DNA from: Brachyspira hampsonii
GTDB lineage: Bacteria > Spirochaetota > Brachyspiria > Brachyspirales > Brachyspiraceae
Length of the DNA: 64,000 nt
Assembly (NCBI RefSeq): GCF_002214805.1
Contig: NZ_CP019914.1
Coordinates: forward strand, 1,364,001 to 1,428,000
Reading direction: 5' to 3'
Part shown: piece by piece, positions 1 through 64,000 of the stretch
How the letters are laid out: each line of letters begins with the position of its first letter
How positions within the stretch are numbered: position 1 is the stretch's first letter
The notes under the pieces: model-generated
What the model was told of the DNA's origin: nothing
What the model saw: the letters and a program-made list of their open reading frames with translations, nothing else
Database searches by the model: none
Translations under genes and position numbers: made by a program

Positions 1-177
1 AAACCGAAAGAGGTTAAATCACAAATAACAGGTAATGGCAATGCAAATAAAGATGCTATGATGAAAATGGTTAATCTTTTTACAGGCTCCAATATTATTC
101 AAGATGATACTGCTGATGCTGTAGCTATAGCTTTAGCCCATGCTTCAAGAAATAGAATATTTAATAGTATCAAATAA
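1..177 (+). CDS. ruvC: RuvC Holliday junction endonuclease, C-terminal part
   Basis: Only the last 58 codons are in the window; the gene starts upstream. The visible end reads PKEVKSQITGNGNANKDAM, then a hydrophobic stretch and DDTADAVAIALAHA. This is the conserved C-terminal signature of RuvC, the endonuclease that resolves four-way junctions with RuvAB. The DTADA aspartates correspond to the last acidic catalytic residues of the family. The gene ends in TAA at 175-177 and overlaps the convergent gene that ends at 170 by 8 bases. The family call is confident; nothing can be said about the N-terminal part. Confidence 0.85.
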   Translation, partial: KPKEVKSQITGNGNANKDAMMKMVNLFTGSNIIQDDTADAVAIALAHASRNRIFNSIK

Positions 178-862
178 TTGGTTTTTCGTAGTTAACATCA
201 TCTATCATATATATATTATCTTTATGATTAGTTTTAGGAGTTTCTAAAGTTTCTGAATCTTTAGAGCTTTTATCTTCAGATATTTGACTTTCAAGTATAG
301 ATTCAAATTCTGATTGATAATTTTCTAATATAGTACCGCTTAAATCAGCATATAATAATATCTCTTTTAATTTTTGCAAATCGTAGACATAGGTGTATGT
401 ATATTTTGCACTGCCTATAGTTTCTGCAGCCCTAACAGCTAAAGAGTTATTGTATAATAATTCTTTAAGCAAAATTATACTTTGCTGACTTGCAGTTTGA
501 GAATTAGTTAATGAATAAAATTCACTTTCACCATATTTATTTAATGATGTATTTCTAGGCTCATTCTTACCTAATCTGTATATAATATCTATTTTATCAT
601 TGTCATTCAAACGCTGTTTAAAAAGTAAAGAAGGGGTATATAAGTTCATATTAATGGAATTGCTGTTTATTTTTATCATTAATGTATTGAAGTTTAAACT
701 ATTTTCTTCTTGTTTTTTTATAAAAATAGAAATTTCTTTTTCATCTGTTATAGGATCTATTTTTTCAACTAAATGCCATTCACCTATTGCATAATACTCT
801 GAATACAATATAGAAGAACTAATAAAAATCATAACAATAATAATTTGTTTTACTATTTTCAT
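170..862 (-). CDS. secreted protein of unknown function
   Basis: A protein of 230 residues with an N-terminal signal peptide (KIVKQ followed by a hydrophobic stretch ending near SEYYA), so probably periplasmic or outer-membrane facing. An ATG lies 12 bases upstream at 874, but its own codons contain the GGAG that sits just before the second ATG at 862, so 862 is the likely start. The mature part begins IGEWHLVEKIDPITDEKEISIFI. This layout of W, then D-P-x-T-D, then a beta-rich domain and a late Y-x-Y-x-Y-D-L segment recalls VasI/TagO-type proteins linked to type VI secretion, but no other T6SS gene is present and the resemblance is weak. The C-terminus is acidic and low complexity. Function unknown. 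Confidence 0.6.
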   Translation of the reverse strand: MKIVKQIIIVMIFISSSILYSEYYAIGEWHLVEKIDPITDEKEISIFIKKQEENSLNFNTLMIKINSNSINMNLYTPSLLFKQRLNDNDKIDIIYRLGKNEPRNTSLNKYGESEFYSLTNSQTASQQSIILLKELLYNNSLAVRAAETIGSAKYTYTYVYDLQKLKEILLYADLSGTILENYQSEFESILESQISEDKSSKDSETLETPKTNHKDNIYMIDDVNYEKPII

Positions 863-969
863 AAAAAGCTCCATTTACTTTTCTATAATTATATTATGAT
901 AGTTTTATCAATTAAAATCAATAATAAATACAAAATTAAAAAAAATTTTTAACGATTTTAGTTTACATA

Positions 970-1014
970 TTAAAATAAAAACAGCAGAAAACTAAAAAAC
1001 TAAGCCTTCTGCTG
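970..1014 (-). terminator. terminator after the PfkB-family kinase gene
   Basis: CAGCAGAA at 982-989 pairs with TTCTGCTG at 1007-1014. Read on the minus strand the stem is followed by a T-rich run (981 down to about 970). It lies 29 bases downstream of the stop at 1043. Confidence 0.7.
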
Positions 1015-1042
1015 CAATAAAATGATAAAATAAATAATGTTG

Positions 1043-1972
1043 TTATTTTAAATTAATCTCTTTTATTTCAACTTTATCCAATAAATTATTCATATTTTCA
1101 AATGTAGTAAGCCCCTCGCTAAAAGCAGTAGCAGTTCCTGAAGCTATAGCATATCTATACGAATCAAGTATATTTAAATTTTGACTTATACCATATACAA
1201 TACCAGCTACCATAGCATCTCCTGCCCCAACAGAACTTACAAGATTTCCTTCGGGAGCATTTCCTATATAAGAGCCGTCTTTATTAACTAAAGCAGAACC
1301 CTCTTTACCTAATGATACTATAACATTTTCACTTCCGTCTTCTACTAATTTCTTGGCATAAGTTATGATATCATATACAGTTTTTATATCCTTTCCAAAA
1401 TATTCAGATAATTCTTTTCTATTTGGTTTCGTAAGAAAAACATTTTCCTTCACCGCTATTTTAAAAGCATTCTCTCTTGAATCCAATATTACTTTTACAT
1501 TATTTTTTGATTTTGTTTTTTGTATAATGTCTTTGTAAATATCTTCTTTAACAGAACTAGGCACACTTCCGGAAAGAACTAATATATCATTATCCTGAAT
1601 ATTATTATCTATAATATTCAGCATCTGATCTATATTCTCCTGCAATATTTTAGGAGATTTACCCATTATTTCAGTTTCTTTTTTTTCTGTTTTTATTTTC
1701 ACATTGATTCTAGTATCTTCGGCAAGAGAAATAAAATTATCTTTTATTCCATATTTATTTAAATCTGCTTTTATATAATCACCTGTAAAGCCTCCGCAAA
1801 ATCCTAAAGCAGAAGATTCTATTCCAAAATTTTTTAATACTTTAGAAACATTTATCCCTTTTCCACCTGCTAAAGTGTATGAATTATTTACTTTATTTAA
1901 TTCTCCTTCTTCAAATTTATTCATATCCATATAATAATCTACTGCAGGATTTAGTGTTAAAGTATAAATCAT
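1043..1972 (-). CDS. fruK: 1-phosphofructokinase / PfkB-family sugar-phosphate kinase
   Basis: A 309-residue PfkB (ribokinase-fold) kinase of normal length for FruK/LacC. It starts MIYTLTLNPAVDYYMDM, typical of the 1-phosphofructokinase/tagatose-6-phosphate kinase branch. The first PfkB signature AGGKGINVSKVLKNFG lies near residues 35-50. The second, SSVGAGDAMVAGIVYG, carries the catalytic aspartate D252 and the GAGD anion hole at 249-252. The start ATG has AGGGAG eight bases upstream. No PTS fructose gene is adjacent, so the substrate (fructose-1-P or tagatose-6-P) is inferred from the subfamily. It phosphorylates a ketohexose phosphate to the bisphosphate for glycolysis in the cytoplasm. 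It is transcribed alone and ends at the terminator at 970-1014. Confidence 0.85.
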   Translation of the reverse strand: MIYTLTLNPAVDYYMDMNKFEEGELNKVNNSYTLAGGKGINVSKVLKNFGIESSALGFCGGFTGDYIKADLNKYGIKDNFISLAEDTRINVKIKTEKKETEIMGKSPKILQENIDQMLNIIDNNIQDNDILVLSGSVPSSVKEDIYKDIIQKTKSKNNVKVILDSRENAFKIAVKENVFLTKPNRKELSEYFGKDIKTVYDIITYAKKLVEDGSENVIVSLGKEGSALVNKDGSYIGNAPEGNLVSSVGAGDAMVAGIVYGISQNLNILDSYRYAIASGTATAFSEGLTTFENMNNLLDKVEIKEINLK

Positions 1973-2101
1973 ATAAACTCCCTTATCTTTATTGTTTATT
2001 ATTTAGTAAGTAATATTAATATATATTATATCGTATATATAAAAAAAATAAAATATTAATTATAATCGAATATTAACATTTTATTTTATAACAATAATTC
2101 T

Positions 2102-2129
2102 TTGACTTTTTTTATAATTTCATTATACT
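2102..2129 (+). promoter_or_regulatory. sigma-70 promoter for galE
   Basis: TTGACT at 2102-2107, a 16-base spacer, and TATACT at 2124-2129, 39 bases before the galE start. Confidence 0.6.
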
Positions 2130-2167
2130 TTACTTATATAATAAAACTTTTAATTTGGAGTATTAAT

Positions 2168-3160
2168 ATGGCTGTTTTAGTATGCGGAGGAGCCGGATAT
2201 ATAGGCTCACATGTAGTTAATGAACTTTTAAAGCAGAATATCGAAACTGTTATAATAGATTCATTAGAATATGGACATAAAGATGCTATTAAAGACTGCA
2301 AAAATTTTTATCATGGCAATATAGGAGATAGTGATTTACTTGATAAAATTTTTAAAAGTCATGATATAGATTCTGTTATGCATTTATGTGCCTATATAGA
2401 AGTTGGTGAAAGTGTACAAAATCCTGCAAAATATTATTATAATAATGTATCTAATTCAATTAATCTTCTTAATGCTATGCTTAAAGCAAAAGTAAAGAAT
2501 TTTATATTTTCTTCTACAGCTGCTGTTTACGGAGAGCCTGAAAAAATACCTTTAGAAGAGGACTGCCGAAAAGAACCTACAAATCCATACGGCGATAGTA
2601 AATTGGCATTAGAAAAGATACTCTCTTGGTATAGTAAAGCCTATGATTTTAACTATGTAGCTTTAAGATATTTTAATGCTTCAGGTGCTCACCCAGACGG
2701 ACATATTGGAGAAGACCATAAACCTGAATCACATTTAATACCATTAATACTTCAAGTACCGCTTGGAAAAAGAGATTCAATAAAAATATTCGGAGATGAT
2801 TATCCTACTCCAGACGGAACATGTTTGAGAGATTATATACATGTATGTGATTTAGCTTTGGCACATATTGCTGCTATGAATTACTTAAAGAACGGCGGTA
2901 AAAGTGTTTCATGCAATTTAGGTAATGGAAATGGATTCAGTGTAAAAGAAGTTATTGAAGTAGCTAGAAAAGTAACAGGACATCCTATACCTGCAGAAGT
3001 TTGTCCTAGAAGAGCAGGAGATTCATCAGAACTTATAGCAAGCAGTAAAAGAGCAAAAGAAGTTTTAGGATGGACACCTACTATAGACTCATTGGAAACT
3101 ATAGTACAAACTGCTTGGAATTGGCATAAGAATCACCCTAATGGATATAATGACAGATAA
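2168..3160 (+). CDS. galE: UDP-glucose 4-epimerase
   Basis: A 330-residue short-chain dehydrogenase-fold epimerase that interconverts UDP-glucose and UDP-galactose, feeding galactose catabolism and surface polysaccharide precursors. The NAD-binding GGAGYIGS motif starts at residue 7. The SSTAAVYG segment carries the catalytic Ser/Thr, and YGDSK gives the Tyr141/Lys145 pair. RYFNASG and the C-terminal RRAGDSSELIAS-like block are typical GalE. An in-frame extension to 2102 exists, but it overlaps the promoter. The ATG at 2168 has GGAG at 2156-2159 and begins directly with the Rossmann strand (MAVLVCGG), so 2168 is chosen. It is a single-gene unit followed by a terminator. Confidence 0.93.
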   Translation: MAVLVCGGAGYIGSHVVNELLKQNIETVIIDSLEYGHKDAIKDCKNFYHGNIGDSDLLDKIFKSHDIDSVMHLCAYIEVGESVQNPAKYYYNNVSNSINLLNAMLKAKVKNFIFSSTAAVYGEPEKIPLEEDCRKEPTNPYGDSKLALEKILSWYSKAYDFNYVALRYFNASGAHPDGHIGEDHKPESHLIPLILQVPLGKRDSIKIFGDDYPTPDGTCLRDYIHVCDLALAHIAAMNYLKNGGKSVSCNLGNGNGFSVKEVIEVARKVTGHPIPAEVCPRRAGDSSELIASSKRAKEVLGWTPTIDSLETIVQTAWNWHKNHPNGYNDR

Positions 3161-3181
3161 TATTTATTTGTAAAAAATAAA

Positions 3182-3206
3182 GGGGCTTAAATTAAGTCCC
3201 TTTTTT
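3182..3206 (+). terminator. galE terminator
   Basis: GGGGCTTAA at 3182-3190 pairs with TTAAGTCCC up to 3200 and is followed by six Ts. It sits 22 bases after the galE stop. Confidence 0.8.
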
Positions 3207-3222
3207 ATACAGCTTTATTCTA

Positions 3223-3547
3223 ATTTCCCCACCCTATATATTTACTGTTTTAATTACAAATATTAATTATTTTTTATTTTTTAGCTAAAATAAAAAAAAC
3301 ACAACCCACCCAAGTTTTTTATTAAATTTTATGCTTATTTCAACGCACGGTAAGTAGATTTTTATTATATAATTTAAATTTGAATGATTAATTAATTTAT
3401 ATATTTAGAATAGCTAACCGTGCGTTTTGGTAAGCTATATATTTTAAATAAGCTAGGGCGGGCATGCTTTTTTAGATTATAGCTATAAATGAAATGAAAA
3501 CAAAAGTTTATAAACTAATTGCAAAGCATAGCGGGCGGGGAATTAGA
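3223..3547. repeat. nested-palindrome intergenic repeat, complete copy 1
   Basis: About 325 bases with six GC-rich blocks in an AT-rich background, arranged A-B-C-C'-B'-A'. A (CCCCACCCT) is near 3227-3235, B (CCCACCCAAG) near 3305-3314, C (AACGCACGGTAAG) at 3342-3354, C' (ACCGTGCGTT) at 3417-3426, B' (AGGGCGGGCATGC) near 3455-3467 and A' (GCGGGCGGGG) near 3531-3540. The second half is complementary to the first, so the element can form a long interrupted hairpin. The gaps between blocks are close to 64, 27, 61, 26 and 62 bases, which is nearly symmetric. Other copies are at 9460, 44526, 44642 and 45727. It contains no gene. Confidence 0.75.
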
Positions 3548-3563
3548 ATAAAATTTAATATAA

Positions 3564-3594
3564 TAAAAAATATGGGGCTTTTTTAAAGCCCCAT
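3564..3594 (-). terminator. terminator of the rpmH-jag operon
   Basis: ATGGGGCTTT and AAAGCCCCAT form a ten-base stem (3572-3581 with 3585-3594). On the minus strand it runs into ATTTTTT at 3571-3564. It lies just downstream of the jag stop. Confidence 0.85.
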
Positions 3595-3609
3595 TAAAAT
3601 CATATAAAC

Positions 3610-4314
3610 TTATCTGTTTCTGTAATATGGTTTATTATAACCGCCTCTGTCATTATATCTCTTATTATTATAACCGCCTTTTCTTTTTGAATATACTTTA
3701 ACACTTCTGTATGGCGGCTCACCATCACTCTTAGTTTCAACCTCATTATCATTTTGTAATTCTAAGTGTATAATTCTTCTTTCATAAGGCGACATAGGAT
3801 CCAAAGCTACGACCCTTCTAGTCTTTTTAGCCTGCTGAGCAGCCTGACGAGCTATATGTTTTAGTGTTTCTTCTCGTCTTTCTCTGTATCCATCAACATC
3901 TAATATAATATGTCTTTCAGCATCATCATTAAATTTCTTAGAAGCTATCAATGAGATAATGAACTGTAAAGCCTCTAATGTAGCACCTTTTTTGCCTATT
4001 AAAACTCCAGAATCCTCCGTAGAAATATTAATATAAATTCTTTTTTCGCTCTCTTCTTTAGCAGTAACTTCAGCTTCAACTCCCATATACTTTAATATAT
4101 TAGATACTATAGATTGAAATTCACCCAAATTCGTAGAAATTTCCTCATAATAAACTCTTATAATAGTAGGAGATTCTTCTCCAAAACCTAACAATGTTCG
4201 TTTACCCTTATCTATTACCTCAATTCTAACCTGATCTTCTGTAAGATTAAGTTCCTCTAATGCCTTACTAACGGCATCTTTTTCTGATTTACCGCTAAAC
4301 TCTTTTACTAACAT
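3610..4314 (-). CDS. khpB: Jag/KhpB (SpoIIIJ-associated) RNA-binding protein
   Basis: A 234-residue protein with the full Jag layout. The Jag_N domain is at about 1-57 (MLVKEFSGKSEKDAVSKAL through LLGFGEESPTIIRV). A type II KH domain follows at about 65-140, with the GxxG-like loop IGKKGATLEALQ. The R3H domain at about 141-210 contains YRERREETLKHIARQAAQQ and YERRIIHLEL. The last 25 residues are Gly/Tyr/Arg/Asn-rich (RGGYNK type), a likely disordered RNA-binding tail. KhpB binds RNA and in other bacteria affects cell elongation. Its place downstream of yidC in the rpmH operon is conserved in many phyla. The gap to yidC is 63 bases, and it is the last gene before the terminator. Confidence 0.92.
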   Translation of the reverse strand: MLVKEFSGKSEKDAVSKALEELNLTEDQVRIEVIDKGKRTLLGFGEESPTIIRVYYEEISTNLGEFQSIVSNILKYMGVEAEVTAKEESEKRIYINISTEDSGVLIGKKGATLEALQFIISLIASKKFNDDAERHIILDVDGYRERREETLKHIARQAAQQAKKTRRVVALDPMSPYERRIIHLELQNDNEVETKSDGEPPYRSVKVYSKRKGGYNNKRYNDRGGYNKPYYRNR

Positions 4315-4377
4315 AGTATCCTCCTTTCTATATGAAAAGTAATATCTTAATATTACTTTTAATTTACTAAAAATTAT

Positions 4378-6249
4378 TTACTTTTTTCTCTTTTTTTTCT
4401 TTTTTGAATATGTTTTATTTTCTTCTTCTTCAATAACCTCACTTGTGCTAGATTTATCCAATTTTGATGTTATAAATTGCTGTATTACTCCAAATATGTT
4501 TTGTGCAGTCCAATATAAAGCAAGTCCGCTTGCAAAATTATAGAACATAAGCAGCATCATAAGTGGAAAAATAGTTGTCATCATTTTCATTTGAGCAGCA
4601 GCAGCTCCCCCTCCTGCAGCTGAAGATGAAGGCTGAAGCTTCATACTCAAATAACTAGTTATTGCCATTACTATAGGAAATAAATTAAAATTGAATCCGC
4701 CCAATATCGGCATACTTGACGGAAATACAAATAATTTATCAGGAGAAGACAAATCTGTTATCCATAAAAAAGGTGTATTTCTAAGTTCAACCATAGACTG
4801 CATAAGATAGAAGAATGCTATTAATAATGGGAATGGAAGGAGCATAGGAAGACATCCGCCTAAAGGATTAATCTTCTCTTTCTTATAAATAGCCATTATT
4901 TCTGCATTCAATTTTTCCGGATTATCTTTATATTGTTCTCTTATACGCTCTATTTTAGGATTGACAAGCTGCATTTTCTTCATAGATTTATAAGAAGCAT
5001 TATTTAATGGGAATGTTATTATTTTAAATAGCAGTGTAAATAATAATATAGCCCAAGCATAATTTTTTGTAATATTATATAAAGCGTTAAGCATAACATC
5101 TAATATATAGGTTAAAGGTCTTAAATTAATACCTAAGAAAGATTCCTGAAATATAGATTCATAGGACTCTTCTAAATAATATTTTGAAAATATACTTCTT
5201 ATTTTTGGTCCCATAAATACGGAATAAGTATCTGTTACTGAAGAACCGCTTTTAATATTATGTTTAGAAACTAAATTTGCTAAATGAAAATCATTTCTAT
5301 ATTCATTAGTTGAAGGTTTAGAAAAAGTCATAGTTTCAAAAACTGTATCATTAGACTGTGCAGGCGAAGAAATAATAGCAAAATACCTATTATTTAAAGC
5401 TACCCATTTATCCTCTCCTTCATATACACTATATCTCATTTGATTAGTTTTTATACCTCTTGAAGAAGAACCAAACAACCTTGAAAATATATTATCCTTT
5501 ACTATATCCCCTGTTAATAATATTCTAGATTTACCATTTCCTTTTATCAAATATTGTGCTTTAGTAGCATCTTCTCTTACAGCGTTTTTATCTGTTCTGT
5601 ACGGACCTATACCTGTAGCTAAGAAATATGAATAGAATAAAGAAAGATCTTTTTCATCTATATTTTCTATGCTAACAGAGTTTTGCAGCTGATAAGGATC
5701 CTCTCCAAAAGTAAAAGTCTTTGTTATTTTCACTTTTGTATTATCAATAATAGCATTAGCCGAATATAAAACTTTATCAGTGCTTTCTTCTTCTAATTGA
5801 TAATCCAAATTCTCAGGTATTGCGATGGAATTAGACAAATTTTGGAAAGTTACAGTAAAAGGATAAATACCCTCATAAACCTGCTCTACCATATCAATAA
5901 TTTCGTTGGTAGCATCTGCCCCCAAATCCTGCGGATAATAATTTTTTAATTTATATGAATACAAAGAGCCATTTTTAAAAGTTGCTATAACATACTCATT
6001 TTCAAGTACTTTTTCATTATTATTAATTGCTGCATTTGTATTTTCTATCTTTTCTATTTTTTGCATTTGATCAGTATTCAACAGAGTATTTACAGAATCT
6101 GTATTATTGCTATTACTGACAGCATTTGAATTTGTGCTTACATTAGAATTATAAACCGGCTTCATTGTTTTTGCCTGATAGAACATGTATAGAAACATTA
6201 TTATAGCGGAAAGTCCAATAGCTATAACCATTCTTTTATTATTGCTCAT
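4378..6249 (-). CDS. yidC: YidC membrane protein insertase
   Basis: A 623-residue insertase of the Gram-negative type. It has one N-terminal membrane segment (about residues 8-25) and an Asn/Ser-rich linker to about 75. The periplasmic P1 domain spans about 80-370. The C-terminal core has five membrane segments, including the cytoplasmic hairpin MKKMQLVNPKIERIREQYKDNPEKLNAEIMAIYKKEKINPLGGC that is diagnostic of YidC. The C-terminus is strongly basic (SKKKKKRKK), which in some species contacts ribosomes. It inserts membrane proteins alone or with SecYEG. It follows yidD by 89 bases in the same operon. Confidence 0.95.
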   Translation of the reverse strand: MSNNKRMVIAIGLSAIIMFLYMFYQAKTMKPVYNSNVSTNSNAVSNSNNTDSVNTLLNTDQMQKIEKIENTNAAINNNEKVLENEYVIATFKNGSLYSYKLKNYYPQDLGADATNEIIDMVEQVYEGIYPFTVTFQNLSNSIAIPENLDYQLEEESTDKVLYSANAIIDNTKVKITKTFTFGEDPYQLQNSVSIENIDEKDLSLFYSYFLATGIGPYRTDKNAVREDATKAQYLIKGNGKSRILLTGDIVKDNIFSRLFGSSSRGIKTNQMRYSVYEGEDKWVALNNRYFAIISSPAQSNDTVFETMTFSKPSTNEYRNDFHLANLVSKHNIKSGSSVTDTYSVFMGPKIRSIFSKYYLEESYESIFQESFLGINLRPLTYILDVMLNALYNITKNYAWAILLFTLLFKIITFPLNNASYKSMKKMQLVNPKIERIREQYKDNPEKLNAEIMAIYKKEKINPLGGCLPMLLPFPLLIAFFYLMQSMVELRNTPFLWITDLSSPDKLFVFPSSMPILGGFNFNLFPIVMAITSYLSMKLQPSSSAAGGGAAAAQMKMMTTIFPLMMLLMFYNFASGLALYWTAQNIFGVIQQFITSKLDKSSTSEVIEEEENKTYSKKKKKRKK

Positions 6250-6338
6250 AAAATGTTTAAGCTCCTTAAATCAATTATATACAAACAAGAATTCTTTAAG
6301 CAATTAAAAAAGGAAGATGGTCTAACATATAAAAAATA

Positions 6339-6548
6339 CTATGGCACAGGATCATATATTTTTTTTGCTAGCGGGTTACATCTCAGTACTCTGGCAATTG
6401 CAAGAAAACTACCCTTTATAGGTCCGTATTTAATAACAGCCTGTTTAGCATATTCAGAACAGGAAGGTATATATCTGCAGGAAGGTCTTAAATAAGGGGA
6501 AATAGCTTTCTGATACAAAAAAATCAAAAACAAAAGAATATTTTTCAT
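6339..6548 (-). CDS. yidD: YidD membrane-insertion efficiency factor
   Basis: A 69-residue protein with the full YidD signature. A hydrophobic or amphipathic N-terminus (ILLFLIFLYQKAISPYLRPSCRY) is followed by PSCSEYAKQAVIKYG and RVLRCNPL, including the conserved cysteines. It probably associates with the inner membrane near YidC and assists insertion. It overlaps rnpA by four bases (ATGA type), so the two are translationally coupled. The downstream gap before yidC holds no other reading frame of note. Confidence 0.92.
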   Translation of the reverse strand: MKNILLFLIFLYQKAISPYLRPSCRYIPSCSEYAKQAVIKYGPIKGSFLAIARVLRCNPLAKKIYDPVP

Positions 6549-6898
6549 ATATGTAAAACCTTCTTAAATAATTTTAATAAGTCTCTTTTATAGTCATCAA
6601 ATGAAGGCAGCTTATAAGTATCAAACCTATTAACTATAATAAAATAATCATACCCAACAGGAATTTTATCTTTTTGAGTTCTATATATTTCTCTAACTAT
6701 CCTCTTAGCTTTATTTCTGCCTACGGAATTAGCTTTGTTTCTTTTTATAGTTACAGCAAACCTGGAATAGGAGCGATTATTTTCTAATAAGAGCACAGTG
6801 TATTTAGAATTATAAATTCTTTTAACACTGCTGCTATTATTAAAAAAAGCTGATATATCACTTCTGTGCTTTAAACGCTCTTTACTATATAATTTCAA
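6545..6898 (-). CDS. rnpA: ribonuclease P protein component
   Basis: A 117-residue basic protein. It begins with the usual KERLKHRSDISAFFN and has the RNA-binding helix signature NSVGRNKAKRIVREIYR. With the RnpB RNA it matures tRNA 5' ends. It sits 57 bases downstream of rpmH and overlaps yidD at its end, the classical rpmH-rnpA-yidD order. Confidence 0.93.
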   Translation of the reverse strand: MKLYSKERLKHRSDISAFFNNSSSVKRIYNSKYTVLLLENNRSYSRFAVTIKRNKANSVGRNKAKRIVREIYRTQKDKIPVGYDYFIIVNRFDTYKLPSFDDYKRDLLKLFKKVLHI

Positions 6899-6955
6899 TT
6901 AGCATTTCCTGTAACAGTTTTTCCAATAAGTACTGCTTAATAATTGCCTGATAAT

Positions 6956-7099
6956 TTACTCATCTGCTGCAGTTAAGCGATATCTGCCTTTTCTTCTTCT
7001 TCGTTTTAAAACATCTCGTCCATGTTTAGTTGCCATACGCTTAAAAAATCCGAATTTTCTAGCACGACGCAACTTACTTGGCTGATAAGTTCGTTTCAT
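6956..7099 (-). CDS. rpmH: 50S ribosomal protein L34
   Basis: A 47-codon gene read on the minus strand. It gives [20 protein letters not shown], then [21 protein letters not shown] and an acidic end ADE. The KRTYQPS start and the RRRRKGR block are diagnostic of L34. AAGGAGA precedes the ATG. It is the first gene of the rpmH-rnpA-yidD-yidC-jag operon. dnaA, which often lies upstream of rpmH near the origin, is not here; the next gene upstream is a divergent RsbW-like ATPase. Confidence 0.96.
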
Positions 7100-7174
7100 A
7101 TATGTCTCCTTAAAGATTATATTTCTTTATTAATCATTTTCACATAAAAAAAATTCATACAAATATACGAAAGT

Positions 7175-7203
7175 ATTATACTATACGATTTTAGTTTTGT
7201 CAA
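7175..7203 (-). promoter_or_regulatory. consensus sigma-70 promoter for rpmH
   Basis: On the minus strand: TTGACA (7203-7198), exactly 17 bases, TATAAT (7180-7175). Both hexamers are perfect matches. Transcription would start about 70 bases before the rpmH ATG. Confidence 0.85.
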
Positions 7204-7245
7204 GCACATGAAGTTTTTTCAAAAAAACACATATAATTTATAAAT

Positions 7246-7273
7246 TTGATATTATATTATTTAATGATATAAT
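7246..7273 (+). promoter_or_regulatory. promoter of a probable leaderless transcript
   Basis: TTGATA at 7246-7251, a 16-base spacer and TATAAT at 7268-7273. The ATG of the next gene is at 7280, where transcription would be expected to begin. No Shine-Dalgarno sequence lies between. Confidence 0.5.
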
Positions 7274-7279
7274 AATACA

Positions 7280-7759
7280 ATGAAAAAGTATTTACTTGAG
7301 AATAAATTAGAAGATATTACACCGTTAATAGAAAATTTGTCTGCTGAAGTAAAAAAATATATACCAAATAATGAAATAGAGTTATTTGCTGCGGCATTAT
7401 ATGAAGTTATAATGAATGCTATTGAGCATGGGAATCTCAATATTTTATATGAAACTAAAAAAAGTTGGCTTAAAAAAAATGTTTACCATAAAAAATTAAA
7501 AGAACTTCTAAAAACTGATAAAGCTAAAAGCACACATGTAGAGATAACATTGCAAATAGAAGATGATAATATTATTATTTCTGTTAAAGATCAGGGACTT
7601 GGATTCAAACCTAAACAGGAAGCAAAAAAAATAAATAATGATGGATTTGCCCGTGAAAGCGGAAGGGGAATTATGATGATTAAATCGTATTTTGATGAAG
7701 TAAAATTCAATAAAAAAGGCAATGTCATAACATTAATGAAAATAATAAAAAAAGAGTAA
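7280..7759 (+). CDS. RsbW/SpoIIAB-like anti-sigma-type ATPase
   Basis: A 159-residue single-domain GHKL ATPase (HATPase_c_2 type). The N box reads YEVIMNAIEHGN (about 47-58), the G1 box DQGLGF (about 111-116) and the G2-like box ESGRGIMMIKSYFDEV (about 129-144). Such proteins are serine kinases that bind sigma factors or anti-anti-sigma factors in partner-switching systems. A Lys-rich insertion (KKSWLKKNVYHKKLKELLKTDKA) lies between the N and G1 boxes. No STAS-domain antagonist or sigma gene is nearby, so the partner is unknown. There is no ribosome site, and the promoter suggests a leaderless mRNA. The neighbouring NUDIX-kinase and a second RsbW-like protein hint at one signalling cluster (inference). 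Confidence 0.75.
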   Translation: MKKYLLENKLEDITPLIENLSAEVKKYIPNNEIELFAAALYEVIMNAIEHGNLNILYETKKSWLKKNVYHKKLKELLKTDKAKSTHVEITLQIEDDNIIISVKDQGLGFKPKQEAKKINNDGFARESGRGIMMIKSYFDEVKFNKKGNVITLMKIIKKE

Positions 7760-7879
7760 CTCCTTTACAAAATAAACTATTTATTAATACAATAAAAAAG
7801 CATATATACAATAATAATAATATAATTTCAGAAAATTTTATTATTTAAGAAATAAAATAATTTTAAAGAGATTCAATTT

Positions 7880-9430
7880 ATGTCTAATGATAAAAAAGCA
7901 AAAAAAGTAAAAAATACTAAATATTTTCATAAATCTCCTCCTATACAATTGGATACAGGGTTTGTTAACTTAGAAAGGTTTATGGCTATAAATGAATATG
8001 ATGACGGGACTTTTTCTAGGGAATATAACTGCGATATAATAAATAGAAAAGGCAGGGATGCTGTTATTATAGTTCCGTACACTTATATAGACAATCAAAT
8101 ACAGGTTCTTATGATAAGCACTTTCAGACCGGTAGTTTATTATAGAGAGAAAGTAATGACAGGAAAAAACTCTGAAGAAATTGATGAATATATTATGAAT
8201 TTTTTAGAGTTCCCTGCCGGTATGCTTGAAGAAGATGAAATGAATGAAAAGAATCCTAATCAGGGAATAAAAAAATGTGCTAAAAGAGAGCTTGAAGAAG
8301 AAACGGGCTATAATGTAGACTTAAAAAAGATAAATGTATTGGGACATAGATATTATAGCTCTTCAGGCATTATTACAGAAAGAATTAATATTGCCACATG
8401 TGATATAACAGGATTAACGCCGACAAAAGAAATTAAAACTGATGGTTCTGTTATGGAAGAAACTATAGAATCTTTTTTCGTGCCATTTGAAAAGGCTATG
8501 AGATGGTGCAAAGAAGGTATAATAAAAAATGCCGGTACTGAAATAGGACTTCATAGGCTTTATTTCTCTATAATGTATGAGCATCAAAAAAATCATAATT
8601 TAATACTTCAAAAAAGGCTTCATGCACTATTAAACGAAATAAATTCTCTCAAAAAAAGTGCTGAACATTACAATAGATTAATAAGAGAATTCAAAGCTAC
8701 TGTTTCCCATGAATTAAGACATCCGTTTACAGAAATCATGGGATATATTAATCTTCTTAAAAAAAATAATATGCCTGAAGAAAAAAGAGAGGAGTTCTTT
8801 AATATAGTTTCAAGGAGCATTAAAAAACTTTATGATACTAATAACAATCTTATACAAATAGCATTAAAAGATGATGAAAGTTCAAAATATGTATCCGAAT
8901 TTAATATTGAAGAAGAACTTAATATTATTATAGAAGGCTATAAATTTATTTACCCAAAAAATATTAATATAGAAATAAATGTAGAAAAAAACTGCATCAC
9001 TTTAATAGGATATCAAGGAAGGTTCAGACTTATTATGGAAGGTATAATATCCAATGCATTTAAATTTACAAAATCCGGAACTATATCCATAAATGTAAGA
9101 ACTTTAGATACTATAGAAAAAAAAGAGCTTGATTTCTCACCTGACTTATTTAATTATCATACTATGAAGAATATAATACCAAATGAAATTGAGATAATAG
9201 TGAAGGATACAGGAAAAGGAATAAAACCTAGCAAATTAAAAAAGGTATTCATACCATTTTATCAGGCCGATTCAAGATTTGAAAGAGAGTACGGAGGAAT
9301 GGGAATTGGTTTATCTGTTGTAAAAGATTTGCTTGATACTATGCAGGGTACTATAAATATAGACAGTTCAGAAGGTGCTGGTACAATAGTAAAACTAAGA
9401 ATACCTTTTGGCATTCCTAGCAAAAATTAG
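7880..9430 (+). CDS. NUDIX hydrolase-histidine kinase fusion
   Basis: A 516-residue soluble protein with two joined parts. Residues about 45-235 form a NUDIX domain like ADP-ribose pyrophosphatases: EFPAGMLEEDE, then RELEEETGY (R136, E137, E140, E141), and SSSGIITERINIATCD after it. The NUDIX box has about eight extra residues between its first Glu and the REL core. Residues about 250-285 form a helical linker and a DHp domain, with phospho-acceptor H277 in TVSHELRHPFTEIMGYINLL. A HATPase domain follows: N box ISNAFKFTKSG, G1 VKDTGKGI, F box FIPFYQADSRFEREYGG and G2 GMGIGLSVVKDLL. There is no membrane segment and no receiver domain. It may sense a nucleotide-sugar such as ADP-ribose and phosphorylate an unlinked response regulator; this role is inference. 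An 11-base inverted repeat (9427-9437 with 9450-9460) overlaps the stop. Confidence 0.85.
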   Translation: MSNDKKAKKVKNTKYFHKSPPIQLDTGFVNLERFMAINEYDDGTFSREYNCDIINRKGRDAVIIVPYTYIDNQIQVLMISTFRPVVYYREKVMTGKNSEEIDEYIMNFLEFPAGMLEEDEMNEKNPNQGIKKCAKRELEEETGYNVDLKKINVLGHRYYSSSGIITERINIATCDITGLTPTKEIKTDGSVMEETIESFFVPFEKAMRWCKEGIIKNAGTEIGLHRLYFSIMYEHQKNHNLILQKRLHALLNEINSLKKSAEHYNRLIREFKATVSHELRHPFTEIMGYINLLKKNNMPEEKREEFFNIVSRSIKKLYDTNNNLIQIALKDDESSKYVSEFNIEEELNIIIEGYKFIYPKNINIEINVEKNCITLIGYQGRFRLIMEGIISNAFKFTKSGTISINVRTLDTIEKKELDFSPDLFNYHTMKNIIPNEIEIIVKDTGKGIKPSKLKKVFIPFYQADSRFEREYGGMGIGLSVVKDLLDTMQGTINIDSSEGAGTIVKLRIPFGIPSKN

Positions 9431-9459
9431 ATTATAAGTAACACTAAATTTATAATCTA

Positions 9460-9702
9460 ATTACATGCCCCACCCTTTTAATTTTTTAACCTGATAATAA
9501 ATATAAAATTTTATATTTCTTTATTATCTATTGAAAAAATATAGCACCCGCCCAAGCTTTTTTTAGAAAGTGTGTAATACTCAACGCACGGTAAGCTAAA
9601 CTACAAATATTAATAATATTGAAATTTACATTTAATTATAATAAAAAGTGCCGTTCACCGTGCGTTAATTTTAAATATCATAACTAGATTAATCATGGCA
9701 GG
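9460..9702. repeat. nested-palindrome intergenic repeat, copy 2 (3' arm decayed)
   Basis: Blocks A (ATTACATGCCCCACCCT, 9460-9476), B (AGCACCCGCCCAAG, 9543-9556), C (AACGCACGGTAAG, 9583-9595) and C' (CACCGTGCGTTAA, 9656-9668) are clear. B' is recognisable only by position (TCATGGCAGG near 9693-9702). A' would fall inside the next gene and is absent. Gaps between blocks are close to those of copy 1. No reading frame of interest lies here. Confidence 0.7.
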
Positions 9703-9716
9703 AATATAAAAATAAA

Positions 9717-10157
9717 TTAGTTTCTATTTTTAATTATTACTATCTTTCTTCCGCTGTCTTCAAAATAAAAATCATCTGTATATAAAGAAATGAGAAATAT
9801 ACCTCTTCCGCTGTCTTTATAAATATTATCCTGAGATTCTGTAAGTTCTATCATAGCCGAAATATAATCAAACCCTTCGCCTTCATCTTCTATTATAATT
9901 TCTATTTTCTCATCATCTATAGTAATATTGATATATACATTTTTATCATGATTATTTTTATTTCCATGGATTATGGCATTGGTAACGGCTTCTTCAAATG
10001 CTATCTGCAATGCATCGCATTGTTCTATACCGTTTGAATGAAGCATATCCAAAAAATCTTTAGAAATTTTGGGTATTAATGATTTATCACTTGGTATTTT
10101 TTTCATAAATAATATTTTTTCTGCTCGCTTTGGACAATCCTTAACGTACATATTCAT
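9717..10157 (-). CDS. RsbW/SpoIIAB-like anti-sigma-type ATPase
   Basis: A 146-residue GHKL ATPase domain. The N box is FEEAVTNAIIHGNKN, the G1 box EDEGEGFDY and the G2-like box DSGRGIFLISLYTDDF. It belongs to the same HATPase_c_2 family as the gene at 7280, but the two are clearly different in sequence. The start is set at the ATG at 10157. A TTG two codons upstream is possible, and a further ATG is two codons in. The upstream GGA is about ten bases away, so the site is weak. It likely acts as a kinase or anti-sigma factor in the cytoplasm. It is transcribed away from the aminotransferase gene from its own promoter. Confidence 0.75.
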   Translation of the reverse strand: MNMYVKDCPKRAEKILFMKKIPSDKSLIPKISKDFLDMLHSNGIEQCDALQIAFEEAVTNAIIHGNKNNHDKNVYINITIDDEKIEIIIEDEGEGFDYISAMIELTESQDNIYKDSGRGIFLISLYTDDFYFEDSGRKIVIIKNRN

Positions 10158-10198
10158 AATCAATTTCCGCTTGTTCTTACTATTATCAATTACTCTAT

Positions 10199-10227
10199 AG
10201 TATAGTAAAATAAAATATAGATTTCAA
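10199..10227 (-). promoter_or_regulatory. sigma-70 promoter for the RsbW-like gene
   Basis: On the minus strand: TTGAAA (10227-10222), 17 bases, TATACT (10204-10199), about 42 bases before the ATG at 10157. Confidence 0.6.
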
Positions 10228-10286
10228 GGATTCTAAAGGCATATTTTAAAAATATTACTATTAACAATATTTTTTTAATAAATCTA

Positions 10287-10314
10287 TTGACAATAATTAT
10301 AATTTGAATACAAT
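10287..10314 (+). promoter_or_regulatory. sigma-70 promoter for the DegT-family gene
   Basis: TTGACA at 10287-10292, 16 bases, TACAAT at 10309-10314. The ATG with its AAAGGA site is at 10367. Confidence 0.65.
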
Positions 10315-10366
10315 TTATATAAATTTTATATTTAATTTCAATTATAATTTATATAAAGGACTTTTT

Positions 10367-11485
10367 ATGAAATATATGAATCTTTACAGAGGATATGAAA
10401 AAAGAAAAGAAGCTATTGACAAAAGAATATCTTCTATTATAGAAAGAAGTCAGTTTGTATTCGGAGAAGAATTAGATACATTGGAGAAGGAATTATCAAA
10501 TTATACAGGTGCAAAATATGCTGTAGGAGTTTCATCTGGGCATGTTGGTTTGGTTCTTGCTCTTTTAGCATTGGGTTTTAATGCAGGAGAGGATCATTCT
10601 CAAAAAGAGGTAATAGTACCTGCTATGACATTCTTTTCTACAGCTGAAGCTCCGGCTTTTTTAGGAATGAAAGTCAGAGTTTGCGATATTGATGAATATT
10701 TTAATATGGATGTAAAAAAATTAGAAAGTTTAATAAATAAAAATACTGCCGCTATTATACCTGTTAATTTATTCGGTCAATGTGCTAATTTTGATGTTAT
10801 ACTTGATATTGCTAAAAAGAATAATATTTTTGTAATAGAAGATGCCTGTCAATCATTTGGAGCAAGCTACAAGAATATAAAATCATGTTCAGGACAATTG
10901 GGTGATATTGCCGTAACATCATTTTTCCCAGCTAAACCATTAGGCTGTTTCGGAGACGGCGGAATGGTATTTACTAATAATGAAGAATTATATAAAAATC
11001 TTAAGCAGCTTCGTCATCATGGAGATGAAGGCGGAATGATACATGTAAAACTAGGAACTACAGGAAGACTTGATAATTTACAGGCCGGCATTTTACTTGA
11101 GAAATTCAAAGGTTTCGATGCCGATATGGATTATAGAAGAAAAGCAGCTGAATATTATAATGAAAAATTAAAAGATGTAGTAAAAGTACCTCAAATTGCA
11201 GAATATACTCAAAGCGTACATGCTCAGTATGTTATACAGGTAGAAAATAATAGAGATGAAGTGAGAACAAAATTAAGTGAATTAGGAGTACCTACTGCTC
11301 TTTACTATCCTCATCCTATACATTTAGCTCCTATCCTTGTAAAAAAATTAGGCTACAAAGAAGGAGATATGCCTGTATCTGAATATGCTTCAAAACATAA
11401 TATAGCTTTGCCTATAGATAATGATATTCTTAAAGAAGAACAAGATATGGTTATAGAGGCGGTAAAAAAAGTTGTAAATAAATAA
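10367..11485 (+). CDS. DegT/DnrJ/EryC1/StrS-family aminotransferase
   Basis: A 372-residue PLP-dependent sugar aminotransferase family member. Family marks include AVGVSSGHVGLVLAL, PAMTFFSTAEAP, IEDACQSFGASYK and SFFPAKPLGCFGDGGMVFTNN, in which the Lys of PAKPLG takes the place of the PLP lysine. RHHGDEGGMIHVKLGTTGRLDNLQAGIL and YPHPIHLAP follow. Enzymes of this family aminate keto-sugars for surface polysaccharide building blocks. No other sugar gene is adjacent, so the substrate is unknown. An in-frame extension to 10304 lies within the promoter; the ATG at 10367 has AAAGGA at 10355-10360 and is preferred. A terminator follows. Confidence 0.85.
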   Translation: MKYMNLYRGYEKRKEAIDKRISSIIERSQFVFGEELDTLEKELSNYTGAKYAVGVSSGHVGLVLALLALGFNAGEDHSQKEVIVPAMTFFSTAEAPAFLGMKVRVCDIDEYFNMDVKKLESLINKNTAAIIPVNLFGQCANFDVILDIAKKNNIFVIEDACQSFGASYKNIKSCSGQLGDIAVTSFFPAKPLGCFGDGGMVFTNNEELYKNLKQLRHHGDEGGMIHVKLGTTGRLDNLQAGILLEKFKGFDADMDYRRKAAEYYNEKLKDVVKVPQIAEYTQSVHAQYVIQVENNRDEVRTKLSELGVPTALYYPHPIHLAPILVKKLGYKEGDMPVSEYASKHNIALPIDNDILKEEQDMVIEAVKKVVNK

Positions 11486-11500
11486 CTTAGAATTATGATA

Positions 11501-11528
11501 AAAGCAGGTGTTAAGCACTTGCTTTTTT
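11501..11528 (+). terminator. terminator after the aminotransferase gene
   Basis: AAGCAGGTG and CACTTGCTT form a stem with one G-T pair (11502-11523), followed by a run of Ts. Confidence 0.8.
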
Positions 11529-11624
11529 ATTTTAAATATAAATAAATAATAAAATTCGCTTTTAATTTTATAATATCATGATTTTAATAAATTAATTTAT
11601 ATACTAATATATATAAATATAAAT

Positions 11625-11653
11625 TTGACAAATAGAACAATATTTTATATCAT
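11625..11653 (+). promoter_or_regulatory. sigma-70 promoter of the deoC operon
   Basis: TTGACA at 11625-11630, 17 bases, TATCAT at 11648-11653. GAGGAG precedes the deoC ATG at 11674. Confidence 0.7.
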
Positions 11654-11673
11654 ATTTAATATGAGGAGAAAAT

Positions 11674-12327
11674 ATGAATAATCTTAATAAATTAATAGAC
11701 CATACTATTTTAAGACCTGATGCGACAATAGATGATGTAAGAAAACTATGCATAGAAGCAAAAGAATATGGATTTTATTCTGTATGTGTGAATTCAGCTT
11801 ATGTAAATGTAGCTTATAATTTTCTTCTGCATTCAGATGTAAAAGTATGTTCAGTAGTAGGCTTTCCTTTGGGTGCTATGATGAAAGAAGCTAAAGCCTA
11901 TGAAACAAAAGTTGCTGTAGACAGCGGAGCCGATGAGATAGATATGGTTATAAATGTTGGTTTTTTAAAAAGCAAGAAAATAGATCTTTTTGAGAGAGAT
12001 ATAAAAAAAGTAAGAGATGCATGTCATGCCAGCATATTAAAAGTAATAATAGAAACTTGTCTTTTAACAGATGAAGAAAAAGTATTAGCATGTAAAATAG
12101 CTAAGGAATGCGGTGCAGATTTTGTTAAAACTTCTACAGGTTTTTCTACAGGCGGAGCAACAGAACATGATGTAAAACTTATGCGTGAAGCTGTAGGCAA
12201 AGAAATGGGCGTTAAAGCTTCAGGAGGCATAAAAACTTATGAAGATGCTTTAAAAATGATTGAAGCAGGGGCAAGCAGACTCGGAACAAGCAGCGGTATA
12301 GCTATAATAAAAGCTCAAAAATCTTGA
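11674..12327 (+). CDS. deoC: deoxyribose-phosphate aldolase
   Basis: A 217-residue class I aldolase that splits 2-deoxyribose-5-phosphate into glyceraldehyde-3-phosphate and acetaldehyde. It starts [20 protein letters not shown]. It has [13 protein letters not shown] and the Schiff-base lysine K152 in [19 protein letters not shown], then [13 protein letters not shown] and a C-terminal phosphate-binding segment (RLGTSSG). It leads an operon with two nucleoside phosphorylases and nucleoside-binding lipoproteins, so it finishes deoxynucleoside breakdown. Phosphopentomutase (deoB), the expected link, is not in the window. Confidence 0.95.
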
Positions 12328-12341
12328 AATGGGGTAATTTT

Positions 12342-13163
12342 ATGGAGCCAAAAGAACCTAAAGCATTCTATGATGAAGAGGCATTTAAAAATAATCTTCT
12401 TGAATACCATATAAAATTAAAAAAAGGCGATGCTGCTAGATATGTACTTCTTCCAGGGGATCCTAAAAGAGTGGGATATATTGCCAAATTCTTAGATAAC
12501 CCAGAATTAAAAGCTGATTATAGAGAATATGTAACAGTAACAGGTAAATATAAAGGAGTAGACATTTCTGTAACTTCAACGGGTATAGGAGGTCCTTCCG
12601 CTTCAATAGCTATGGAAGAACTTATTAAAGTAGGTGCCGATACATTTATAAGGGTTGGTACTGCTGGAGGACTTAGCCTCAAAGTAAAGCCCAATGATTT
12701 GGCAATAGCTCAGGCTGCAATCAAAGATGAAGGTACTACAAGAGAATATATACCTTTTGAATACCCTGCTATTGCAAATACTGATGTTATGTTTGCATTG
12801 AGAGATGCTGCTAAAAAAATAAATGCTAATTATCATATAGGTGTTGTACATAGTAAGGATTGCTTTTACGGAGAATTAGAGCCGGAGAATTCTTTTTTCA
12901 GAGAAAAGTTTGAAAATAATCTTAAGTACTATACATTATGCGGAGCTATAGCTTCAGAAATGGAATGTGCTGCTCTTTTTGCTTGTGCTTCTTTAAGAAA
13001 AGTAAGAGCAGGCGGAATAATGCATATAGTAGAAAATACTATGATAGAGAGAATGGGTACTCATTTAGAATATAATGATAATATAGAAAATATGATATTA
13101 ACTGCATTAGAGGCTGTAGTGCTGTTACATGAAAAAGACAAAAAAGCTGAGAGAAATAAATAA
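12342..13163 (+). CDS. udp: nucleoside phosphorylase, uridine phosphorylase type (1)
   Basis: A 273-residue PNP/UDP family member. It has the phosphate-binding GDPKRVGYIAKFLDNPELKADYREY, the STGIGGPSASIAMEELIKVGADTFIRVGTAGG core typical of uridine phosphorylases, and EMECAALF near the active site. It cleaves a nucleoside with phosphate to give base and (deoxy)ribose-1-phosphate. A TTG at 12324 overlaps the deoC stop, but the ATG at 12342 has TGGGGT six bases before it and is preferred. The gene follows deoC by 14 bases. It is a diverged paralogue of the next gene, and the two may prefer different bases (inference). Confidence 0.88.
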   Translation: MEPKEPKAFYDEEAFKNNLLEYHIKLKKGDAARYVLLPGDPKRVGYIAKFLDNPELKADYREYVTVTGKYKGVDISVTSTGIGGPSASIAMEELIKVGADTFIRVGTAGGLSLKVKPNDLAIAQAAIKDEGTTREYIPFEYPAIANTDVMFALRDAAKKINANYHIGVVHSKDCFYGELEPENSFFREKFENNLKYYTLCGAIASEMECAALFACASLRKVRAGGIMHIVENTMIERMGTHLEYNDNIENMILTALEAVVLLHEKDKKAERNK

Positions 13164-13177
13164 AGAGGTAATTAAAT

Positions 13178-13963
13178 ATGTTTCCAAAAGCCTATTATCA
13201 GGAAAATGAAAATCTAGTTCATCATTTAAAATTAAAAAAAGGTGATGTAGGAAAATATATCATTATGCCGGGAGATCCTAAAAGATGCGTAAAAATAGCT
13301 AAAAGATTTGATAATGCCGAATTAATAGCTGATTACAGAGAATATGCCACTTATACAGGATATATAAACGGAGTTAAAGTCTCTGCTGTTTCGCATGGTA
13401 TAGGAGGTCCTTCCACCGCTATAGCTTTAGAAGAACTTATAAAAATTGGGGCAGATACTTTTATTCGTGTAGGTACATGCGGCGGTATGAATATGGAAGT
13501 TTTGCCGGGTGATATTGTTATCGTTAATGGTGCTGTAAAAGGCGGCGGTACAATGGATAATTATATACCTAAAGAATTCCCTTGCGTACCTAATATAGAT
13601 GTTCTTGAAGCTATGATTGAAGGGGCTGATAAAATAAAAACAAAAACTCATGTAGGTGTTGTACAATGCAAAGATGCTTTTTATGCTCAGCATGCTCCTG
13701 AAAGTATGGCTGTGGATAAGGAATTATTATATAAATGGAATAGTTATATTAAAGCAGGCTGTTTGGCTTCAGAAATGGAATCTGCTACATTATTTGCAGT
13801 AGGGTCAGCAAAAAATGTAAGAACCGGAGCTGCTATGCTTGTTTTACATAATCAGGAAAGAGTAAAAAACAATATTAATGATCCAAAAAATTATACAGGA
13901 GAAGAAGCTATAGATTTGATAATAGAATCAATTAAAATTTTAATAGATAAAGATAAAAAATAA
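13178..13963 (+). CDS. udp: nucleoside phosphorylase, uridine phosphorylase type (2)
   Basis: A 261-residue paralogue of the preceding gene. It shares GDPKRCVKIAKRFDNAELIADYREYATYTGYI, SHGIGGPSTAIALEELIKIGADTFIRVGTCGG and EMESATLFAVGSAKNVRTG. The conserved arginines and the EMES block point to an active phosphorylase. It lies 14 bases after the first copy with GAGGT upstream. It is followed by the first Bmp lipoprotein gene after 40 bases, so it is probably cotranscribed with the transporter lipoproteins. Exact specificity (uridine, thymidine or purine) cannot be read from the sequence. Confidence 0.88.
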   Translation: MFPKAYYQENENLVHHLKLKKGDVGKYIIMPGDPKRCVKIAKRFDNAELIADYREYATYTGYINGVKVSAVSHGIGGPSTAIALEELIKIGADTFIRVGTCGGMNMEVLPGDIVIVNGAVKGGGTMDNYIPKEFPCVPNIDVLEAMIEGADKIKTKTHVGVVQCKDAFYAQHAPESMAVDKELLYKWNSYIKAGCLASEMESATLFAVGSAKNVRTGAAMLVLHNQERVKNNINDPKNYTGEEAIDLIIESIKILIDKDKK

Positions 13964-14003
13964 TAATAAATAAATAATAAATAAATAATTTTAGGAAGGA
14001 ATT

Positions 14004-15086
14004 ATGATTAAAAAAATAGTGTTATGTGTTTTATTTATCATTTCTTTATTTGTATTCTCATGCTCTAAAAGTACAAATAAAGATACAAATAGCTTTGAAA
14101 TAGCTGTACTTATAGATTTAGGTCCTATAGATGATAAATCTTTTAATCAGGGATCTTGGGAAGGCGTAAAGGATTATGCTGAAAATCATGGTATAAGCTA
14201 TAAATATTACAGAGTTCCTGACAAAGATATAGATTCTTATTTAAACACTATAGACCTTGCGGTTAAAGGCGGTGCTAAACTAATAGTAACTCCGGGCTAT
14301 CAGTTTGAACCTGCTATATACAAAGCACAGGATATTTATACAAATGTAAATTTTATATTAATAGACGGAGAACCGCAGGACGGAACTTATACAGATTATA
14401 AAACATCATCTAATACAGTTGCCATTCTTTATTCTGAAGAGGAAGCCGGATTTTTGGCCGGTTATGCTATAGTAAAAGAAGGATATACTAATTTAGGATT
14501 TATGGGAGGTGTTGCTCACCCTGCGGTAGTTAGATTCGGATATGGATTTGTACAGGGGGCTGATTATGCTGCTGTTGAATCAAAGCTGCCTAAAGATGCT
14601 GTTAATATCAAATATACTTATGTAGGTAATTATGATCCTACTCCGGAAAATCAAACTTTAGCTACTTCTTGGTATAAAAGCGGCGTACAAGTAATATTTG
14701 CTGCTGCAGGTGCCGCAGGAAATTCTGTTATGAGTGCTGCTGAAAATAATAATGGACTAGTTATAGGTGTTGATGTTGATCAGAGTTTTGAATCTACTTC
14801 TGTTATTACTTCTGCTATGAAATTAATAAGAGAGTCTGTTTATAATGCTGTCGCTTCTTATTATAATGGGAATTTCAGCGGAGGAAAAACTACAATATTA
14901 GGAGCTCAGGTCAAAGGTGTAGGACTTCCTATGGCTACTTCTAAATTTAAAGTTTTCACAGAAGATGATTATAATATCATATATGATTCTCTTGTAAAGA
15001 AAACTATTAAAGTATTAAAAGATACTGATGCAAAAAGCATTTCAAATTTACCTTTAAATTTAGTAAAAATTAATTACATTAATTAA
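14004..15086 (+). CDS. Bmp-family nucleoside-binding lipoprotein (copy 1)
   Basis: A 360-residue lipoprotein. The signal peptide ends in the lipobox FVFSC with C20 as the lipidated residue. The mature part is a type I periplasmic binding protein of the Bmp/PnrA/TmpC family: LGPIDDKSFNQGSWEGVKDYA at the start, GYGFVQGADYAA, PENQTLATSWYKSGVQVIFAAAGAAGNSVMSAA and GVDVDQSFES. In treponemes this family binds purine nucleosides and feeds an ABC importer. It is the most diverged of three tandem copies, differing mainly in its N-terminal third and its C-terminus. AGGAAGGA precedes the ATG. Confidence 0.9.
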   Translation: MIKKIVLCVLFIISLFVFSCSKSTNKDTNSFEIAVLIDLGPIDDKSFNQGSWEGVKDYAENHGISYKYYRVPDKDIDSYLNTIDLAVKGGAKLIVTPGYQFEPAIYKAQDIYTNVNFILIDGEPQDGTYTDYKTSSNTVAILYSEEEAGFLAGYAIVKEGYTNLGFMGGVAHPAVVRFGYGFVQGADYAAVESKLPKDAVNIKYTYVGNYDPTPENQTLATSWYKSGVQVIFAAAGAAGNSVMSAAENNNGLVIGVDVDQSFESTSVITSAMKLIRESVYNAVASYYNGNFSGGKTTILGAQVKGVGLPMATSKFKVFTEDDYNIIYDSLVKKTIKVLKDTDAKSISNLPLNLVKINYIN

Positions 15087-15108
15087 ATTCTAATATTAGG
15101 ATATTAAT

Positions 15109-16182
15109 ATGAAAAAGATTTTCAGTTTAATAATAATTATCATCTCTTTTATATTTATTGTTTCATGCTCCAAAGATAATACATCTGGAAAATATGAAAT
15201 AGCTTTAATTACAGAAGGATCTATAGATGACAAATCATTTAATCAAGGAGCTTGGGAAGGATTAACTCAGTATGCTAAAGAAAATGGAAAAACATATAAA
15301 TATTATCAGCCTACGCAAAAAACTACTGATGGATATATTGATTCTATAGATTTAGCAGTATCTACCGGTGCTAAATTGGTAATAACTCCTAATTATTTAT
15401 TTGAAACTGCAATTTATAAAGCACAGGATATTTATACAAATGTACATTTCATATTAATAGACGGTACTCCTCAAGACGGAACTTATACTGATTTTAGAAT
15501 AGAGAAAAATGTTTATTCTGTACTTTATGCTGAGGAGCAGGCAGGATTTTTAGCAGGCTATGCTATAGTAAAAGAAGGATATACTAATTTAGGCGTTATG
15601 GCAGGTATGGCAGTTCCTCCTGTTATAAGATTCGGTTACGGATTTGTACAGGGTGCTGATTATGCTGCTAAAGAAATGAATATGCCTAAAGGAAGCATAA
15701 AAATAAACTATACTTATGTAGGAAACTTCAATGCTGCTCCTGAAAATCAGACTTTAGCTACTTCTTGGTACCAAAGCGGAGTGCAGGTAATATTTGCCCC
15801 TGCAGGAGGAGCTGGAAACTCTGTTATGAGTGCCGCTGAACAAAATAACGGATTAGTTATAGGTGTTGATGTCGATCAGAGTTTTGAATCTCCTACTGTT
15901 ATTACTTCTGCTATGAAATTAATAAGAGAGTCTGTTTATAATGCTGTTGATTCTTTTTATAATGGTAAATTCCCGGGAGGAAAATCTGTTGTGCTTGATG
16001 CTAAAGTTAATGGTATAGGTCTTCCTATGGCTACTTCTAAATTCCAAAAATTCACTCAAAATGATTATGATACAATATATCATCCTCTTTCAAGCGGCAG
16101 TATAAAAATATTAAAAGATACAGATGCAAAAACAGTAGAAGATTTGCCTTTAGATATAGTAGAAATAAATTATATAAAATAA
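15109..16182 (+). CDS. Bmp-family nucleoside-binding lipoprotein (copy 2)
   Basis: A 357-residue lipoprotein with lipobox FIVSC (C20). It shares the Bmp core with its neighbours. From about residue 118 to the end it is nearly identical to copy 3, while the segment near 15870-15950 matches copy 1 instead (the run ending KLIRESVYNAV). This mosaic pattern suggests gene conversion among the three copies. It is presumably a surface or periplasmic receptor for the NupOPQ-type transporter encoded downstream. The gap to copy 1 is 22 bases, with TTAGGATA upstream as a weak ribosome site. Confidence 0.9.
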   Translation: MKKIFSLIIIIISFIFIVSCSKDNTSGKYEIALITEGSIDDKSFNQGAWEGLTQYAKENGKTYKYYQPTQKTTDGYIDSIDLAVSTGAKLVITPNYLFETAIYKAQDIYTNVHFILIDGTPQDGTYTDFRIEKNVYSVLYAEEQAGFLAGYAIVKEGYTNLGVMAGMAVPPVIRFGYGFVQGADYAAKEMNMPKGSIKINYTYVGNFNAAPENQTLATSWYQSGVQVIFAPAGGAGNSVMSAAEQNNGLVIGVDVDQSFESPTVITSAMKLIRESVYNAVDSFYNGKFPGGKSVVLDAKVNGIGLPMATSKFQKFTQNDYDTIYHPLSSGSIKILKDTDAKTVEDLPLDIVEINYIK

Positions 16183-16246
16183 ATTATATATGGCTTTAAT
16201 AATTTTTAGCAAATAAACATATTATAAAGACAGGAGACATTAAACT

Positions 16247-17323
16247 ATGAAAAAAATTCTTATCTCAATCATTACATTAATGAGTTTGCTTCTCATGATT
16301 TCATGCGGAGGAGAAAAAAAATCTGGAGGATATGAACTAGCATTAATAACAGATGTTGGTACTATAGATGACAGATCATTCAATCAAGGAGCTTGGGAAG
16401 GCTTAACAAAATATGCTCAGGAAAAATCCATATCTCATAAATACTATCAGCCATCTCAAAAAACTACTGATGCTTATGTTGATGCTATAGATTTAGCAGT
16501 ATCTGCAGGTGCTAAATTGGTAGTAACTCCGGGATTTTTATTTGAACCTGCTGTATACAGAGCTCAGGATACTCATCCTGGTGTAAGTTTTGTACTTTTA
16601 GACGGTACTCCTCAGGACGGAACTTATACTGATTTTAGAATAGAAACTAATGTTTATTCTGTACTTTATGCTGAGGAGCAGGCAGGATTTTTAGCAGGTT
16701 ATGCTATAGTAAAAGAAGGCTATACTAATTTAGGCGTTATGGCAGGTATGGCAGTTCCTGCTGTTATAAGATTCGGTTACGGATTTGTACAGGGTGCTAA
16801 TTATGCTGCTAAAGAAATGAATATGCCTGTAGGAAGCATAAAAATAAACTACACTTATATAGGAAACTTCAATGCTACTCCTGAAAATCAGACTTTAGCT
16901 ACTTCTTGGTATCAAAGCGGAGTGCAGGTAATATTTGCCCCTGCAGGAGGAGCTGGAAACTCTGTTATGAGTGCCGCTGAACAAAATAACGGATTAGTTA
17001 TAGGTGTTGATATAGATCAAAGTGCTGAATCTCCTACTGTTATTACTTCTGCTATGAAAATGCTTGGAGAATCTGTTTATAATGCTATAGATGATTTTTA
17101 TAATGCCAAATTCCCAGGAGGAAAATCTGTTGTGCTTGATGCTAAAGTTAATGGTATAGGTCTTCCTATGGCTACTTCTAAATTCCAAAAATTCACTCAA
17201 AATGATTATGATACAATATATCAGAAACTTAATATGGGAGAAATAAAAGTTCTTACAGATAAAGATGCTAAAGATGTTAATGAGCTGCCTTTAGATATAG
17301 TTAAAGTTAATTTAATACAATAA
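16247..17323 (+). CDS. Bmp-family nucleoside-binding lipoprotein (copy 3)
   Basis: A 358-residue lipoprotein with lipobox LMISC (C20). The mature N-terminus has DVGTIDDRSFNQGAWEGLTKYAQ, the usual Bmp nucleoside-site start. It differs from copy 2 at scattered positions, for example SAESPTVI in place of SFESPTVI and KMLGESVYNAIDDFYN in place of KLIRESVYNAVDSFYN. It has its own AGGAGA ribosome site and a 64-base leader after copy 2. A strong terminator follows at 17352, so the ABC genes downstream have a separate promoter. Confidence 0.9.
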   Translation: MKKILISIITLMSLLLMISCGGEKKSGGYELALITDVGTIDDRSFNQGAWEGLTKYAQEKSISHKYYQPSQKTTDAYVDAIDLAVSAGAKLVVTPGFLFEPAVYRAQDTHPGVSFVLLDGTPQDGTYTDFRIETNVYSVLYAEEQAGFLAGYAIVKEGYTNLGVMAGMAVPAVIRFGYGFVQGANYAAKEMNMPVGSIKINYTYIGNFNATPENQTLATSWYQSGVQVIFAPAGGAGNSVMSAAEQNNGLVIGVDIDQSAESPTVITSAMKMLGESVYNAIDDFYNAKFPGGKSVVLDAKVNGIGLPMATSKFQKFTQNDYDTIYQKLNMGEIKVLTDKDAKDVNELPLDIVKVNLIQ

Positions 17324-17351
17324 AAGCATTAATTATAAAAATATACACTAG

Positions 17352-17390
17352 GAGATACCTGATTAATATTCAAGGTATCTCTATTTTTTT
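17352..17390 (+). terminator. terminator after the Bmp gene array
   Basis: GAGATACCT (17352-17360) and AGGTATCTC (17373-17381) make a perfect nine-base stem, followed by TATTTTTTT. Confidence 0.85.
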
Positions 17391-17399
17391 TATAAATAT

Positions 17400-17428
17400 T
17401 TGACAATTTAAAATCATTGAACTATATT
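17400..17428 (+). promoter_or_regulatory. promoter of the nucleoside ABC transporter genes
   Basis: TTGACA at 17400-17405, 17 bases, TATATT at 17423-17428. The ATPase gene starts at 17481. Confidence 0.65.
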
Positions 17429-17480
17429 TTATATATAATTGTTTTTAAATAATTATATATAAAATATAATAGGAAATATA

Positions 17481-19010
17481 ATGGAAAATTCAGAATATGT
17501 AGTTGAAATGCTTAATATAACCAAACGCTTTAAAGGTATAATAGCAAATGACAATATTACTATACAATTAAAACGAGGTGAAATACATGCTTTGCTTGGA
17601 GAAAACGGAGCAGGTAAATCTACTTTAATGAGTGTTCTTTTTGGGCTTTATAAACAGGAAGAAGGAATTATTAAAGTTAATGGCAAAGAAGTAAATATTG
17701 ATAACCCTAATACGGCAAATGCTTTGGGAATAGGAATGGTGCATCAGCATTTCAAATTAGTTCATAATTTTACAGCTTTAGAAAATATTATGCTTGGAGT
17801 AGAAACGGTTAAAAACGGAATACTTCAGGTTGATGATGCAAGAAAGAAAGTAATGGAATTAAGTAAAACTTATGGGCTTGAAATTTATCCTGATTCTTTA
17901 ATAAGCGATTTAACTGTAGGTATGCAGCAGAGAGTAGAAATTTTAAAAATGCTATATAAAAATAATAATATACTTATTTTTGATGAGCCTACTGCTGTAC
18001 TTACTCCTAATGAAATAGATGAGCTTATGAAGATAATGAAGTCATTGGTAAAAGAAGGGAAATCTATTCTTTTTATAACTCATAAATTAAATGAAATTAA
18101 AGAAGTTGCTGACAGATGTTCTGTTCTTCGTAAGGGAAAATATATAGGCACTATTGATGTAAAAAGCACTACAAAAGAAGAAATGTCTGAAATGATGGTT
18201 GGAAGAAAGGTATCTTTAGTAGTAGAAAAAACTGAAGCTAAGCCTAAAGATATAATATTATCAGTAAAAGATCTTAATGTTAAATCTCCTCATAGTGAAA
18301 AAAACATAGTTAAAAATGTTTCTTTTGATGTTCGTGCAGGAGAGATAGTATGTATTGCAGGTATTGACGGAAACGGACAAAGCGAACTCATATATGCTCT
18401 TACCGGTCTTATAGATATGGCAAGCGGAAGCATTCATTTAAATGGCAAAGACATAACTAATCTATCAATAAGAAATAAAACTTTAAGCGGAATAGGTCAT
18501 ATTCCAGAAGACAGACATAAACATGGGCTTGTGCTTGATTATACTCTAGCTGAAAATACTATACTTCAGACATATTTTACAGATAAATTTCAAAAAAATG
18601 GATTTTTAAAGTTTAAAGAAATAGACAATTATGCTGATGAATTAATAAAAAGATTTGATATAAGAAGTGCTGAAGGCTCTAAAACTATAGCAAGAAGTAT
18701 GTCCGGAGGAAATCAGCAGAAGGTAATTATAGCAAGAGAGATAGACAGAAATCCAGACTTACTTATAGCAGTTCAGCCTACAAGGGGACTTGATGTAGGT
18801 GCTATAGAATATATACATAAAGAATTAATTGCTCAAAGGGATAATGGAAAGGCTGTTTTACTTGTTTCATTAGAGCTTGATGAGGTTATGAATTTAAGCG
18901 ACAGAATATTGGTTATATATGAGGGTGAGATAGTAGCTAATGTTCTTAATAAAGATTTAACTATTAATGAACTTGGTCTTTATATGGCAGGCTCTAAGAG
19001 AAGTGCTTAA
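17481..19010 (+). CDS. nupO: nucleoside ABC transporter, duplicated ATPase
   Basis: A 509-residue protein with two ABC domains, like NupO/RbsA. The first has Walker A GENGAGKST, the signature DLTVGMQQRVEILKML (degenerate) and Walker B ILIFDEPTAVLTP. The second has a degenerate Walker A, GIDGNGQSE, the signature MSGGNQQKVIIAREI and a Walker B-like segment where the usual DEPTRG reads VQPTRGLDVGAIEY. This pattern is normal for sugar/nucleoside importers in which only one site hydrolyses ATP. With the two permeases downstream and the Bmp lipoproteins upstream it forms a nucleoside importer (inference from family and context). AGGAAATATA precedes the ATG. Confidence 0.9.
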   Translation: MENSEYVVEMLNITKRFKGIIANDNITIQLKRGEIHALLGENGAGKSTLMSVLFGLYKQEEGIIKVNGKEVNIDNPNTANALGIGMVHQHFKLVHNFTALENIMLGVETVKNGILQVDDARKKVMELSKTYGLEIYPDSLISDLTVGMQQRVEILKMLYKNNNILIFDEPTAVLTPNEIDELMKIMKSLVKEGKSILFITHKLNEIKEVADRCSVLRKGKYIGTIDVKSTTKEEMSEMMVGRKVSLVVEKTEAKPKDIILSVKDLNVKSPHSEKNIVKNVSFDVRAGEIVCIAGIDGNGQSELIYALTGLIDMASGSIHLNGKDITNLSIRNKTLSGIGHIPEDRHKHGLVLDYTLAENTILQTYFTDKFQKNGFLKFKEIDNYADELIKRFDIRSAEGSKTIARSMSGGNQQKVIIAREIDRNPDLLIAVQPTRGLDVGAIEYIHKELIAQRDNGKAVLLVSLELDEVMNLSDRILVIYEGEIVANVLNKDLTINELGLYMAGSKRSA

Positions 19011-19063
19011 AGTTTATTGTAATACTAATAAAATTGTATTTAATATTTTATACGAATTGAACT

Positions 19064-19912
19064 ATGAAAATTAATAAAGATTTTAATGTTTTAAATGATT
19101 ATTTTGTTAGGTATCTTTTCTCTGATAAAGGAAGTGAGGCAATATTGCTTGATTTTATTAATTCAACAATGCTTGACGCTGGTATGAAAACTTTTAGGTC
19201 GGTGGAAATTCTTACACCTTTCAATTATAAAGAAAATTATGAGGATAAAGAAACAATTGCAGATGTTAAATGCATAACTCAAAATGGCTCAGTTGTTATA
19301 ATAGAGATTCAGCTTCAAGGCAATTCAAGATTTCCAGAGAGAATATTATACTATTGGGCTTCTAATTACAGTAAACTTTTAAAGCAAGGTGAAAAATACG
19401 ATGCACTAACTCCTGTAATAAGTATTAATTTGCTTAATTTTAATTTAGATGATAGTAATAATACACATTCCTGCTATATGATTTATAATACAGTTAATCA
19501 GAGACTTTTGACAGACCATTTACAAATACATATAATTGAGCTTAAAAAATTTCAGGATAATTCATTAAAAGCTGACTTAAATTGCTGGCTTAAATTTTTC
19601 ACTATAAAAGAAAATGATAATAGGGAGGTTATAATGTCTGAATTAGTAAAAGAAAAACCTATAATGGAAGAAGTACAGAGAAGATATAATAATTTTATTA
19701 AAGACAAATTAATGATGAATGAATATGATAAAAGACAAGCATATTTATACGGTAATCAGATAATGCTTGAAGAAGAAAGAAGGTTAGGTATTGAAGATGG
19801 TAAAAAAGAACAGCAGATATCTATAGCTAGAAATATGAAAGAAGAAAACATGGACATTAATCTTATTTGTAAATTAACAGGCTTGAGTATGGAAGAAGTA
19901 AAAAACTTGTAA
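19064..19912 (+). CDS. Rpn-family recombination-promoting nuclease (PD-(D/E)XK)
   Basis: A 282-residue protein of the Rpn/YhgA-like family, often labelled PD-(D/E)XK nuclease family transposase. It begins NKDFNVLNDYFVRYLFSDKGSEAILLDFINSTL-like. It carries the nuclease core ETIADVKCITQNGSVVIIEIQLQGNSRFPERILYYWASNY, in which D and E-x-Q are the expected metal-binding residues. The C-terminal third is helical and ends in a small MKEENMDINLICKLTGLSMEEV module common to this family. It lies between the ATPase and the first permease of one transporter, 53 bases after one and 60 before the other. It has no clear ribosome site and no inverted repeats at its borders. It probably entered the operon as a selfish or accessory gene. 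Confidence 0.85.
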   Translation: MKINKDFNVLNDYFVRYLFSDKGSEAILLDFINSTMLDAGMKTFRSVEILTPFNYKENYEDKETIADVKCITQNGSVVIIEIQLQGNSRFPERILYYWASNYSKLLKQGEKYDALTPVISINLLNFNLDDSNNTHSCYMIYNTVNQRLLTDHLQIHIIELKKFQDNSLKADLNCWLKFFTIKENDNREVIMSELVKEKPIMEEVQRRYNNFIKDKLMMNEYDKRQAYLYGNQIMLEEERRLGIEDGKKEQQISIARNMKEENMDINLICKLTGLSMEEVKNL

Positions 19913-19972
19913 GCGTACTAGCTAACAAGTTTCATAAATATTAATAATGTATTGTTATAAAAGGAGTGCTTA

Positions 19973-21088
19973 ATGGATTTCAAAGATAAATTGGCTGATA
20001 TTTTGGAGAAAGAAGGATTTGTTAATATATTTTCTTCTTTTCTCGCTATTATTATAGGCTTGCTTCTAGGGCTTATAATACTTCTTATAAGTAATGTTCA
20101 TGATGCTTTCCCAGCTTTTATGACAATACTTTCAGGCGGTTTTTCAGGCGGAAGCAGAGGATTGGGACAGGTTATATACACTGCCACACCTCTAATACTT
20201 ACAGGGCTTTCTGTGGGATTTGCTTTTAAAAACGGACTTTTTAATATAGGAGCTCCCGGACAATTTATAGTGGGTGCTTATGCTGCTGTATTGGTTGCAG
20301 TAAAATGTACCTTTCTTCCTCCTGCTTTGCATTGGATTATTGCTTTGCTTGTTTCTTTTATAGCCGGAGGACTTTGGGCTTATTTACCTGGTTTTTTAAA
20401 GGCTCATTTCAATGTTAATGAAGTTATTTCAAGTATTATGATGAATTATATTGGAATGTATTTAGTTAATTATCTAGTTACGCTTACAGTTTATGATATG
20501 CTTAAAAATCAGTCTCAGAATATTCCTCCTTCTTCTATGATTCCTACTATGGGGCTTAATACTATATTTAAAGGTTCAAGTGCTAACGGAGGTTTTTTCA
20601 TTGCTGTGATAGTAGTCATAATAGTATATATAATACTTTCAAAAACTACATTCGGTTTCGAGCTTAAAGCATGCGGACTAAATAAAGATGCAAGTAAATA
20701 TGCCGGAATCAACGAAAAAAGAAATATAATTCTTTCTATGGTTATAGCTGGTGCTTTGGCAGGACTTGGAGGAGGACTTTTATATCTTTCAGGAGTAGGA
20801 AAGCATATAGAGGTTGTTGATGTACTTGCTGAGGAAGGATTTATGGGAATACCTATTGCCTTGCTTGGACTTTCTCACCCTATAGGTATATTGATAGCAG
20901 GGCTTTTCATTGCTCATATTACTGTAGGAGGTTTTTATATGCAGATATATGACTTTACTCCGGAAATTATAGAGATGATAATATCTGCTATAATATATTT
21001 CAGTGCTTTTGCTTTGCTTTTTAAATCCATTGTTGGATTTATATCTAAAAAGATAATCAAAAAAGAAGAAAAGAATGCTAATGAGTAA
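19973..21088 (+). CDS. nupP: nucleoside ABC transporter permease (NupP type)
   Basis: A 371-residue BPD_transp_2 (LivH/RbsC-like) permease with about ten membrane segments. Marks include SGGFSGGSRGLGQVIYTATPLILTGLSVGFAFKNGLFNIGAPGQFIVGAYAA and FNVNEVISSIMMNYIGMY, both characteristic of Bmp-type nucleoside permeases. KACGLNKDASKYAGIN is the loop that contacts the ATPase. AAAGGAG precedes the ATG. It is followed by its partner permease after 39 bases. The Rpn gene separates it from the ATPase gene but probably does not break cotranscription. Confidence 0.9.
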   Translation: MDFKDKLADILEKEGFVNIFSSFLAIIIGLLLGLIILLISNVHDAFPAFMTILSGGFSGGSRGLGQVIYTATPLILTGLSVGFAFKNGLFNIGAPGQFIVGAYAAVLVAVKCTFLPPALHWIIALLVSFIAGGLWAYLPGFLKAHFNVNEVISSIMMNYIGMYLVNYLVTLTVYDMLKNQSQNIPPSSMIPTMGLNTIFKGSSANGGFFIAVIVVIIVYIILSKTTFGFELKACGLNKDASKYAGINEKRNIILSMVIAGALAGLGGGLLYLSGVGKHIEVVDVLAEEGFMGIPIALLGLSHPIGILIAGLFIAHITVGGFYMQIYDFTPEIIEMIISAIIYFSAFALLFKSIVGFISKKIIKKEEKNANE

Positions 21089-21127
21089 TTAGTAAAGAAT
21101 AGAAAATATAAAGGAGATTTTATTAAA

Positions 21128-22081
21128 ATGGAAACAATTTATTTTTTAGTACAGCAGACAATGTTTTTTTCTATTCCGCTTTTGCTTGTAGCATTAGGTG
21201 GAATGTTTTCTGAAAGAAGTGGGGTTGTTAATATTGCTCTTGAAGGAATAATGATAATAGGAGCTTTTGCCGGAATATTTTTTATAAGCAGATTAGGTGC
21301 TAATTTCCCGCCTATGATAACATTATTTTTAGCGATGATTATATCAGCTTTATCCGGTATTGTATTTTCTCTTCTTCATGCTTATGCTGCTATTAGTATG
21401 AGTGCAGATCAGGTTATAAGCGGTACAGCTTTAAATATATTTGCTCCTGCTTTTGCTATATATGTTACAAGAGCCATTCAAACCGTTCAGCAAATAAGTT
21501 TCGTTAATAACTTTAGAATAGAATCTGTACCTATACTTGGAAGCATTCCTATAATAGGAGGACTATTTTTCAAAAACACATATATAACAACATATATAGG
21601 ATTTATAATATTAGCTTTATCTTGGTTTGTACTTTATAAAACTAGATTTGGGCTTAGATTAAGAAGCTGCGGAGAATATCCTCAGGCTGCCGATTCTGTT
21701 GGTATTAATGTTTATAAAATGCGTTATATTGGTGTTGCTATATCAGGGGCTTTGGGAGGTTTAGGAGGATTAGTATTTGTTATTCCTACTTCTACAAACT
21801 TCAATGCCACTGTTGCAGGATACGGATTTTTAGCTTTGGCAGTATTAATATTCGGACAATGGAAGCCTATGAAAATACTTTATGCAGCTTTCTTCTTCGG
21901 ACTTATGAAAACTTTAGCTTCTGCTTATTCCGGAATACCTATACTTGCAAGTCTTCCTATATCCAATAACATATATAAGATGATTCCTTATATTACAACT
22001 ATAATAGTGCTTGCATTTACTTCTAAAAATTCTCAGGCTCCTAAGGCATCAGGCATTCCTTATGATAAGGGAGCTAGATGA
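21128..22081 (+). CDS. nupQ: nucleoside ABC transporter permease (NupQ type)
   Basis: A 317-residue BPD_transp_2 permease, shorter than its partner as is usual. Marks are LVALGGMFSERSGVVNIALEGIMIIGAFAG, SADQVISGTALNIFAPAFAIYVTR and the ATPase-contact loop LRSCGEYPQAADSVGINVYKMRY. The C-terminus ends in a short polar tail. AAGGAG is ten bases before the start. It is the last gene of the transporter, followed by a small inverted-repeat element containing a strong hairpin that may end transcription. Confidence 0.9.
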   Translation: METIYFLVQQTMFFSIPLLLVALGGMFSERSGVVNIALEGIMIIGAFAGIFFISRLGANFPPMITLFLAMIISALSGIVFSLLHAYAAISMSADQVISGTALNIFAPAFAIYVTRAIQTVQQISFVNNFRIESVPILGSIPIIGGLFFKNTYITTYIGFIILALSWFVLYKTRFGLRLRSCGEYPQAADSVGINVYKMRYIGVAISGALGGLGGLVFVIPTSTNFNATVAGYGFLALAVLIFGQWKPMKILYAAFFFGLMKTLASAYSGIPILASLPISNNIYKMIPYITTIIVLAFTSKNSQAPKASGIPYDKGAR

Positions 22082-22113
22082 TAAATTTACTAGGTAATTG
22101 TAATAATTTTTAG

Positions 22114-22311
22114 TAGACTTGTTTCAAAACTACTTGATAAGATTATATATAGTATTTTTATAATTGATAAATTATAAAAATACTATTTTACATGTTGCAC
22201 AAACTATCACTTTAATATATAAGTATGCATTCCTTTTGCTTATCGCCGCAGGAGTACTTTGTAGAGCTAGTCCCCACAAAATTATAAAAAATTAGTTTCG
22301 AAACAAATCTA
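22114..22311. mobile_element. small inverted-repeat element (MITE-like) with internal hairpin
   Basis: TAGACTTGTTTCAAAACTA (22114-22132) and TAGTTTCGAAACAAATCTA (22293-22311) are inverted repeats with two mismatches, 198 bases end to end. Inside is a perfect 17-base hairpin with a GATA loop (22149-22165 with 22170-22186) and a block near 22231-22278 that is clearly richer in G+C than its surroundings. No reading frame is present. A TA at both ends could be a target duplication, but this is weak. The hairpin may serve as terminator of the permease gene. The rest of 22312-22422 holds nothing I can name. Confidence 0.45.
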
Positions 22312-22422
22312 TTCATAAAATAATTTAACTGTATAAAAATACAAAATCACTATTGTATATCTTATTTTTATAATTAATTGTTAGTATAATTAAATATTTT
22401 GTTATATAGTATTTACATAATC

Positions 22423-22451
22423 TTGACTTTATATTATACTTTTCATATACT
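22423..22451 (+). promoter_or_regulatory. sigma-70 promoter for a small gene
   Basis: TTGACT at 22423-22428, 17 bases, TATACT at 22446-22451. The ATG is at 22479 with AAAAGGAG upstream. Confidence 0.65.
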
Positions 22452-22478
22452 GTAAAATATGTAAAAAGGAGTTTGATT

Positions 22479-22751
22479 ATGGTAAATTATGATAAATTAA
22501 ATGGACTAACGGAAAATTTGGATCATGAAAATTTATTGTGTAATGCTGTAGAAATAGATGAATTATTAAAAGATAATATGGAATTAGATGATATTCTAAC
22601 AGAGAATCTATTTGTATTATCATTTGAATTATTGGATATGATAAAGTCAAATCCTTCAAAATATCAAATATCAAATATTGAAGATAATGAAAAAGTTAAA
22701 GCACTATCTAATATAATAAAAAAAATGGAATTATATTTCATAGAGTTTTAA
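22479..22751 (+). CDS. small acidic protein of unknown function
   Basis: A 90-residue acidic, Leu/Asn/Asp-rich protein, predicted fully helical with no signal peptide or membrane segment. It has a good promoter and an AAAAGGAG site eight bases before the ATG at 22479; a TTG two codons upstream is less likely. I recognise no family. It ends four bases before the convergent glycosyltransferase gene. Confidence 0.55.
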   Translation: MVNYDKLNGLTENLDHENLLCNAVEIDELLKDNMELDDILTENLFVLSFELLDMIKSNPSKYQISNIEDNEKVKALSNIIKKMELYFIEF

Positions 22752-22754
22752 AAA

Positions 22755-24548
22755 TTATTTTTTTATAAGTCCTTTAATAAATCCTTTTATAAAGAAAAAG
22801 CCGTAAGTTAAATGGGATAGAAATATACCTATAGCCTTAAAAAAACCCTTTATAGGAGATAATGTACTAATCCAGCTTCCAAGCAGACATAATGCATAGA
22901 AACTGTGAGGAAATAATAATAAAGCTAAAAATATATTTTTATTAATAGCCGGTATATAAGTATTTAAAACTTTAGGCAAATCAAAATATAATGCAAAAGG
23001 CACAAATATAGTATAGAGTAAAAATACTGAAGGTATAAAATAAGACAAACTCAAAGAATTACCTCCAAACCTTTTAACAAAATATCCCCTATGCCAAGCA
23101 TAACCTTTAAGCTGTTTAAAATGCCCAAAAAATAAATCTCTTCTATGATGATATACTAATGCTTCAGGAGTATATAATATCTTTTCATTTGCTTTCATAA
23201 TATTATTGCAAAGTATGGTATCCTCACCAGGCCAATACTCACTGTCAAAGCCTCCTACCATATCATAAAGCTCTCTTGTTATAATAAAATTGCAGCTTGG
23301 ATAATCATTAACATACTGCACCTTATCTGGTACATATCTAGCCTTATGCTTTCCGCTCATAAGTGTTGAACTATAAATAAGTCCGCTTATCTGTTTTGAG
23401 AAATTATCTTTAGGTGTATTTACTGCAGGTCCGCCAAGGGCATAAACTTTTTTACTTTCCATTGCTCTTAATGCATTTAAAAGCCAATCTTTTTCCGGGT
23501 ATGTATCATCATCTAAAAATGCTAATATACTTCCTTTTGACTTTTTCACCCCCATTGCTCTTTTTATAGCTGGAGGAAACTCCCCTGTTTCTATAATTTT
23601 TATTCTAGAATCTTTAAATAATTCTATATTAATTTCATCATCAGAATATTTATCCGGAAGTATTATAACTTCAAAGTTCGTATATATCTGATCAAGCAAA
23701 TACTGTGTTTCTTCTTTTATATAATCATTAATTTTTTTTAAGGGTATTATAATACTTACAAGAGGTTTTTCTTTAAGCTCAGAAAATAAATCTCTATAAA
23801 AGTGTACTATATTAAGCCTATAAAATATTGCCAAAGTATCAATAAATGTTCTCCACAGAATCGGAAACTTAATAAATCCAAAATGTCTGTTTGGATTAAC
23901 TATAACAGGTGCTGATACTATTTTTTTACCATTTGAATTGCATGCCGCTAAAACTTCCAAATCATAGGCAAATGCTTTTACCAATATTCTTGGAAAAATA
24001 TTTATAACAGCATCTCTTTTGAAAAGTTTTAATCCTGTCTGAGTATCCTGTATAGGAAGATGAAAAAATATTTTAACAAACATAAAATATATAAAAGATA
24101 TTAATTTTCTTATATTAGAATAATTAACTACAGAATCTTTATGTCTTTTAGAGCCTATAACGACATCAGCATTTTCTTTTTGCATAATCACAAAAAAATT
24201 TTCTAATTGAGAAGGATCAATTTCCATATCGCCGTCGCAGAATATAATATACTCTCCGTTGGAAACTTCGCATGCCCTTTTTAAAGCATGTCCTTTTCCC
24301 TGATTTTCTATTGCATAAACTCCTATCATATTTTTTAAGTTTGAGTTTATATTATTTTTTTGAAAGTTTGAGCATAATTTTTTTATTTCTTCTTTAGAAT
24401 TATCGCTGCTGCCGTCATCTGAAATAATTATTTCAAAGTTCATTAAAAATGGCGAAACTTTTTCTATAAGTATATTGATATTTTTTTCTATTGTATTTTC
24501 TATATTATAAACAGGAACTAATATAGATACTAATTCATTTATTTTCAT
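22755..24548 (-). CDS. two-domain family 2 glycosyltransferase with membrane tail
   Basis: A 597-residue protein with two GT2 domains in tandem. Domain 1 (about 5-235) is DPM-synthase-like: SILVPVYNIENTI, IIISDDGSSDNS, IIFCDGDMEID and IQDTQTGLKLFKRDAV. Domain 2 (about 258-500) has SIIIPLKKINDYI, a degenerate nucleotide site, then LAFLDDDTYPEKDWL, GGFDSEYWPGEDTIL and YHHRRDLFFGHFKQLKGYAWHRGYF, typical of processive or polysaccharide GT2 enzymes. The last 110 residues have three or four membrane segments. It probably moves sugars onto a lipid carrier or glycan at the inner membrane. Donor and acceptor are unknown. No other glycan gene is next to it. Confidence 0.85.
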   Translation of the reverse strand: MKINELVSILVPVYNIENTIEKNINILIEKVSPFLMNFEIIISDDGSSDNSKEEIKKLCSNFQKNNINSNLKNMIGVYAIENQGKGHALKRACEVSNGEYIIFCDGDMEIDPSQLENFFVIMQKENADVVIGSKRHKDSVVNYSNIRKLISFIYFMFVKIFFHLPIQDTQTGLKLFKRDAVINIFPRILVKAFAYDLEVLAACNSNGKKIVSAPVIVNPNRHFGFIKFPILWRTFIDTLAIFYRLNIVHFYRDLFSELKEKPLVSIIIPLKKINDYIKEETQYLLDQIYTNFEVIILPDKYSDDEINIELFKDSRIKIIETGEFPPAIKRAMGVKKSKGSILAFLDDDTYPEKDWLLNALRAMESKKVYALGGPAVNTPKDNFSKQISGLIYSSTLMSGKHKARYVPDKVQYVNDYPSCNFIITRELYDMVGGFDSEYWPGEDTILCNNIMKANEKILYTPEALVYHHRRDLFFGHFKQLKGYAWHRGYFVKRFGGNSLSLSYFIPSVFLLYTIFVPFALYFDLPKVLNTYIPAINKNIFLALLLFPHSFYALCLLGSWISTLSPIKGFFKAIGIFLSHLTYGFFFIKGFIKGLIKK

Positions 24549-24656
24549 AATTTACATTTCAATTAATAAATTTTATAGTTAAATAAAGTACAAAGTATTA
24601 TACAAAAACTATTAATCAAAGTCAAATTTGATAATACTTTATAATAATTAACAAAA

Positions 24657-25169
24657 TTAAGGTATATTTATTGCTTTAGGATCAGTATCTTTTTTTTCTA
24701 CAAACCAATCCTCTTCATTATTAGGATCCATCTCTGCTATTTTTTCAAGTCCCATACATATATATGTACCCTTAGCAGTTACAGCAACTTTATCATCATT
24801 AAGAAGTATATATCCCTCTCCTTCAAATATTCTCCCGTCTCCAGAAGTAATTTTTCCTATTATTCTTATCTCTTCATTAATAGGCACAGGTCTTTTATAT
24901 TTTGTTGTAAGTGTCATAGTAACACCCCATTTATCTTCACCTGTATAAGGCATCATAGCCCTTCCTATAGTTTCATCTAAAATAGCTGCAAGTATACCGC
25001 CATGAACTCTTGAAGGATAACCCTGATGCACATCTTTAAAAGTTACTAAAGCACATAATGATTTATCTTCCAACTCATAAAACTCTGCTTTCAAACTCAA
25101 ATCATTTTTAAATCCGCATACAAGACACATTCTAGAATTATTCTGCTTATTCAGAACTTTTAATTCCAT
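24657..25169 (-). CDS. PaaI-type hotdog-fold thioesterase
   Basis: A 170-residue hotdog-fold protein. The core SRVHGGILAAILDETIGRAMMPYT contains the H-G-G-x-x-A-x-x-D-E motif of PaaI/YdiI-type acyl-CoA thioesterases. An N-terminal CLVCGFKNDLSL hints at a metal-binding knuckle, seen in a subgroup of these proteins. An acidic 25-residue tail follows the domain. It probably hydrolyses acyl-CoA in the cytoplasm; the substrate is unknown. It is a single gene with a weak upstream ribosome site. Confidence 0.85.
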   Translation of the reverse strand: MELKVLNKQNNSRMCLVCGFKNDLSLKAEFYELEDKSLCALVTFKDVHQGYPSRVHGGILAAILDETIGRAMMPYTGEDKWGVTMTLTTKYKRPVPINEEIRIIGKITSGDGRIFEGEGYILLNDDKVAVTAKGTYICMGLEKIAEMDPNNEEDWFVEKKDTDPKAINIP

Positions 25170-25462
25170 AATAACTCCTAATTATTATAATAAAAATTGT
25201 TGGCTTAAATAAGTTATCATATACTCATAATTTTTATATTTTTAATTAATATAATATTGTTATATGATTCGCTTACATTATATAATAGCAATACTCTGCC
25301 AATTTAATGCTCTATATTTTTACTAGTGATAAACTTATAATTTAAAAAAAAATTTTTATTAGCATTATTTATAAAACTAATATTAAAGCTTTTTATATAA
25401 AAAAACAATATTACTTATTACTTTATTTATAGTTTTTATATTAGAAAAGCATTTTTGATTAG

Positions 25463-25491
25463 TTGACAAAAATGTAAATTAAATTTAATAT
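25463..25491 (+). promoter_or_regulatory. promoter of the ytxH-surA-like gene run
   Basis: TTGACA at 25463-25468, 17 bases, TAATAT at 25486-25491. GGAGG lies before the ATG at 25529. The remaining 25170-25460 is AT-rich with nothing else recognisable. Confidence 0.6.
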
Positions 25492-25528
25492 TAAATACAA
25501 GTTATGTAACAACTAGGAGGATATTATT

Positions 25529-25795
25529 ATGTCTAGAGAAGTATCAGGTATGTTTTCATTTTTATTGGGCTTAACTGCCGGAATTGCTTTGGGAGTATTA
25601 TTTGCACCAAAAGCCGGAGAAGAAACTAGAGAAGATATTAAAGAAACTATGGATAATATTAAATATAAAGTAGATGATATTTATCATAGAAGCGTATTAA
25701 AAACTTCAGAATTAGTTGAAAAAGGAAAAGAAAAAACAAATGATTTCTTTGAAAAAAGAAAGAAAAAAGCTTCTGAAGAAACTGTTGAAGAATAA
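25529..25795 (+). CDS. YtxH-domain protein
   Basis: An 88-residue protein. The N-terminal membrane or amphipathic segment FLLGLTAGIALGVLFAPKAGEETREDIKE is the YtxH (gas vesicle/stress-like) signature, followed by a Lys/Glu-rich helix. It is likely anchored to the inner membrane with a cytoplasmic coiled tail. In other bacteria such genes belong to general stress regulons. It heads a run with a DUF948-like gene and two envelope genes; the gap to the next gene is eight bases. Confidence 0.85.
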   Translation: MSREVSGMFSFLLGLTAGIALGVLFAPKAGEETREDIKETMDNIKYKVDDIYHRSVLKTSELVEKGKEKTNDFFEKRKKKASEETVEE

Positions 25796-25803
25796 TAATT
25801 AAC

Positions 25804-26211
25804 ATGCAGGATATTACATTTCAAATTAATGTTATAGCTATATCTTTAGCTTTCATAGCTATTTCTATATTAATATTAGTCTTAGCTATATTTTTTGTTT
25901 TACTTGCAGGTTATTTTAGATTTACTAATAGATTCGATAGAATATTAGAAAATATCGAATCTATTAGTGAAAAAATAGGAAGCATTGCAAATACAGTAGA
26001 TGATGAAGCTAATAAGGTTAAACTAACATTAGACAGTATACATGATTCTTTTAATAATTTATCCAGCAGCATTAGTAATTTTAGTTCAATGACTTCAAAT
26101 ATATCTAATAACTTTAGCATTATTAATATATTTAAATCTATATTTGCCCTATTTACCGGTAAAAATAGAAAAAAAGATGATTTTACCGAAAATGATGATG
26201 AAGATTTTTGA
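25804..26211 (+). CDS. DUF948-like single-pass membrane protein
   Basis: A 135-residue protein with one strong membrane segment at about 10-38 (IAISLAFIAISILILVLAIFFVLL). A heptad-like coiled coil follows at about 45-105, rich in Ile/Ser/Asn (FDRILENIESISEKIGSIANTV), with an acidic tail. This is the layout of DUF948/YoxC proteins, which often sit beside YtxH genes as here. The role is unknown; it may be a stress-linked membrane scaffold. Confidence 0.65.
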   Translation: MQDITFQINVIAISLAFIAISILILVLAIFFVLLAGYFRFTNRFDRILENIESISEKIGSIANTVDDEANKVKLTLDSIHDSFNNLSSSISNFSSMTSNISNNFSIINIFKSIFALFTGKNRKKDDFTENDDEDF

Positions 26212-26236
26212 TTTATAATTTAGGAATTGTTTTATT

Positions 26237-27313
26237 ATGATAAAAAAAATATTTTTTTCAATTTTTTGTATAGTATTATTTTCTTCTTTCTTATATTCAG
26301 AGGATACTAATTGGGTAATTAGGATAAGAGACGGTCAAGGAAATATAAAAAAACTTATGACTGTTGAAGAATGCTTGTCTGAAATATCTAATCTTACTGT
26401 TTTAAGAGGAGCTCCGGAAGAAGCCGTTAATGCTCTTCTTACTAATGATTTTCAATTATGGCAGTTTGCTTCTCAAATTATAGAACAGGAAGTAATATAC
26501 TTAAAAGCCGTTGAAGAGGGATATGATAAAGACGAAGAGGTATTAAAATTAATTTCTAAAGAAAGAGACAATCAATTATCTCAGCTTTATATGCAGGAAA
26601 AAGTTGCAGATGATTTTGCTGTAGTAACAGATGAAGAAAAAAGAAGATTCTTTAATAATAATATATCAAGAATAAGGGCTGCTGTAGGTCCTAATGTAAC
26701 TTATGAACAGGTTGCTATGGAAATAGAAACAACAATTCTTCAGGAGCGTATGAGAAATGAATATGATAAAATCATAGAATCAGCAGAAACTAATTATAAT
26801 AATTTTAAATATTCGCTTAATAGCGATCCTTGCGTTACTATAGAAGAAACAACTGTACCTTTATCAGAATTTAATAATATGTTTGATGAATCTATAAAAC
26901 AGGCTGGAGCAAATATTCCGGCTGCATTAAAACTTCAGGCTAAAGAAGGAATGTTCAAAGCTTTTGTAGCTAGAGAAATTATGATGTATGAAGCTAAAAA
27001 AGAAGGTTTTTATGAAACTCCTCAGGCTAAATCAATAGAAAATTTCTTAACTAGAAATGCCGTTAATGCCAATTTTATAAACAAAACAATAAGATCAACT
27101 ATACCAACTCCTACAGAAGAAGAAATTAATTTAGCTTATGAGCGATACGGTAAAATGTATAATATAGATTCTCTTCCTTATGCTGATGCTCAAAAAGCAT
27201 TAGCCAGTCTAGTTGTAGAAGCTAAAACACAGCAAAAATATCAAATATTAGTTACAGATCTAAGATACCGATACAATATAGAAAAGAATATTGATTTATT
27301 ATTAAAAAAGTAA
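26237..27313 (+). CDS. SurA_N-like periplasmic chaperone, no clear PPIase domain
   Basis: A 358-residue secreted protein; its signal peptide ends near SFLYSEDT. The helical repeats resemble the N-terminal chaperone part of SurA/PpiD. Segments such as EQEVIYLKAVEEGYDKDEEVLKLISKERDNQL and AREIMMYEAKKEGFYETPQAKSIENFLTRNAV have the repeated 'long helix, G-[FY]-x(2-3)-D/P-E' layout. No parvulin fold block is visible, so peptidyl-prolyl isomerase activity is unlikely. It may escort outer-membrane proteins, which fits the barrel-like protein encoded 15 bases downstream. Confidence 0.6.
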   Translation: MIKKIFFSIFCIVLFSSFLYSEDTNWVIRIRDGQGNIKKLMTVEECLSEISNLTVLRGAPEEAVNALLTNDFQLWQFASQIIEQEVIYLKAVEEGYDKDEEVLKLISKERDNQLSQLYMQEKVADDFAVVTDEEKRRFFNNNISRIRAAVGPNVTYEQVAMEIETTILQERMRNEYDKIIESAETNYNNFKYSLNSDPCVTIEETTVPLSEFNNMFDESIKQAGANIPAALKLQAKEGMFKAFVAREIMMYEAKKEGFYETPQAKSIENFLTRNAVNANFINKTIRSTIPTPTEEEINLAYERYGKMYNIDSLPYADAQKALASLVVEAKTQQKYQILVTDLRYRYNIEKNIDLLLKK

Positions 27314-27328
27314 TTATTAACTAATATT

Positions 27329-28219
27329 ATGAAAAATAGATTATCAATTATATACTTTATATTTTTTATATTATTCTGTTTTTCTCAAATATCTTTTGCA
27401 AGAAGAAATGACTTTGATTTTGATGTAACCCCTCTTATAGAAAAAAATAAAATGTTTTCTGTAGGCATAGGGGGAATATTTTCTGAGTATAATTCTTGGT
27501 TTGATGGAAAATTACAGATATTGGATCCTCATAACCCAAATATAAGCAGAAGAGATTTATATTTTACATTTATGCCTTATTTCAAAGTAAGACCTATTAA
27601 ATATTTAGAACTAGGAGTATCAACGAGCTTCACATATCAAAGACAAGATTGGAGAAATGATATCACTAGTGCTACAAATATGACAGATGCATTTAATTTT
27701 GATTCTATCAATGCCACTATGAAAGCCACACTATTGGATTGGTATTTATCTATAGGAGTTAAAGTAGGATTAAGCTATAGTTTTATGAAAAATAATCATA
27801 TATATTTAGATATTAAAGATCCTTTCAATCTATACACCACGATAATGTTTGCAGGCATTCCTAAAGTAATACCCATTAATTTCTTCTTTTGCTATACATT
27901 TGATACCAGAGATAATCTATTAAAAGATATTCTTAATACAGGAGAAGTATCCGGAGGCGTAGAAATAATCACATCTCCTTTTATCACTTTATATACAGGA
28001 GTTAATTACATATTCCCATATACCAAACAATCAACTCTTTCTTATTTAGACATATTTGTAAAATTTAAAGCTACAATATCAGACTTTTTATATATGACAG
28101 TATCATATCAGAAAACAGTATATGGAAAAGGCAATGCCCCAAATACATCAACATTCAATTTTGCCATAGAATATATGTTCTACTCTCCTAATGGAAGCTG
28201 GTGGAGCTTAAATAGATAA
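27329..28219 (+). CDS. outer-membrane beta-barrel-like protein
   Basis: A 296-residue protein with a signal peptide ending near ISFARR. The mature sequence alternates aromatic and polar residues in many short strands (PYFKVRPIKYLELGVSTSFTYQ, LSIGVKVGLSYSFMKNNHIYLDI, EVSGGVEIITSPFITLYTGVNYIFPY). It ends with strands toward a C-terminal FYSPNGSWWSLNR. This suggests an outer-membrane barrel, though I recognise no named family. It is cotranscribed with the SurA-like gene and ends six bases before the convergent protease gene. Confidence 0.55.
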   Translation: MKNRLSIIYFIFFILFCFSQISFARRNDFDFDVTPLIEKNKMFSVGIGGIFSEYNSWFDGKLQILDPHNPNISRRDLYFTFMPYFKVRPIKYLELGVSTSFTYQRQDWRNDITSATNMTDAFNFDSINATMKATLLDWYLSIGVKVGLSYSFMKNNHIYLDIKDPFNLYTTIMFAGIPKVIPINFFFCYTFDTRDNLLKDILNTGEVSGGVEIITSPFITLYTGVNYIFPYTKQSTLSYLDIFVKFKATISDFLYMTVSYQKTVYGKGNAPNTSTFNFAIEYMFYSPNGSWWSLNR

Positions 28220-28225
28220 AAAATA

Positions 28226-28963
28226 TCATATAGAAAATATAATATTAATACTTTTTCCTAATAAATGCTGTGATATAGTCTGTATAAATGCCAATATAGT
28301 TCTTAATATTCCAAAAAAAAGTAAGGCATAAAGTATTAAAAATCCGTAAGGATATATTTTATCATAAGTATCTTTGCCCTTCGGTGATAAGAAAAACCTT
28401 AATATCCAGCCTCCGTCTAATGGCGGAAAAGGCAATAAATTAAAAAACATAAGCATTATATTAATCATATAAAACATAAATAACATTGTTAAAACTATAG
28501 GCAAAGCATTGAGCAGAAAATTTGATAAGCCATTATTATTCTCTTGTAAAAACATCATTATTTTATAAATTACAAAAGTACCGTTAGAGGTAAATGTAAG
28601 TATTTTCATTATGATAAATGCTATAGATGCTATGATAAGATTAGCAAAAGGACCTGCAAATGATACCAAAGCCTGATCTCTTTCAAAATTATTAAAATTA
28701 TGCGGATTAACAGGAACAGCTTTCATCCAGCCTATAACAGGAATACCTGTAATTGCCGCAATTATTGGAAGAACTACACTTCCCAATATATCAATATGAG
28801 CCAAAGGATTTAGAGTAAGCCTTCCAAGCCTCATAGCTGTTCTATCTCCAAACATAAATGCCGTTCTTGCATGAGAATATTCATGTGTGCTTGCTGATAT
28901 TATAAATACAACATAAGATATGATTCCTATTGAAAGTTTATTAGAAAATATTTCATAAACCAT
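28226..28963 (-). CDS. site-2 protease family membrane metallopeptidase (M50)
   Basis: A 245-residue membrane protein of the FtsH-independent YwhC/rhomboid-neighbour M50 type. The zinc site HEYSH is at residues 27-31 within the first membrane segment (SASTHEYSHARTAFMFGD). The second site FFNLLPFPPLDGGWILRFFL supplies the third ligand. There are about six membrane segments and no PDZ domain. It is probably a compact intramembrane protease; substrates are unknown. AAGGAAA precedes the ATG. The gene is single and convergent with the barrel gene. Confidence 0.9.
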   Translation of the reverse strand: MVYEIFSNKLSIGIISYVVFIISASTHEYSHARTAFMFGDRTAMRLGRLTLNPLAHIDILGSVVLPIIAAITGIPVIGWMKAVPVNPHNFNNFERDQALVSFAGPFANLIIASIAFIIMKILTFTSNGTFVIYKIMMFLQENNNGLSNFLLNALPIVLTMLFMFYMINIMLMFFNLLPFPPLDGGWILRFFLSPKGKDTYDKIYPYGFLILYALLFFGILRTILAFIQTISQHLLGKSINIIFSI

Positions 28964-29115
28964 TATTTGTTTCCTTAAAAAATTGTTATTATCAAAAATT
29001 ATTTTTATACTAAATTAAAAAATCAATTTAAGATTAAAACATATAAAACTATTATAAGATAAACTTTTATAGAATAAAAAGTATAATTTTTATTTTTTAT
29101 TGTATATTATTACAA

Positions 29116-29844
29116 TTAATGATTTAATACTTTATACAAGAAATCTTTAACTCTGTCATGTTTAGGATTAGAAAAGAATTCATTAGGTTTTTCATCTTCA
29201 AGTATCTGTCCATCATTCATAAAAAGTATTCTTGTAGCAACATTCTTTGCAAAACCCATTTCATGAGTAACAATTAACATAGTCATGCCTTCTCTTGCAA
29301 GCTCTATCATAACATCCAAAACCTCTTTAATCATCTCAGGATCCAAAGCAGAAGTAGGCTCATCAAAAAGCATAATATCAGGCTCCATAGCCAAAGCCCT
29401 CGCTATAGCTATTCTCTGTTTCTGTCCTCCTGAAAGTTTGCTCGGATAAACATCTTTTTTATCCACCAATCCTACTTTATTAAGAAGTTCTATAGCCTTT
29501 TTCTCAGCATTTTCTTTTGAAACTTTCTTTACTTTCATAGGTGCTAAAGTGATATTTTCAATAACAGTTTTATGAGGAAATAAATTGAAATGCTGAAATA
29601 CCATTCCAAGTTCCTGTCTCATAATGTTAATATTAGTATCCTTATCCATTATGTTTTTGCCGTTTACGATAATATCGCCTTTAGAAGGTTCTTCAAGTCT
29701 ATTTAAACATCTTAAAAATGTTGATTTACCGCTTCCGGAAGGTCCTATTATGGCAATGATCTCTCCCTTTGCAATCTCAACATCAATACCTTTAAGAACT
29801 TCTAATTTTCCAAATTGTTTATGTAAATTTTTTACCTTAATCAC
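29116..29844 (-). CDS. polar amino-acid ABC transporter ATPase
   Basis: A 242-residue GlnQ/HisP-type ATPase. It has Walker [11 protein letters not shown]-loop [12 protein letters not shown], signature [15 protein letters not shown], Walker [15 protein letters not shown] and the H-loop VTHEMGFA. It is complete and of normal length. It overlaps the end of the permease gene by eight bases and is the last gene of the set, giving the order binding protein, permease, ATPase. It powers uptake of a polar amino acid; the exact substrate is not readable. Confidence 0.93.
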
Positions 29845-30550
29845 TTTCTTTTAAACCCTCCTCTACTCTCTTCATAATCATAGCAAATATAGAAGTAAGT
29901 ATAAAGTATATTATACCAACAGCAAGTAAAGGCTCAACTCCTCTATATGTTTGGCTTGTTATGATGTTTGCAGATCTAAGTAAATCAACTCCTCCTATAA
30001 ATCCTACAACAGAAGTCTCTTTAAGCAAAGCTATAAATTCGCTTACTAAAGGAGGAAGTATTTTTTTAATAGCCTGAGGTATTATAATTTCTTTCATAGC
30101 CATAGAATAATTCATACCTAAAGCTCTTGCCGCCTCCATTTGTCCCTTATCCAAACTTTGTATTCCCGCTCTTATAATTTCAGCAACATAAGCACCAGAG
30201 TTTATACCAAAAGCAATAGCTGCTATAATAAATATAGGAGTGTTTCTTAAATTATCAACAAAAACAATATTAGCCCATATCATAAGCTGTACTACAACAG
30301 GAGTTCCTCTTAAAATATTTACATACCAGAATGCTAATTTTGCTAATGGATTGAAATCTTTTAATTTTTCAGAGTTTTTAAATGGATAAAATTCAGACAG
30401 CTGAATCAAAGCAACTAATATACCTAATATAACCCCTATAACTGTAGCACATGCAGTTGTTCCTACAGAAAATAATAACCCTTTTATAATATAAATGTAT
30501 CTATCATTTGATATGAATATTAACTTTAGAAGTTCTAAATATTCAAGCAT
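29837..30550 (-). CDS. polar amino-acid ABC transporter permease
   Basis: A 237-residue HisM/GlnP-family permease with about five membrane segments. The [22 protein letters not shown] start and the [22 protein letters not shown] motif are typical. The EAA loop is [29 protein letters not shown]. One permease is present, so it probably works as a homodimer. An 84-base gap with overlapping hairpins separates it from the binding-protein gene and may lower its expression relative to that protein. Confidence 0.92.
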
Positions 30551-30572
30551 ATATACAAACCCCTATAAAAAA

Positions 30573-30624
30573 TATCTTCTTCTTATTAAATAGTCTAATA
30601 AGAATATAAAAATAAGAAGAATAT
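30573..30624 (-). promoter_or_regulatory. intercistronic alternative hairpins
   Basis: Between binding-protein and permease genes, CTTCTTATT near 30579-30587 can pair with AATAAGAAG at 30611-30619. Alternatively TCTTATTA (30581-30588) pairs with TAATAAGA (about 30597-30604). The two are mutually exclusive. Such structures often protect the upstream mRNA and limit the downstream genes. Confidence 0.4.
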
Positions 30625-30634
30625 ATAAATAATA

Positions 30635-31378
30635 TTATTCCCCAAAATATTTGCTTATTAAAGCATCATAAGTGCCGTTATCTTTAAGTGTTTTTAAAGC
30701 ATCGTTAATTTGAGCAAGAAGTTCTGTATCTTCTTTTCTCATAGCTATAGAATACTCTTCAACAGCAGCATCAGTTTCTACTAATTTTAATTCAGTATTC
30801 TGAGCAACATAATTTTTAGCCGGCTCATAATCTAATACAACAGCATCAATTTTCTGAGATTTCAAAGCCAATATTGTTTCTGAAGCACTATTAAATTTCT
30901 GAGCTTCTACATTAGTCATTTCGCTTACTAAAATATCTCCTGTATATCCTAAAACAACCCCTATTTTTTTACCGGCAAAGTTATCAAAAGAAGTTATATC
31001 AGTATTTGATGCCTGAACTACTATAGACTGTTTTGAATTATAATAAGGCTCTGTAAAATTAACAAATTGTTTTCTCTCTTCAGTTGCGGTCATGCCTGCA
31101 GCAATAATATCTATTTTTTTAGCTTCTAAAGCCGCAAGAAGTCCGTCAAACTGCATATCTACTATCTCTATTTCTCTACCTATTAATTTAGCAACCTCAG
31201 CTATCAAATCCATATCGAATCCAACTATTTTATCACCTTCTCTGTATTCAAAAGGTTCAAATTCAGCATTAGTGCCTACATATAATTTATTTTTTTCCTC
31301 TTTCTTCTGACAGCTTATAAATAGAAATAAAACTGCTAACAAAGCTATAGCTATTTTCACAATATTATTCTTAAACAT
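30635..31378 (-). CDS. polar amino-acid-binding lipoprotein
   Basis: A 247-residue type II periplasmic binding protein (SBP_bac_3). The signal peptide ends in the lipobox FLFISC with C23 lipidated. Family marks are LYVGTNAEFEPFEYREGDKIVGFDMDLIAEVAKLIG, DGLLAALEAKKIDIIAAGMTATEERKQFVNFTEPYY and GKKIGVVLGYTGD. The late segment VEEYSIAMRKEDTELLAQINDALKTLKDNGTYDALISKYFG is standard. It delivers an amino acid to the permease/ATPase encoded downstream. Confidence 0.93.
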   Translation of the reverse strand: MFKNNIVKIAIALLAVLFLFISCQKKEEKNKLYVGTNAEFEPFEYREGDKIVGFDMDLIAEVAKLIGREIEIVDMQFDGLLAALEAKKIDIIAAGMTATEERKQFVNFTEPYYNSKQSIVVQASNTDITSFDNFAGKKIGVVLGYTGDILVSEMTNVEAQKFNSASETILALKSQKIDAVVLDYEPAKNYVAQNTELKLVETDAAVEEYSIAMRKEDTELLAQINDALKTLKDNGTYDALISKYFGE

Positions 31379-31408
31379 AGTTAATCCTATAATTCTATAT
31401 TTTGAATA

Positions 31409-31436
31409 ATTCTATATAATAATGTAAAAAAGTCAA
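31409..31436 (-). promoter_or_regulatory. sigma-70 promoter of the amino-acid transporter
   Basis: On the minus strand: TTGACT (31436-31431), 16 bases, TAGAAT (31414-31409), about 30 bases before the lipoprotein start. Confidence 0.6.
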
Positions 31437-31509
31437 GGTAAAATATATTCTTTTCAAATACTAATTTATCACATAAATTGCTATTAACTGTTTTATAAAA
31501 TAAATAAAT

Positions 31510-31538
31510 TTGAATTAATAAGATATATAATATATAAT
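31510..31538 (+). promoter_or_regulatory. sigma-70 promoter of the LemA-like gene
   Basis: TTGAAT at 31510-31515, 17 bases, TATAAT at 31533-31538. The gene starts at 31579. Confidence 0.6.
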
Positions 31539-31578
31539 TTTTAATCTAAAAGATATAAAAAATGGAGATATAAAGTAT

Positions 31579-32187
31579 ATGAGAGGTTCTGTGGTAGCAG
31601 TAATATTTATCATAGTGAATATAATAGCTATTACTATATTTATGATAGTTTCTACCACTTCTATAAAAGAATCTATATTAACAGAAGAAAAATTATCAAG
31701 AGAATCATTAGACTCTATAATAGATACTTATTATAAAAAAAATATAGCCTCAGAAAATTACTATAATGCCGTATCAGTAATACCCAAAATAGATATATAT
31801 GTACTGCATTCACTAAGCAATTATATAAAAAGAATAAAATCAATAGAAGCAGATTCCACTTTAATAGAAAAACCATTAACATTTCAGGAATATCAATATA
31901 TACAGGCAAGAATAACTGAAAATATAAATAAAATAAATTATACAGCAAGGAATTACCCTGTTTTAAGAACAAATGAGAACTATATATCTGCTTTAAATGA
32001 GATGCGTCCTATAATAGAAGATGAAAAAAAATATATATCTGCTTATAATGATCATGTATTGGAATATAATAGACTTACAACAACTCCGCCTTCAAGCATA
32101 GTAGCAGGTATAATGGGAAAATTTCCTTTCCTAAAATTTGAAACCGGGACTAATATAATAGCACAAACTGCGAATATGTTTCAATAG
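31579..32187 (+). CDS. LemA-like membrane protein
   Basis: A 202-residue protein with one N-terminal membrane segment (about 5-27) and a helical external domain. The last third, RNYPVLRTNENYISALNEMRPIIEDEKKYISAYNDHVLEYNRL, then a proline-rich turn and VAGIMGKFPFLKFETG, follows the LemA pattern (NYPxL..NE.., E.......YN..V..YN, PS..VA...G). The N-terminal half is diverged, so this is a family-level call. The function of LemA is not settled. GGAG is 12 bases before the ATG. Confidence 0.65.
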   Translation: MRGSVVAVIFIIVNIIAITIFMIVSTTSIKESILTEEKLSRESLDSIIDTYYKKNIASENYYNAVSVIPKIDIYVLHSLSNYIKRIKSIEADSTLIEKPLTFQEYQYIQARITENINKINYTARNYPVLRTNENYISALNEMRPIIEDEKKYISAYNDHVLEYNRLTTTPPSSIVAGIMGKFPFLKFETGTNIIAQTANMFQ

Positions 32188-32199
32188 ACATTAATTATA

Positions 32200-32228
32200 T
32201 TTACAAAAATTAAAACTTTTACTATAAT
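32200..32228 (+). promoter_or_regulatory. sigma-70 promoter of the LacI-family gene
   Basis: TTTACA at 32200-32205, 17 bases, TATAAT at 32223-32228. The start codon is at 32255, and no strong ribosome site lies between. Confidence 0.65.
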
Positions 32229-32254
32229 ATAATAAATTAAATATTCGGATTAAT

Positions 32255-33292
32255 ATGAACGATAATATAAAAGAATTAACAAAACTCAAAAGAGTAACAC
32301 AGAAAGAAATAGCTAAAAGACTTGGAATAAGCAGAACAACCGTAGCCAGAGCAATAAACGGAAGCGAATTTATTAAAGAAGAAACCAAATCTAAAATATT
32401 AGAATTAGCATCCGAATTAAATTATGAAAAAAATTATATAGGAAGCTCTCTTGCAAATCAAAAAGAAAAGATAGTACATTGTCTTATAGCGGATTCCTTT
32501 AATGAGTTTTATACAAAAGAAATTATACGAGGACTCAATACAGTTCAGAAAGAATATTCTATATATAATTATAATCTAAAAATAACACCAACAGAAATAC
32601 ATTCTCCCGATAAGCAGATAGAAACTTTAAAAAACATATTAAAAGAAGGTAATATAGACGGTTTAATAATAACACCTTTAAATAGAGATATTATATACAA
32701 TATATTAAAGCCTTATTTTGGTAAAATTAATATAATCTCTATAGGTACAAGATTATCTGAAAACATATCGCATGTAGGACCTAATCATATAAAACAAGGT
32801 TCTATAGTAGCGGGTATAGTTTCTAATATTTTAAGAGACAATGAAAAACTTCTGATAATAGATAACGGAGACGATAATATTTCTTCAGGAATGTATTTAG
32901 AAGGATTTTTACAAAGAATAAAGAATACAAATATAGATATTTTAGGACCTATTTACTGCGGTAATATAGAAGACAGTATACATACTATAAAAGAGATATG
33001 CTTTAAAGAGGATATCAAAGGAATTTATATTAATAGATATGCTCAGGAAATTTATGATATGATAGATAAAAACATATTAAGAGGCAAGAAAATCGTTACT
33101 CATGGTATGGCTGAAAGCATAAAAAACTTAATAAAATCAGGTATAATATCATTTACTGTTATGGAAGCTGTATTTATGGAAGGATATAATGCCGGTAAAA
33201 TAATGTTTGAAATGATATATAAAAAAAATGTTAATACTAATTGGGAAGTATCTGACTCTAAAATAATATTTTTAGAAAATTTAAGTGATTAA
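32255..33292 (+). CDS. LacI-family transcriptional regulator
   Basis: A 345-residue regulator. The DNA-binding headpiece is at about 14-60: TQKEIAKRLGISRTTVARAINGSEFIKEETKSKILELASELNYEKN, including the hinge region. It is followed by a type I periplasmic-binding-protein effector domain (NIDGLIITPLNRD, ISIGTRLSENISHVGPNHIKQG, DNGDDNISSGMYLEGF). This domain is typical of the branch that binds sugars through residues near the hinge. About ten residues precede the usual LacI start. The target genes are unknown; none of the neighbours is an obvious sugar-uptake gene. Confidence 0.85.
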   Translation: MNDNIKELTKLKRVTQKEIAKRLGISRTTVARAINGSEFIKEETKSKILELASELNYEKNYIGSSLANQKEKIVHCLIADSFNEFYTKEIIRGLNTVQKEYSIYNYNLKITPTEIHSPDKQIETLKNILKEGNIDGLIITPLNRDIIYNILKPYFGKINIISIGTRLSENISHVGPNHIKQGSIVAGIVSNILRDNEKLLIIDNGDDNISSGMYLEGFLQRIKNTNIDILGPIYCGNIEDSIHTIKEICFKEDIKGIYINRYAQEIYDMIDKNILRGKKIVTHGMAESIKNLIKSGIISFTVMEAVFMEGYNAGKIMFEMIYKKNVNTNWEVSDSKIIFLENLSD

Positions 33293-33435
33293 TCATCGTT
33301 TCCATCTCGTATTTTATTATAGTAAATTATAATAATAAAAATTTTAATAATATGTAACAAAAGTAATTTATATATTGTTTACTAAATGTTAGAAATTAAA
33401 TATAATTTGCAAAAAATTAATAAAAAGAGGTTCCA

Positions 33436-33696
33436 ATGAATATAGCTAGAAATTATCAAATAATTAGTAACAATCCCCCTGCTAATATGCCAAACTCTAT
33501 AACCCTAGATAATATAGGTAATAATACTTATCATATAACATTAATATTTTCAAGTCATACTAGTGAAGATACAGTAACTATGCAACCAAATGGTGTATTG
33601 CATGTAGATAATTTTATAGATGAAGGTGATATAGTTTTTATAGGTGATAATATGATAAAATGGACAAGTAATGGTAATTCAGCACTTTATCAGTAA
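33436..33696 (+). CDS. small protein of unknown function
   Basis: An 86-residue protein rich in Asn, Thr and Ile, predicted all-beta (NTYHITLIFSSHTSEDTVTMQPNGVLHVDNF and similar strands), with no signal peptide. AAAGAGG is seven bases before the ATG, so it looks genuinely translated. I recognise no family. It stands alone between the LacI-family gene and rplS, followed by hairpin-rich DNA. Confidence 0.5.
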   Translation: MNIARNYQIISNNPPANMPNSITLDNIGNNTYHITLIFSSHTSEDTVTMQPNGVLHVDNFIDEGDIVFIGDNMIKWTSNGNSALYQ

Positions 33697-33831
33697 TACA
33701 TAGCATTAAAATTAAAATGCACTAAAAATATGTAAAATTCCAAAAAGCAGGTATCCTATATAATTAAACTCGTTTAAAAACTAAATCAATATTATTTTAA
33801 TTTCATAGTTAGTGGTTTCTCGCTAACTTGT

Positions 33832-33981
33832 ATTACTTTTATATGTAAAAATACATATAAAAGTAATCAATTATATAAGATATAATACTTTACTTTGTAA
33901 TTAAAAAATAATTTTATAAATAATATTATCAAATAGTATTTAAATAAATTCTATTATATTCACATATAATAGAATTTATTT
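33832..33981. other. two long perfect AT-rich hairpins in the rplS upstream gap
   Basis: A 16-base stem with a four-base loop is at 33832-33847/33852-33867 and an 18-base stem with loop TCAC at 33942-33959/33964-33981. A small stem AGTTAG/CTAACT near 33808-33827 precedes them. Neither long hairpin ends in a clean T-run, although both arms are T-rich. The 424-base gap 33697-34120 holds no other feature I can identify. Confidence 0.5.
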
Positions 33982-34120
33982 TGAAATTTCACTTGATAAA
34001 ATTAACATATTATGATAGAATATTCCAACTATATTCTATAATGTTATATTTGTTTATTTTAGATTCTTTATGAAATTAAATAACATTAATATAAATAAAA
34101 TTAATTAGGAGATATTACAA

Positions 34121-34531
34121 ATGGATCAACAGATAAGATTAGTAGAAGCAAAATATAAAAAAGAAGCTATTTTACCTTTTGAAATAGGCGATACAGTAAA
34201 AGTATGGGTAAAAATTATTGAGGGCGATAGAGAAAGACTACAGGCTTATGAAGGCACTGTTATTTCTATTCGCGGAAAAGGAATTAATAAAAGTTTTATT
34301 GTTAGAAAAATATCTTACGGCGTAGGCGTTGAAAGAATATTCTTATTGAATTCTCCTAGAATAGATCATGTTGATATTATAAGAAAAGCTAAAGTAAGAA
34401 GAGCTAAACTTTATTACCTTAGAAACAAAGTTGGTAAAAAAGCCCGCTTAGTAGAAAGATTAGGTGTAAAAATACCTAAACATTCAGATTTAGTAAAAAA
34501 TACTGCAGAAGAAAATAAATCAGAAGAATAA
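34121..34531 (+). CDS. rplS: 50S ribosomal protein L19
   Basis: A 136-residue L19. The sequence runs [83 protein letters not shown], the full L19 core. The C-terminus is about 20 residues longer than the usual 115, ending in an acidic tail ([10 protein letters not shown]). GGAGA precedes the ATG. The common rpsP-rimM-trmD neighbours are not here, so rplS stands apart. Confidence 0.96.
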
Positions 34532-34567
34532 TATTGTTTACAATTTTGTTATTTTAAGGAGAATTTT

Positions 34568-35395
34568 ATGGGCTATAAAATAGTTGCTAGAGAACAATGG
34601 TCAGAAAAAGTTTTTATGATGAAAGTAGTAGCCCCAGATATAGCTAAACATCGTAAAGCCGGTAATTTTATAATATTCAGGCTAGATGAAAAAGGTGAAA
34701 GAGTACCGCTAACTATAGCTGATGCTGATGCAGAAGCTGGTACTATCACTATAGTTACTCAAAGTATAGGATATTCAACTACTAAACTTATGGGACTTAA
34801 AGTTGGTGATGAAATAATGGATATCATAGGACCATTGGGACAGCCTACTCATATAGAAAAAAAAGACGGAATAGTTTTAGGTGTAGGAGGCGGCGTAGGT
34901 ATTGCTCCTTTACATCCTATAGTAGAAGCTCATCATAAAGCCGGAAATAAAGTTATTTCTATATTAGGTGCAAGAGATAAATCGCTTATCATTATGGAAG
35001 ATATGATGAAAAAAATATCTGATGAAGTTCTTATCTGTACTGATAATGGAAGTTACGGAGAAAAAGGTCTTGTAACTGATATGATTACTAGAATATATGA
35101 AAGAGGTGAAAAAATTTCTGAAGTTATAGCTATAGGTCCTGCTATTATGATGAAATTTGTTGCCTTGCTTACAAAAAAATATAATCTTCCTACAGTTGTC
35201 AGCTTGAACCCTATTATGATTGATGGTACAGGAATGTGCGGATGCTGCAGAGTAAAAGTAGGAGATCAAACTAAATTTGCATGTGTTGAAGGTCCTGAAT
35301 TTGACGGACATTTAATTGATTTCGATCTTCTTATGAAAAGACAGGCTATGTACAAAAAAGAAGAACATGAATGTAATTTAAAATTAGCCAATTAA
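34568..35395 (+). CDS. ferredoxin-NADP reductase-like FAD/2Fe-2S subunit (NfnA type)
   Basis: A 275-residue protein of the sulfide dehydrogenase/NfnA/PyrK-like family. The FAD domain runs to about 95 (RKAGNFIIFRLDEKGERVPLTIADAD). The NAD(P) domain contains GVGGGVGIAPLHPIVEAHHKAG. The C-terminal cysteines, DGTGMCGCCRVKVGDQTKFACVEGPEFDGHLID, bind a 2Fe-2S cluster. In most genomes the next gene is the large glutamate-synthase-like subunit (NfnB); here it is absent, so the partner must be elsewhere. It probably shuttles electrons between ferredoxin and NADPH. The gap from rplS is 36 bases, with AAGGAG upstream. Confidence 0.88.
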   Translation: MGYKIVAREQWSEKVFMMKVVAPDIAKHRKAGNFIIFRLDEKGERVPLTIADADAEAGTITIVTQSIGYSTTKLMGLKVGDEIMDIIGPLGQPTHIEKKDGIVLGVGGGVGIAPLHPIVEAHHKAGNKVISILGARDKSLIIMEDMMKKISDEVLICTDNGSYGEKGLVTDMITRIYERGEKISEVIAIGPAIMMKFVALLTKKYNLPTVVSLNPIMIDGTGMCGCCRVKVGDQTKFACVEGPEFDGHLIDFDLLMKRQAMYKKEEHECNLKLAN

Positions 35396-35406
35396 TATTT
35401 AATTAT

Positions 35407-35442
35407 AAAAAGTTACAGTCTAATACAGATTGTAGCTTTTTT
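35407..35442 (+). terminator. terminator after the NfnA-like gene
   Basis: AAAAGTTACAGTCT pairs with AGATTGTAGCTTTTT with G-T pairs, a stem of about 13 bases. It ends in a T-run and starts 12 bases after the stop. Confidence 0.8.
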
Positions 35443-35464
35443 ATAATATTATCTATTTATAACA

Positions 35465-35878
35465 ATGAAGCTGCATATTGATGTTAATATCAAAAATATT
35501 ATTTTGCAAAAATTTGAATGGGATAGTACATACTTCCAAATAACATTAAATATAAAAAACAATTATACTATAAAAATAAAATTGGAAAATTTAAAGTTTA
35601 ATCTTATTAATTGTCTAAATGAAAAATTTGCTTATATAGAATGTGATAATATATCAATAAAATCAAAAGAAGCTAAAGAAATTACATTTGATATAGTCCT
35701 ATACAATAAAGAATTTTCAAATCTAATAAATAACTTTTTTAATTTTAAAAAATCAATATTTAAAGTTCATATAATAACTGGTACATTAAATATGTTTTCT
35801 ATAATACCAATAAATTTGAAAAATTATGAGCATAATATTGATATACTTAATATTATAAAACATTTATATAATTCATAA
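35465..35878 (+). CDS. LEA14-like domain protein, no signal peptide
   Basis: A 137-residue all-beta protein. The pattern IDVNIKNIILQKFEWDSTYFQITLNIKNNYTIKIKLENLKFNLIN, followed by a late SIKSKEAKEITFDIVLYN, is the LEA14/WHy topology also visible in the next two genes. Unlike them it has no signal peptide or lipobox, so it seems cytoplasmic. No ribosome site precedes the ATG. Role unknown; homologues are linked to desiccation or stress in other organisms. Confidence 0.5.
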   Translation: MKLHIDVNIKNIILQKFEWDSTYFQITLNIKNNYTIKIKLENLKFNLINCLNEKFAYIECDNISIKSKEAKEITFDIVLYNKEFSNLINNFFNFKKSIFKVHIITGTLNMFSIIPINLKNYEHNIDILNIIKHLYNS

Positions 35879-36004
35879 AATTTTATTATTTTTTATATAA
35901 AAAATAGAAACTTTATTTACAATATTCAATAATAAATTATTATATATTACTATTTTTAGTTATATTTGTTATATAAATATGTATTAAATAAAAAGGTATG
36001 ATTT

Positions 36005-36496
36005 ATGATTAAGAAAATAACTGTTATAATCTCAATATTATCAATGCTATTTGTATTATACTCATGTGAAACATTAAAATCATCAGCAAGAGAAATTACA
36101 AGAAGCTATATAGAAGAACATAAACCTGATATAAAAGCAAAGAATGCTAAAATATCCAACATAACATTACAGGATATCACTTTAACTACTCTTTTTGAAA
36201 TAAAGAATAATTTAGACTTTGAAATTCCTATAGATAAAATTAAAATAGATCTTGTTAATACTTCAGGAAAAACTTTTGCAACAGCTACTTCTGTAGAAAC
36301 ATTAAAAATACCTGCAAATCAGGCAAGAGATATTAATTTGGATTTTAAAGCAAAATATTTAGATGTATTTACAACAGCTTTTGATGCTATAAAATCAAAA
36401 TCTTTTAAATGCAATGCTAATATAACTTTAACATTCACAGTATACGGAATGAAATTTGATTTCCCTTATACTAAAGAATTAACATTCAAAGAATAA
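36005..36496 (+). CDS. LEA14-like lipoprotein (1)
   Basis: A 163-residue lipoprotein with lipobox VLYSC (C21). The mature part has the LEA-type-2 layout: ISNITLQDITLTTLFEIKNNLDFEIPIDKIKIDLVN, then SVETLKIPANQARDINLDFKAKYLDV and TLTFTVYGMKFDFPYTKEL. AAAAGG sits ahead of the ATG. Its stop and the next start overlap as TAATG, so the two paralogues are coupled. It is probably anchored in a membrane facing the periplasm; function unknown. Confidence 0.7.
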   Translation: MIKKITVIISILSMLFVLYSCETLKSSAREITRSYIEEHKPDIKAKNAKISNITLQDITLTTLFEIKNNLDFEIPIDKIKIDLVNTSGKTFATATSVETLKIPANQARDINLDFKAKYLDVFTTAFDAIKSKSFKCNANITLTFTVYGMKFDFPYTKELTFKE

Positions 36497-36987
36497 TGAA
36501 ATTAATTAAAATATTAATTTTTTTGTTAATTATTACAGTTGTATCATGCTCTAAGGTAAAGTCAGAGGCTGATAAAATTACAAGGGAATATATAGAAAAA
36601 TATAAACCTGATATAACTATAAAATCTGCCTCTATATATAATATTACTTTATCAGATATTACATTAAATACATTGCTTGAAATAAAAAATAATTTACCGT
36701 TTGAGCTTCCAATAGAAAAACTAGAAATAAATCTTATTAATTCTTCAGGTGATATATTTGCAAATTCAAAATCATCTGAAGAATCAAATATTATAAAAAT
36801 TCCTGCAAATGATTCCAGAGAAATAAATATGAAATCTAAAGCAAAATATATAGATTTATTTCAAACCGCCCTTGATGCTATAAGGGCAGAAAGTTTGAAA
36901 TGCAATGCTGATATAATTATAACTTTTAATGTTTACGGTATGAATTTTCAATTTAAATACAATGTAGAAATAAATTTTATAAAATAG
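36496..36987 (+). CDS. LEA14-like lipoprotein (2)
   Basis: A 163-residue paralogue of the preceding gene, with lipobox TVVSC (C18). It has the same strand order (IYNITLSDITLNTLLEIKNNLPFELPIEKLEINLIN, IPANDSREINMKSKAKYIDLF, IITFNVYGMNFQFKYNVEI). The EYIEKYKPDI block just after the lipobox is shared with copy 1 (SYIEEHKPDI). It overlaps the upstream gene by one base and ends three bases from the convergent mcsB gene. Confidence 0.7.
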   Translation: MKLIKILIFLLIITVVSCSKVKSEADKITREYIEKYKPDITIKSASIYNITLSDITLNTLLEIKNNLPFELPIEKLEINLINSSGDIFANSKSSEESNIIKIPANDSREINMKSKAKYIDLFQTALDAIRAESLKCNADIIITFNVYGMNFQFKYNVEINFIK

Positions 36988-36990
36988 CAT

Positions 36991-37998
36991 CTACTGTTTT
37001 AATATATCTCTTATAACATTAGCCCTTATTTCATCAACATTTCTATAATAGCTGCTTTTTTCATATAAATGCTTTAAATGGGCATTCTTCCCAACAAATA
37101 TCATATAATATATAGTATCCAAACTTATATCATCAATAATATCATAATAAATCCCCAATCTAAGCCATAAACTGTAATTAATAAGCTCTCTATATTTTAA
37201 ACTTCTTGCTGATAATAATATAGCATTGCTTCTGTATATTCTATCTTCAGCCTTTACCCTATCGAGTTTTTTTATTCTATTTCTTATTTTCTTTTCTTTC
37301 TCAGAAATCTCTTTAACCTTTTCTATAATAGTGTCAAGTATAAATTTCTCAGTAACTCCTATCATAATATTATTGCTTATACTTAGCAAGCCATTTTTTA
37401 CATTGACTTCTAATCCCTTTTTATTGCACTCACTGATTATATAATCTATATTATCCGGAGTTTTCCAAGTAAGACATGGAACAGCAATACAAACCTCAGC
37501 CCTCATTGCCGTACCTATTATATTCGGAGAGCTTGTAAGAAATCCGAATTTCTTATCATAAGCAAAATCTACTTTCTGATCTAATGCAGTTTCTATTTCA
37601 TAAGCCTTATTAAAGCAATTCTCTAATTCTAAACCTCTTGATATAACTTGAATTTCTAAATGATCATTAGAATTTATTAATAAAGATATATCCTCATCTT
37701 CATCTGTAAATAATGAGGCATGAATTATATTCTTATTGCTTGGTATAGTAAGATTTTCTATAAGCATTCTAATATTAATAGAAGGAAGTTCAATAAGTTT
37801 CTTATATAAAAAATCAGGATTTAATTCTTCTATATTGGATTTTAAAATATTTTCTGTATTTTTGAAATCTTCTTTATCCATATTGTGAAAGAATCTAATA
37901 CCATCTAAATTTCTATAAATGGAAATTTTAGAATATAACACTATATTATCATCTTCGCCTTTTTTGTATATCCAATTTGCTGTATTATTAACGGACAT
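36991..37998 (-). CDS. mcsB: McsB-like protein, probably catalytically dead arginine kinase
   Basis: A 335-residue ATP:guanido phosphotransferase-fold protein next to mcsA, so the McsB assignment is firm. The conserved C-terminal part (EDRIYRSNAILLSARSLKYRE) is present. However, the family marks for catalysis are altered. The nucleotide-binding SSRIRLARN reads YSKISIYRN (22-30). NEEDHxRIQ reads NSNDHLEIQ. The LTxCPTNxGTG block reads LTSSPNIIGTA, losing the cysteine. The segment that normally holds R-G-x-Y-G-E-G is shortened to VKNGLLSISN. It may act as a structural partner or adaptor with McsA rather than as a protein-arginine kinase (inference). It overlaps mcsA by 11 bases. Confidence 0.8.
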   Translation of the reverse strand: MSVNNTANWIYKKGEDDNIVLYSKISIYRNLDGIRFFHNMDKEDFKNTENILKSNIEELNPDFLYKKLIELPSINIRMLIENLTIPSNKNIIHASLFTDEDEDISLLINSNDHLEIQVISRGLELENCFNKAYEIETALDQKVDFAYDKKFGFLTSSPNIIGTAMRAEVCIAVPCLTWKTPDNIDYIISECNKKGLEVNVKNGLLSISNNIMIGVTEKFILDTIIEKVKEISEKEKKIRNRIKKLDRVKAEDRIYRSNAILLSARSLKYRELINYSLWLRLGIYYDIIDDISLDTIYYMIFVGKNAHLKHLYEKSSYYRNVDEIRANVIRDILKQ

Positions 37999-38536
37999 CT
38001 TTTTTTTCGCTCTTAGTTTTTTTAGATATTAAATCTTTTTTCAAATGTTCCAATTTATCTCTTATCAATGCAGCTTCTTCATATTTTTCTATTTTTATAA
38101 GAAGTTCTATTTCTTCTCTGTATTTATTAATTTTGGCTTCTACATCTTTATTGCTTAAATTTCTGCTGGATATTTTTCCTATATGCTTATTTTCTCTATG
38201 TATTTTTTTAATATGCTTACTAAGTTCTGATTTGAAATATTCATAGCATTTAGGACAGGATACTATGCCTGTTTTTAGAAAATCATCTAAAGAATATCCG
38301 CAAACTTTGCATATTTTACTAGTACTAGGAGTTTTTTTCTTTTTCTTTTTTGAAGGCAATGATTTATAATTTGGAAATATAGTATCAATATTATTAAATT
38401 CCAATTCTAAACATTTTTCTATAATATTGCCGTTTATTTCACATTCTTTGCATATATGAATTTGTCTTCTTTCATTGCCTATTATTTCCTGAATATATAA
38501 TACAGCTTTTTCTTTACCACATATATTGCACTTCAA
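37988..38536 (-). CDS. mcsA: McsA zinc-binding activator of the McsB/ClpC system
   Basis: A 182-residue protein. Four Cys pairs form two zinc knuckles: CNIC and CKEC near the start, then CKVC and CPKC around residues 76-97. A UVR motif is at the C-terminus (INKYREEIELLIKIEKYEEAALIRDKLEHLKKDL). This is the standard McsA layout. A Lys-rich linker (SKKKKKKT) separates the knuckles. It partners the McsB-like protein encoded by the overlapping next gene. ctsR and clpC, usual operon members in Firmicutes, are absent here. Confidence 0.9.
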   Translation of the reverse strand: MKCNICGKEKAVLYIQEIIGNERRQIHICKECEINGNIIEKCLELEFNNIDTIFPNYKSLPSKKKKKKTPSTSKICKVCGYSLDDFLKTGIVSCPKCYEYFKSELSKHIKKIHRENKHIGKISSRNLSNKDVEAKINKYREEIELLIKIEKYEEAALIRDKLEHLKKDLISKKTKSEKKDVR

Positions 38537-38611
38537 AATACATCGCCCCTAATAACTTATTAATAAAATTTTATCATTGAATAAAAAAAAAAGCAAATAA
38601 TTAATATAATT

Positions 38612-39322
38612 TTATCTTAGTTTTATAAAAATATCTAAATCTTCTCTATTGGTTATCTTTATATTATCAGAAGAACATTCAGATATTTTTACCTCTCCGA
38701 AATACTTACTATATATTTCAGCATCATCTGTAACTAAATCAGCATTTTTATCATTGATATATTTTTCAATAGCATACATATAATTATCAAATTTAAATCC
38801 CTGAGGAGTGGCAGCCCTATAAAGATAAGTTCTGTCAATAGTATCTGTAATAGTTTTATCTTCATTCACTTTTTTTATTGTATCTACAACCTTAGAGGCC
38901 AATATAGCAGCATCATATTTTAAAACATCTTCATATAACTGCATAATTTCTTTTTTCTTCACTAAAGGTCTTACCCCATCATGAATAAATACATAATCTG
39001 TTTGAATATCTTCTCTATGTTCATTTAGAAAACTCATAGCATTATATACAGAATATACCCTCTCACTTCCGCCTTTTATATAATGAATGTTTTTCTTTAT
39101 CTTTTCTTTTATGAGAGATTCTTTTTCAATATATTTTTTTATATTCTTTATCTCTTCTTCAGCACTTACTAAAACAATATTATTAAAATGAAACTTAAGC
39201 ATATTTATAAGAGTATGAATAAATATAGGCTTATTATCAACTTTGATAAATTGTTTTTTTACTTTACCTGCAAATCTTTTAGAACTTCCCGCTATTAATA
39301 TTACTAAAGTTGTATTATTCAT
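38612..39322 (-). CDS. ispD: 2-C-methyl-D-erythritol 4-phosphate cytidylyltransferase
   Basis: A 236-residue IspD of the MEP isoprenoid pathway, making CDP-methylerythritol from CTP. It starts LVILIAGSSKRFAGKVKKQFIKVDNKPIFIHTL, in which the usual GxGxR loop is reduced to AGSSKRF. It has VFIHDGVRPLVKKKEI, VDTIKKV and the C-terminal AATPQGFKFD, VTDDAEIY and ITNREDLDI motifs, all typical. It ends with FIKLR. It is read just before the MATE gene on the same strand. IspF is not adjacent. Confidence 0.92.
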   Translation of the reverse strand: MNNTTLVILIAGSSKRFAGKVKKQFIKVDNKPIFIHTLINMLKFHFNNIVLVSAEEEIKNIKKYIEKESLIKEKIKKNIHYIKGGSERVYSVYNAMSFLNEHREDIQTDYVFIHDGVRPLVKKKEIMQLYEDVLKYDAAILASKVVDTIKKVNEDKTITDTIDRTYLYRAATPQGFKFDNYMYAIEKYINDKNADLVTDDAEIYSKYFGEVKISECSSDNIKITNREDLDIFIKLR

Positions 39323-39328
39323 AAATAT

Positions 39329-41182
39329 TTATTCTCTCGGCTGATTATTTTGTGTATTTTTATTTCTTAAATTCATTCTCTCTTCTTTTCGTTTTTCACT
39401 TTCTAATTTTTTCTCTTCTCTTAATTTATATCTAGCTTCTCTTCTAGCCTGAACTTCTTGCTTCATTTGTAATTTCTTAGCCTCTTTTTCTTTTTTCCTA
39501 TTTTCATTATATTCTCTACGCTCTTGATTTCTTTTCTCTCTTAATTCCTTCATCTCTTCAAGCTGCATTCTCCACTCTGCCCTTTCTAATTTTCTCTTTT
39601 CTTCTTTTTTTCTTTCTATTTCTTCTTTTTGCTGCATTTTCTCTATTTTTTCAATTTCCTTCTCTCTAAAAAGAACAAGTTTTACAGGGTCTTTTATTTT
39701 ACTTAATTTATCTCTCATCTTCTGAACATAATCTTTTCGTTTTCCTATATTTTTAGGAAACAATTTAGCCCCCAAAGAATCTATAAATAATCTTGTCCTT
39801 AAAACAAGACTGTTCTGTGTTTTCAAATTAATAACAGAAACCCAAGGTACTCTAGATATGATGATAAGTGCTATCACTCCGGACATAGTATTAGAAAATA
39901 AATTACCCCAAAATACAGACCAATAAGACAAATACTTAGTAGTTAAAATAATAAATACAAATCTTAAAAACCATATCCTTAATATACTTATTATGAGCGG
40001 AACCCTAGTACGCCCAAGCCCTATTAATGCCCCTTGAACTACCATAGTTATTCCAAATCCCAAAACCCCCAATGCAAATATAGGTAATGCACCATTAGCA
40101 ACATATAAATCTTCTGCTTCTCTTGTAAAAAGTCTAGTCATATAAGGAGTAAGAGGTATAACAATAGCTATAAGAACAATAGCGGTAATAGCACTCAATA
40201 ACATACCTGTATAACAAGATTTTTTAGCCTTATCTGCATATTTAGCCCCTATATTCATACTAACCATAGTAGTAACTGCTGACCCAAATGCAGCAGGCAA
40301 ATTGAAACATACTGCTGTAATATTATTTGCTATTCCCTGACCATTTAATACTGTAGCACCATATTTTTCAACTTCGCTATTGATAAGAAAGAATCCTAAA
40401 TTACTTAAAAATGTTGTAAGCATTGAAGGAATACCTATTATCATAAGCTCTTTTAAAATACTAAAATCAAATTTGAATTCTTTTAATGATAATTTATCAT
40501 CGCTATTTTTAATAAATAAATCATAATACATCCAAATTGTAACAATGGCATAAGTAGAAAATGAAGCTAATACACTGCCTACTATTTTCAAATGCATGAA
40601 ATATACATATATAAAATTAAATAATATTTTTAGAACTAGTAATATCACACTTCTTATAAAAGTGGCTTCAGGCTTACCATTAGCATTTTTTATACCATTA
40701 TATAAAGCTGCCAAAAATGTCATAGGCATAACAAAACTATATAATGATAAATACTGATATACATTTTCTTTAATGCCCGGCTGTAAATTCATAGAAACTA
40801 ATATGCTTACAATGTAAAGCGTAGGTCCCATAGCAATACCAAATAAAACACCTGTAACTACTATCTGTGTAGATATTTTTTTGGCACTCTTAAAATCTCC
40901 AAGTCCGTTATACTGTCCAACTATTGCCATAGCAGCAACACCTAAGCCCTGAGATAATGCTGTCATCATATTAACTATAGGTTCTGCAAAATTAACACTG
41001 CTTGCTATAATAGTACCTGTAACATTATTGAGAAAAAGACCGTCCATTAAAGGAATCATTGACTGAACTAAACTCATCATTAATGTTGGGATAGATAACA
41101 TTATCAATGTATTTGTAATAGAGCCATGAAGTATTAAATCTCTTCTTGCTTCTGTAGACTGACTTTTGAAAAAACTAATCAT
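39329..41182 (-). CDS. MATE-family transporter with long charged C-terminal extension
   Basis: A 617-residue protein. Residues about 1-455 form a MATE (MatE x2) exporter with twelve membrane segments, including LMMSLVQSMIPLMDGLFLNN, ALSQGLGVAAMAIVGQYNG and GQGIANNITAVCFNLPAAFGSAVTTMVSMNIGA. Residues about 470-617 are an unusual tail, almost entirely Lys/Glu/Arg with long coiled-coil runs (IEKIEKMQQKEEIERKKEEKRKLERAEW and similar) and an Asn/Gln end. Typical MATE proteins are about 450 residues. The tail may dock with a cytoplasmic partner or RNA (inference). It exports drugs or metabolites by cation antiport. Confidence 0.9.
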   Translation of the reverse strand: MISFFKSQSTEARRDLILHGSITNTLIMLSIPTLMMSLVQSMIPLMDGLFLNNVTGTIIASSVNFAEPIVNMMTALSQGLGVAAMAIVGQYNGLGDFKSAKKISTQIVVTGVLFGIAMGPTLYIVSILVSMNLQPGIKENVYQYLSLYSFVMPMTFLAALYNGIKNANGKPEATFIRSVILLVLKILFNFIYVYFMHLKIVGSVLASFSTYAIVTIWMYYDLFIKNSDDKLSLKEFKFDFSILKELMIIGIPSMLTTFLSNLGFFLINSEVEKYGATVLNGQGIANNITAVCFNLPAAFGSAVTTMVSMNIGAKYADKAKKSCYTGMLLSAITAIVLIAIVIPLTPYMTRLFTREAEDLYVANGALPIFALGVLGFGITMVVQGALIGLGRTRVPLIISILRIWFLRFVFIILTTKYLSYWSVFWGNLFSNTMSGVIALIIISRVPWVSVINLKTQNSLVLRTRLFIDSLGAKLFPKNIGKRKDYVQKMRDKLSKIKDPVKLVLFREKEIEKIEKMQQKEEIERKKEEKRKLERAEWRMQLEEMKELREKRNQERREYNENRKKEKEAKKLQMKQEVQARREARYKLREEKKLESEKRKEERMNLRNKNTQNNQPRE

Positions 41183-41536
41183 ACTTATCCTTTAAAATTT
41201 ATCGTATAAACAATATAACCGATTATTATATATTTTATATTAAAAAAAAATTTTTTTGCATAAATAAAATGAAAAAATTATTTATTTGTAATCCTAATAC
41301 AAATAAATATATCAATAATAGTAAATTTTTTAAATATATTTTTTTAATTTTATTTAATTTAATTATGCAGTAATTTTATAGTCTTGGTTTTAGTAAAAAT
41401 AAAATATCAGCTTATATACAAATTAAAGTTTCATTAAAAATAAATACACTATATTATATAATTTATATGGTATTAATGGATGTAAATATTATAAAGATAT
41501 TCAGTTATAATTAATAAAATTTATAATAAAAATAAT

Positions 41537-41561
41537 AAGGGAGCTTATAAAAAACTCCCTT
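41537..41561 (-). terminator. terminator between the MATE and PBP1A genes
   Basis: AAGGGAG (41537-41543) and CTCCCTT (41555-41561) form a seven-base stem. The minus-strand side runs into TTATTATTTT and the plus side into TTTTTT, so it can work in both directions. It is eight bases from the PBP1A stop. The rest of 41183-41536 is AT-rich, with no gene or repeat I can identify. Confidence 0.75.
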
Positions 41562-41568
41562 TTTTATT

Positions 41569-43941
41569 TCAACTTCTTATATTTCCTAAACTAGGATCTT
41601 CTATATTATCTTCTGGAAGCAAGTATATATTATTATTTTGATTGTTATTTTGAGTATTATTATTTTGATTACTATCATAGCTATTAGTATTTTCATCTAA
41701 AGGCGTATAATAGAAATCTCCCTCATCATCTATCATAGTATCATTGGTATCCTCATTTCTAACTGTACCTGTTCTAAGATGATCTATAGGACATTGAGTA
41801 GACAAATCAACATTTCCGCCTACCGTAAGAGGTGCAACATTTACGCAGGTATGATTTCTAGGAAGCCCTGAATCCTGACAAATTTCTACTACTAATACAT
41901 CATTAGGTATAGGCCAATTAAATTCTCTTTTAGATTGAGGAGTAATAGAATTAAGATATTGAAAAGTTGCTAAAGCAGTAGTGGCCCCTCCTGTTACATT
42001 ATTTGGAAGCAGATCATTTCTGTCGCTTCCTATCCAAGTAATTGTAACTATCTCATCATTATATGCGGCAAACCAATTATCACGGTGTTCGCTTGTTGTT
42101 CCTGTTTTGGCGGAATATGAAGGATATTTAAAGCCGTAAGTATTAGCACTTCTATATGCTGTTCCTCCTGGTGCTATAACTTTCTGTAAAGTAGTATTTA
42201 AAAAATAATAAGATGACGGTGAAGTTGCACTTATTTTATGAGGCGTTCTATCGACTAAAGCTGTAACACTAAGTTCATTACCGTCTATATCAATTATTTT
42301 ATCCACAATATAAGGCTTATATTTAATACCTCCATTAGCCAATGCACTATAAGCAGAAGCTAAATCAAGAGGACTCATTTCCATAGTTCCCAAACCTATA
42401 GACAAAGCATTAGGTATATAAGCATTCTCTCCGAAAAATTCTCTTGAATGCTCTATGAAATAAGAAAGCCCTATATCATTTAATAATTTAACCGCTATTG
42501 TATTAATTGATTTTGATAAAGCTGTTTCTAAAGTCATTTCACCTCTATACCTTCTGTCAAAGTTTCTAGGTGAGTATGCAGGCTTTCCTGTACCCTGAGG
42601 ATAGCTGTAATTGGTATCAAGCATAGTAGAAAAAGGCTGTGCCCCGCCCTCAAATGCATATAAATATATAAAAGGTTTTATTACACTGCCTATTTGTCTT
42701 TTTGCCTGTACTGCTCTGTTAAACTGATTTTGCAATGTGTATCCGTCTCCACCTATCATAACAAGTATTCCGCCTGTTTTAGGGTCTATTGATACCATCG
42801 CTCCCTGATAGCTTCTATTTGATGAACTAGTCTGTAAATTTCTAATATTTTCTTTCATTACAGAATCGGCAACTCTGTAATATCTTTCATTTACTGTTGT
42901 GTATATTTTAAGACCGGATAATGCAAGCTCATCTTTATTAAAATAATTCAATAATTCCTGCCTTACATATTCATTGACATAAGGAGTTCTATTTACTGTC
43001 ATCTTCCATTGGGCACCTTTAACCTGCTTGTTTATATTAGTATATTCTTTATCAAATAAAGCAAGTTCAGATTCCATAGTCTGTTTATCTATAATGTTAT
43101 TTTTTACAAGTCTTGATAATATCTGCTCTACTTTTTTCCTGCTGTTATCTGGATTATTTACTATAGAATAGTATGTGGGATTAGGAAGCATACCAACTAA
43201 TATAGCGTATTCTAATAATCGGCATTGTCTTAGAGGTTTATTAAAATAATGATTGGCTGCTGCTTCAAATCCGTAGTTCCCATCGCCTAGATAAACAGTA
43301 TTAAAATACATAGCTAAAATTTCTTTCTTAGTATATTTCTGTTCTATCTCTCTTGCAGCGAACATTTCAAAAAGCTTTCTTTCTATAGTTCTTTCACTTT
43401 TAGTAAATAATAGCTTGGCTAGCTGCTGAGTAAGTGTAGAACCGCCGCCTACTATTTTTCTTGTTAAAATAGTTTGTATACCTAAATAGGCTGTTCTGAA
43501 ATAGTTAATACCTTTATGGGAGTAGAATTTCTGATCTTCCATTAAAAGCAATGTCTGTTCCAAAAGAGGATTAATATCATCTACATTAACAACTTCATAA
43601 GCAGGAGGCATATATTCACCTATCAATATATTATTTCTATCATATATTTTTGTAGGAGGAGAATCTCCGAAAGGATTTAAAGGATTAAAATATCTTATCC
43701 TTTTTTCATTACCTCTTATAACTATTATATCATAGTATTCTTCAAGCATAGCCATACTTTGATCTCTTCTGGCTACCCAATCTTTATATACGCCGCCGAC
43801 AAAGTATATCCCTACTATACCCACCGCAACAAAGACAAATAAACATATAATAAAAATAGTTAGTATAAATTTCTTTAATTTAGATTTCTTCTTTTTTTTA
43901 ATGTTGTTATTATTATTTTCTTGTTTTTTTTTCTTAAACAT
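41569..43941 (-). CDS. class A penicillin-binding protein (PBP1A type)
   Basis: A 790-residue bifunctional peptidoglycan synthase. The N-terminus is Lys/Asn-rich, followed by a membrane anchor at about 25-50. The GT51 transglycosylase domain has EDQKFYSHKGIN and GGGSTLTQQLAKLLFT. The transpeptidase domain has SxxK as GSVIK, SxN as SKSIN and KTG as SAKTGTTSEHRDNWFAAY. The last 60 residues are Asn-rich and repetitive (NNNTQNNNQNNN). It polymerises and crosslinks the sacculus. It is single-gene, with its own promoter at 43978. Confidence 0.94.
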   Translation of the reverse strand: MFKKKKQENNNNNIKKKKKSKLKKFILTIFIICLFVFVAVGIVGIYFVGGVYKDWVARRDQSMAMLEEYYDIIVIRGNEKRIRYFNPLNPFGDSPPTKIYDRNNILIGEYMPPAYEVVNVDDINPLLEQTLLLMEDQKFYSHKGINYFRTAYLGIQTILTRKIVGGGSTLTQQLAKLLFTKSERTIERKLFEMFAAREIEQKYTKKEILAMYFNTVYLGDGNYGFEAAANHYFNKPLRQCRLLEYAILVGMLPNPTYYSIVNNPDNSRKKVEQILSRLVKNNIIDKQTMESELALFDKEYTNINKQVKGAQWKMTVNRTPYVNEYVRQELLNYFNKDELALSGLKIYTTVNERYYRVADSVMKENIRNLQTSSSNRSYQGAMVSIDPKTGGILVMIGGDGYTLQNQFNRAVQAKRQIGSVIKPFIYLYAFEGGAQPFSTMLDTNYSYPQGTGKPAYSPRNFDRRYRGEMTLETALSKSINTIAVKLLNDIGLSYFIEHSREFFGENAYIPNALSIGLGTMEMSPLDLASAYSALANGGIKYKPYIVDKIIDIDGNELSVTALVDRTPHKISATSPSSYYFLNTTLQKVIAPGGTAYRSANTYGFKYPSYSAKTGTTSEHRDNWFAAYNDEIVTITWIGSDRNDLLPNNVTGGATTALATFQYLNSITPQSKREFNWPIPNDVLVVEICQDSGLPRNHTCVNVAPLTVGGNVDLSTQCPIDHLRTGTVRNEDTNDTMIDDEGDFYYTPLDENTNSYDSNQNNNTQNNNQNNNIYLLPEDNIEDPSLGNIRS

Positions 43942-43977
43942 TTAGCACCATATTAACATAATTATATTATACTATAT

Positions 43978-44006
43978 ATGATACTATAATATATATAACA
44001 TTGCAA
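43978..44006 (-). promoter_or_regulatory. sigma-70 promoter of the PBP1A gene
   Basis: On the minus strand: TTGCAA (44006-44001), 17 bases, TATCAT (43983-43978), 37 bases before the ATG. Confidence 0.55.
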
Positions 44007-44052
44007 GCGGAATTTATTTAGATTTTTTTATTATTCATAATAAAAATTACAA

Positions 44053-44081
44053 TTGACTTATACATTTTTATATATTAAACT
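44053..44081 (+). promoter_or_regulatory. putative promoter of the DUF4234 gene
   Basis: TTGACT at 44053-44058, 17 bases, TAAACT at 44076-44081; the -10 hexamer is not ideal. Confidence 0.4.
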
Positions 44082-44111
44082 AAATAAAAAATAGTCTTTA
44101 AGTGATACATT

Positions 44112-44492
44112 ATGAAGAATTTTCAACCTAAACCATTATTAACTGTAGCAATTTTATCAATAGTAACATGCGGCATATATTTTATTTATTGGATTTATGT
44201 TACAACAAATGATGTTAATAATTATATGGAACAGGAATATATTAATCCTACCTTATCTCTTGTATTATCGATAATAACATGCGGATTATTCTCCATATAT
44301 TGGTTTTATAAATATGGAACAATAGTATTTAATGATATGAGTAAAAAGGCTGAATTAGACAGTTATGGTGAAAATGCTGCTGTTTTAGCAATATTACTCT
44401 TTATACCATTCGGATATATTTATTCTATTATAGCCCTTCAATCTAAACTAAATATTATTTTTACTAAATATTCAGATAAGGATTCGAAATAA
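44112..44492 (+). CDS. DUF4234 small membrane protein
   Basis: A 126-residue protein with three or four membrane segments. The doubled motif IVTCGIYFIYWIYVTTNDVNNY and IITCGLFSIYWFYKYG is the DUF4234 signature (CGI/L-x-x-IYW twice). A third hydrophobic stretch lies near residues 97-115. The start has no clear ribosome site. It is probably an inner-membrane protein of unknown role. It is isolated between PBP1A and a repeat-rich gap. Confidence 0.75.
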   Translation: MKNFQPKPLLTVAILSIVTCGIYFIYWIYVTTNDVNNYMEQEYINPTLSLVLSIITCGLFSIYWFYKYGTIVFNDMSKKAELDSYGENAAVLAILLFIPFGYIYSIIALQSKLNIIFTKYSDKDSK

Positions 44493-44525
44493 TAGAACAC
44501 AGTAAAATATTATTAACCTAATCAG

Positions 44526-44624
44526 CACTTGGGCGGGTGCTTACAAATTCTAATATAAATATTTAAGAAAACTTGAATTTAATTTTCTTAACGAATTGAA
44601 AAATATAAAGGGCAGGGTATGTAA
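44526..44624. repeat. nested-palindrome repeat, half copy (B'-A' only)
   Basis: It starts with CTTGGGCGGGTGC (B', about 44528-44540) and ends with AAGGGCAGGGTATGTAA (A', 44608-44624). It is closely similar over its length to the right half of the copy at 44872-44968, so it is a partial tandem duplicate of that half. Confidence 0.65.
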
Positions 44625-44641
44625 ATAATTTTTTAAATTTA

Positions 44642-44968
44642 ATTACACTTGCCCACCCTCTAGATTTATAAATTAAATTTGTAATTCTTATCTTTTATTT
44701 CTTTGTTTCTAAAATTAGGCTTTTTAATTCCCACCCTATTTTATTTAAATTTATAATGATTTAAACGCACGCATAATAAAACTTAAAATATAAATCAATT
44801 AATAATCATAATTTAAATAATATATAAAATCATATCAACCGTGCGTTTAGTAGATTACAAATTTAAATAATGCTTGGGCGGGTGCCTTAAATTTCTAATT
44901 AAGCATTTAATAAAATTCAAATATAATCTTCTAAATGAATTGAAAAATATAAAGGGCGGGGTATGTAA
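44642..44968. repeat. nested-palindrome intergenic repeat, complete copy 3
   Basis: It has A (ATTACACTTGCCCACCCT, 44642-44659), a weaker B (TTCCCACCCTAT, 44728-44739), C (AAACGCACGC, 44763-44772), C' (AACCGTGCGTT, 44837-44847), B' (GCTTGGGCGGGTGC, 44872-44885) and A' (AAAGGGCGGGGTATGTAA, 44951-44968). Spacing follows copy 1 closely. Apart from this and the half copy, 44493-45262 holds only the regulatory region of the gene at 45263. Confidence 0.75.
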
Positions 44969-45153
44969 ATGATTTTTTTATTTTTAATATTACAATTTTT
45001 AATCAAAATTTCCAATTTATTTCTAATTTTCATAGTAAAATCCTGTATTTACAGCTAATTTTATAATATTTGTAAATATATTTTACATTGATTTGTTATA
45101 CACAGCTTATTTATGTATTATATGTATTAATAACTAATAAATATTTATATCTT

Positions 45154-45183
45154 TTGTAAATTTATTGTAAATTATTTGTAAAT
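45154..45183 (+). promoter_or_regulatory. triple tandem TGTAAA operator, 11-bp period
   Basis: TTGTAAAT occurs at 45154, 45165 and 45176, exactly 11 bases apart, giving TGTAAA-N5-TGTAAA-N5-TGTAAA. A further single TTGTAAAT is at 45070-45077. This spacing is the pattern bound by OmpR/PhoB-type response regulators such as WalR. It lies just upstream of the -35 region, a position for an activator. Confidence 0.6.
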
Positions 45184-45188
45184 AAATA

Positions 45189-45239
45189 TTGCTTAATTTT
45201 TACATTCTGCTATAATTATAAATGTAAAGAGATTTTACA
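45189..45239 (+). promoter_or_regulatory. promoter and downstream inverted site of the PepSY-like gene
   Basis: TTGCTT (45189-45194), 16 bases, then an extended -10 TGCTATAAT (TATAAT at 45211-45216). An inverted TGTAAA/TTTACA pair (45223-45228 and 45234-45239) lies over the probable transcription start and may be a second binding site. AAGGAGA follows before the ATG. Confidence 0.6.
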
Positions 45240-45262
45240 ATATAAACCTAAGGAGATACATC

Positions 45263-45643
45263 ATGACTAACAGCTTAAACCTTTTTATTAAAATTACACC
45301 TAGCAAATTACCTGAAAATATTAGAAGATTTATCGCTTCTAATTATAGCAAAGCTAAAATCGTTTATATTGACATAAGAAAAGAACAATATGAAATTAAA
45401 TTAAATAATGGAATTTATATCAATTTCGACAAAAACGGAGCCTGGAATTATATAAGCAGCGATGACAAATTATCTGAAAATATACTCCCAAAAAATATAG
45501 CAGGTAAAATAAAAAACATAATGAAAAAATATAATAATGCTTATATTTTTGAAGTTAGTAAAAGAATAGAATTCTACAAAATAAGATTGACTAATTCTTT
45601 GGAAATATGCATAAGAAATAACGGACAATTAATAATGGCATAA
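45263..45643 (+). CDS. PepSY-like (DUF2874-type) protein
   Basis: A 126-residue protein with two similar halves. Each half has a helix and then strands: PENIRRFIASNYSKAKIVYIDIRKEQYEIKLNNGIYINFDKNGAWNYIS, then PKNIAGKIKNIMKKYNNAYIFEVSKRIEFYKIRLTNSLEICIRNNGQL. The Y-E-I/V-x-L-N-x-G-x-x-I-x-F-D-x-x-G-x-W pattern matches the PepSY-like DUF2874 group. Family members are usually exported, but no signal peptide is visible here, so it may be cytoplasmic or the start may differ. AAGGAGA is close to the ATG. The elaborate operator suggests it is a main target of a two-component system. Confidence 0.65.
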   Translation: MTNSLNLFIKITPSKLPENIRRFIASNYSKAKIVYIDIRKEQYEIKLNNGIYINFDKNGAWNYISSDDKLSENILPKNIAGKIKNIMKKYNNAYIFEVSKRIEFYKIRLTNSLEICIRNNGQLIMA

Positions 45644-45679
45644 CTCTTATCACTTTGTATCTCCTAAAAGTAATTAAAT

Positions 45680-45716
45680 AAAGGCTTGGATATTTATATA
45701 TTCAGGTCTTTTCATT
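45680..45716 (+). terminator. terminator of the PepSY-like gene
   Basis: AAAGGCTTG (45680-45688) pairs with CAGGTCTTT (45703-45711) with G-T pairs, followed by TCATTTTTT. Confidence 0.6.
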
Positions 45717-45726
45717 TTTTAAACTT

Positions 45727-45936
45727 AATTACATACCCCGCCCTCTAGGATTATTATTTAAATCTGCAATCAAAGTTTTTTGTTTTTTTATTGTATAATT
45801 AGAATTTGTCAGCACCCACACAAGTTTTTTTAAATTTTAAAAAATATATAACCGCACGCAGAATAATATTAAAAATATATGCTAATACAAAATCATAATT
45901 TAAATTATAAATAAAGAACCGTTTACCGTGCGTTGG
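45727..45936. repeat. nested-palindrome intergenic repeat, copy 4 (3' arm missing)
   Basis: It has A (ATTACATACCCCGCCCT, 45728-45744), B (AGCACCCACACAAG, 45811-45824), C (ACCGCACGC, 45851-45859) and C' (TTACCGTGCGTT, 45923-45934). B' and A' are not clear; their expected place is taken by the duplicated end of the chemoreceptor gene. Confidence 0.65.
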
Positions 45937-45947
45937 AAAAAGCATCA

Positions 45948-46044
45948 TAATAAATTATCAGGCGGCGGCAGATTTTTATAAAAATATTAAACAAGTTATT
46001 TATTTAATTTGAAAAACTGCATAGCCTCTTCTAATTCCTTAGCT
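45948..46044 (-). repeat. duplicated 3' end of the chemoreceptor gene
   Basis: These 97 bases match 46084-46180 with three differences. The copy carries the last codons of the methyl-accepting chemotaxis gene, its stop and the GC-rich terminator arm. It has no start and ends abruptly at 46044, so it is a non-functional gene-end duplicate 136 bases from the original. Confidence 0.8.
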
Positions 46045-46056
46045 CTTATTATAATA

Positions 46057-46113
46057 AAAAATCTACCGCCTAAAAGGCTCTGATAATAAATTATCAGACG
46101 GCGGTAGATTTTT
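46057..46113 (-). terminator. chemoreceptor gene terminator
   Basis: AAAAATCTACCGCC (46057-46070) and GGCGGTAGATTTTT (46100-46113) form a perfect 14-base stem with a 29-base loop. The loop itself contains a CTGATAAT/ATTATCAG-like stem. On the minus strand it is followed by T-rich sequence. It starts 19 bases after the stop. Confidence 0.8.
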
Positions 46114-46131
46114 ATAAAAATATTAAACAAA

Positions 46132-47976
46132 TTATTTATTTAATTTGAAAAACTGCATAGCCTCTTCTAATTCCTTAGCTTCATTTAACAAAGAAGCAGC
46201 CGCTGAAGCAGATTGTTCTACCAATCCGGCATTCTGCTGTGTTACGCTATCCATTTGAGAAACTGCTATATTTACCTGATCAACTCCTGACTGCTGCTCT
46301 ATAGCTGTTTCACTGATATCTCTCATTATATTAGAAGTCTCTTCTATTTTTTTCTCTAAATCTTCAAATATTTTCTCTGACTCTTTTGCTTTCTCTACAG
46401 ATTTACTAATTTTATCATATATAACATTAATCAAAGAAGTAATATCCTTAGCAGAAGACTGAGAATTCTGTGCCAAATTCCTAACTTCGCTCGCTACAAC
46501 AGCAAATCCCTTACCCTGTTCTCCGGCACGGGCAGCTTCAACAGCAGCATTAAGTGCCAATATATTAGTTTGAAAAGCAATATCCTCTATGACCTTTGTT
46601 ATATTTTTTATTTTTTCACTATCCTCATTAACCTCTTCTATACTTTTAGTTGTTTCTAAAATTATGGATCCGGCATTCCTAATTGAATTCATAGATTCCT
46701 TCATCATATTATTGCCTTCTATAGAATGAGAAGTAGAAGATTTAATTGTAGAAGCCATCTCCTCCATAGAACTAGCAGTTTCTTCTAGACTTGCAGCCTG
46801 AGCTTCTGTTCTTTTTGATAAATCAGAATTACCATTTGCTAATTCCTGAGCTGCTGTAGTTATTTTGATAGAGGAATCATTAACTTGAGATATTATCTCT
46901 GTAAGTTTTTTACGCATTCCGCTGAAAGATTCAAATAATATTCCAAGCTCATCTTTTCTCTTATGCTCATTTGAAACATAAGTTAAATTTCCTATCTCTA
47001 TTTCCTTGGCCTCTCTTATAATGCTGTTTATATGACTCATTATTCTTTTTATAAAAAGATAAACAAATACAGATAATAATACTATAGCAATTAAACCTAC
47101 TAATGAACTTATTAAAATTAATTCCCTGTTTGTAGAATATATTTCACTATCAAACATAGTCATAGCAATTATCCAATTCATAGATTTCATTTTACTATAA
47201 GAACCTGTTCTTTTTTGACCCATATACATATATGATAAAGTGCCCTGTGTTAAATTATTATCAAATACTGTTTTATAATCCTGAACGGTACTAGATCCTA
47301 TTTGATCATATAGATTATCCATTATATCAATTAAATTAGAATCTATAGTTAGTATCCTGCCTGTTTCTCCCAAAGTTATATCTGAAAAGTAATTATCATG
47401 TATAAGTTTCCAATCTATTACAACAAGTATCGCACCTAATAAATTGCCGTCTAAACTTTTTATAGCACCGCCCAAGACCAATGATTTATTTCCCGTATCT
47501 GCTGAATCTATTATTTCATCATCAAATGTATATTCAAAATTCTTGCTTTCTAGTACAGACCAGAAATTAGGTCTAGTATCAGAAATATTGTTGCCAATAG
47601 AACTACCTAAAGCATCGGCTATAATATCACCATTTAAATCCACTACTGCTATATTTATAGAATATTCATTAGCCCCATTAAATAGTGCCAAAGCATTTAA
47701 TGCATCAGCTTCTGTCTGTTCATTTCTATTTAAAAGAGAATTCATAATAGCAGGAGCAACAGAATATGTTTTAGCTAATGAAACTTGATCTGACAATATG
47801 GAATCAAATAATTTAGCATAAGACTGAACTGTATTAGCAAATCCCTCAAATCTGCTTCTGCTTATTCCTTTATTAGCAAAAGTTACTGCTATACTTAATA
47901 TAATGAATATTATCAATATAGATATGACTGATATTATAGCAGGAACTTTGAAAGATAAACTATGTATCTTCTTCAT
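46132..47976 (-). CDS. methyl-accepting chemotaxis protein
   Basis: A 614-residue chemoreceptor. Membrane segment 1 is near the start ([23 protein letters not shown]). A periplasmic cache-like sensor spans about 35-280 ([41 protein letters not shown]). Membrane segment 2 ([25 protein letters not shown]) is followed by HAMP and the signalling hairpin, with its tip [40 protein letters not shown]. The reading frame could begin ten codons earlier at 48006. GGAG lies seven bases before the ATG at 47976, so that start is used. It controls flagellar bias through CheA/CheW. A TTAATCGTT/TTTA arrangement at 48045-48070 could be a sigma-28-like promoter. Confidence 0.92.
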
Positions 47977-48164
47977 ATAAAAACTCCAATTTATTTTAAA
48001 AATCAATTATATAATTTATATTAAAATATAATAATACTTTATAGTTAATCGTTATTTTTTCTTAATTTTATACTTTTTTTAATATAAAAAAATATTTTTT
48101 TAGAAAAAAATATATAAAAACCTTATTTTTTTTACACTTTTTTTAAAAGTTTTATATATTATTA

Positions 48165-48256
48165 GTATAACAAAGTTGATTTGTATCTAATTTTATAAAT
48201 TTTTTCTTCATAATTTACCTTAATAGCGGATATAGTTTTATATCCGCTTATTTTTT
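48165..48256 (+). ncRNA. candidate small RNA ending in an orphan terminator
   Basis: GCGGATATA (48226-48234) and TATATCCGC (48239-48247) form a perfect stem followed by TTATTTTTT, a strong plus-strand terminator with no plus-strand gene before it. TTTACA at 48131-48136 and TATATT at 48155-48160 (18-base spacer) are a possible promoter. The transcript would be about 90 nt. No reading frame is convincing. The rest of 47977-48427 shows nothing else. Confidence 0.4.
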
Positions 48257-48427
48257 CGCGTTTTATTTTATAGATAAATTAAAATCTTTAATACACTAAG
48301 ATAAAAAAACAACAGCATATTTCTATATAGAGCAAAAAAATATGTATTACTTGTATGATAATATATAGTATATAGATATTTTTTATAACATATTTTTAAA
48401 TAGAACCTACTTTTTATAATAAAAATA

Positions 48428-48456
48428 TTGACGCCACTTCTTTCGTATGATAATAT
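48428..48456 (+). promoter_or_regulatory. sigma-70 promoter of the type I RM operon
   Basis: TTGACG (48428-48433), 17 bases, TAATAT (48451-48456). GAGAGGG then leads to the ATG at 48480. It probably drives the operon from the half hsdS onward. Confidence 0.65.
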
Positions 48457-48479
48457 TAAAATAAAGAGAGGGTACAAAT

Positions 48480-49076
48480 ATGCAAAAAATTATATTAAAA
48501 AATATAGCAAACATAAGAGTTGGGGCATCTGTTTCAAGAGCTTCTGCAAAGATATACGAAAAAGGATACGAAATTAATCTCATAAACTTAAAAGCATTCG
48601 ATAACAAATCAGTTAAGTATGCTCAAAATGAAAAAAACATTGATAAAATACAAATCAAACAAAAAAATATCGAGCTAATACAAACAAATGATATTATTAT
48701 AAGACTTAGAGAACCATTCAATAGTCTAATAATAGAAGATAATATTGATAATTGTATAATAAGTTCATTAATGGCATGCATCAGAATAAAAGAAGAATTT
48801 TATAATATATGCCTGCCTCATTTTCTTGCTATTTATCTAAATAATAAAAAAGTTCAGAAATTTCTAAAAAGAGAATCAAGAGGAACAGGGATAATATCCA
48901 TAGGAACTTTTGATATATCAAATATAGAAATAGAACTGCCTAGTATAGATAAACAAAAAGAAATCATTGAAATAAATTCACTATTTGAAAGAGATATTTT
49001 TATTCATGGAAAACTCTTTGAATTAAAACAAGTATTCTACAAAGAAGCTATGAATAAAATATTAAAAAACTGTTAA
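48480..49076 (+). CDS. half-size type I specificity subunit (one TRD)
   Basis: A 198-residue protein resembling one half of HsdS. It has a target-recognition domain start (KIILKNIANIRVGASVSRASAKIYEKGYEINLINLKAF) and a closing conserved region, IGTFDISNIEIELPSIDKQKEIIEINSLFERDIFIHGKLFELKQVFYKEAMNKIL. Full HsdS has two such units and about 400 residues. Half subunits can act as homodimers in some type I enzymes. It lies 35 bases before hsdM and is first in the operon. It may be an alternative specificity module, or a relic that recombines with the full hsdS downstream. Confidence 0.75.
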   Translation: MQKIILKNIANIRVGASVSRASAKIYEKGYEINLINLKAFDNKSVKYAQNEKNIDKIQIKQKNIELIQTNDIIIRLREPFNSLIIEDNIDNCIISSLMACIRIKEEFYNICLPHFLAIYLNNKKVQKFLKRESRGTGIISIGTFDISNIEIELPSIDKQKEIIEINSLFERDIFIHGKLFELKQVFYKEAMNKILKNC

Positions 49077-49111
49077 TCATTTAATAATATTTTTTAAAAG
49101 GAGAAATAATT

Positions 49112-50608
49112 ATGAAAACAACAAAAGAAGTAGTTGAAAATATAGTTTGGAAAGCATGCGACACTTTCAGAGGATCAATAGACTCATCTGTTTATAAAGA
49201 TTATATATTGAGTATGCTATTTGTGAAATACTTATCAGATTTCGTGAAAGAAAAAACTGAAGAATTAAGAAAAAAATATAAAGACAATGAAGGCATTTTA
49301 TCAAGAATGATTGAAAGGTTGGATTATAAAATAAGCGAAACTGCTAACTTTGATTATCTATATTCTATAAGAGAAGAAAACAATATTGGCGAGAGAATCA
49401 ATACTGCTTTAAGAGAAATAGAAAAACAGAATCAAACTAAATTTGAAGGCATTTTTAACAATATAGATTTTAATGACTCAAATAAATTCGGCAACACAAA
49501 AACAAGAAATTCTATATTAAAAAATCTGCTTGAAGACTTCAATGATCCTGCATTAGACTTAAGCCCTAGTGCATTAGAAAACAATGATGTTATGGGCGAT
49601 GCTTATGAGTATTTGATAAAAAACTTTGCAAGCGATGCCGGTAAAAAAGGCGGTGAGTTCTTTACCCCTCCCGAAGTATCTATGCTTATAGCCAAAATAG
49701 TAACTTTGAATATAAAAGACGGTGTTAAAGTATATGACCCTACTTGCGGAAGCGGTTCTTTGCTTGTTAAAGTGTATAAAGAATTAGGAGGCGAAAACTG
49801 TTCTGTATACGGACAGGAGAAAAACAGCCAAACATATTCTTTATGCCGAATGAATATGTATTTGCATGAAATAGGCGATAAAGGAATAATTGAATGGGGC
49901 GACACTATAAAAGAGCCTAAATTCTTGGATAAAAACGGAAATTTAGAAAAGTTTGATATAGTAGTTGCTAATCCTCCTTTCAGTTTGGATAAATGGGGAG
50001 AGGAAACAGCAGTTAAAGACCAATACAATAGATTTGAGTACGGCATACCTCCAAAGAGCAAAGGCGATTATGCTTTCGTACTTCATATGATAAACAGTAT
50101 GTCTGAAAATGGAATCACTGCTGTTGTAATGCCTCATGGTGTATTATTCAGAGGAGCCAGCGAGGGAATAATACGCGAAAGAATAATAAATGAAAATTTG
50201 CTTGATGCTGTTATAGGGCTTCCAAACAATTTATTTTACGGCACTTCAATACCTGCCTGCATTCTAATATTAAAAAAGAACAGAAAAGAGAAAGACATTT
50301 TATTTATAGATGCAAGCGTAGAATATGAGAAAGGAAAAAATCAAAACCGCTTACGCGATGAGGATATAGAAAAAATAGTCAAAGCCTACAAAGACAGAAA
50401 AAACATAGAAAAATACTCTAAATCAGCAAGCCTAGAAGAAATCAAAGAAAATGAATACAATCTCAATATACCTAGATATATAGACTCATTTGAAGACGAG
50501 GAGCATGTAGATTTGAAAAGCATAAACAAAGAAATAACAACATTAGAAAAAGAACGCGAAACTCTAAGCGGCAAATTAGAAGATTTTTTGAAAGATATAA
50601 AACTTTAA
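49112..50608 (+). CDS. hsdM: type I restriction-modification DNA methyltransferase subunit
   Basis: A 498-residue N6-adenine methyltransferase. The N-terminal HsdM_N domain has VVENIVWKACDTFRGSIDSSVYKDYILSMLFVKYLSDF. The SAM-binding motif DPTCGSGSLL begins at D209. The catalytic NPPF is at 287-290 in IVVANPPFSLDKWG. The C-terminal end has a coiled coil (ITTLEKERETLSGKLEDFL). It modifies the half-sites read by HsdS. GGAG is upstream of the ATG. It is followed by a TA-type insert (XRE, ImmA-MNT, HEPN) rather than directly by the full hsdS. Confidence 0.95.
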   Translation: MKTTKEVVENIVWKACDTFRGSIDSSVYKDYILSMLFVKYLSDFVKEKTEELRKKYKDNEGILSRMIERLDYKISETANFDYLYSIREENNIGERINTALREIEKQNQTKFEGIFNNIDFNDSNKFGNTKTRNSILKNLLEDFNDPALDLSPSALENNDVMGDAYEYLIKNFASDAGKKGGEFFTPPEVSMLIAKIVTLNIKDGVKVYDPTCGSGSLLVKVYKELGGENCSVYGQEKNSQTYSLCRMNMYLHEIGDKGIIEWGDTIKEPKFLDKNGNLEKFDIVVANPPFSLDKWGEETAVKDQYNRFEYGIPPKSKGDYAFVLHMINSMSENGITAVVMPHGVLFRGASEGIIRERIINENLLDAVIGLPNNLFYGTSIPACILILKKNRKEKDILFIDASVEYEKGKNQNRLRDEDIEKIVKAYKDRKNIEKYSKSASLEEIKENEYNLNIPRYIDSFEDEEHVDLKSINKEITTLEKERETLSGKLEDFLKDIKL

Positions 50609-50646
50609 TAAATTAATATAATAAAATTTTTTTAAGGAAGTATTTT

Positions 50647-50949
50647 ATGAAAAAAAATATAGGTGAAATATTAAAAAATATTAGAATGAATAAGTTTATT
50701 AGTTTAAGAGATTTATCTGCAAAAATGAATTTAGGTAATGAAGGTCATATATATTTAAGTGATATAGAATGCAGTAGAAAAATACCATCAAAAGATGAAG
50801 TAATAAAAATATTAGACACACTAAAAGCAGATTACAATTTAAATGAAATAATTGATGTATTGGAAAATTCAGAAGTAGATAATAATATAGATGAAAATAT
50901 TGATTATCAGGAAGAAACATATTTTAAAACTTTTAAGAAAAGAGGCTAA
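50647..50949 (+). CDS. XRE-family DNA-binding regulator
   Basis: A 100-residue protein. The helix-turn-helix is at about 6-60 (IGEILKNIRMNKFISLRDLSAKMNLGNEGHIYLSDIECSRKIPSKDEVIKILDTL). The HTH carries a two-residue extension relative to typical Cro/C1 helices. A short acidic tail follows. It lies eight bases ahead of the ImmA/IrrE gene, the standard pairing of regulator and protease. It probably represses a promoter within the operon and is removed by the protease upon stress (inference from ImmR/ImmA-type pairs). Confidence 0.85.
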   Translation: MKKNIGEILKNIRMNKFISLRDLSAKMNLGNEGHIYLSDIECSRKIPSKDEVIKILDTLKADYNLNEIIDVLENSEVDNNIDENIDYQEETYFKTFKKRG

Positions 50950-50957
50950 TTATTATT

Positions 50958-52109
50958 ATGAAAAATAATGAAATAGTAAAAATCATTGAAAAAAATTTAA
51001 AAGATTATGAGAATAAAGGCGGAATAATAAAATATCCATTTCCTATTATCGATTTTGCTTTTAGAAATTTTGGATTGGATGTTCAGTATGATGAAAGGTT
51101 GTTCTATAAACATAAAAATAAAGCAGGTATGATAAATATAAAGAAATCTGTTATAAATATAAACCCAAAAAGAGAAGATTTTAAGATAGGAGATTTTGTA
51201 GTACCTAAAGAATTTTATATAGAGGAATCTGAAAATCAAATTATAGCTCATGAAATAGGGCATTATGTAAAATACAATAGTATAGATAATGAAGATCTTT
51301 TTGATAAGGCTTATTATATTGATGAGTATTCTAATATAATGTTTAATAATGAAGTATTTGCAAATAAATATGCTAGAAATTTATTAATTCCTAAAGATGA
51401 ATTAAATAAATTTCTTTCTTCAAATGAAATAATAGGAACAATAGATTTAATGAGAGAATCATCTATCATAAGAAAATATTTTGGTATAACCGAGTTTATG
51501 CTTGAAGTTAGGCTAAAAGAATTAAAAATACCATTTGTAAATGGATACTATATACCAGATCAATTAAAAAAAGATAATCTTATATATAGCAGAGAAAATT
51601 TATTAAAATTAATGGAAATTTCTATAGGCAATGGTTTTGGTTTGACACCTAATTATGGCGATGCTGAAAAAATAGTATATTTGTACAATAAAGCAACAGG
51701 AGAAAACAGAGACAGCGGACCTATTTATATGACATTATGGAGGATAGCAAATGGAAAATATGATCATTTTGCAGAAATATGTGAAAGAAGATTAAGATTT
51801 ATAAATGAGCAAAGAAAAAAAATACCGTATATACAGAAACAAATAATACTAAAAAAATTAGAAAAAGAAGGAGCAAATAAAATAACCATATTTGGTTCAT
51901 TTGTAAAAAAAGAAAAATCTGTTTTCAATGATAAAAGCGATATTGATATATTAGTGAATTTTAAAGAGACTAAAAGTATGTTTGAAATAATGAGAATAAA
52001 AAATGAATTAGAGCAGATGCTTTCAAGAAAAGTAGATTTAGTTCCTGAAAATAGTATAAAAGATTATATGATTGAGTCAATAGAAGAAAATAAAGAAGTA
52101 TTATTATAA
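50958..52109 (+). CDS. ImmA/IrrE metallopeptidase fused to MNT nucleotidyltransferase
   Basis: A 383-residue fusion. Residues about 40-165 are the ImmA/IrrE (COG2856) peptidase, with the zinc site HEIGH at 98-102 and the downstream acidic ligand region EVFANKYARNLLIP. Residues about 180-290 form a helical linker. Residues about 297-383 are a minimal nucleotidyltransferase of MntA type: ITIFGSF (G313, S314), then DKSDIDILV with D328 and D330, and EQMLSRKVDLVPEN. GS and DxD are 13 residues apart, three more than the usual ten. The peptidase should cleave the XRE repressor. The MNT part should act as antitoxin of the HEPN protein encoded 15 bases downstream. I know of no standard family with this fusion. 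Confidence 0.85.
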   Translation: MKNNEIVKIIEKNLKDYENKGGIIKYPFPIIDFAFRNFGLDVQYDERLFYKHKNKAGMINIKKSVININPKREDFKIGDFVVPKEFYIEESENQIIAHEIGHYVKYNSIDNEDLFDKAYYIDEYSNIMFNNEVFANKYARNLLIPKDELNKFLSSNEIIGTIDLMRESSIIRKYFGITEFMLEVRLKELKIPFVNGYYIPDQLKKDNLIYSRENLLKLMEISIGNGFGLTPNYGDAEKIVYLYNKATGENRDSGPIYMTLWRIANGKYDHFAEICERRLRFINEQRKKIPYIQKQIILKKLEKEGANKITIFGSFVKKEKSVFNDKSDIDILVNFKETKSMFEIMRIKNELEQMLSRKVDLVPENSIKDYMIESIEENKEVLL

Positions 52110-52124
52110 TAAAGTAGGTAATAA

Positions 52125-52460
52125 ATGAAAAGAAGTGATGTATATTATATTAATGATATAAAGAAATGCATAAATTCGATAGAAAATTACCTTATTGAAA
52201 TAAAAGATAAAGATGATTTTCTTAGTAATGAAAGAATGCAAAAGTTAATGATCTATGAAATAATGATTATAGGAGAAGCATCTTCTAAAATATCAATAGA
52301 GACTAAAAACAATAATCCTCAAATAGAATGGCGTTTGCTTTCAGACATGCGTAATTTTTTAATACATCAATATCATGATATTTGCAATGATATAGTATGG
52401 GCAACAGTAAATAAAGATATTCCAAAACTAAAAGAAGATATCTATAGTATAAAATTATAG
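52125..52460 (+). CDS. hepT: HEPN (HepT-type, DUF86) toxin
   Basis: A 111-residue HEPN protein. The RNase motif R-x4-H-x-Y is intact: RNFLIHQY with R76, H81 and Y83. The preceding helical core (EIMIIGEASSKISIETKNNNPQIEWRLLSDMR) is typical of HepT/DUF86. HepT is an RNase toxin held inactive by its MNT antitoxin partner, which modifies the tyrosine region by AMPylation in the characterised system. Here the partner domain is fused to a protease just upstream. A GTAGGTAAT sequence is the weak ribosome site. The gap to hsdS is 11 bases. Confidence 0.88.
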   Translation: MKRSDVYYINDIKKCINSIENYLIEIKDKDDFLSNERMQKLMIYEIMIIGEASSKISIETKNNNPQIEWRLLSDMRNFLIHQYHDICNDIVWATVNKDIPKLKEDIYSIKL

Positions 52461-52471
52461 GAGGCCCAACA

Positions 52472-53620
52472 ATGACCCACCCACTCCCCGCAGGCTGGCA
52501 AGAATTAAAATTGCAGGAATGCCTATTAGAACAACCAAAATATGGAATGAATGCCCCTGCTGTAAAATATGATAATTCATTACCGACATATATAAGGATA
52601 ACTGATATAGATGAGTATGGAAATTTTATAAATGATAATAAAGTATCTGTTAATAATGCGAATTATGAAGAGTATATTTTACATGATAATGACTTTTTGT
52701 TTGCAAGAACGGGAGCTTCAGTAGGAAAAACATATTTATATAATAGAAAAGACGGCATTTTAGTTTTTGCAGGTTATTTAATAAAAGTAAAACCGAATCA
52801 AAATATATTAAATAGCCTATTTTTAAAATATTATACTCAGAGTAAAAGATATTGGGATTTTGTGAAAATTACATCTACGAGAACAGGACAGCCGGGAATA
52901 AATGGAAAAGAATATGCTAATATGAATATAATACTCCCACCGCTAGACGAACAAAAGCGTATAGCAGAAGTGTTGTCATTATGCGATGATGTTATAGAGA
53001 ATCTTATGCAATTAATAGAGAAGAAAGAGCTTTATAAGAAAGGCGTAATGCAAAGAGTGTTAAGCGGTGAAGTTCGTTTCAATGGTTTTAAAGATGAGTG
53101 GAAAATAAAAAAATTATCCGAAATTAGCAGAAGTATAAAAACAGGAAAATTAGATGCTAATGCTATGGAAGAAAACGGACAATATAGGTTTTATACTTGT
53201 GCTAGAGAATATTATAGAATAAATGAATATGCCTTTTATGGGGAGGCTTTATTAATATCCGGCAATGGTGCTTATGTTGGATATGTTCATTATTATAAAG
53301 GTAAGTTTAATGCTTATCAAAGAACTTATGTTTTAATGGATTTTGAAGAAGATATAAAATATATAAAATATTATCTTGACATATATTTAAAAGATAGAAT
53401 AAGAAAAGAGAAAAATGAGGGAAATACACCATATATAGTTTTAAGTACATTAACAGAGATGGAAATAAAAGTACCAAGCCTAGAGGAGCAGAAAAAAATT
53501 GCGGGGCTTATTTCGGTTATAGACGAAGAGATTGACAATCTTAAAAAGCAGTTGGAGCTTCGTAAACAGCAGAAGAAAGGACTTATGCAGAGGCTTTTAA
53601 GCGGAGAGGTGAGGATTTAA
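52472..53620 (+). CDS. hsdS: type I specificity subunit, two TRDs
   Basis: A 382-residue HsdS with two target recognition domains. The first unit ends in the helical spacer QKRIAEVLSLCDDVIENLMQLIEKKELYKKGVMQRVLSGEVRF. The second ends in QKKIAGLISVIDEEIDNLKKQLELRKQQKKGLMQRLLSGEVRI. The repeated LMQRxLSGEVR ends set the two half-sites of a bipartite target. AGGAGG precedes the ATG strongly. No long inverted repeat with the half-size hsdS at 48480 was noticed by eye, so inversion-type switching between the two genes is not supported. Confidence 0.93.
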   Translation: MTHPLPAGWQELKLQECLLEQPKYGMNAPAVKYDNSLPTYIRITDIDEYGNFINDNKVSVNNANYEEYILHDNDFLFARTGASVGKTYLYNRKDGILVFAGYLIKVKPNQNILNSLFLKYYTQSKRYWDFVKITSTRTGQPGINGKEYANMNIILPPLDEQKRIAEVLSLCDDVIENLMQLIEKKELYKKGVMQRVLSGEVRFNGFKDEWKIKKLSEISRSIKTGKLDANAMEENGQYRFYTCAREYYRINEYAFYGEALLISGNGAYVGYVHYYKGKFNAYQRTYVLMDFEEDIKYIKYYLDIYLKDRIRKEKNEGNTPYIVLSTLTEMEIKVPSLEEQKKIAGLISVIDEEIDNLKKQLELRKQQKKGLMQRLLSGEVRI

Positions 53621-53656
53621 AGTTTTTAGTATAATTGTATAATGAGAAGTAATCAG

Positions 53657-53702
53657 CCGCACCTACTGTTGACTATCTGTAATATTAAGAAATACGGTGC
53701 GG
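53657..53702 (+). promoter_or_regulatory. GC-rich hairpin in the hsdS-hsdR gap
   Basis: CCGCACC (53657-53663) pairs with GGTGCGG (53696-53702), followed by GTAC...GTAC (53710-53722). It is distinctly richer in G+C than the surroundings and lies just before the hsdR ribosome site CAGGAG. It may attenuate or initiate expression of hsdR. A TTGACT lies in the loop. Confidence 0.4.
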
Positions 53703-53733
53703 GTTGGTGGTACAGCTCGTACAGGAGTTTTTT

Positions 53734-54489
53734 ATGAATGAACAATACAGCGAAAGAATATTACAAAATAAAGTTATAGAACTTTTTAAAAATATGGGAT
53801 ATCAATATTTAAGCCCAGAGGAAGCTCTTAAAGAAAGAGATAATGATACTAATAATGTGCTATTTAAAAATATTCTCGAAGAACAGCTTAAAAAAATTAA
53901 TTACTTTATGTATGATGATAAGAAAAACAGATTTTCAATAGATAATATCAAAAAGGCTATAAGCGACTTGGATATGCCGCTTATAAAAGGATATTTAATC
54001 ACAAATGAAGAGATTACAGAAAGAATTTTAAAAGGCGAATCATACAAAGAAAAAATCGGAAATAAATATGAAAGTTTTAATATCAAATATATAGATTTTG
54101 ACAATATAGAAAATAATACATTTCATATCACTGAAGAGTTTACAGTAACTAGAAACAGCACAGAAGAAAAAGAAAAAACAAGAAGACCGGATTTAGTAAT
54201 ATTCATAAACGGCATACCTATAGCAGTAATAGAATTAAAAAAAGGAAGCGTAAACTCAAAAAATGCTATAGAGCAGATGGTGAGAAATCAGGAAGAAAAT
54301 GAAATAAGACAGTTATTTAAATTCAGCCAATTACTAATATGTGCTAATGATGATATGGTTAAATACGGCACAGCAGGAACTCCGGTAAAATTGTATAATG
54401 TTTGGAAAGATAAAGAAAATAATGATAATAAAAAAGATAAAACAGGCAGAAAAGAAGAAAGCAAAGTAATGAAAGCATTAAAAAAATAG
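53734..54489 (+). CDS. hsdR: type I restriction subunit R, N-terminal nuclease part
   Basis: A 251-residue protein covering the HsdR N-terminal region. The nuclease core RRPDLVIFINGIPIAVIELKKG has the D and E-x-K of PD-(D/E)XK enzymes. IEQMVRNQEENEIRQLFKFSQLLICANDDMVKYGTAGTP follows. An in-frame extension to 53704 lacks a ribosome site; the ATG at 53734 has CAGGAG upstream. The frame stops at TAG 54487-54489, directly after TTA AAA AAA. The motor part continues in the -1 frame. The two parts together give the normal HsdR length of about 1045 residues, so it is either a programmed shift, a phase-variable tract or a simple mutation. Confidence 0.88.
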   Translation: MNEQYSERILQNKVIELFKNMGYQYLSPEEALKERDNDTNNVLFKNILEEQLKKINYFMYDDKKNRFSIDNIKKAISDLDMPLIKGYLITNEEITERILKGESYKEKIGNKYESFNIKYIDFDNIENNTFHITEEFTVTRNSTEEKEKTRRPDLVIFINGIPIAVIELKKGSVNSKNAIEQMVRNQEENEIRQLFKFSQLLICANDDMVKYGTAGTPVKLYNVWKDKENNDNKKDKTGRKEESKVMKALKK

Positions 54490-54491
54490 TG
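54480..54491 (+). other. A7 slippery site with overlapping TAG and GTG
   Basis: Seven As at 54480-54486 sit in the zero frame as A AAA AAA with TAG immediately after. A -1 slip would continue as ATA GTG AAA GAC into the motor half. The downstream frame also offers a GTG that shares its G with the TAG stop (TAGTG), allowing re-initiation. In the motor frame the first upstream stop is TAA at 54438-54440. Confidence 0.75.
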
Positions 54492-56873
54492 AAAGACAGA
54501 GTAATAAATGAAATAGACATAACATTATATTCATTATTTGAAAAAGAAAGATTATTCGATATATTAGAATATTTTATCATATTTGACGGCACGGTAAAAA
54601 AAGTTACAAGATACAATCAATACTTCGCTATAAAAAAAACTATAGATAAAATACAAAATATAAGTCAAGGAAAAAGACAAGGCGGAGTAATATGGCATAC
54701 TCAGGGAAGCGGCAAAAGCCTTACAATGTCTATGCTTACAAAAATAATATCAAGAAAAATAAAAAACTCTAAAATAGTAGTAGTAACCGACAGAGTAGAT
54801 TTAGACGAGCAAATTCATGGCACTTTCAAAAATACAGATATAGAGGTTGAAAGAGCAACAACAGGTGCCAACTTAATCAAATTAATAGAAAGCGGTAAAA
54901 GCGTCATAACAACAGTAATCAATAAATTTGAAAAAGTATTTGATAAAAAAGTGGTAATGGATTCTGAAGATATTTTTATACTAGTAGATGAAAGCCATAG
55001 AACGCAGTATGGGGATTTTGCTATGAAGATGAGAAAAGTTTTTCCTAATGCCTGTTATTTAGGCTTTACAGGAACCCCTTTATACAAATCCGAAAAAAGT
55101 ACAGCAGAAAAATTCGGAGGCTTTATAGATTCATACACTATAAGGGATGCATTAGAAGACAAAGTAATAGTACCTCTATACTATGAAAGCAGATTGATAA
55201 ATCAGAAAATATACGATAAAAAAGGATTAGATTACAGATTTGATTTAATTACTAGAGATTTAACAGATAAAGAAAAAGAAGATTTACAAAAGAAAAATCT
55301 AAGCGAAAATGTGATACTTGAAAGCGAGCAGCGATTAATAGTATTAGCTGATGATATAGCAAAACATTATAAAACTAATTTAGCAAATACAGAGTTTAAT
55401 GCTATGCTTGCAGTAGAAAGCAAATATGAGGCAATTAAGATGAAGGAAATATTCGATACTTATCATAGCCTTGAAACAGCAGTGGTTATATCTTCGCAAA
55501 ATGATGAAGGGGCAGACAGTGATGAATACAAAAAAAATAATGGCTCAGAAAAAAAACAGTATGTAGCAGAAAAATGGAAAGCTCTATACAGCAAATACTC
55601 AAATGATGAAAATAAATACACAGAAGAAATAATAAAAAGTTTTAAAAAAGGCACTATAGATATAATAATAGTAGTAGATAAACTTCTTACAGGTTTCGAT
55701 GCCCCAAAGGCTCAGGTTTTATATATAGATAAAAAATTAAAAGATCATGGACTTCTTCAGGCTATAGCAAGAGTAAACAGAACATATTCAGGAAAAGATA
55801 ATGGAATATTAATAGACTATAGAGGACTTCTTGCCAACTTGGATAATGCTTTAAATGCTTATGATAAATTAGCCAATTATGATCCTAAAGATATTGAAGA
55901 TGTTGTATTCGACATAAAGGAAAAAATCGAAGAGTTTAAAAATGCTTATGAAGATTTAGTACAGTTCTTGCCTGAGCTTACATTAGAAAAAGCTTATGAG
56001 ATATGCCCTCCCCTTTTAAGCGATGAAGATAAAAGAAAAAAATTCTATGGATTATTTTTAAACTATTCAAAACTTTTAAATATATGTCAGTTCAGCGATC
56101 ATTTTATAGAGAGTTTTAAATATGAAGAAATTGAAAAATATAAAAAATTATTTAAAACTTGTATTGAGATTAGAAATCGTTTGAGAATTACACATCATGA
56201 AGCGGTAGATTTTAAAGAATATGAATCTAAAATGCAGAAGTTATATGATGAGTTTGTAGGTACTGATAATAATGTAAAAGTATTAAATGAAATACCTAGC
56301 ATATTCGATGCCGACTTTGAAAAAGAAATAGATTATTTAAATGAATCAAAAGCAGATGCCGTAATAAATGCAGCAAACAGTGTTATAAAAGAAAAAATGG
56401 ATGAAAACCCTGAAATGTACAGAAAACTTTCAGAGAAAATATTTGATATAATAGAAAAATACAAGAATAACAGAATAAATGAGCAGGAAAAACTTTTAGA
56501 GGCAATGGAAGTAGCATCGACAATAAGAGGCGAAAATGAAAAAGAAAATCTTAAATATGATGAGCGTATAAGAGATAATAAATGTGCAAGATCCATATAC
56601 GATAACTCTAAAAAATATATAGATAATGATAATACATTAATAGACTTTTCTTTATTTGTTGATAAATTATTTAAAGCAAACAGCGGTATGCCTAATTGGC
56701 AGAATATACAATCTATAAGAAATAATATAGAAGGAGATATAGATATAAAATTATATGAACTTGGTAATGAAAGCGAGGATAAAAAAATATTAAGTATAAG
56801 CAATGAAGAGATGAAAGAATTTTTAAAAATGCTGGTGAAGATAGGTTTAAATATATATGCAAACTACAAGTGA
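54489..56873 (+). CDS. hsdR: type I restriction subunit R, helicase/motor part
   Basis: A 794-residue part of HsdR when read from the GTG at 54489. Walker A TQGSGKS is at residues 71-77 in GGVIWHTQGSGKSLTM. The DEAD-like motif is ILVDESHRTQYGDF, motif III FTGTPLY, and the SF2 C-terminal motif DIIIVVDKLLTGFDAPKAQVLYIDKKL with QAIARVNRTYSG. The long helical C-terminus is complete and ends just past the start of the YgjP gene. It translocates DNA before cleavage. It lacks the nuclease core, which is in the upstream frame, so restriction requires both halves or a frameshift. Confidence 0.9.
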   Translation: MKDRVINEIDITLYSLFEKERLFDILEYFIIFDGTVKKVTRYNQYFAIKKTIDKIQNISQGKRQGGVIWHTQGSGKSLTMSMLTKIISRKIKNSKIVVVTDRVDLDEQIHGTFKNTDIEVERATTGANLIKLIESGKSVITTVINKFEKVFDKKVVMDSEDIFILVDESHRTQYGDFAMKMRKVFPNACYLGFTGTPLYKSEKSTAEKFGGFIDSYTIRDALEDKVIVPLYYESRLINQKIYDKKGLDYRFDLITRDLTDKEKEDLQKKNLSENVILESEQRLIVLADDIAKHYKTNLANTEFNAMLAVESKYEAIKMKEIFDTYHSLETAVVISSQNDEGADSDEYKKNNGSEKKQYVAEKWKALYSKYSNDENKYTEEIIKSFKKGTIDIIIVVDKLLTGFDAPKAQVLYIDKKLKDHGLLQAIARVNRTYSGKDNGILIDYRGLLANLDNALNAYDKLANYDPKDIEDVVFDIKEKIEEFKNAYEDLVQFLPELTLEKAYEICPPLLSDEDKRKKFYGLFLNYSKLLNICQFSDHFIESFKYEEIEKYKKLFKTCIEIRNRLRITHHEAVDFKEYESKMQKLYDEFVGTDNNVKVLNEIPSIFDADFEKEIDYLNESKADAVINAANSVIKEKMDENPEMYRKLSEKIFDIIEKYKNNRINEQEKLLEAMEVASTIRGENEKENLKYDERIRDNKCARSIYDNSKKYIDNDNTLIDFSLFVDKLFKANSGMPNWQNIQSIRNNIEGDIDIKLYELGNESEDKKILSISNEEMKEFLKMLVKIGLNIYANYK

Positions 56874-57564
56874 AATAATAATAGAATATAAAAAAATAAA
56901 AAATATTTATATAAGAGTAAAGCCCGATTTAAATATATATGTTACAGCCCCAAAAAGAGCTGCTAAAAAGTACATATACGAACTTATAGAAAAAAGAAGA
57001 GAATGGATAGAAGAGAGAAAGGAAGCTATAAAAAAGAAAAACAGTTTTGATATAAGCAAAAAGGAACTTGCAAGCGGCAATGAAGTATATTATCTTGGCA
57101 AAAGCTATATGCTTAAAGTATTAAAATGCAAGAAAGAAAATATAATTCTTGCCGGCAGAATGATGTATATGTATGTGAATATAAAAGATAAAGAGGAATA
57201 TAAAAATAGTGATATCAGAAAAAAACATATTCTTCTTGATACATGGTACAAAAAAGAAGCATTAAAGCTATTTGATTCACTTATAAAAAAATATTCTGCT
57301 ATGATGAACTTAGAAATTAATACATTCACAGTAAAAAAATTAAAAAGCAAATGGGGTTCATGCGATATAAATAAAAAACATCTTACATTTAATTTGGAAC
57401 TTATGAAATATCCGATTTCTGCTGTAGAATATATTGTTCTTCATGAATTAGCACATCTTCTGCAGGCTAATCATAGTAAAAAATTTTATAATATAGTAAG
57501 TTTGTATATGCCGGAATGGAAAAAGGAAAAGAAGATTTTGGATACATTTTTTACTAATTTATAA
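56857..57564 (+). CDS. YgjP-like metallopeptidase (DUF45)
   Basis: A 235-residue protein of the YgjP/SprT-like family. The zinc motif is HELAHLLQANHSKKFYNIV (HExxH-x5-H), preceded by KKLKSKWGSCDINKKHLTFNLELM. The N-terminal strands (IRVKPDLNIYVTAPKRAAKKYIYELIEKRREWIEERK) are typical of the family. It overlaps the end of hsdR by 17 bases, so it belongs to the same transcript. YgjP-type genes are often found beside type I RM genes, but their role there is unclear. Confidence 0.9.
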   Translation: MQTTSEIIIEYKKIKNIYIRVKPDLNIYVTAPKRAAKKYIYELIEKRREWIEERKEAIKKKNSFDISKKELASGNEVYYLGKSYMLKVLKCKKENIILAGRMMYMYVNIKDKEEYKNSDIRKKHILLDTWYKKEALKLFDSLIKKYSAMMNLEINTFTVKKLKSKWGSCDINKKHLTFNLELMKYPISAVEYIVLHELAHLLQANHSKKFYNIVSLYMPEWKKEKKILDTFFTNL

Positions 57565-57574
57565 TTTAAAGAAG

Positions 57575-57602
57575 TTGAAAAAAATATAAATTACTCTATA
57601 CT
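57575..57602 (+). promoter_or_regulatory. sigma-70 promoter of the DUF4026 gene
   Basis: TTGAAA (57575-57580), 16 bases, TATACT (57597-57602), 52 bases before the ATG. It starts a new unit after the RM operon. Confidence 0.55.
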
Positions 57603-57653
57603 AAAAAAGCTTTTTAATTTCATAATACAAAATTAATAATAGAGGTAAAAATA

Positions 57654-59186
57654 ATGGATTATAATGAAAAGTTATATAATGTATTTTCCAGTGGAGAGCA
57701 GAGATTAGAATCATGGATGGCGGCTGTATTTACTAAAGAATATGATCATAATATGACAGTTGAAGAGTTAAGAGATATATTATCAGAATCTGATGAATAT
57801 ATGGTATTAGAGTTCAATGAAATAGAAAAATCCAATTTTATAAGAGATAAATCTAAATGGGAAGTATCGGTTAAGCTGCAGTATTTGCCTATGGTTATAG
57901 ATGAAATAGAAGAAATGGACGAAGATGGATGCGGCGATGGTTCCTGCGGATGCGGGCATAATCATGATGATGAAGGACACTCCTGCGGATGCGGACATAA
58001 TCATGACGATGAAGGACACTCCTGCGGATGCGGACATAATCATAACGATGAAGAACACTCCTGCGGGTGCGGACATAATTATGACGATGAAGAAGAAAAT
58101 AATGATGAGCTTAGTTTTTATGTGGCATTAGTCGATGCTTCAAGCGTTACTGAAAATGTACCTGAAATATTTTCTGTAAATACAGTAAGAGAAAATGATT
58201 ATAATGAGGCATGTCAATGTAAATATGCAGTACATGTGTCAACAACATTTGATAATCATCCTCTTACCGACTATCAAAGACAATTAAAATTATTAGACAG
58301 TTTAGTTCCGGAATGTTCTATATTTTTAGATATGTCATGCTACACAGCACATTCAGGAGATTGGCTTTCTTATACATCAACTTTTGCATTACCTCCTTCT
58401 TTAGATTATCTATATACCATACATGCAGTTTATGATGATGATAAAGACCCTAACAAAGTAGAATATTGGTTTCATACGCATGGACTTTACAGAGTAGGTT
58501 CTATAGAATTAGAAATAGTAGGAGTTGAAGATTCAAATGCCTCTTATGGTGCATTGCTTAATACTTGTGCAAAAATGTTTATAGAAAGAGGAGTTCCTGA
58601 AGCGGGATTTAAATTTAATCCTGCATATAACACTTATGTATGCTGGTTTCCTTGGCAGGAGGCTTTGAAGAAATTAAATATTGCTGATGATATTACAGGA
58701 AGTGCTAAAGACAGAAATGACGGAGTGCATAATACGCCTTCAGGTATTTTGCTTGCTGTAGATGCTGAAGGCAATTATCATTCTCTTGATTATTATAAAA
58801 ATGAGCTTACAGATAATCCTATGTTTATGATGAGTTATTTTGAAACTTCGCTAATGAGAGAGGCTGCTTTTGAAAAATTAGAGTATTTCTTAGAATTATT
58901 GAATAAAAGTAAAGGTGATGATAAGATTTCTTTCTTAGTGAAATTAGGATACGGAGAAACAGAAGAAAACCCTAATGACTTAGAGCATTTATGGTTTGAT
59001 GTGCATGACTTCACCAATGAAGGATATTTCGATGCTACTTTAATAAATGAACCTTATAAAGATTTGGGTATGCATGAAGGCGATAGAGGAATGCATAGTA
59101 TAGAAAGACTCACCGATTGGGAAATATATACAGAAGAAAATAACTATAATTCAAGAAATATATATCTATTATTTCAAGAAGAATAA
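57654..59186 (+). CDS. DUF4026 protein with inserted Cys/His metal-binding repeats
   Basis: A 510-residue cytoplasmic protein. The DUF4026-type parts are NVFSSGEQRLESWMAAVFTKEYDHNMTVEELRDIL, DNHPLTDYQRQLKLLDSLVPECSIFLDMSCYTAHSGDWL, VEYWFHTHGLYRVGSIELEIVGVE and WFPWQEALKKL. Between about 97 and 148 sit four copies of a 13-residue unit with C-G-C-G-H-N-H and acidic residues, encoded by four 39-base DNA repeats. Such Cys/His clusters bind Ni, Zn or other metals. The rest of the protein seems intact around the insert. The role of DUF4026 is unknown. GAGGT is about 12 bases before the ATG. Confidence 0.8.
   Translation: MDYNEKLYNVFSSGEQRLESWMAAVFTKEYDHNMTVEELRDILSESDEYMVLEFNEIEKSNFIRDKSKWEVSVKLQYLPMVIDEIEEMDEDGCGDGSCGCGHNHDDEGHSCGCGHNHDDEGHSCGCGHNHNDEEHSCGCGHNYDDEEENNDELSFYVALVDASSVTENVPEIFSVNTVRENDYNEACQCKYAVHVSTTFDNHPLTDYQRQLKLLDSLVPECSIFLDMSCYTAHSGDWLSYTSTFALPPSLDYLYTIHAVYDDDKDPNKVEYWFHTHGLYRVGSIELEIVGVEDSNASYGALLNTCAKMFIERGVPEAGFKFNPAYNTYVCWFPWQEALKKLNIADDITGSAKDRNDGVHNTPSGILLAVDAEGNYHSLDYYKNELTDNPMFMMSYFETSLMREAAFEKLEYFLELLNKSKGDDKISFLVKLGYGETEENPNDLEHLWFDVHDFTNEGYFDATLINEPYKDLGMHEGDRGMHSIERLTDWEIYTEENNYNSRNIYLLFQEE
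57942..58097 (+). repeat. four in-frame 39-bp tandem repeats
   Basis: Units start at 57942, 57981, 58020 and 58059. Each opens TCCTGCGGATGCGG or close to it and encodes S-C-G-C-G-H-N-H/Y-x-D-E. Units 1-3 differ at only a few positions. Unit number may vary between strains by slippage. Confidence 0.9.
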
Positions 59187-59193
59187 TATTATT

Positions 59194-59253
59194 AAAAATT
59201 GCAGGCATATAATAAATTTAGTATTTGTTATATATAATCAGCCTGCAATTTTT
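59194..59253 (+). terminator. terminator of the DUF4026 gene
   Basis: AAAAATTGCAGGC (59194-59206) and GCCTGCAATTTTT (59241-59253) form a perfect 13-base stem; the long loop is AT-rich. The rest of 59254-59500 has no recognisable feature. Confidence 0.8.
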
Positions 59254-59520
59254 GTTAATAAATAAATTAAAATAATGTATATTTATAAAACCTATATTAA
59301 TAAATCTAATTATAAAACAATTTTTATATATTCTTTATTTATTCCGCACTATGATAACTTATACAGTATAATTTAATATAAAAATATCATAAATTATATT
59401 AATACTATAGTTAAACTTACAAAAATAGTTATTATTAGCTATAGATTTTTTTATATTTTTAATTAAACTTTTATAATAAGAATTCTATCTTAAGTACATT
59501 ACATTAAAACGGAGAAAAGT

Positions 59521-60489
59521 ATGGAAAGAGCATATATAAAAAACATAGCCTACTATGTACCTGAAAGAATATTAGATAATAAATATTTTGAAAGTATATT
59601 AGACACTAACAATGAATGGATAATAACTCGTACAGGAATAGAAACAAGACATATGGCAAGAGCAGATGAAACTATTTTTGAAATGGGGTTGAATGCTGTT
59701 AGAAACTTAGAAAAAAAAGGGATTGATTTGCAGGAAGTTGATGCTATATTAGTACCTACTGTAACAAAAGATTATATATTCCCTTCTATGGCAGGACAAT
59801 TGCAAAAAACATTGGGATTAAAACACTGCTTTGCTTTAGATATATCTGCTGCCTGCTCTGGATATATATATGCATTGAACACAGCTACTGCATTAATAGA
59901 AAGCGGACAATGTAAAAATGTACTTATAGTTTCAAGCGAAAAACTTACTAAAGATATTAATTGGAAAGACAGAGGAACTGCTATTTTATTCGGAGATGCT
60001 GCTACTGCTTCATTAATAACAGCAAGAAATGACGGTAAAGGCATAATAGGAATGCATATGCAAAGCGAGCCGGATATGAGTATTGTACTTAATGGCGGAA
60101 GTGTTTGTCCTATAAGAGCCGATGATATAGAGGCACCTGAATTCAAGATATATATGGAAGGATCTGAAACTTTTAAAAGAGCTGTTACTGAGTTTTCTAA
60201 TAGCATAGATAAAGTTTTGGCAGATTCCGGAAAACAATTAAGCGATGTTAAATATTTTGTACCTCATCAGGCTAATTTGAGAATTATGCAGGCTGTTGCT
60301 AAAAGAATAGGGCTTCCTATGGAAAAAGTAAGTGTTGTATTAAACAAGTTCGGAAACTGCTCTTCTGCAAGTATAGGCTTGGCTCTAACTGATGCTTTAG
60401 ATAATAATAAAATTAATGACGGAGATTTAGTTCTTCTTACAGGATTCGGAGGCGGATTTACTTGGGGTTCTACTTTAATGGTTTGGTAA
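59521..60489 (+). CDS. fabH: beta-ketoacyl-ACP synthase III
   Basis: A 322-residue KAS III that condenses acetyl-CoA (or another primer) with malonyl-ACP to start fatty acid synthesis. The catalytic triad is in place: C112 in ISAACSGYIYA, H249 in VPHQANLRIM and N279 in FGNCSSASIGLAL. WIITRTGIETRHMA near residue 36 is a further mark. GGAG is ahead of the ATG. It is a single-gene unit; the other fab genes are not here. A shared bidirectional terminator follows. Confidence 0.95.
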   Translation: MERAYIKNIAYYVPERILDNKYFESILDTNNEWIITRTGIETRHMARADETIFEMGLNAVRNLEKKGIDLQEVDAILVPTVTKDYIFPSMAGQLQKTLGLKHCFALDISAACSGYIYALNTATALIESGQCKNVLIVSSEKLTKDINWKDRGTAILFGDAATASLITARNDGKGIIGMHMQSEPDMSIVLNGGSVCPIRADDIEAPEFKIYMEGSETFKRAVTEFSNSIDKVLADSGKQLSDVKYFVPHQANLRIMQAVAKRIGLPMEKVSVVLNKFGNCSSASIGLALTDALDNNKINDGDLVLLTGFGGGFTWGSTLMVW

Positions 60490-60575
60490 TAAATATTTTT
60501 GAAAGCAAATAATTTTAACAATATTCATTTTTCATTACTGCTAAATTTTTTATATACTAATTATAAAACTTGTAA

Positions 60576-60625
60576 AAACAGCTAATGATTGATTGATTTC
60601 ATCATTAGCTGTTTAATTTTTATTT
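60576..60625. terminator. bidirectional terminator between fabH and the M14-like gene
   Basis: AAACAGCTAATGAT (60576-60589) and ATCATTAGCTGTTT (60601-60614) form a perfect 14-base stem with an 11-base loop, followed by AATTTTTATTTT on the plus side and by A/T-rich sequence on the other. Confidence 0.75.
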
Positions 60626-60644
60626 TGATAATAAATTATATTTT

Positions 60645-61895
60645 CTATTCAAGTCCGTATATTTTCAAAAATTCGCTTAATATGGTATGCATAATTATTC
60701 TTTTTTTATCATAATCCAAATTTCTTGTAAGCTCTATTCCGAAAGATTCTATATTCTTTTTAGCTGCATAATAAGTAATAGTTGTAGGCATAGGATAATA
60801 CATTTGTTTAAATTTAAACTTCATAGGTTCTATTCTTGAGTTTATATTATCAAGTACTTTTATAACTTTATTATCTAATTTTCTGCTGTCATATATTATA
60901 GAATCACCAAAAAATTCTTTGAATCCGTTTCCCTCATGAAGTGTAAGTACAACATCTATATCATATTCATCAAGCATATTCATATACTCTTTGGCTAATT
61001 TATCAGTATCAGTTCTGCTTATACTTTTATCAAAGAATCTATTATTAATATCCTGTCCTTCTATAGCTCTGGTATTTTTTCTATATGCTTCAGGTACAGC
61101 AATAGGTACTATAGTAAGACTTCCTTTTTTTATAGGCATATTGATTCTTTCCATAGCAACATCTGTACCGACTCTTTCGCTTCCATGAGGCACTATTAAA
61201 AATATATTAGGTCCTTTTTCCGGGTGAACCACTCTGTATATAGTATTTTCGTTCTTAGTACCTTCCATTATCTTAAAATTGTATCTGTCTATATCTTCAT
61301 TTAAATGGCTTGCTACTTCGCTTTCTAATTGTCTTGATACATTTTCAATTAGGGCTTTTTCATTTTCTGTAGTTCTGTAAGGTCCGTTAAGCATTGGTAT
61401 TATAGATGTTTTATGATTAGGCTCTAAAAAATAGCTTACTCCTAAAGATGCCTCAGGAGTAATTTTTAAAGCATTATTATATGTTATAACCGATACTTCA
61501 TCATCATAAGATACTACAGCAAAAGATTTTCCTTTGAAATTATATCCTTTGCCTTCTTTTGTTAAAGTCATTTGAATATCATCATTATGTTTGCTTTTTA
61601 CATAAATATATCCTGAATCCAAAATGAATTTATTATCCTCATAAGTAAGTTTTGAACTAGGCATAAGTATGATTGATTTCTCTCCATTATCTATTACTAA
61701 ATAAGATTCTTCTTTTGTAGATATGGAAAAATAATCAGTGGGAAAACTTTTTTTTATATCCATATCAGCATGCTCTTCATTAACTATTACAGATGCCTCG
61801 CCTTGTCTGGATATAATTTTAAAATTATTAGCCGATAATACAGAACTAAGTATTATTGTTAATATTATTATATATTTGCTCATCATTAAAACCAT
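60645..61895 (-). CDS. secreted M14-family-like peptidase with FecR-like N-terminal domain
   Basis: About 416 residues. A signal peptide (KYIIILTIILSSVLSA) leads to a beta-rich FecR-like region at about 30-180. The second half has HGSERVGTDVAMERI with the H-G-x-E zinc motif, then NTRAIEGQDINNRFF and LTLHEGNGFKEFFGDS with the third ligand. This matches M14/aspartoacylase-fold carboxypeptidases, a group that includes cell-shape peptidases such as Csd4. The reading frame is open to 61925, but that end overlaps the T-run of the upstream terminator. ATGs at 61895, 61886 and 61883 are all possible; none has a strong ribosome site. A role in peptidoglycan trimming is inference. Confidence 0.7.
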   Translation of the reverse strand: MVLMMSKYIIILTIILSSVLSANNFKIISRQGEASVIVNEEHADMDIKKSFPTDYFSISTKEESYLVIDNGEKSIILMPSSKLTYEDNKFILDSGYIYVKSKHNDDIQMTLTKEGKGYNFKGKSFAVVSYDDEVSVITYNNALKITPEASLGVSYFLEPNHKTSIIPMLNGPYRTTENEKALIENVSRQLESEVASHLNEDIDRYNFKIMEGTKNENTIYRVVHPEKGPNIFLIVPHGSERVGTDVAMERINMPIKKGSLTIVPIAVPEAYRKNTRAIEGQDINNRFFDKSISRTDTDKLAKEYMNMLDEYDIDVVLTLHEGNGFKEFFGDSIIYDSRKLDNKVIKVLDNINSRIEPMKFKFKQMYYPMPTTITYYAAKKNIESFGIELTRNLDYDKKRIIMHTILSEFLKIYGLE

Positions 61896-61921
61896 TAAAT
61901 AAAAATATCGCTTTAATTGTC

Positions 61922-61965
61922 GCAAAAAAATAAAAATGCTTTAAATAAAATTTTATTTAAAGCAT
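61922..61965 (-). terminator. terminator of the lipoprotein gene
   Basis: ATGCTTTAAATAAAA and TTTTATTTAAAGCAT form a perfect 30-base palindrome (61936-61965). On the minus strand it is followed by TTTTTATTTTTTTG. Confidence 0.85.
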
Positions 61966-61996
61966 CTTATATAAATTTATGGCAACGAAAATAGGA

Positions 61997-62851
61997 TTAA
62001 TCCGCTTTTGAATATTGAATATTTTCCGGTGAGATTACTGTTACTATTTTATTATATTTCGCTGAAATAGGAACGCCGTCATCTCTTAATGTTATATCAA
62101 GCTTATAATTATAATCTATAAATATAAAATTTAATTTATCTACATTGGCTTTAATATTAGAATTTTGACTATTAATCCAAACACCGCTATACAAAAGCCC
62201 TGAGAATACAGTATATCCTAATTTATTATTTTCATCTTTTGAAAGCTCAAGAAAAGAATAAGGTATCTTGAGTTTAACAGTATTATTTTCAGAATATGTA
62301 ACAAAATTATCTGATATATTTAATGATCTTTTATTATCATCAGCTGTATAATTACCTTGAAATACTTTTTCTATTTTTTCTTTAACATCTGGAGCCTTAT
62401 CAATAATTCCTGCTATTATATCTGAATTTCTTTTATTTCTTATATACACATATCCTACAGTTTCATATTCATCTGTAGGAAATTGAATCTCACCAACCCA
62501 ATTTGGAGAACTTACTATATATCCGAAATATCTGTCATAATATTTATTTTTCTTTTCATCTGCAATGCTGTAAATATCATCTTTGGTAAAATTTACTTCT
62601 GTTGTTTTATTCGATACAATTAAACCCTTTATTCCCCCATTATCTATAACAACATCTACTGCATTATTTCCTGTTTTATCATCATTAAAAAATTTCCAAA
62701 CAGTATTATATTTGGCATCTAAACCTTTAACTGTATACTCACTGCTTTCTTTAGCAATAGGTGATGTTGAATTATTGACATTTTTACCGCAGCTTATAAT
62801 CGGTAAAAATAATAGAATTGTAAAAATTAAATAGATTGTTTTTTTTATCAT
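61997..62851 (-). CDS. lipoprotein of unknown function
   Basis: A 284-residue lipoprotein with lipobox LPIISC (C21). The mature part is beta-rich and acidic: EYTVKGLDAKYNTVWKFFNDDKTGNNAVDVVIDNGGIKGLIV, SPNWVGEIQFPTDEYETVGYVYI and DYNYKLDITLRDDGVPISAKYNK. I recognise no domain. It has its own terminator and is not coupled to the neighbouring genes. AAAGGATATACT precedes the ATG. It is likely anchored at the inner or outer membrane. Confidence 0.65.
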   Translation of the reverse strand: MIKKTIYLIFTILLFLPIISCGKNVNNSTSPIAKESSEYTVKGLDAKYNTVWKFFNDDKTGNNAVDVVIDNGGIKGLIVSNKTTEVNFTKDDIYSIADEKKNKYYDRYFGYIVSSPNWVGEIQFPTDEYETVGYVYIRNKRNSDIIAGIIDKAPDVKEKIEKVFQGNYTADDNKRSLNISDNFVTYSENNTVKLKIPYSFLELSKDENNKLGYTVFSGLLYSGVWINSQNSNIKANVDKLNFIFIDYNYKLDITLRDDGVPISAKYNKIVTVISPENIQYSKAD

Positions 62852-63090
62852 AGTATATCCTTTATAAAAAATTTACTATTATGTAATATGCTTTTACATA
62901 AGAATAATTACTAAATAGTAATTTAATAATAAATATAATAAAAATTATCAATTTATTTATAACTTTTTTAGAAAATGTATGAAAAATTATATATTATAAT
63001 GCTGATATAAAAACATATAATGAATACATATAATTGACAATTAATAAAAATAAATATATCATAACAATATGAAACTTGTTATTGAATAAA

Positions 63091-63142
63091 GCTCCGGCAA
63101 TATTTTATCATTATTGTTGGGGCATACTAAAAAACAGTATGC
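63091..63142 (+). promoter_or_regulatory. structured leader ahead of a MATE gene
   Basis: GCTCCGGCAATA (63091-63102) can pair over 12 positions with TATTGTTGGGGC (63112-63123) using G-T pairs. GCATACT (63122-63128) pairs with AGTATGC (63136-63142), sharing two bases with the first stem, so the two may compete. A further AT-only stem is at 63160-63183. It could be a riboswitch or attenuator; I match it to no known class. The rest of 62852-63090 shows nothing else. Confidence 0.35.
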
Positions 63143-63213
63143 TATAGTTCTTTATAGTCATTAAAAATTATAAAATTTTTAATATGTTTTTTGTTTATTC
63201 AAAGGAAAGTTTC

Positions 63214-64000
63214 ATGTATTTAATAAAATTTTCATTTATTTTATTCATTTCAAATATATTACAATACTTATACAGCATTACGGATATAATATTTATTTCT
63301 CATTTGCTTGGCGACAATGGGGTTATAGCATTAGGAAACTGTGCTTCTATAATGTTTATAATAACTTCAATATCTTTAGGTTTATCAATAGGCGGATCTG
63401 TTATAATATCAAAGTATAAAGGTGCTTATGATAATACAAGATATAAGCAGGCAATAGGAAGTTTGTTATTTTTATCTTCAGCAGCAGCTTTAATAATTTC
63501 AATAATAGGATTAATATTTTCAAAGAAGATATTATTATTTATGAATATTCCGAAAGAATCATTTAAGTATGCTGATGATTATATAAAAATAATTTTTTTA
63601 GGAATATTTTTTATATTTCTATATTCTTCTCTATCATCTGTAATAAAATCAAGCGGAAAAGAAAAAGCATCATTATATTTTATGATAATCGCTGCATTAC
63701 TAAATTTTATACTAAATTTTTTATTTTGTTATATTTTAAAATTATCTGTAAAAGGTGCAGCATTAGCTACTGTAACATCTCAGGCTGTTTCATTTTTACT
63801 ATCTTTATATTATACAAGAAAATTATTAACTTTTAATTTCGATATAAAAATAATAAGGAATTAATATTTATTTCTTTACCATGCATATTTCAAATGCTCA
63901 TAATAAATACATCATATTTTTTTGTTAATATAATGATGAATAAATATGACACTCTTGCAGGATTCACAATAGGATTAAAAATAAATACTTTTATAGGTAT
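63214..64000 (+). pseudogene. MATE-family transporter, frameshifted and cut by the window end
   Basis: The first 216 codons (63214-63864) encode the N-terminal half of a MATE exporter with about six membrane segments: NILQYLYSITDIIFISHLLGDNGVIALGN, then GLSIGGSVIISKYKGAYDNTRYKQAIG and SSGKEKASLYFMIIAALLNFILNFLFC. The frame stops at 63862-63864. The next frame continues the family pattern directly (KELIFISLPCIFQMLIINTSYFFVNIMMNKYDTLAGFTIGLKINTFIG) to the window edge. A single base change in or near the A-rich 63841-63860 would join them. The true start is 63214 with AAAGGA before it, rather than the upstream ATG at 63184. It may be a decaying gene, a phase-variable one, or a sequencing error. 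Confidence 0.75.

Follow-up and report, generated by a model that had tools for sequence, protein, structure and literature searches.

A Nudix domain fused to a probably soluble histidine kinase in the sampled Brachyspirales

Histidine kinases that carry an intact metabolic enzyme as their input are rare but of a known kind, and it is the pairing of a Nudix domain with a kinase, described here, that is unusual. On the enzyme side, E. coli NudF and NudK and the Bdellovibrio protein of PDB entry 5c7q are enzymes that stand alone, about 180-220 aa long, and share with our protein the same fold (residues ~7-237), the Nudix helix, the acidic catalytic loop and the C-terminal helix; in contrast to these enzymes, the Nudix box of the fusion has an extra loop of 5-8 residues, and the last helix of the domain is prolonged into a histidine kinase. 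The NrtR regulators of NAD metabolism are likewise regulatory proteins that sense through a Nudix domain, but they join it to a DNA-binding helix-turn-helix, whereas the fusion has a C-terminal HisKA and HATPase_c pair, has no wHTH, and has kept its catalytic residues. With soluble HisKA kinases (the HK853 and WalK cores and spirochaete hybrid kinases), the kinase half has in common a histidine-bearing DHp domain and complete ATPase boxes; it differs from them in having an enzyme fold as input rather than a PAS, GAF or periplasmic domain, in carrying H281 in place of the usual N or T four residues after the phospho-histidine, and in a unique conserved insert in the ATPase domain. Finally, the protein encoded just upstream shares a single small domain of the HATPase_c_2 fold with the anti-sigma kinases RsbW and SpoIIAB, but it scores far below their curated equivalog cut-offs and no sigma factor or antagonist gene was seen adjacent to it.

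The locus lies in a 64,000-nucleotide stretch (the window) of the Brachyspira hampsonii genome, which comprises 3.19 Mb in one contig. The fusion gene occupies positions 7880-9430 of the plus strand as a single uninterrupted ORF of 516 aa, and the minus strand across the same interval contains many stops. The encoded protein runs from an N-terminal Nudix domain through a linker helix into a complete HisKA/HATPase_c kinase, and all three domains exceeded the curated Pfam cut-offs: NUDIX at residues 110-206 (E 1.1e-5, 25.8 bits against a cut-off of 21.1), HisKA (DHp) at residues 269-330 (8684-8869, plus strand; E 1.5e-8), and HATPase_c at residues 380-510 (9017-9409, plus strand; E 1.5e-20), the last with its N, G1, F and G2 boxes intact in alignment. 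When relatives were scanned singly, HATPase_c and HisKA were each detected in 21/21 and NUDIX in 19/21. An assembly join, a frameshift or a chance artefact was ruled out, as the same full-length frame is present in 31/31 Brachyspirales species. No membrane segment was found in the protein, whose top 19-residue Kyte-Doolittle mean was 1.25, and by its sequence it appears to be soluble and cytosolic. These data confirmed the sequence-only reading of the gene, which had placed NUDIX, DHp and HATPase domains in one protein lacking a membrane segment.

The Nudix domain is of the ADP-ribose/NDP-sugar pyrophosphatase type and spans residues ~7-237 (7898-8590, plus strand), as indicated by Pfam and by sequence, profile and structure matches in the PDB. 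Its type had been recognized earlier, but its extent had been given as residues 45-235; the domain is larger, since the N-terminal subdomain of these pyrophosphatases belongs to it. PDB sequence and profile searches matched the GDP-mannose pyrophosphatase NudK (profile E 1e-11) and ADP-ribose pyrophosphatases (EcADPRase, profile E 5e-10). A structure search with a predicted model matched residues ~7-238 to ADPRases, NudK and NDP-sugar hydrolases at Z 15-18, which indicated the ADP-ribose/NDP-sugar pyrophosphatase fold, its N-terminal subdomain and C-terminal helix included; the best matches were 5c7q/5c7t (the Bdellovibrio NDP-sugar hydrolase, with ADP-ribose in 5c7t) and 3o61 (NudK), and Z was about 18 for NudK, EcADPRase and the Bdellovibrio enzyme. 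The earlier proposal of an NAD or ADP-ribose input holds as far as the ADPRase type is concerned, while its choice of ligand would be one of several candidates, as GDP-mannose and NDP-sugar hydrolases are equally near in structure.

The Nudix box (residues 114-144; 8219-8311, plus strand) does not have canonical spacing, GX5E and RE lying 5-8 residues further apart than in the consensus: eight in this protein, at residues 121-128, in line with the insertion of about eight residues reported from the sequence, and five in the order's second family. Of the consensus GX5EX7REUXEEXGU, the protein retains G, RE, U, EE, G and U, and G114, R136, E137, E140, E141 and G143 are invariant among aligned relatives; the first E of the box (E120) is E, D or R. 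Six of the seven fixed box residues are invariant, compared with 43 of 226 positions overall (hypergeometric p 2e-4, phylogeny ignored). Outside the box core, R83, E110, G163, E167 and E194 are also invariant, as is the loop DGSxMEE (residues 188-194; 8441-8461, plus strand). NudK E100, the residue mutated in 3o61, aligns with E137. E194 occupies the catalytic-loop position beside that of NudK D152, and D152 itself aligns with T195, which varies among T, S, N, A and M. The insertion leaves the catalytic helix intact, and membership of the Nudix superfamily is a matter of fold and residues, not of spacing. Judged by this residue pattern, the active site looks intact and is probably catalytically competent.

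We lean, by a modest amount, toward a soluble sensor kinase whose Nudix input binds, and probably hydrolyzes, an NDP-linked metabolite of the ADP-ribose or NDP-sugar type; speaking against it are the extra box loop, the variable position of NudK D152, and the lack of an adjacent response regulator. The loop and the D152 position also favor a sensor that only binds its ligand, in which the Nudix fold would have kept nucleotide binding and lost hydrolysis, as in NrtR regulators without catalysis. Nudix regulators can indeed keep binding after activity is lost: NrtR of M. smegmatis, with a box reading RQ..EK.D, has lost catalysis and is still a ligand-binding sensor (PMC6800001). In that inactive protein, however, box residues were lost as well, whereas RE..EE.G is invariant in relatives of the fusion as far as 41% identity, and we consider the loss of hydrolysis here unlikely.

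In the kinase half, an alignment of 21 members showed no variation in the H, N, G1, F or G2 box. H277, previously proposed as the phospho-acceptor, was confirmed, and it begins the motif HELRHP (codon at 8708-8710, plus strand). The residue at +4 from the phospho-histidine is usually N or T, in a motif tied to phosphatase activity and not to kinase membership. In all 21 members this position is instead His (H281), so that the HE/DxxN/T motif is lacking, and phosphatase activity may be lowered. The ATPase domain carries a lineage-specific insert of 25 residues (409-433; 9104-9178, plus strand), within which PDLFNYH (421-427) is invariant; neither this genome's other histidine kinases nor the closest spirochaete hybrid kinases in the comparison have this insert. 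It was modelled poorly (pLDDT about 47-57), and the poor prediction would fit a partner-binding site.

The model predicts one continuous helix over residues 218-293 (8531-8758, plus strand; pLDDT 57-87 along the helix), in which the last Nudix helix runs directly into the linker and DHp helix 1; for the protein as a whole the model is weak (mean pLDDT 74.7, pTM 0.43), and relative domain positions in it are unreliable. Under the sensor-kinase reading that we favor, the protein would probably be a dimeric soluble histidine kinase in which a Nudix dimer binds, and probably hydrolyzes, a nucleoside-diphosphate-linked metabolite; because the helix is predicted to be continuous, ligand occupancy or turnover would alter autophosphorylation of H277, and the phosphate would pass to an unlinked response regulator. 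The joining of Nudix domain and kinase suggests that a nucleotide metabolite is possibly read directly by the cell, and that phosphosignalling is possibly coupled to the turnover of nucleotide-sugars or ADP-ribose. Signalling might also run in the reverse direction, with the kinase half as the input side controlling the Nudix hydrolase as a regulated enzyme, which would be consistent with a fully conserved Nudix site, with the presence of only three other Nudix proteins in the genome, and with a cognate response regulator that is not adjacent. The order of N-terminal module, helix, DHp and CA is nevertheless that of a sensor kinase, and the protein has no receiver or other sensory domain to feed the kinase, making this direction distinctly improbable.

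The fusion is single-copy and near full length in 31/31 sampled Brachyspirales species, at 41-100% identity, including two genomes of a second family (45% and 41%), and B. hampsonii 30446 has the same protein at 97% identity. In the G026 match a TGA codon occurs, but it falls at the C-terminal end of the aligned protein and implies no recoding. A profile of the Nudix half, run over 393 spirochaete genomes, found the long frame, of 512-546 aa, in the 31 Brachyspirales and in no other genome; the fusion was absent from the 362 other spirochaetes, and the 17 further matches in the phylum were all stand-alone frames of 175-232 aa. It was likewise absent from 395 genomes of a second phylum (that of a Plebeiobacterium), where 41 Nudix matches lay in frames of 241 aa or less. 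Rarity was sampled in these 788 genomes of two phyla; a scan of contigs limited to close-match patterns returned Brachyspira and one unrelated kinase, and a plasmid search gave one weak match. A widespread fusion was rejected within the two sampled phyla, where related Nudix domains stand alone. From the sequence, the architecture had been noted as not known to be common, and it occurs in one order in this sample; no published description of a NUDIX-histidine kinase fusion was found in the searchable literature, which is weak evidence, as that literature mostly lacks subscription papers. In this sample, the distribution looks as if the fusion arose once, in an ancestor of Brachyspirales. Because every sampled member of the order has the fusion, animal gut spirochaetes included, and kinases are few (about five non-chemotaxis kinases here), it is likely a core regulator. 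An accidental fusion kept by chance, its two activities independent and uncoupled, would agree with a sequence that offers no direct evidence of coupling, but it is very improbable given retention of a single copy in 31/31 species, similar conservation of the two halves in distant members (40-54% in the Nudix domain, 43-61% in the ATPase domain), and the finding of no split forms.

The best clue to the output of the kinase is a conserved upstream gene that the sequence-only reading overlooked. This gene (7280-7759, plus strand) encodes a 159-aa protein with a Pfam HATPase_c_2 domain, and its score of 30.7 bits against the RsbW NCBIfam equivalog lies below the cut-off of 145, so that by sequence the protein appears RsbW/SpoIIAB-like at the domain level only. 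In 28/29 Brachyspiraceae genomes, a HATPase_c_2 gene adjoins the fusion upstream on the same strand, with a gap of 13-182 bases, and the two genes are probably an operon. The pair is kept while other neighbors change (rnpA/yidC/jag here, unrelated genes elsewhere), which argues for a functional link that would be common but not obligatory: the gene is not at the fusion locus in one Brachyspiraceae genome (G010) or in both second-family genomes, which have unrelated genes upstream of the fusion, and it is thus not essential to the kinase. An RsbW-like homologue was sought beside the second-family fusion genes and was not found, the best match being elsewhere in the genome. Within the second family, the upstream protein is most closely related to the C-terminal domain of a protein of ~770 aa in which membrane helices are apparent (G025, L117:4196-6508). 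Downstream of the B. hampsonii fusion, a second HATPase_c_2 (SpoIIAB-like) protein is encoded at 9717-10163 on the minus strand, and it is nearby in some Brachyspira species only.

For the two-component output proposed earlier, the kinase half is intact, and no response regulator was found beside the fusion gene; the 15 receiver matches in the genome, where receiver-PP2C, receiver-GGDEF, receiver-LpxC and CheY-like proteins occur, are all elsewhere. Among 12 HATPase_c matches in the genome, inspection identified five as non-chemotaxis histidine kinases, and the remainder include CheA, a GyrB-like protein, MutL, HSP90 and two small HATPase_c_2 proteins. Two kinases adjoin regulators of their own, one of NtrC type (L093) and one of OmpR type (L094). 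A receiver-SpoIIE/PP2C protein is present in 31/31 Brachyspirales species and would be a biochemically sensible partner of the RsbW-like protein, a pairing that we offer as a guess. In the sensor-kinase mechanism, the upstream protein would probably act in that pathway too, one option being a partner-switch ATPase that the receiver-PP2C protein opposes. A bolder form would be a self-extinguishing sensor, in which an active Nudix dimer gates the kinase, the signal lasts with the nucleotide supply, and output passes through the RsbW-like partner switch; we offer this version tentatively and regard it as rather unlikely.

Two further features were observed in this genome. Outside the window, a receiver domain is fused to the lipid A deacetylase LpxC in a protein of 430 aa (L078:1474-2763; G000:C1:2311670-2312959). 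This fusion occurs near full length in all 31 Brachyspirales and in three other spirochaetes (G052, G062, G036), while elsewhere LpxC and receiver match separately, and a literature search found no publication on it. Within the window, an element of ~84 bases with inverted ends (AACGCACGGT) lies at 9583-9666 and again at 3342-3426; it has five intact copies in the genome, single ends also occur at 44838 and 45925, and its appearance is that of a small mobile element or repeat.
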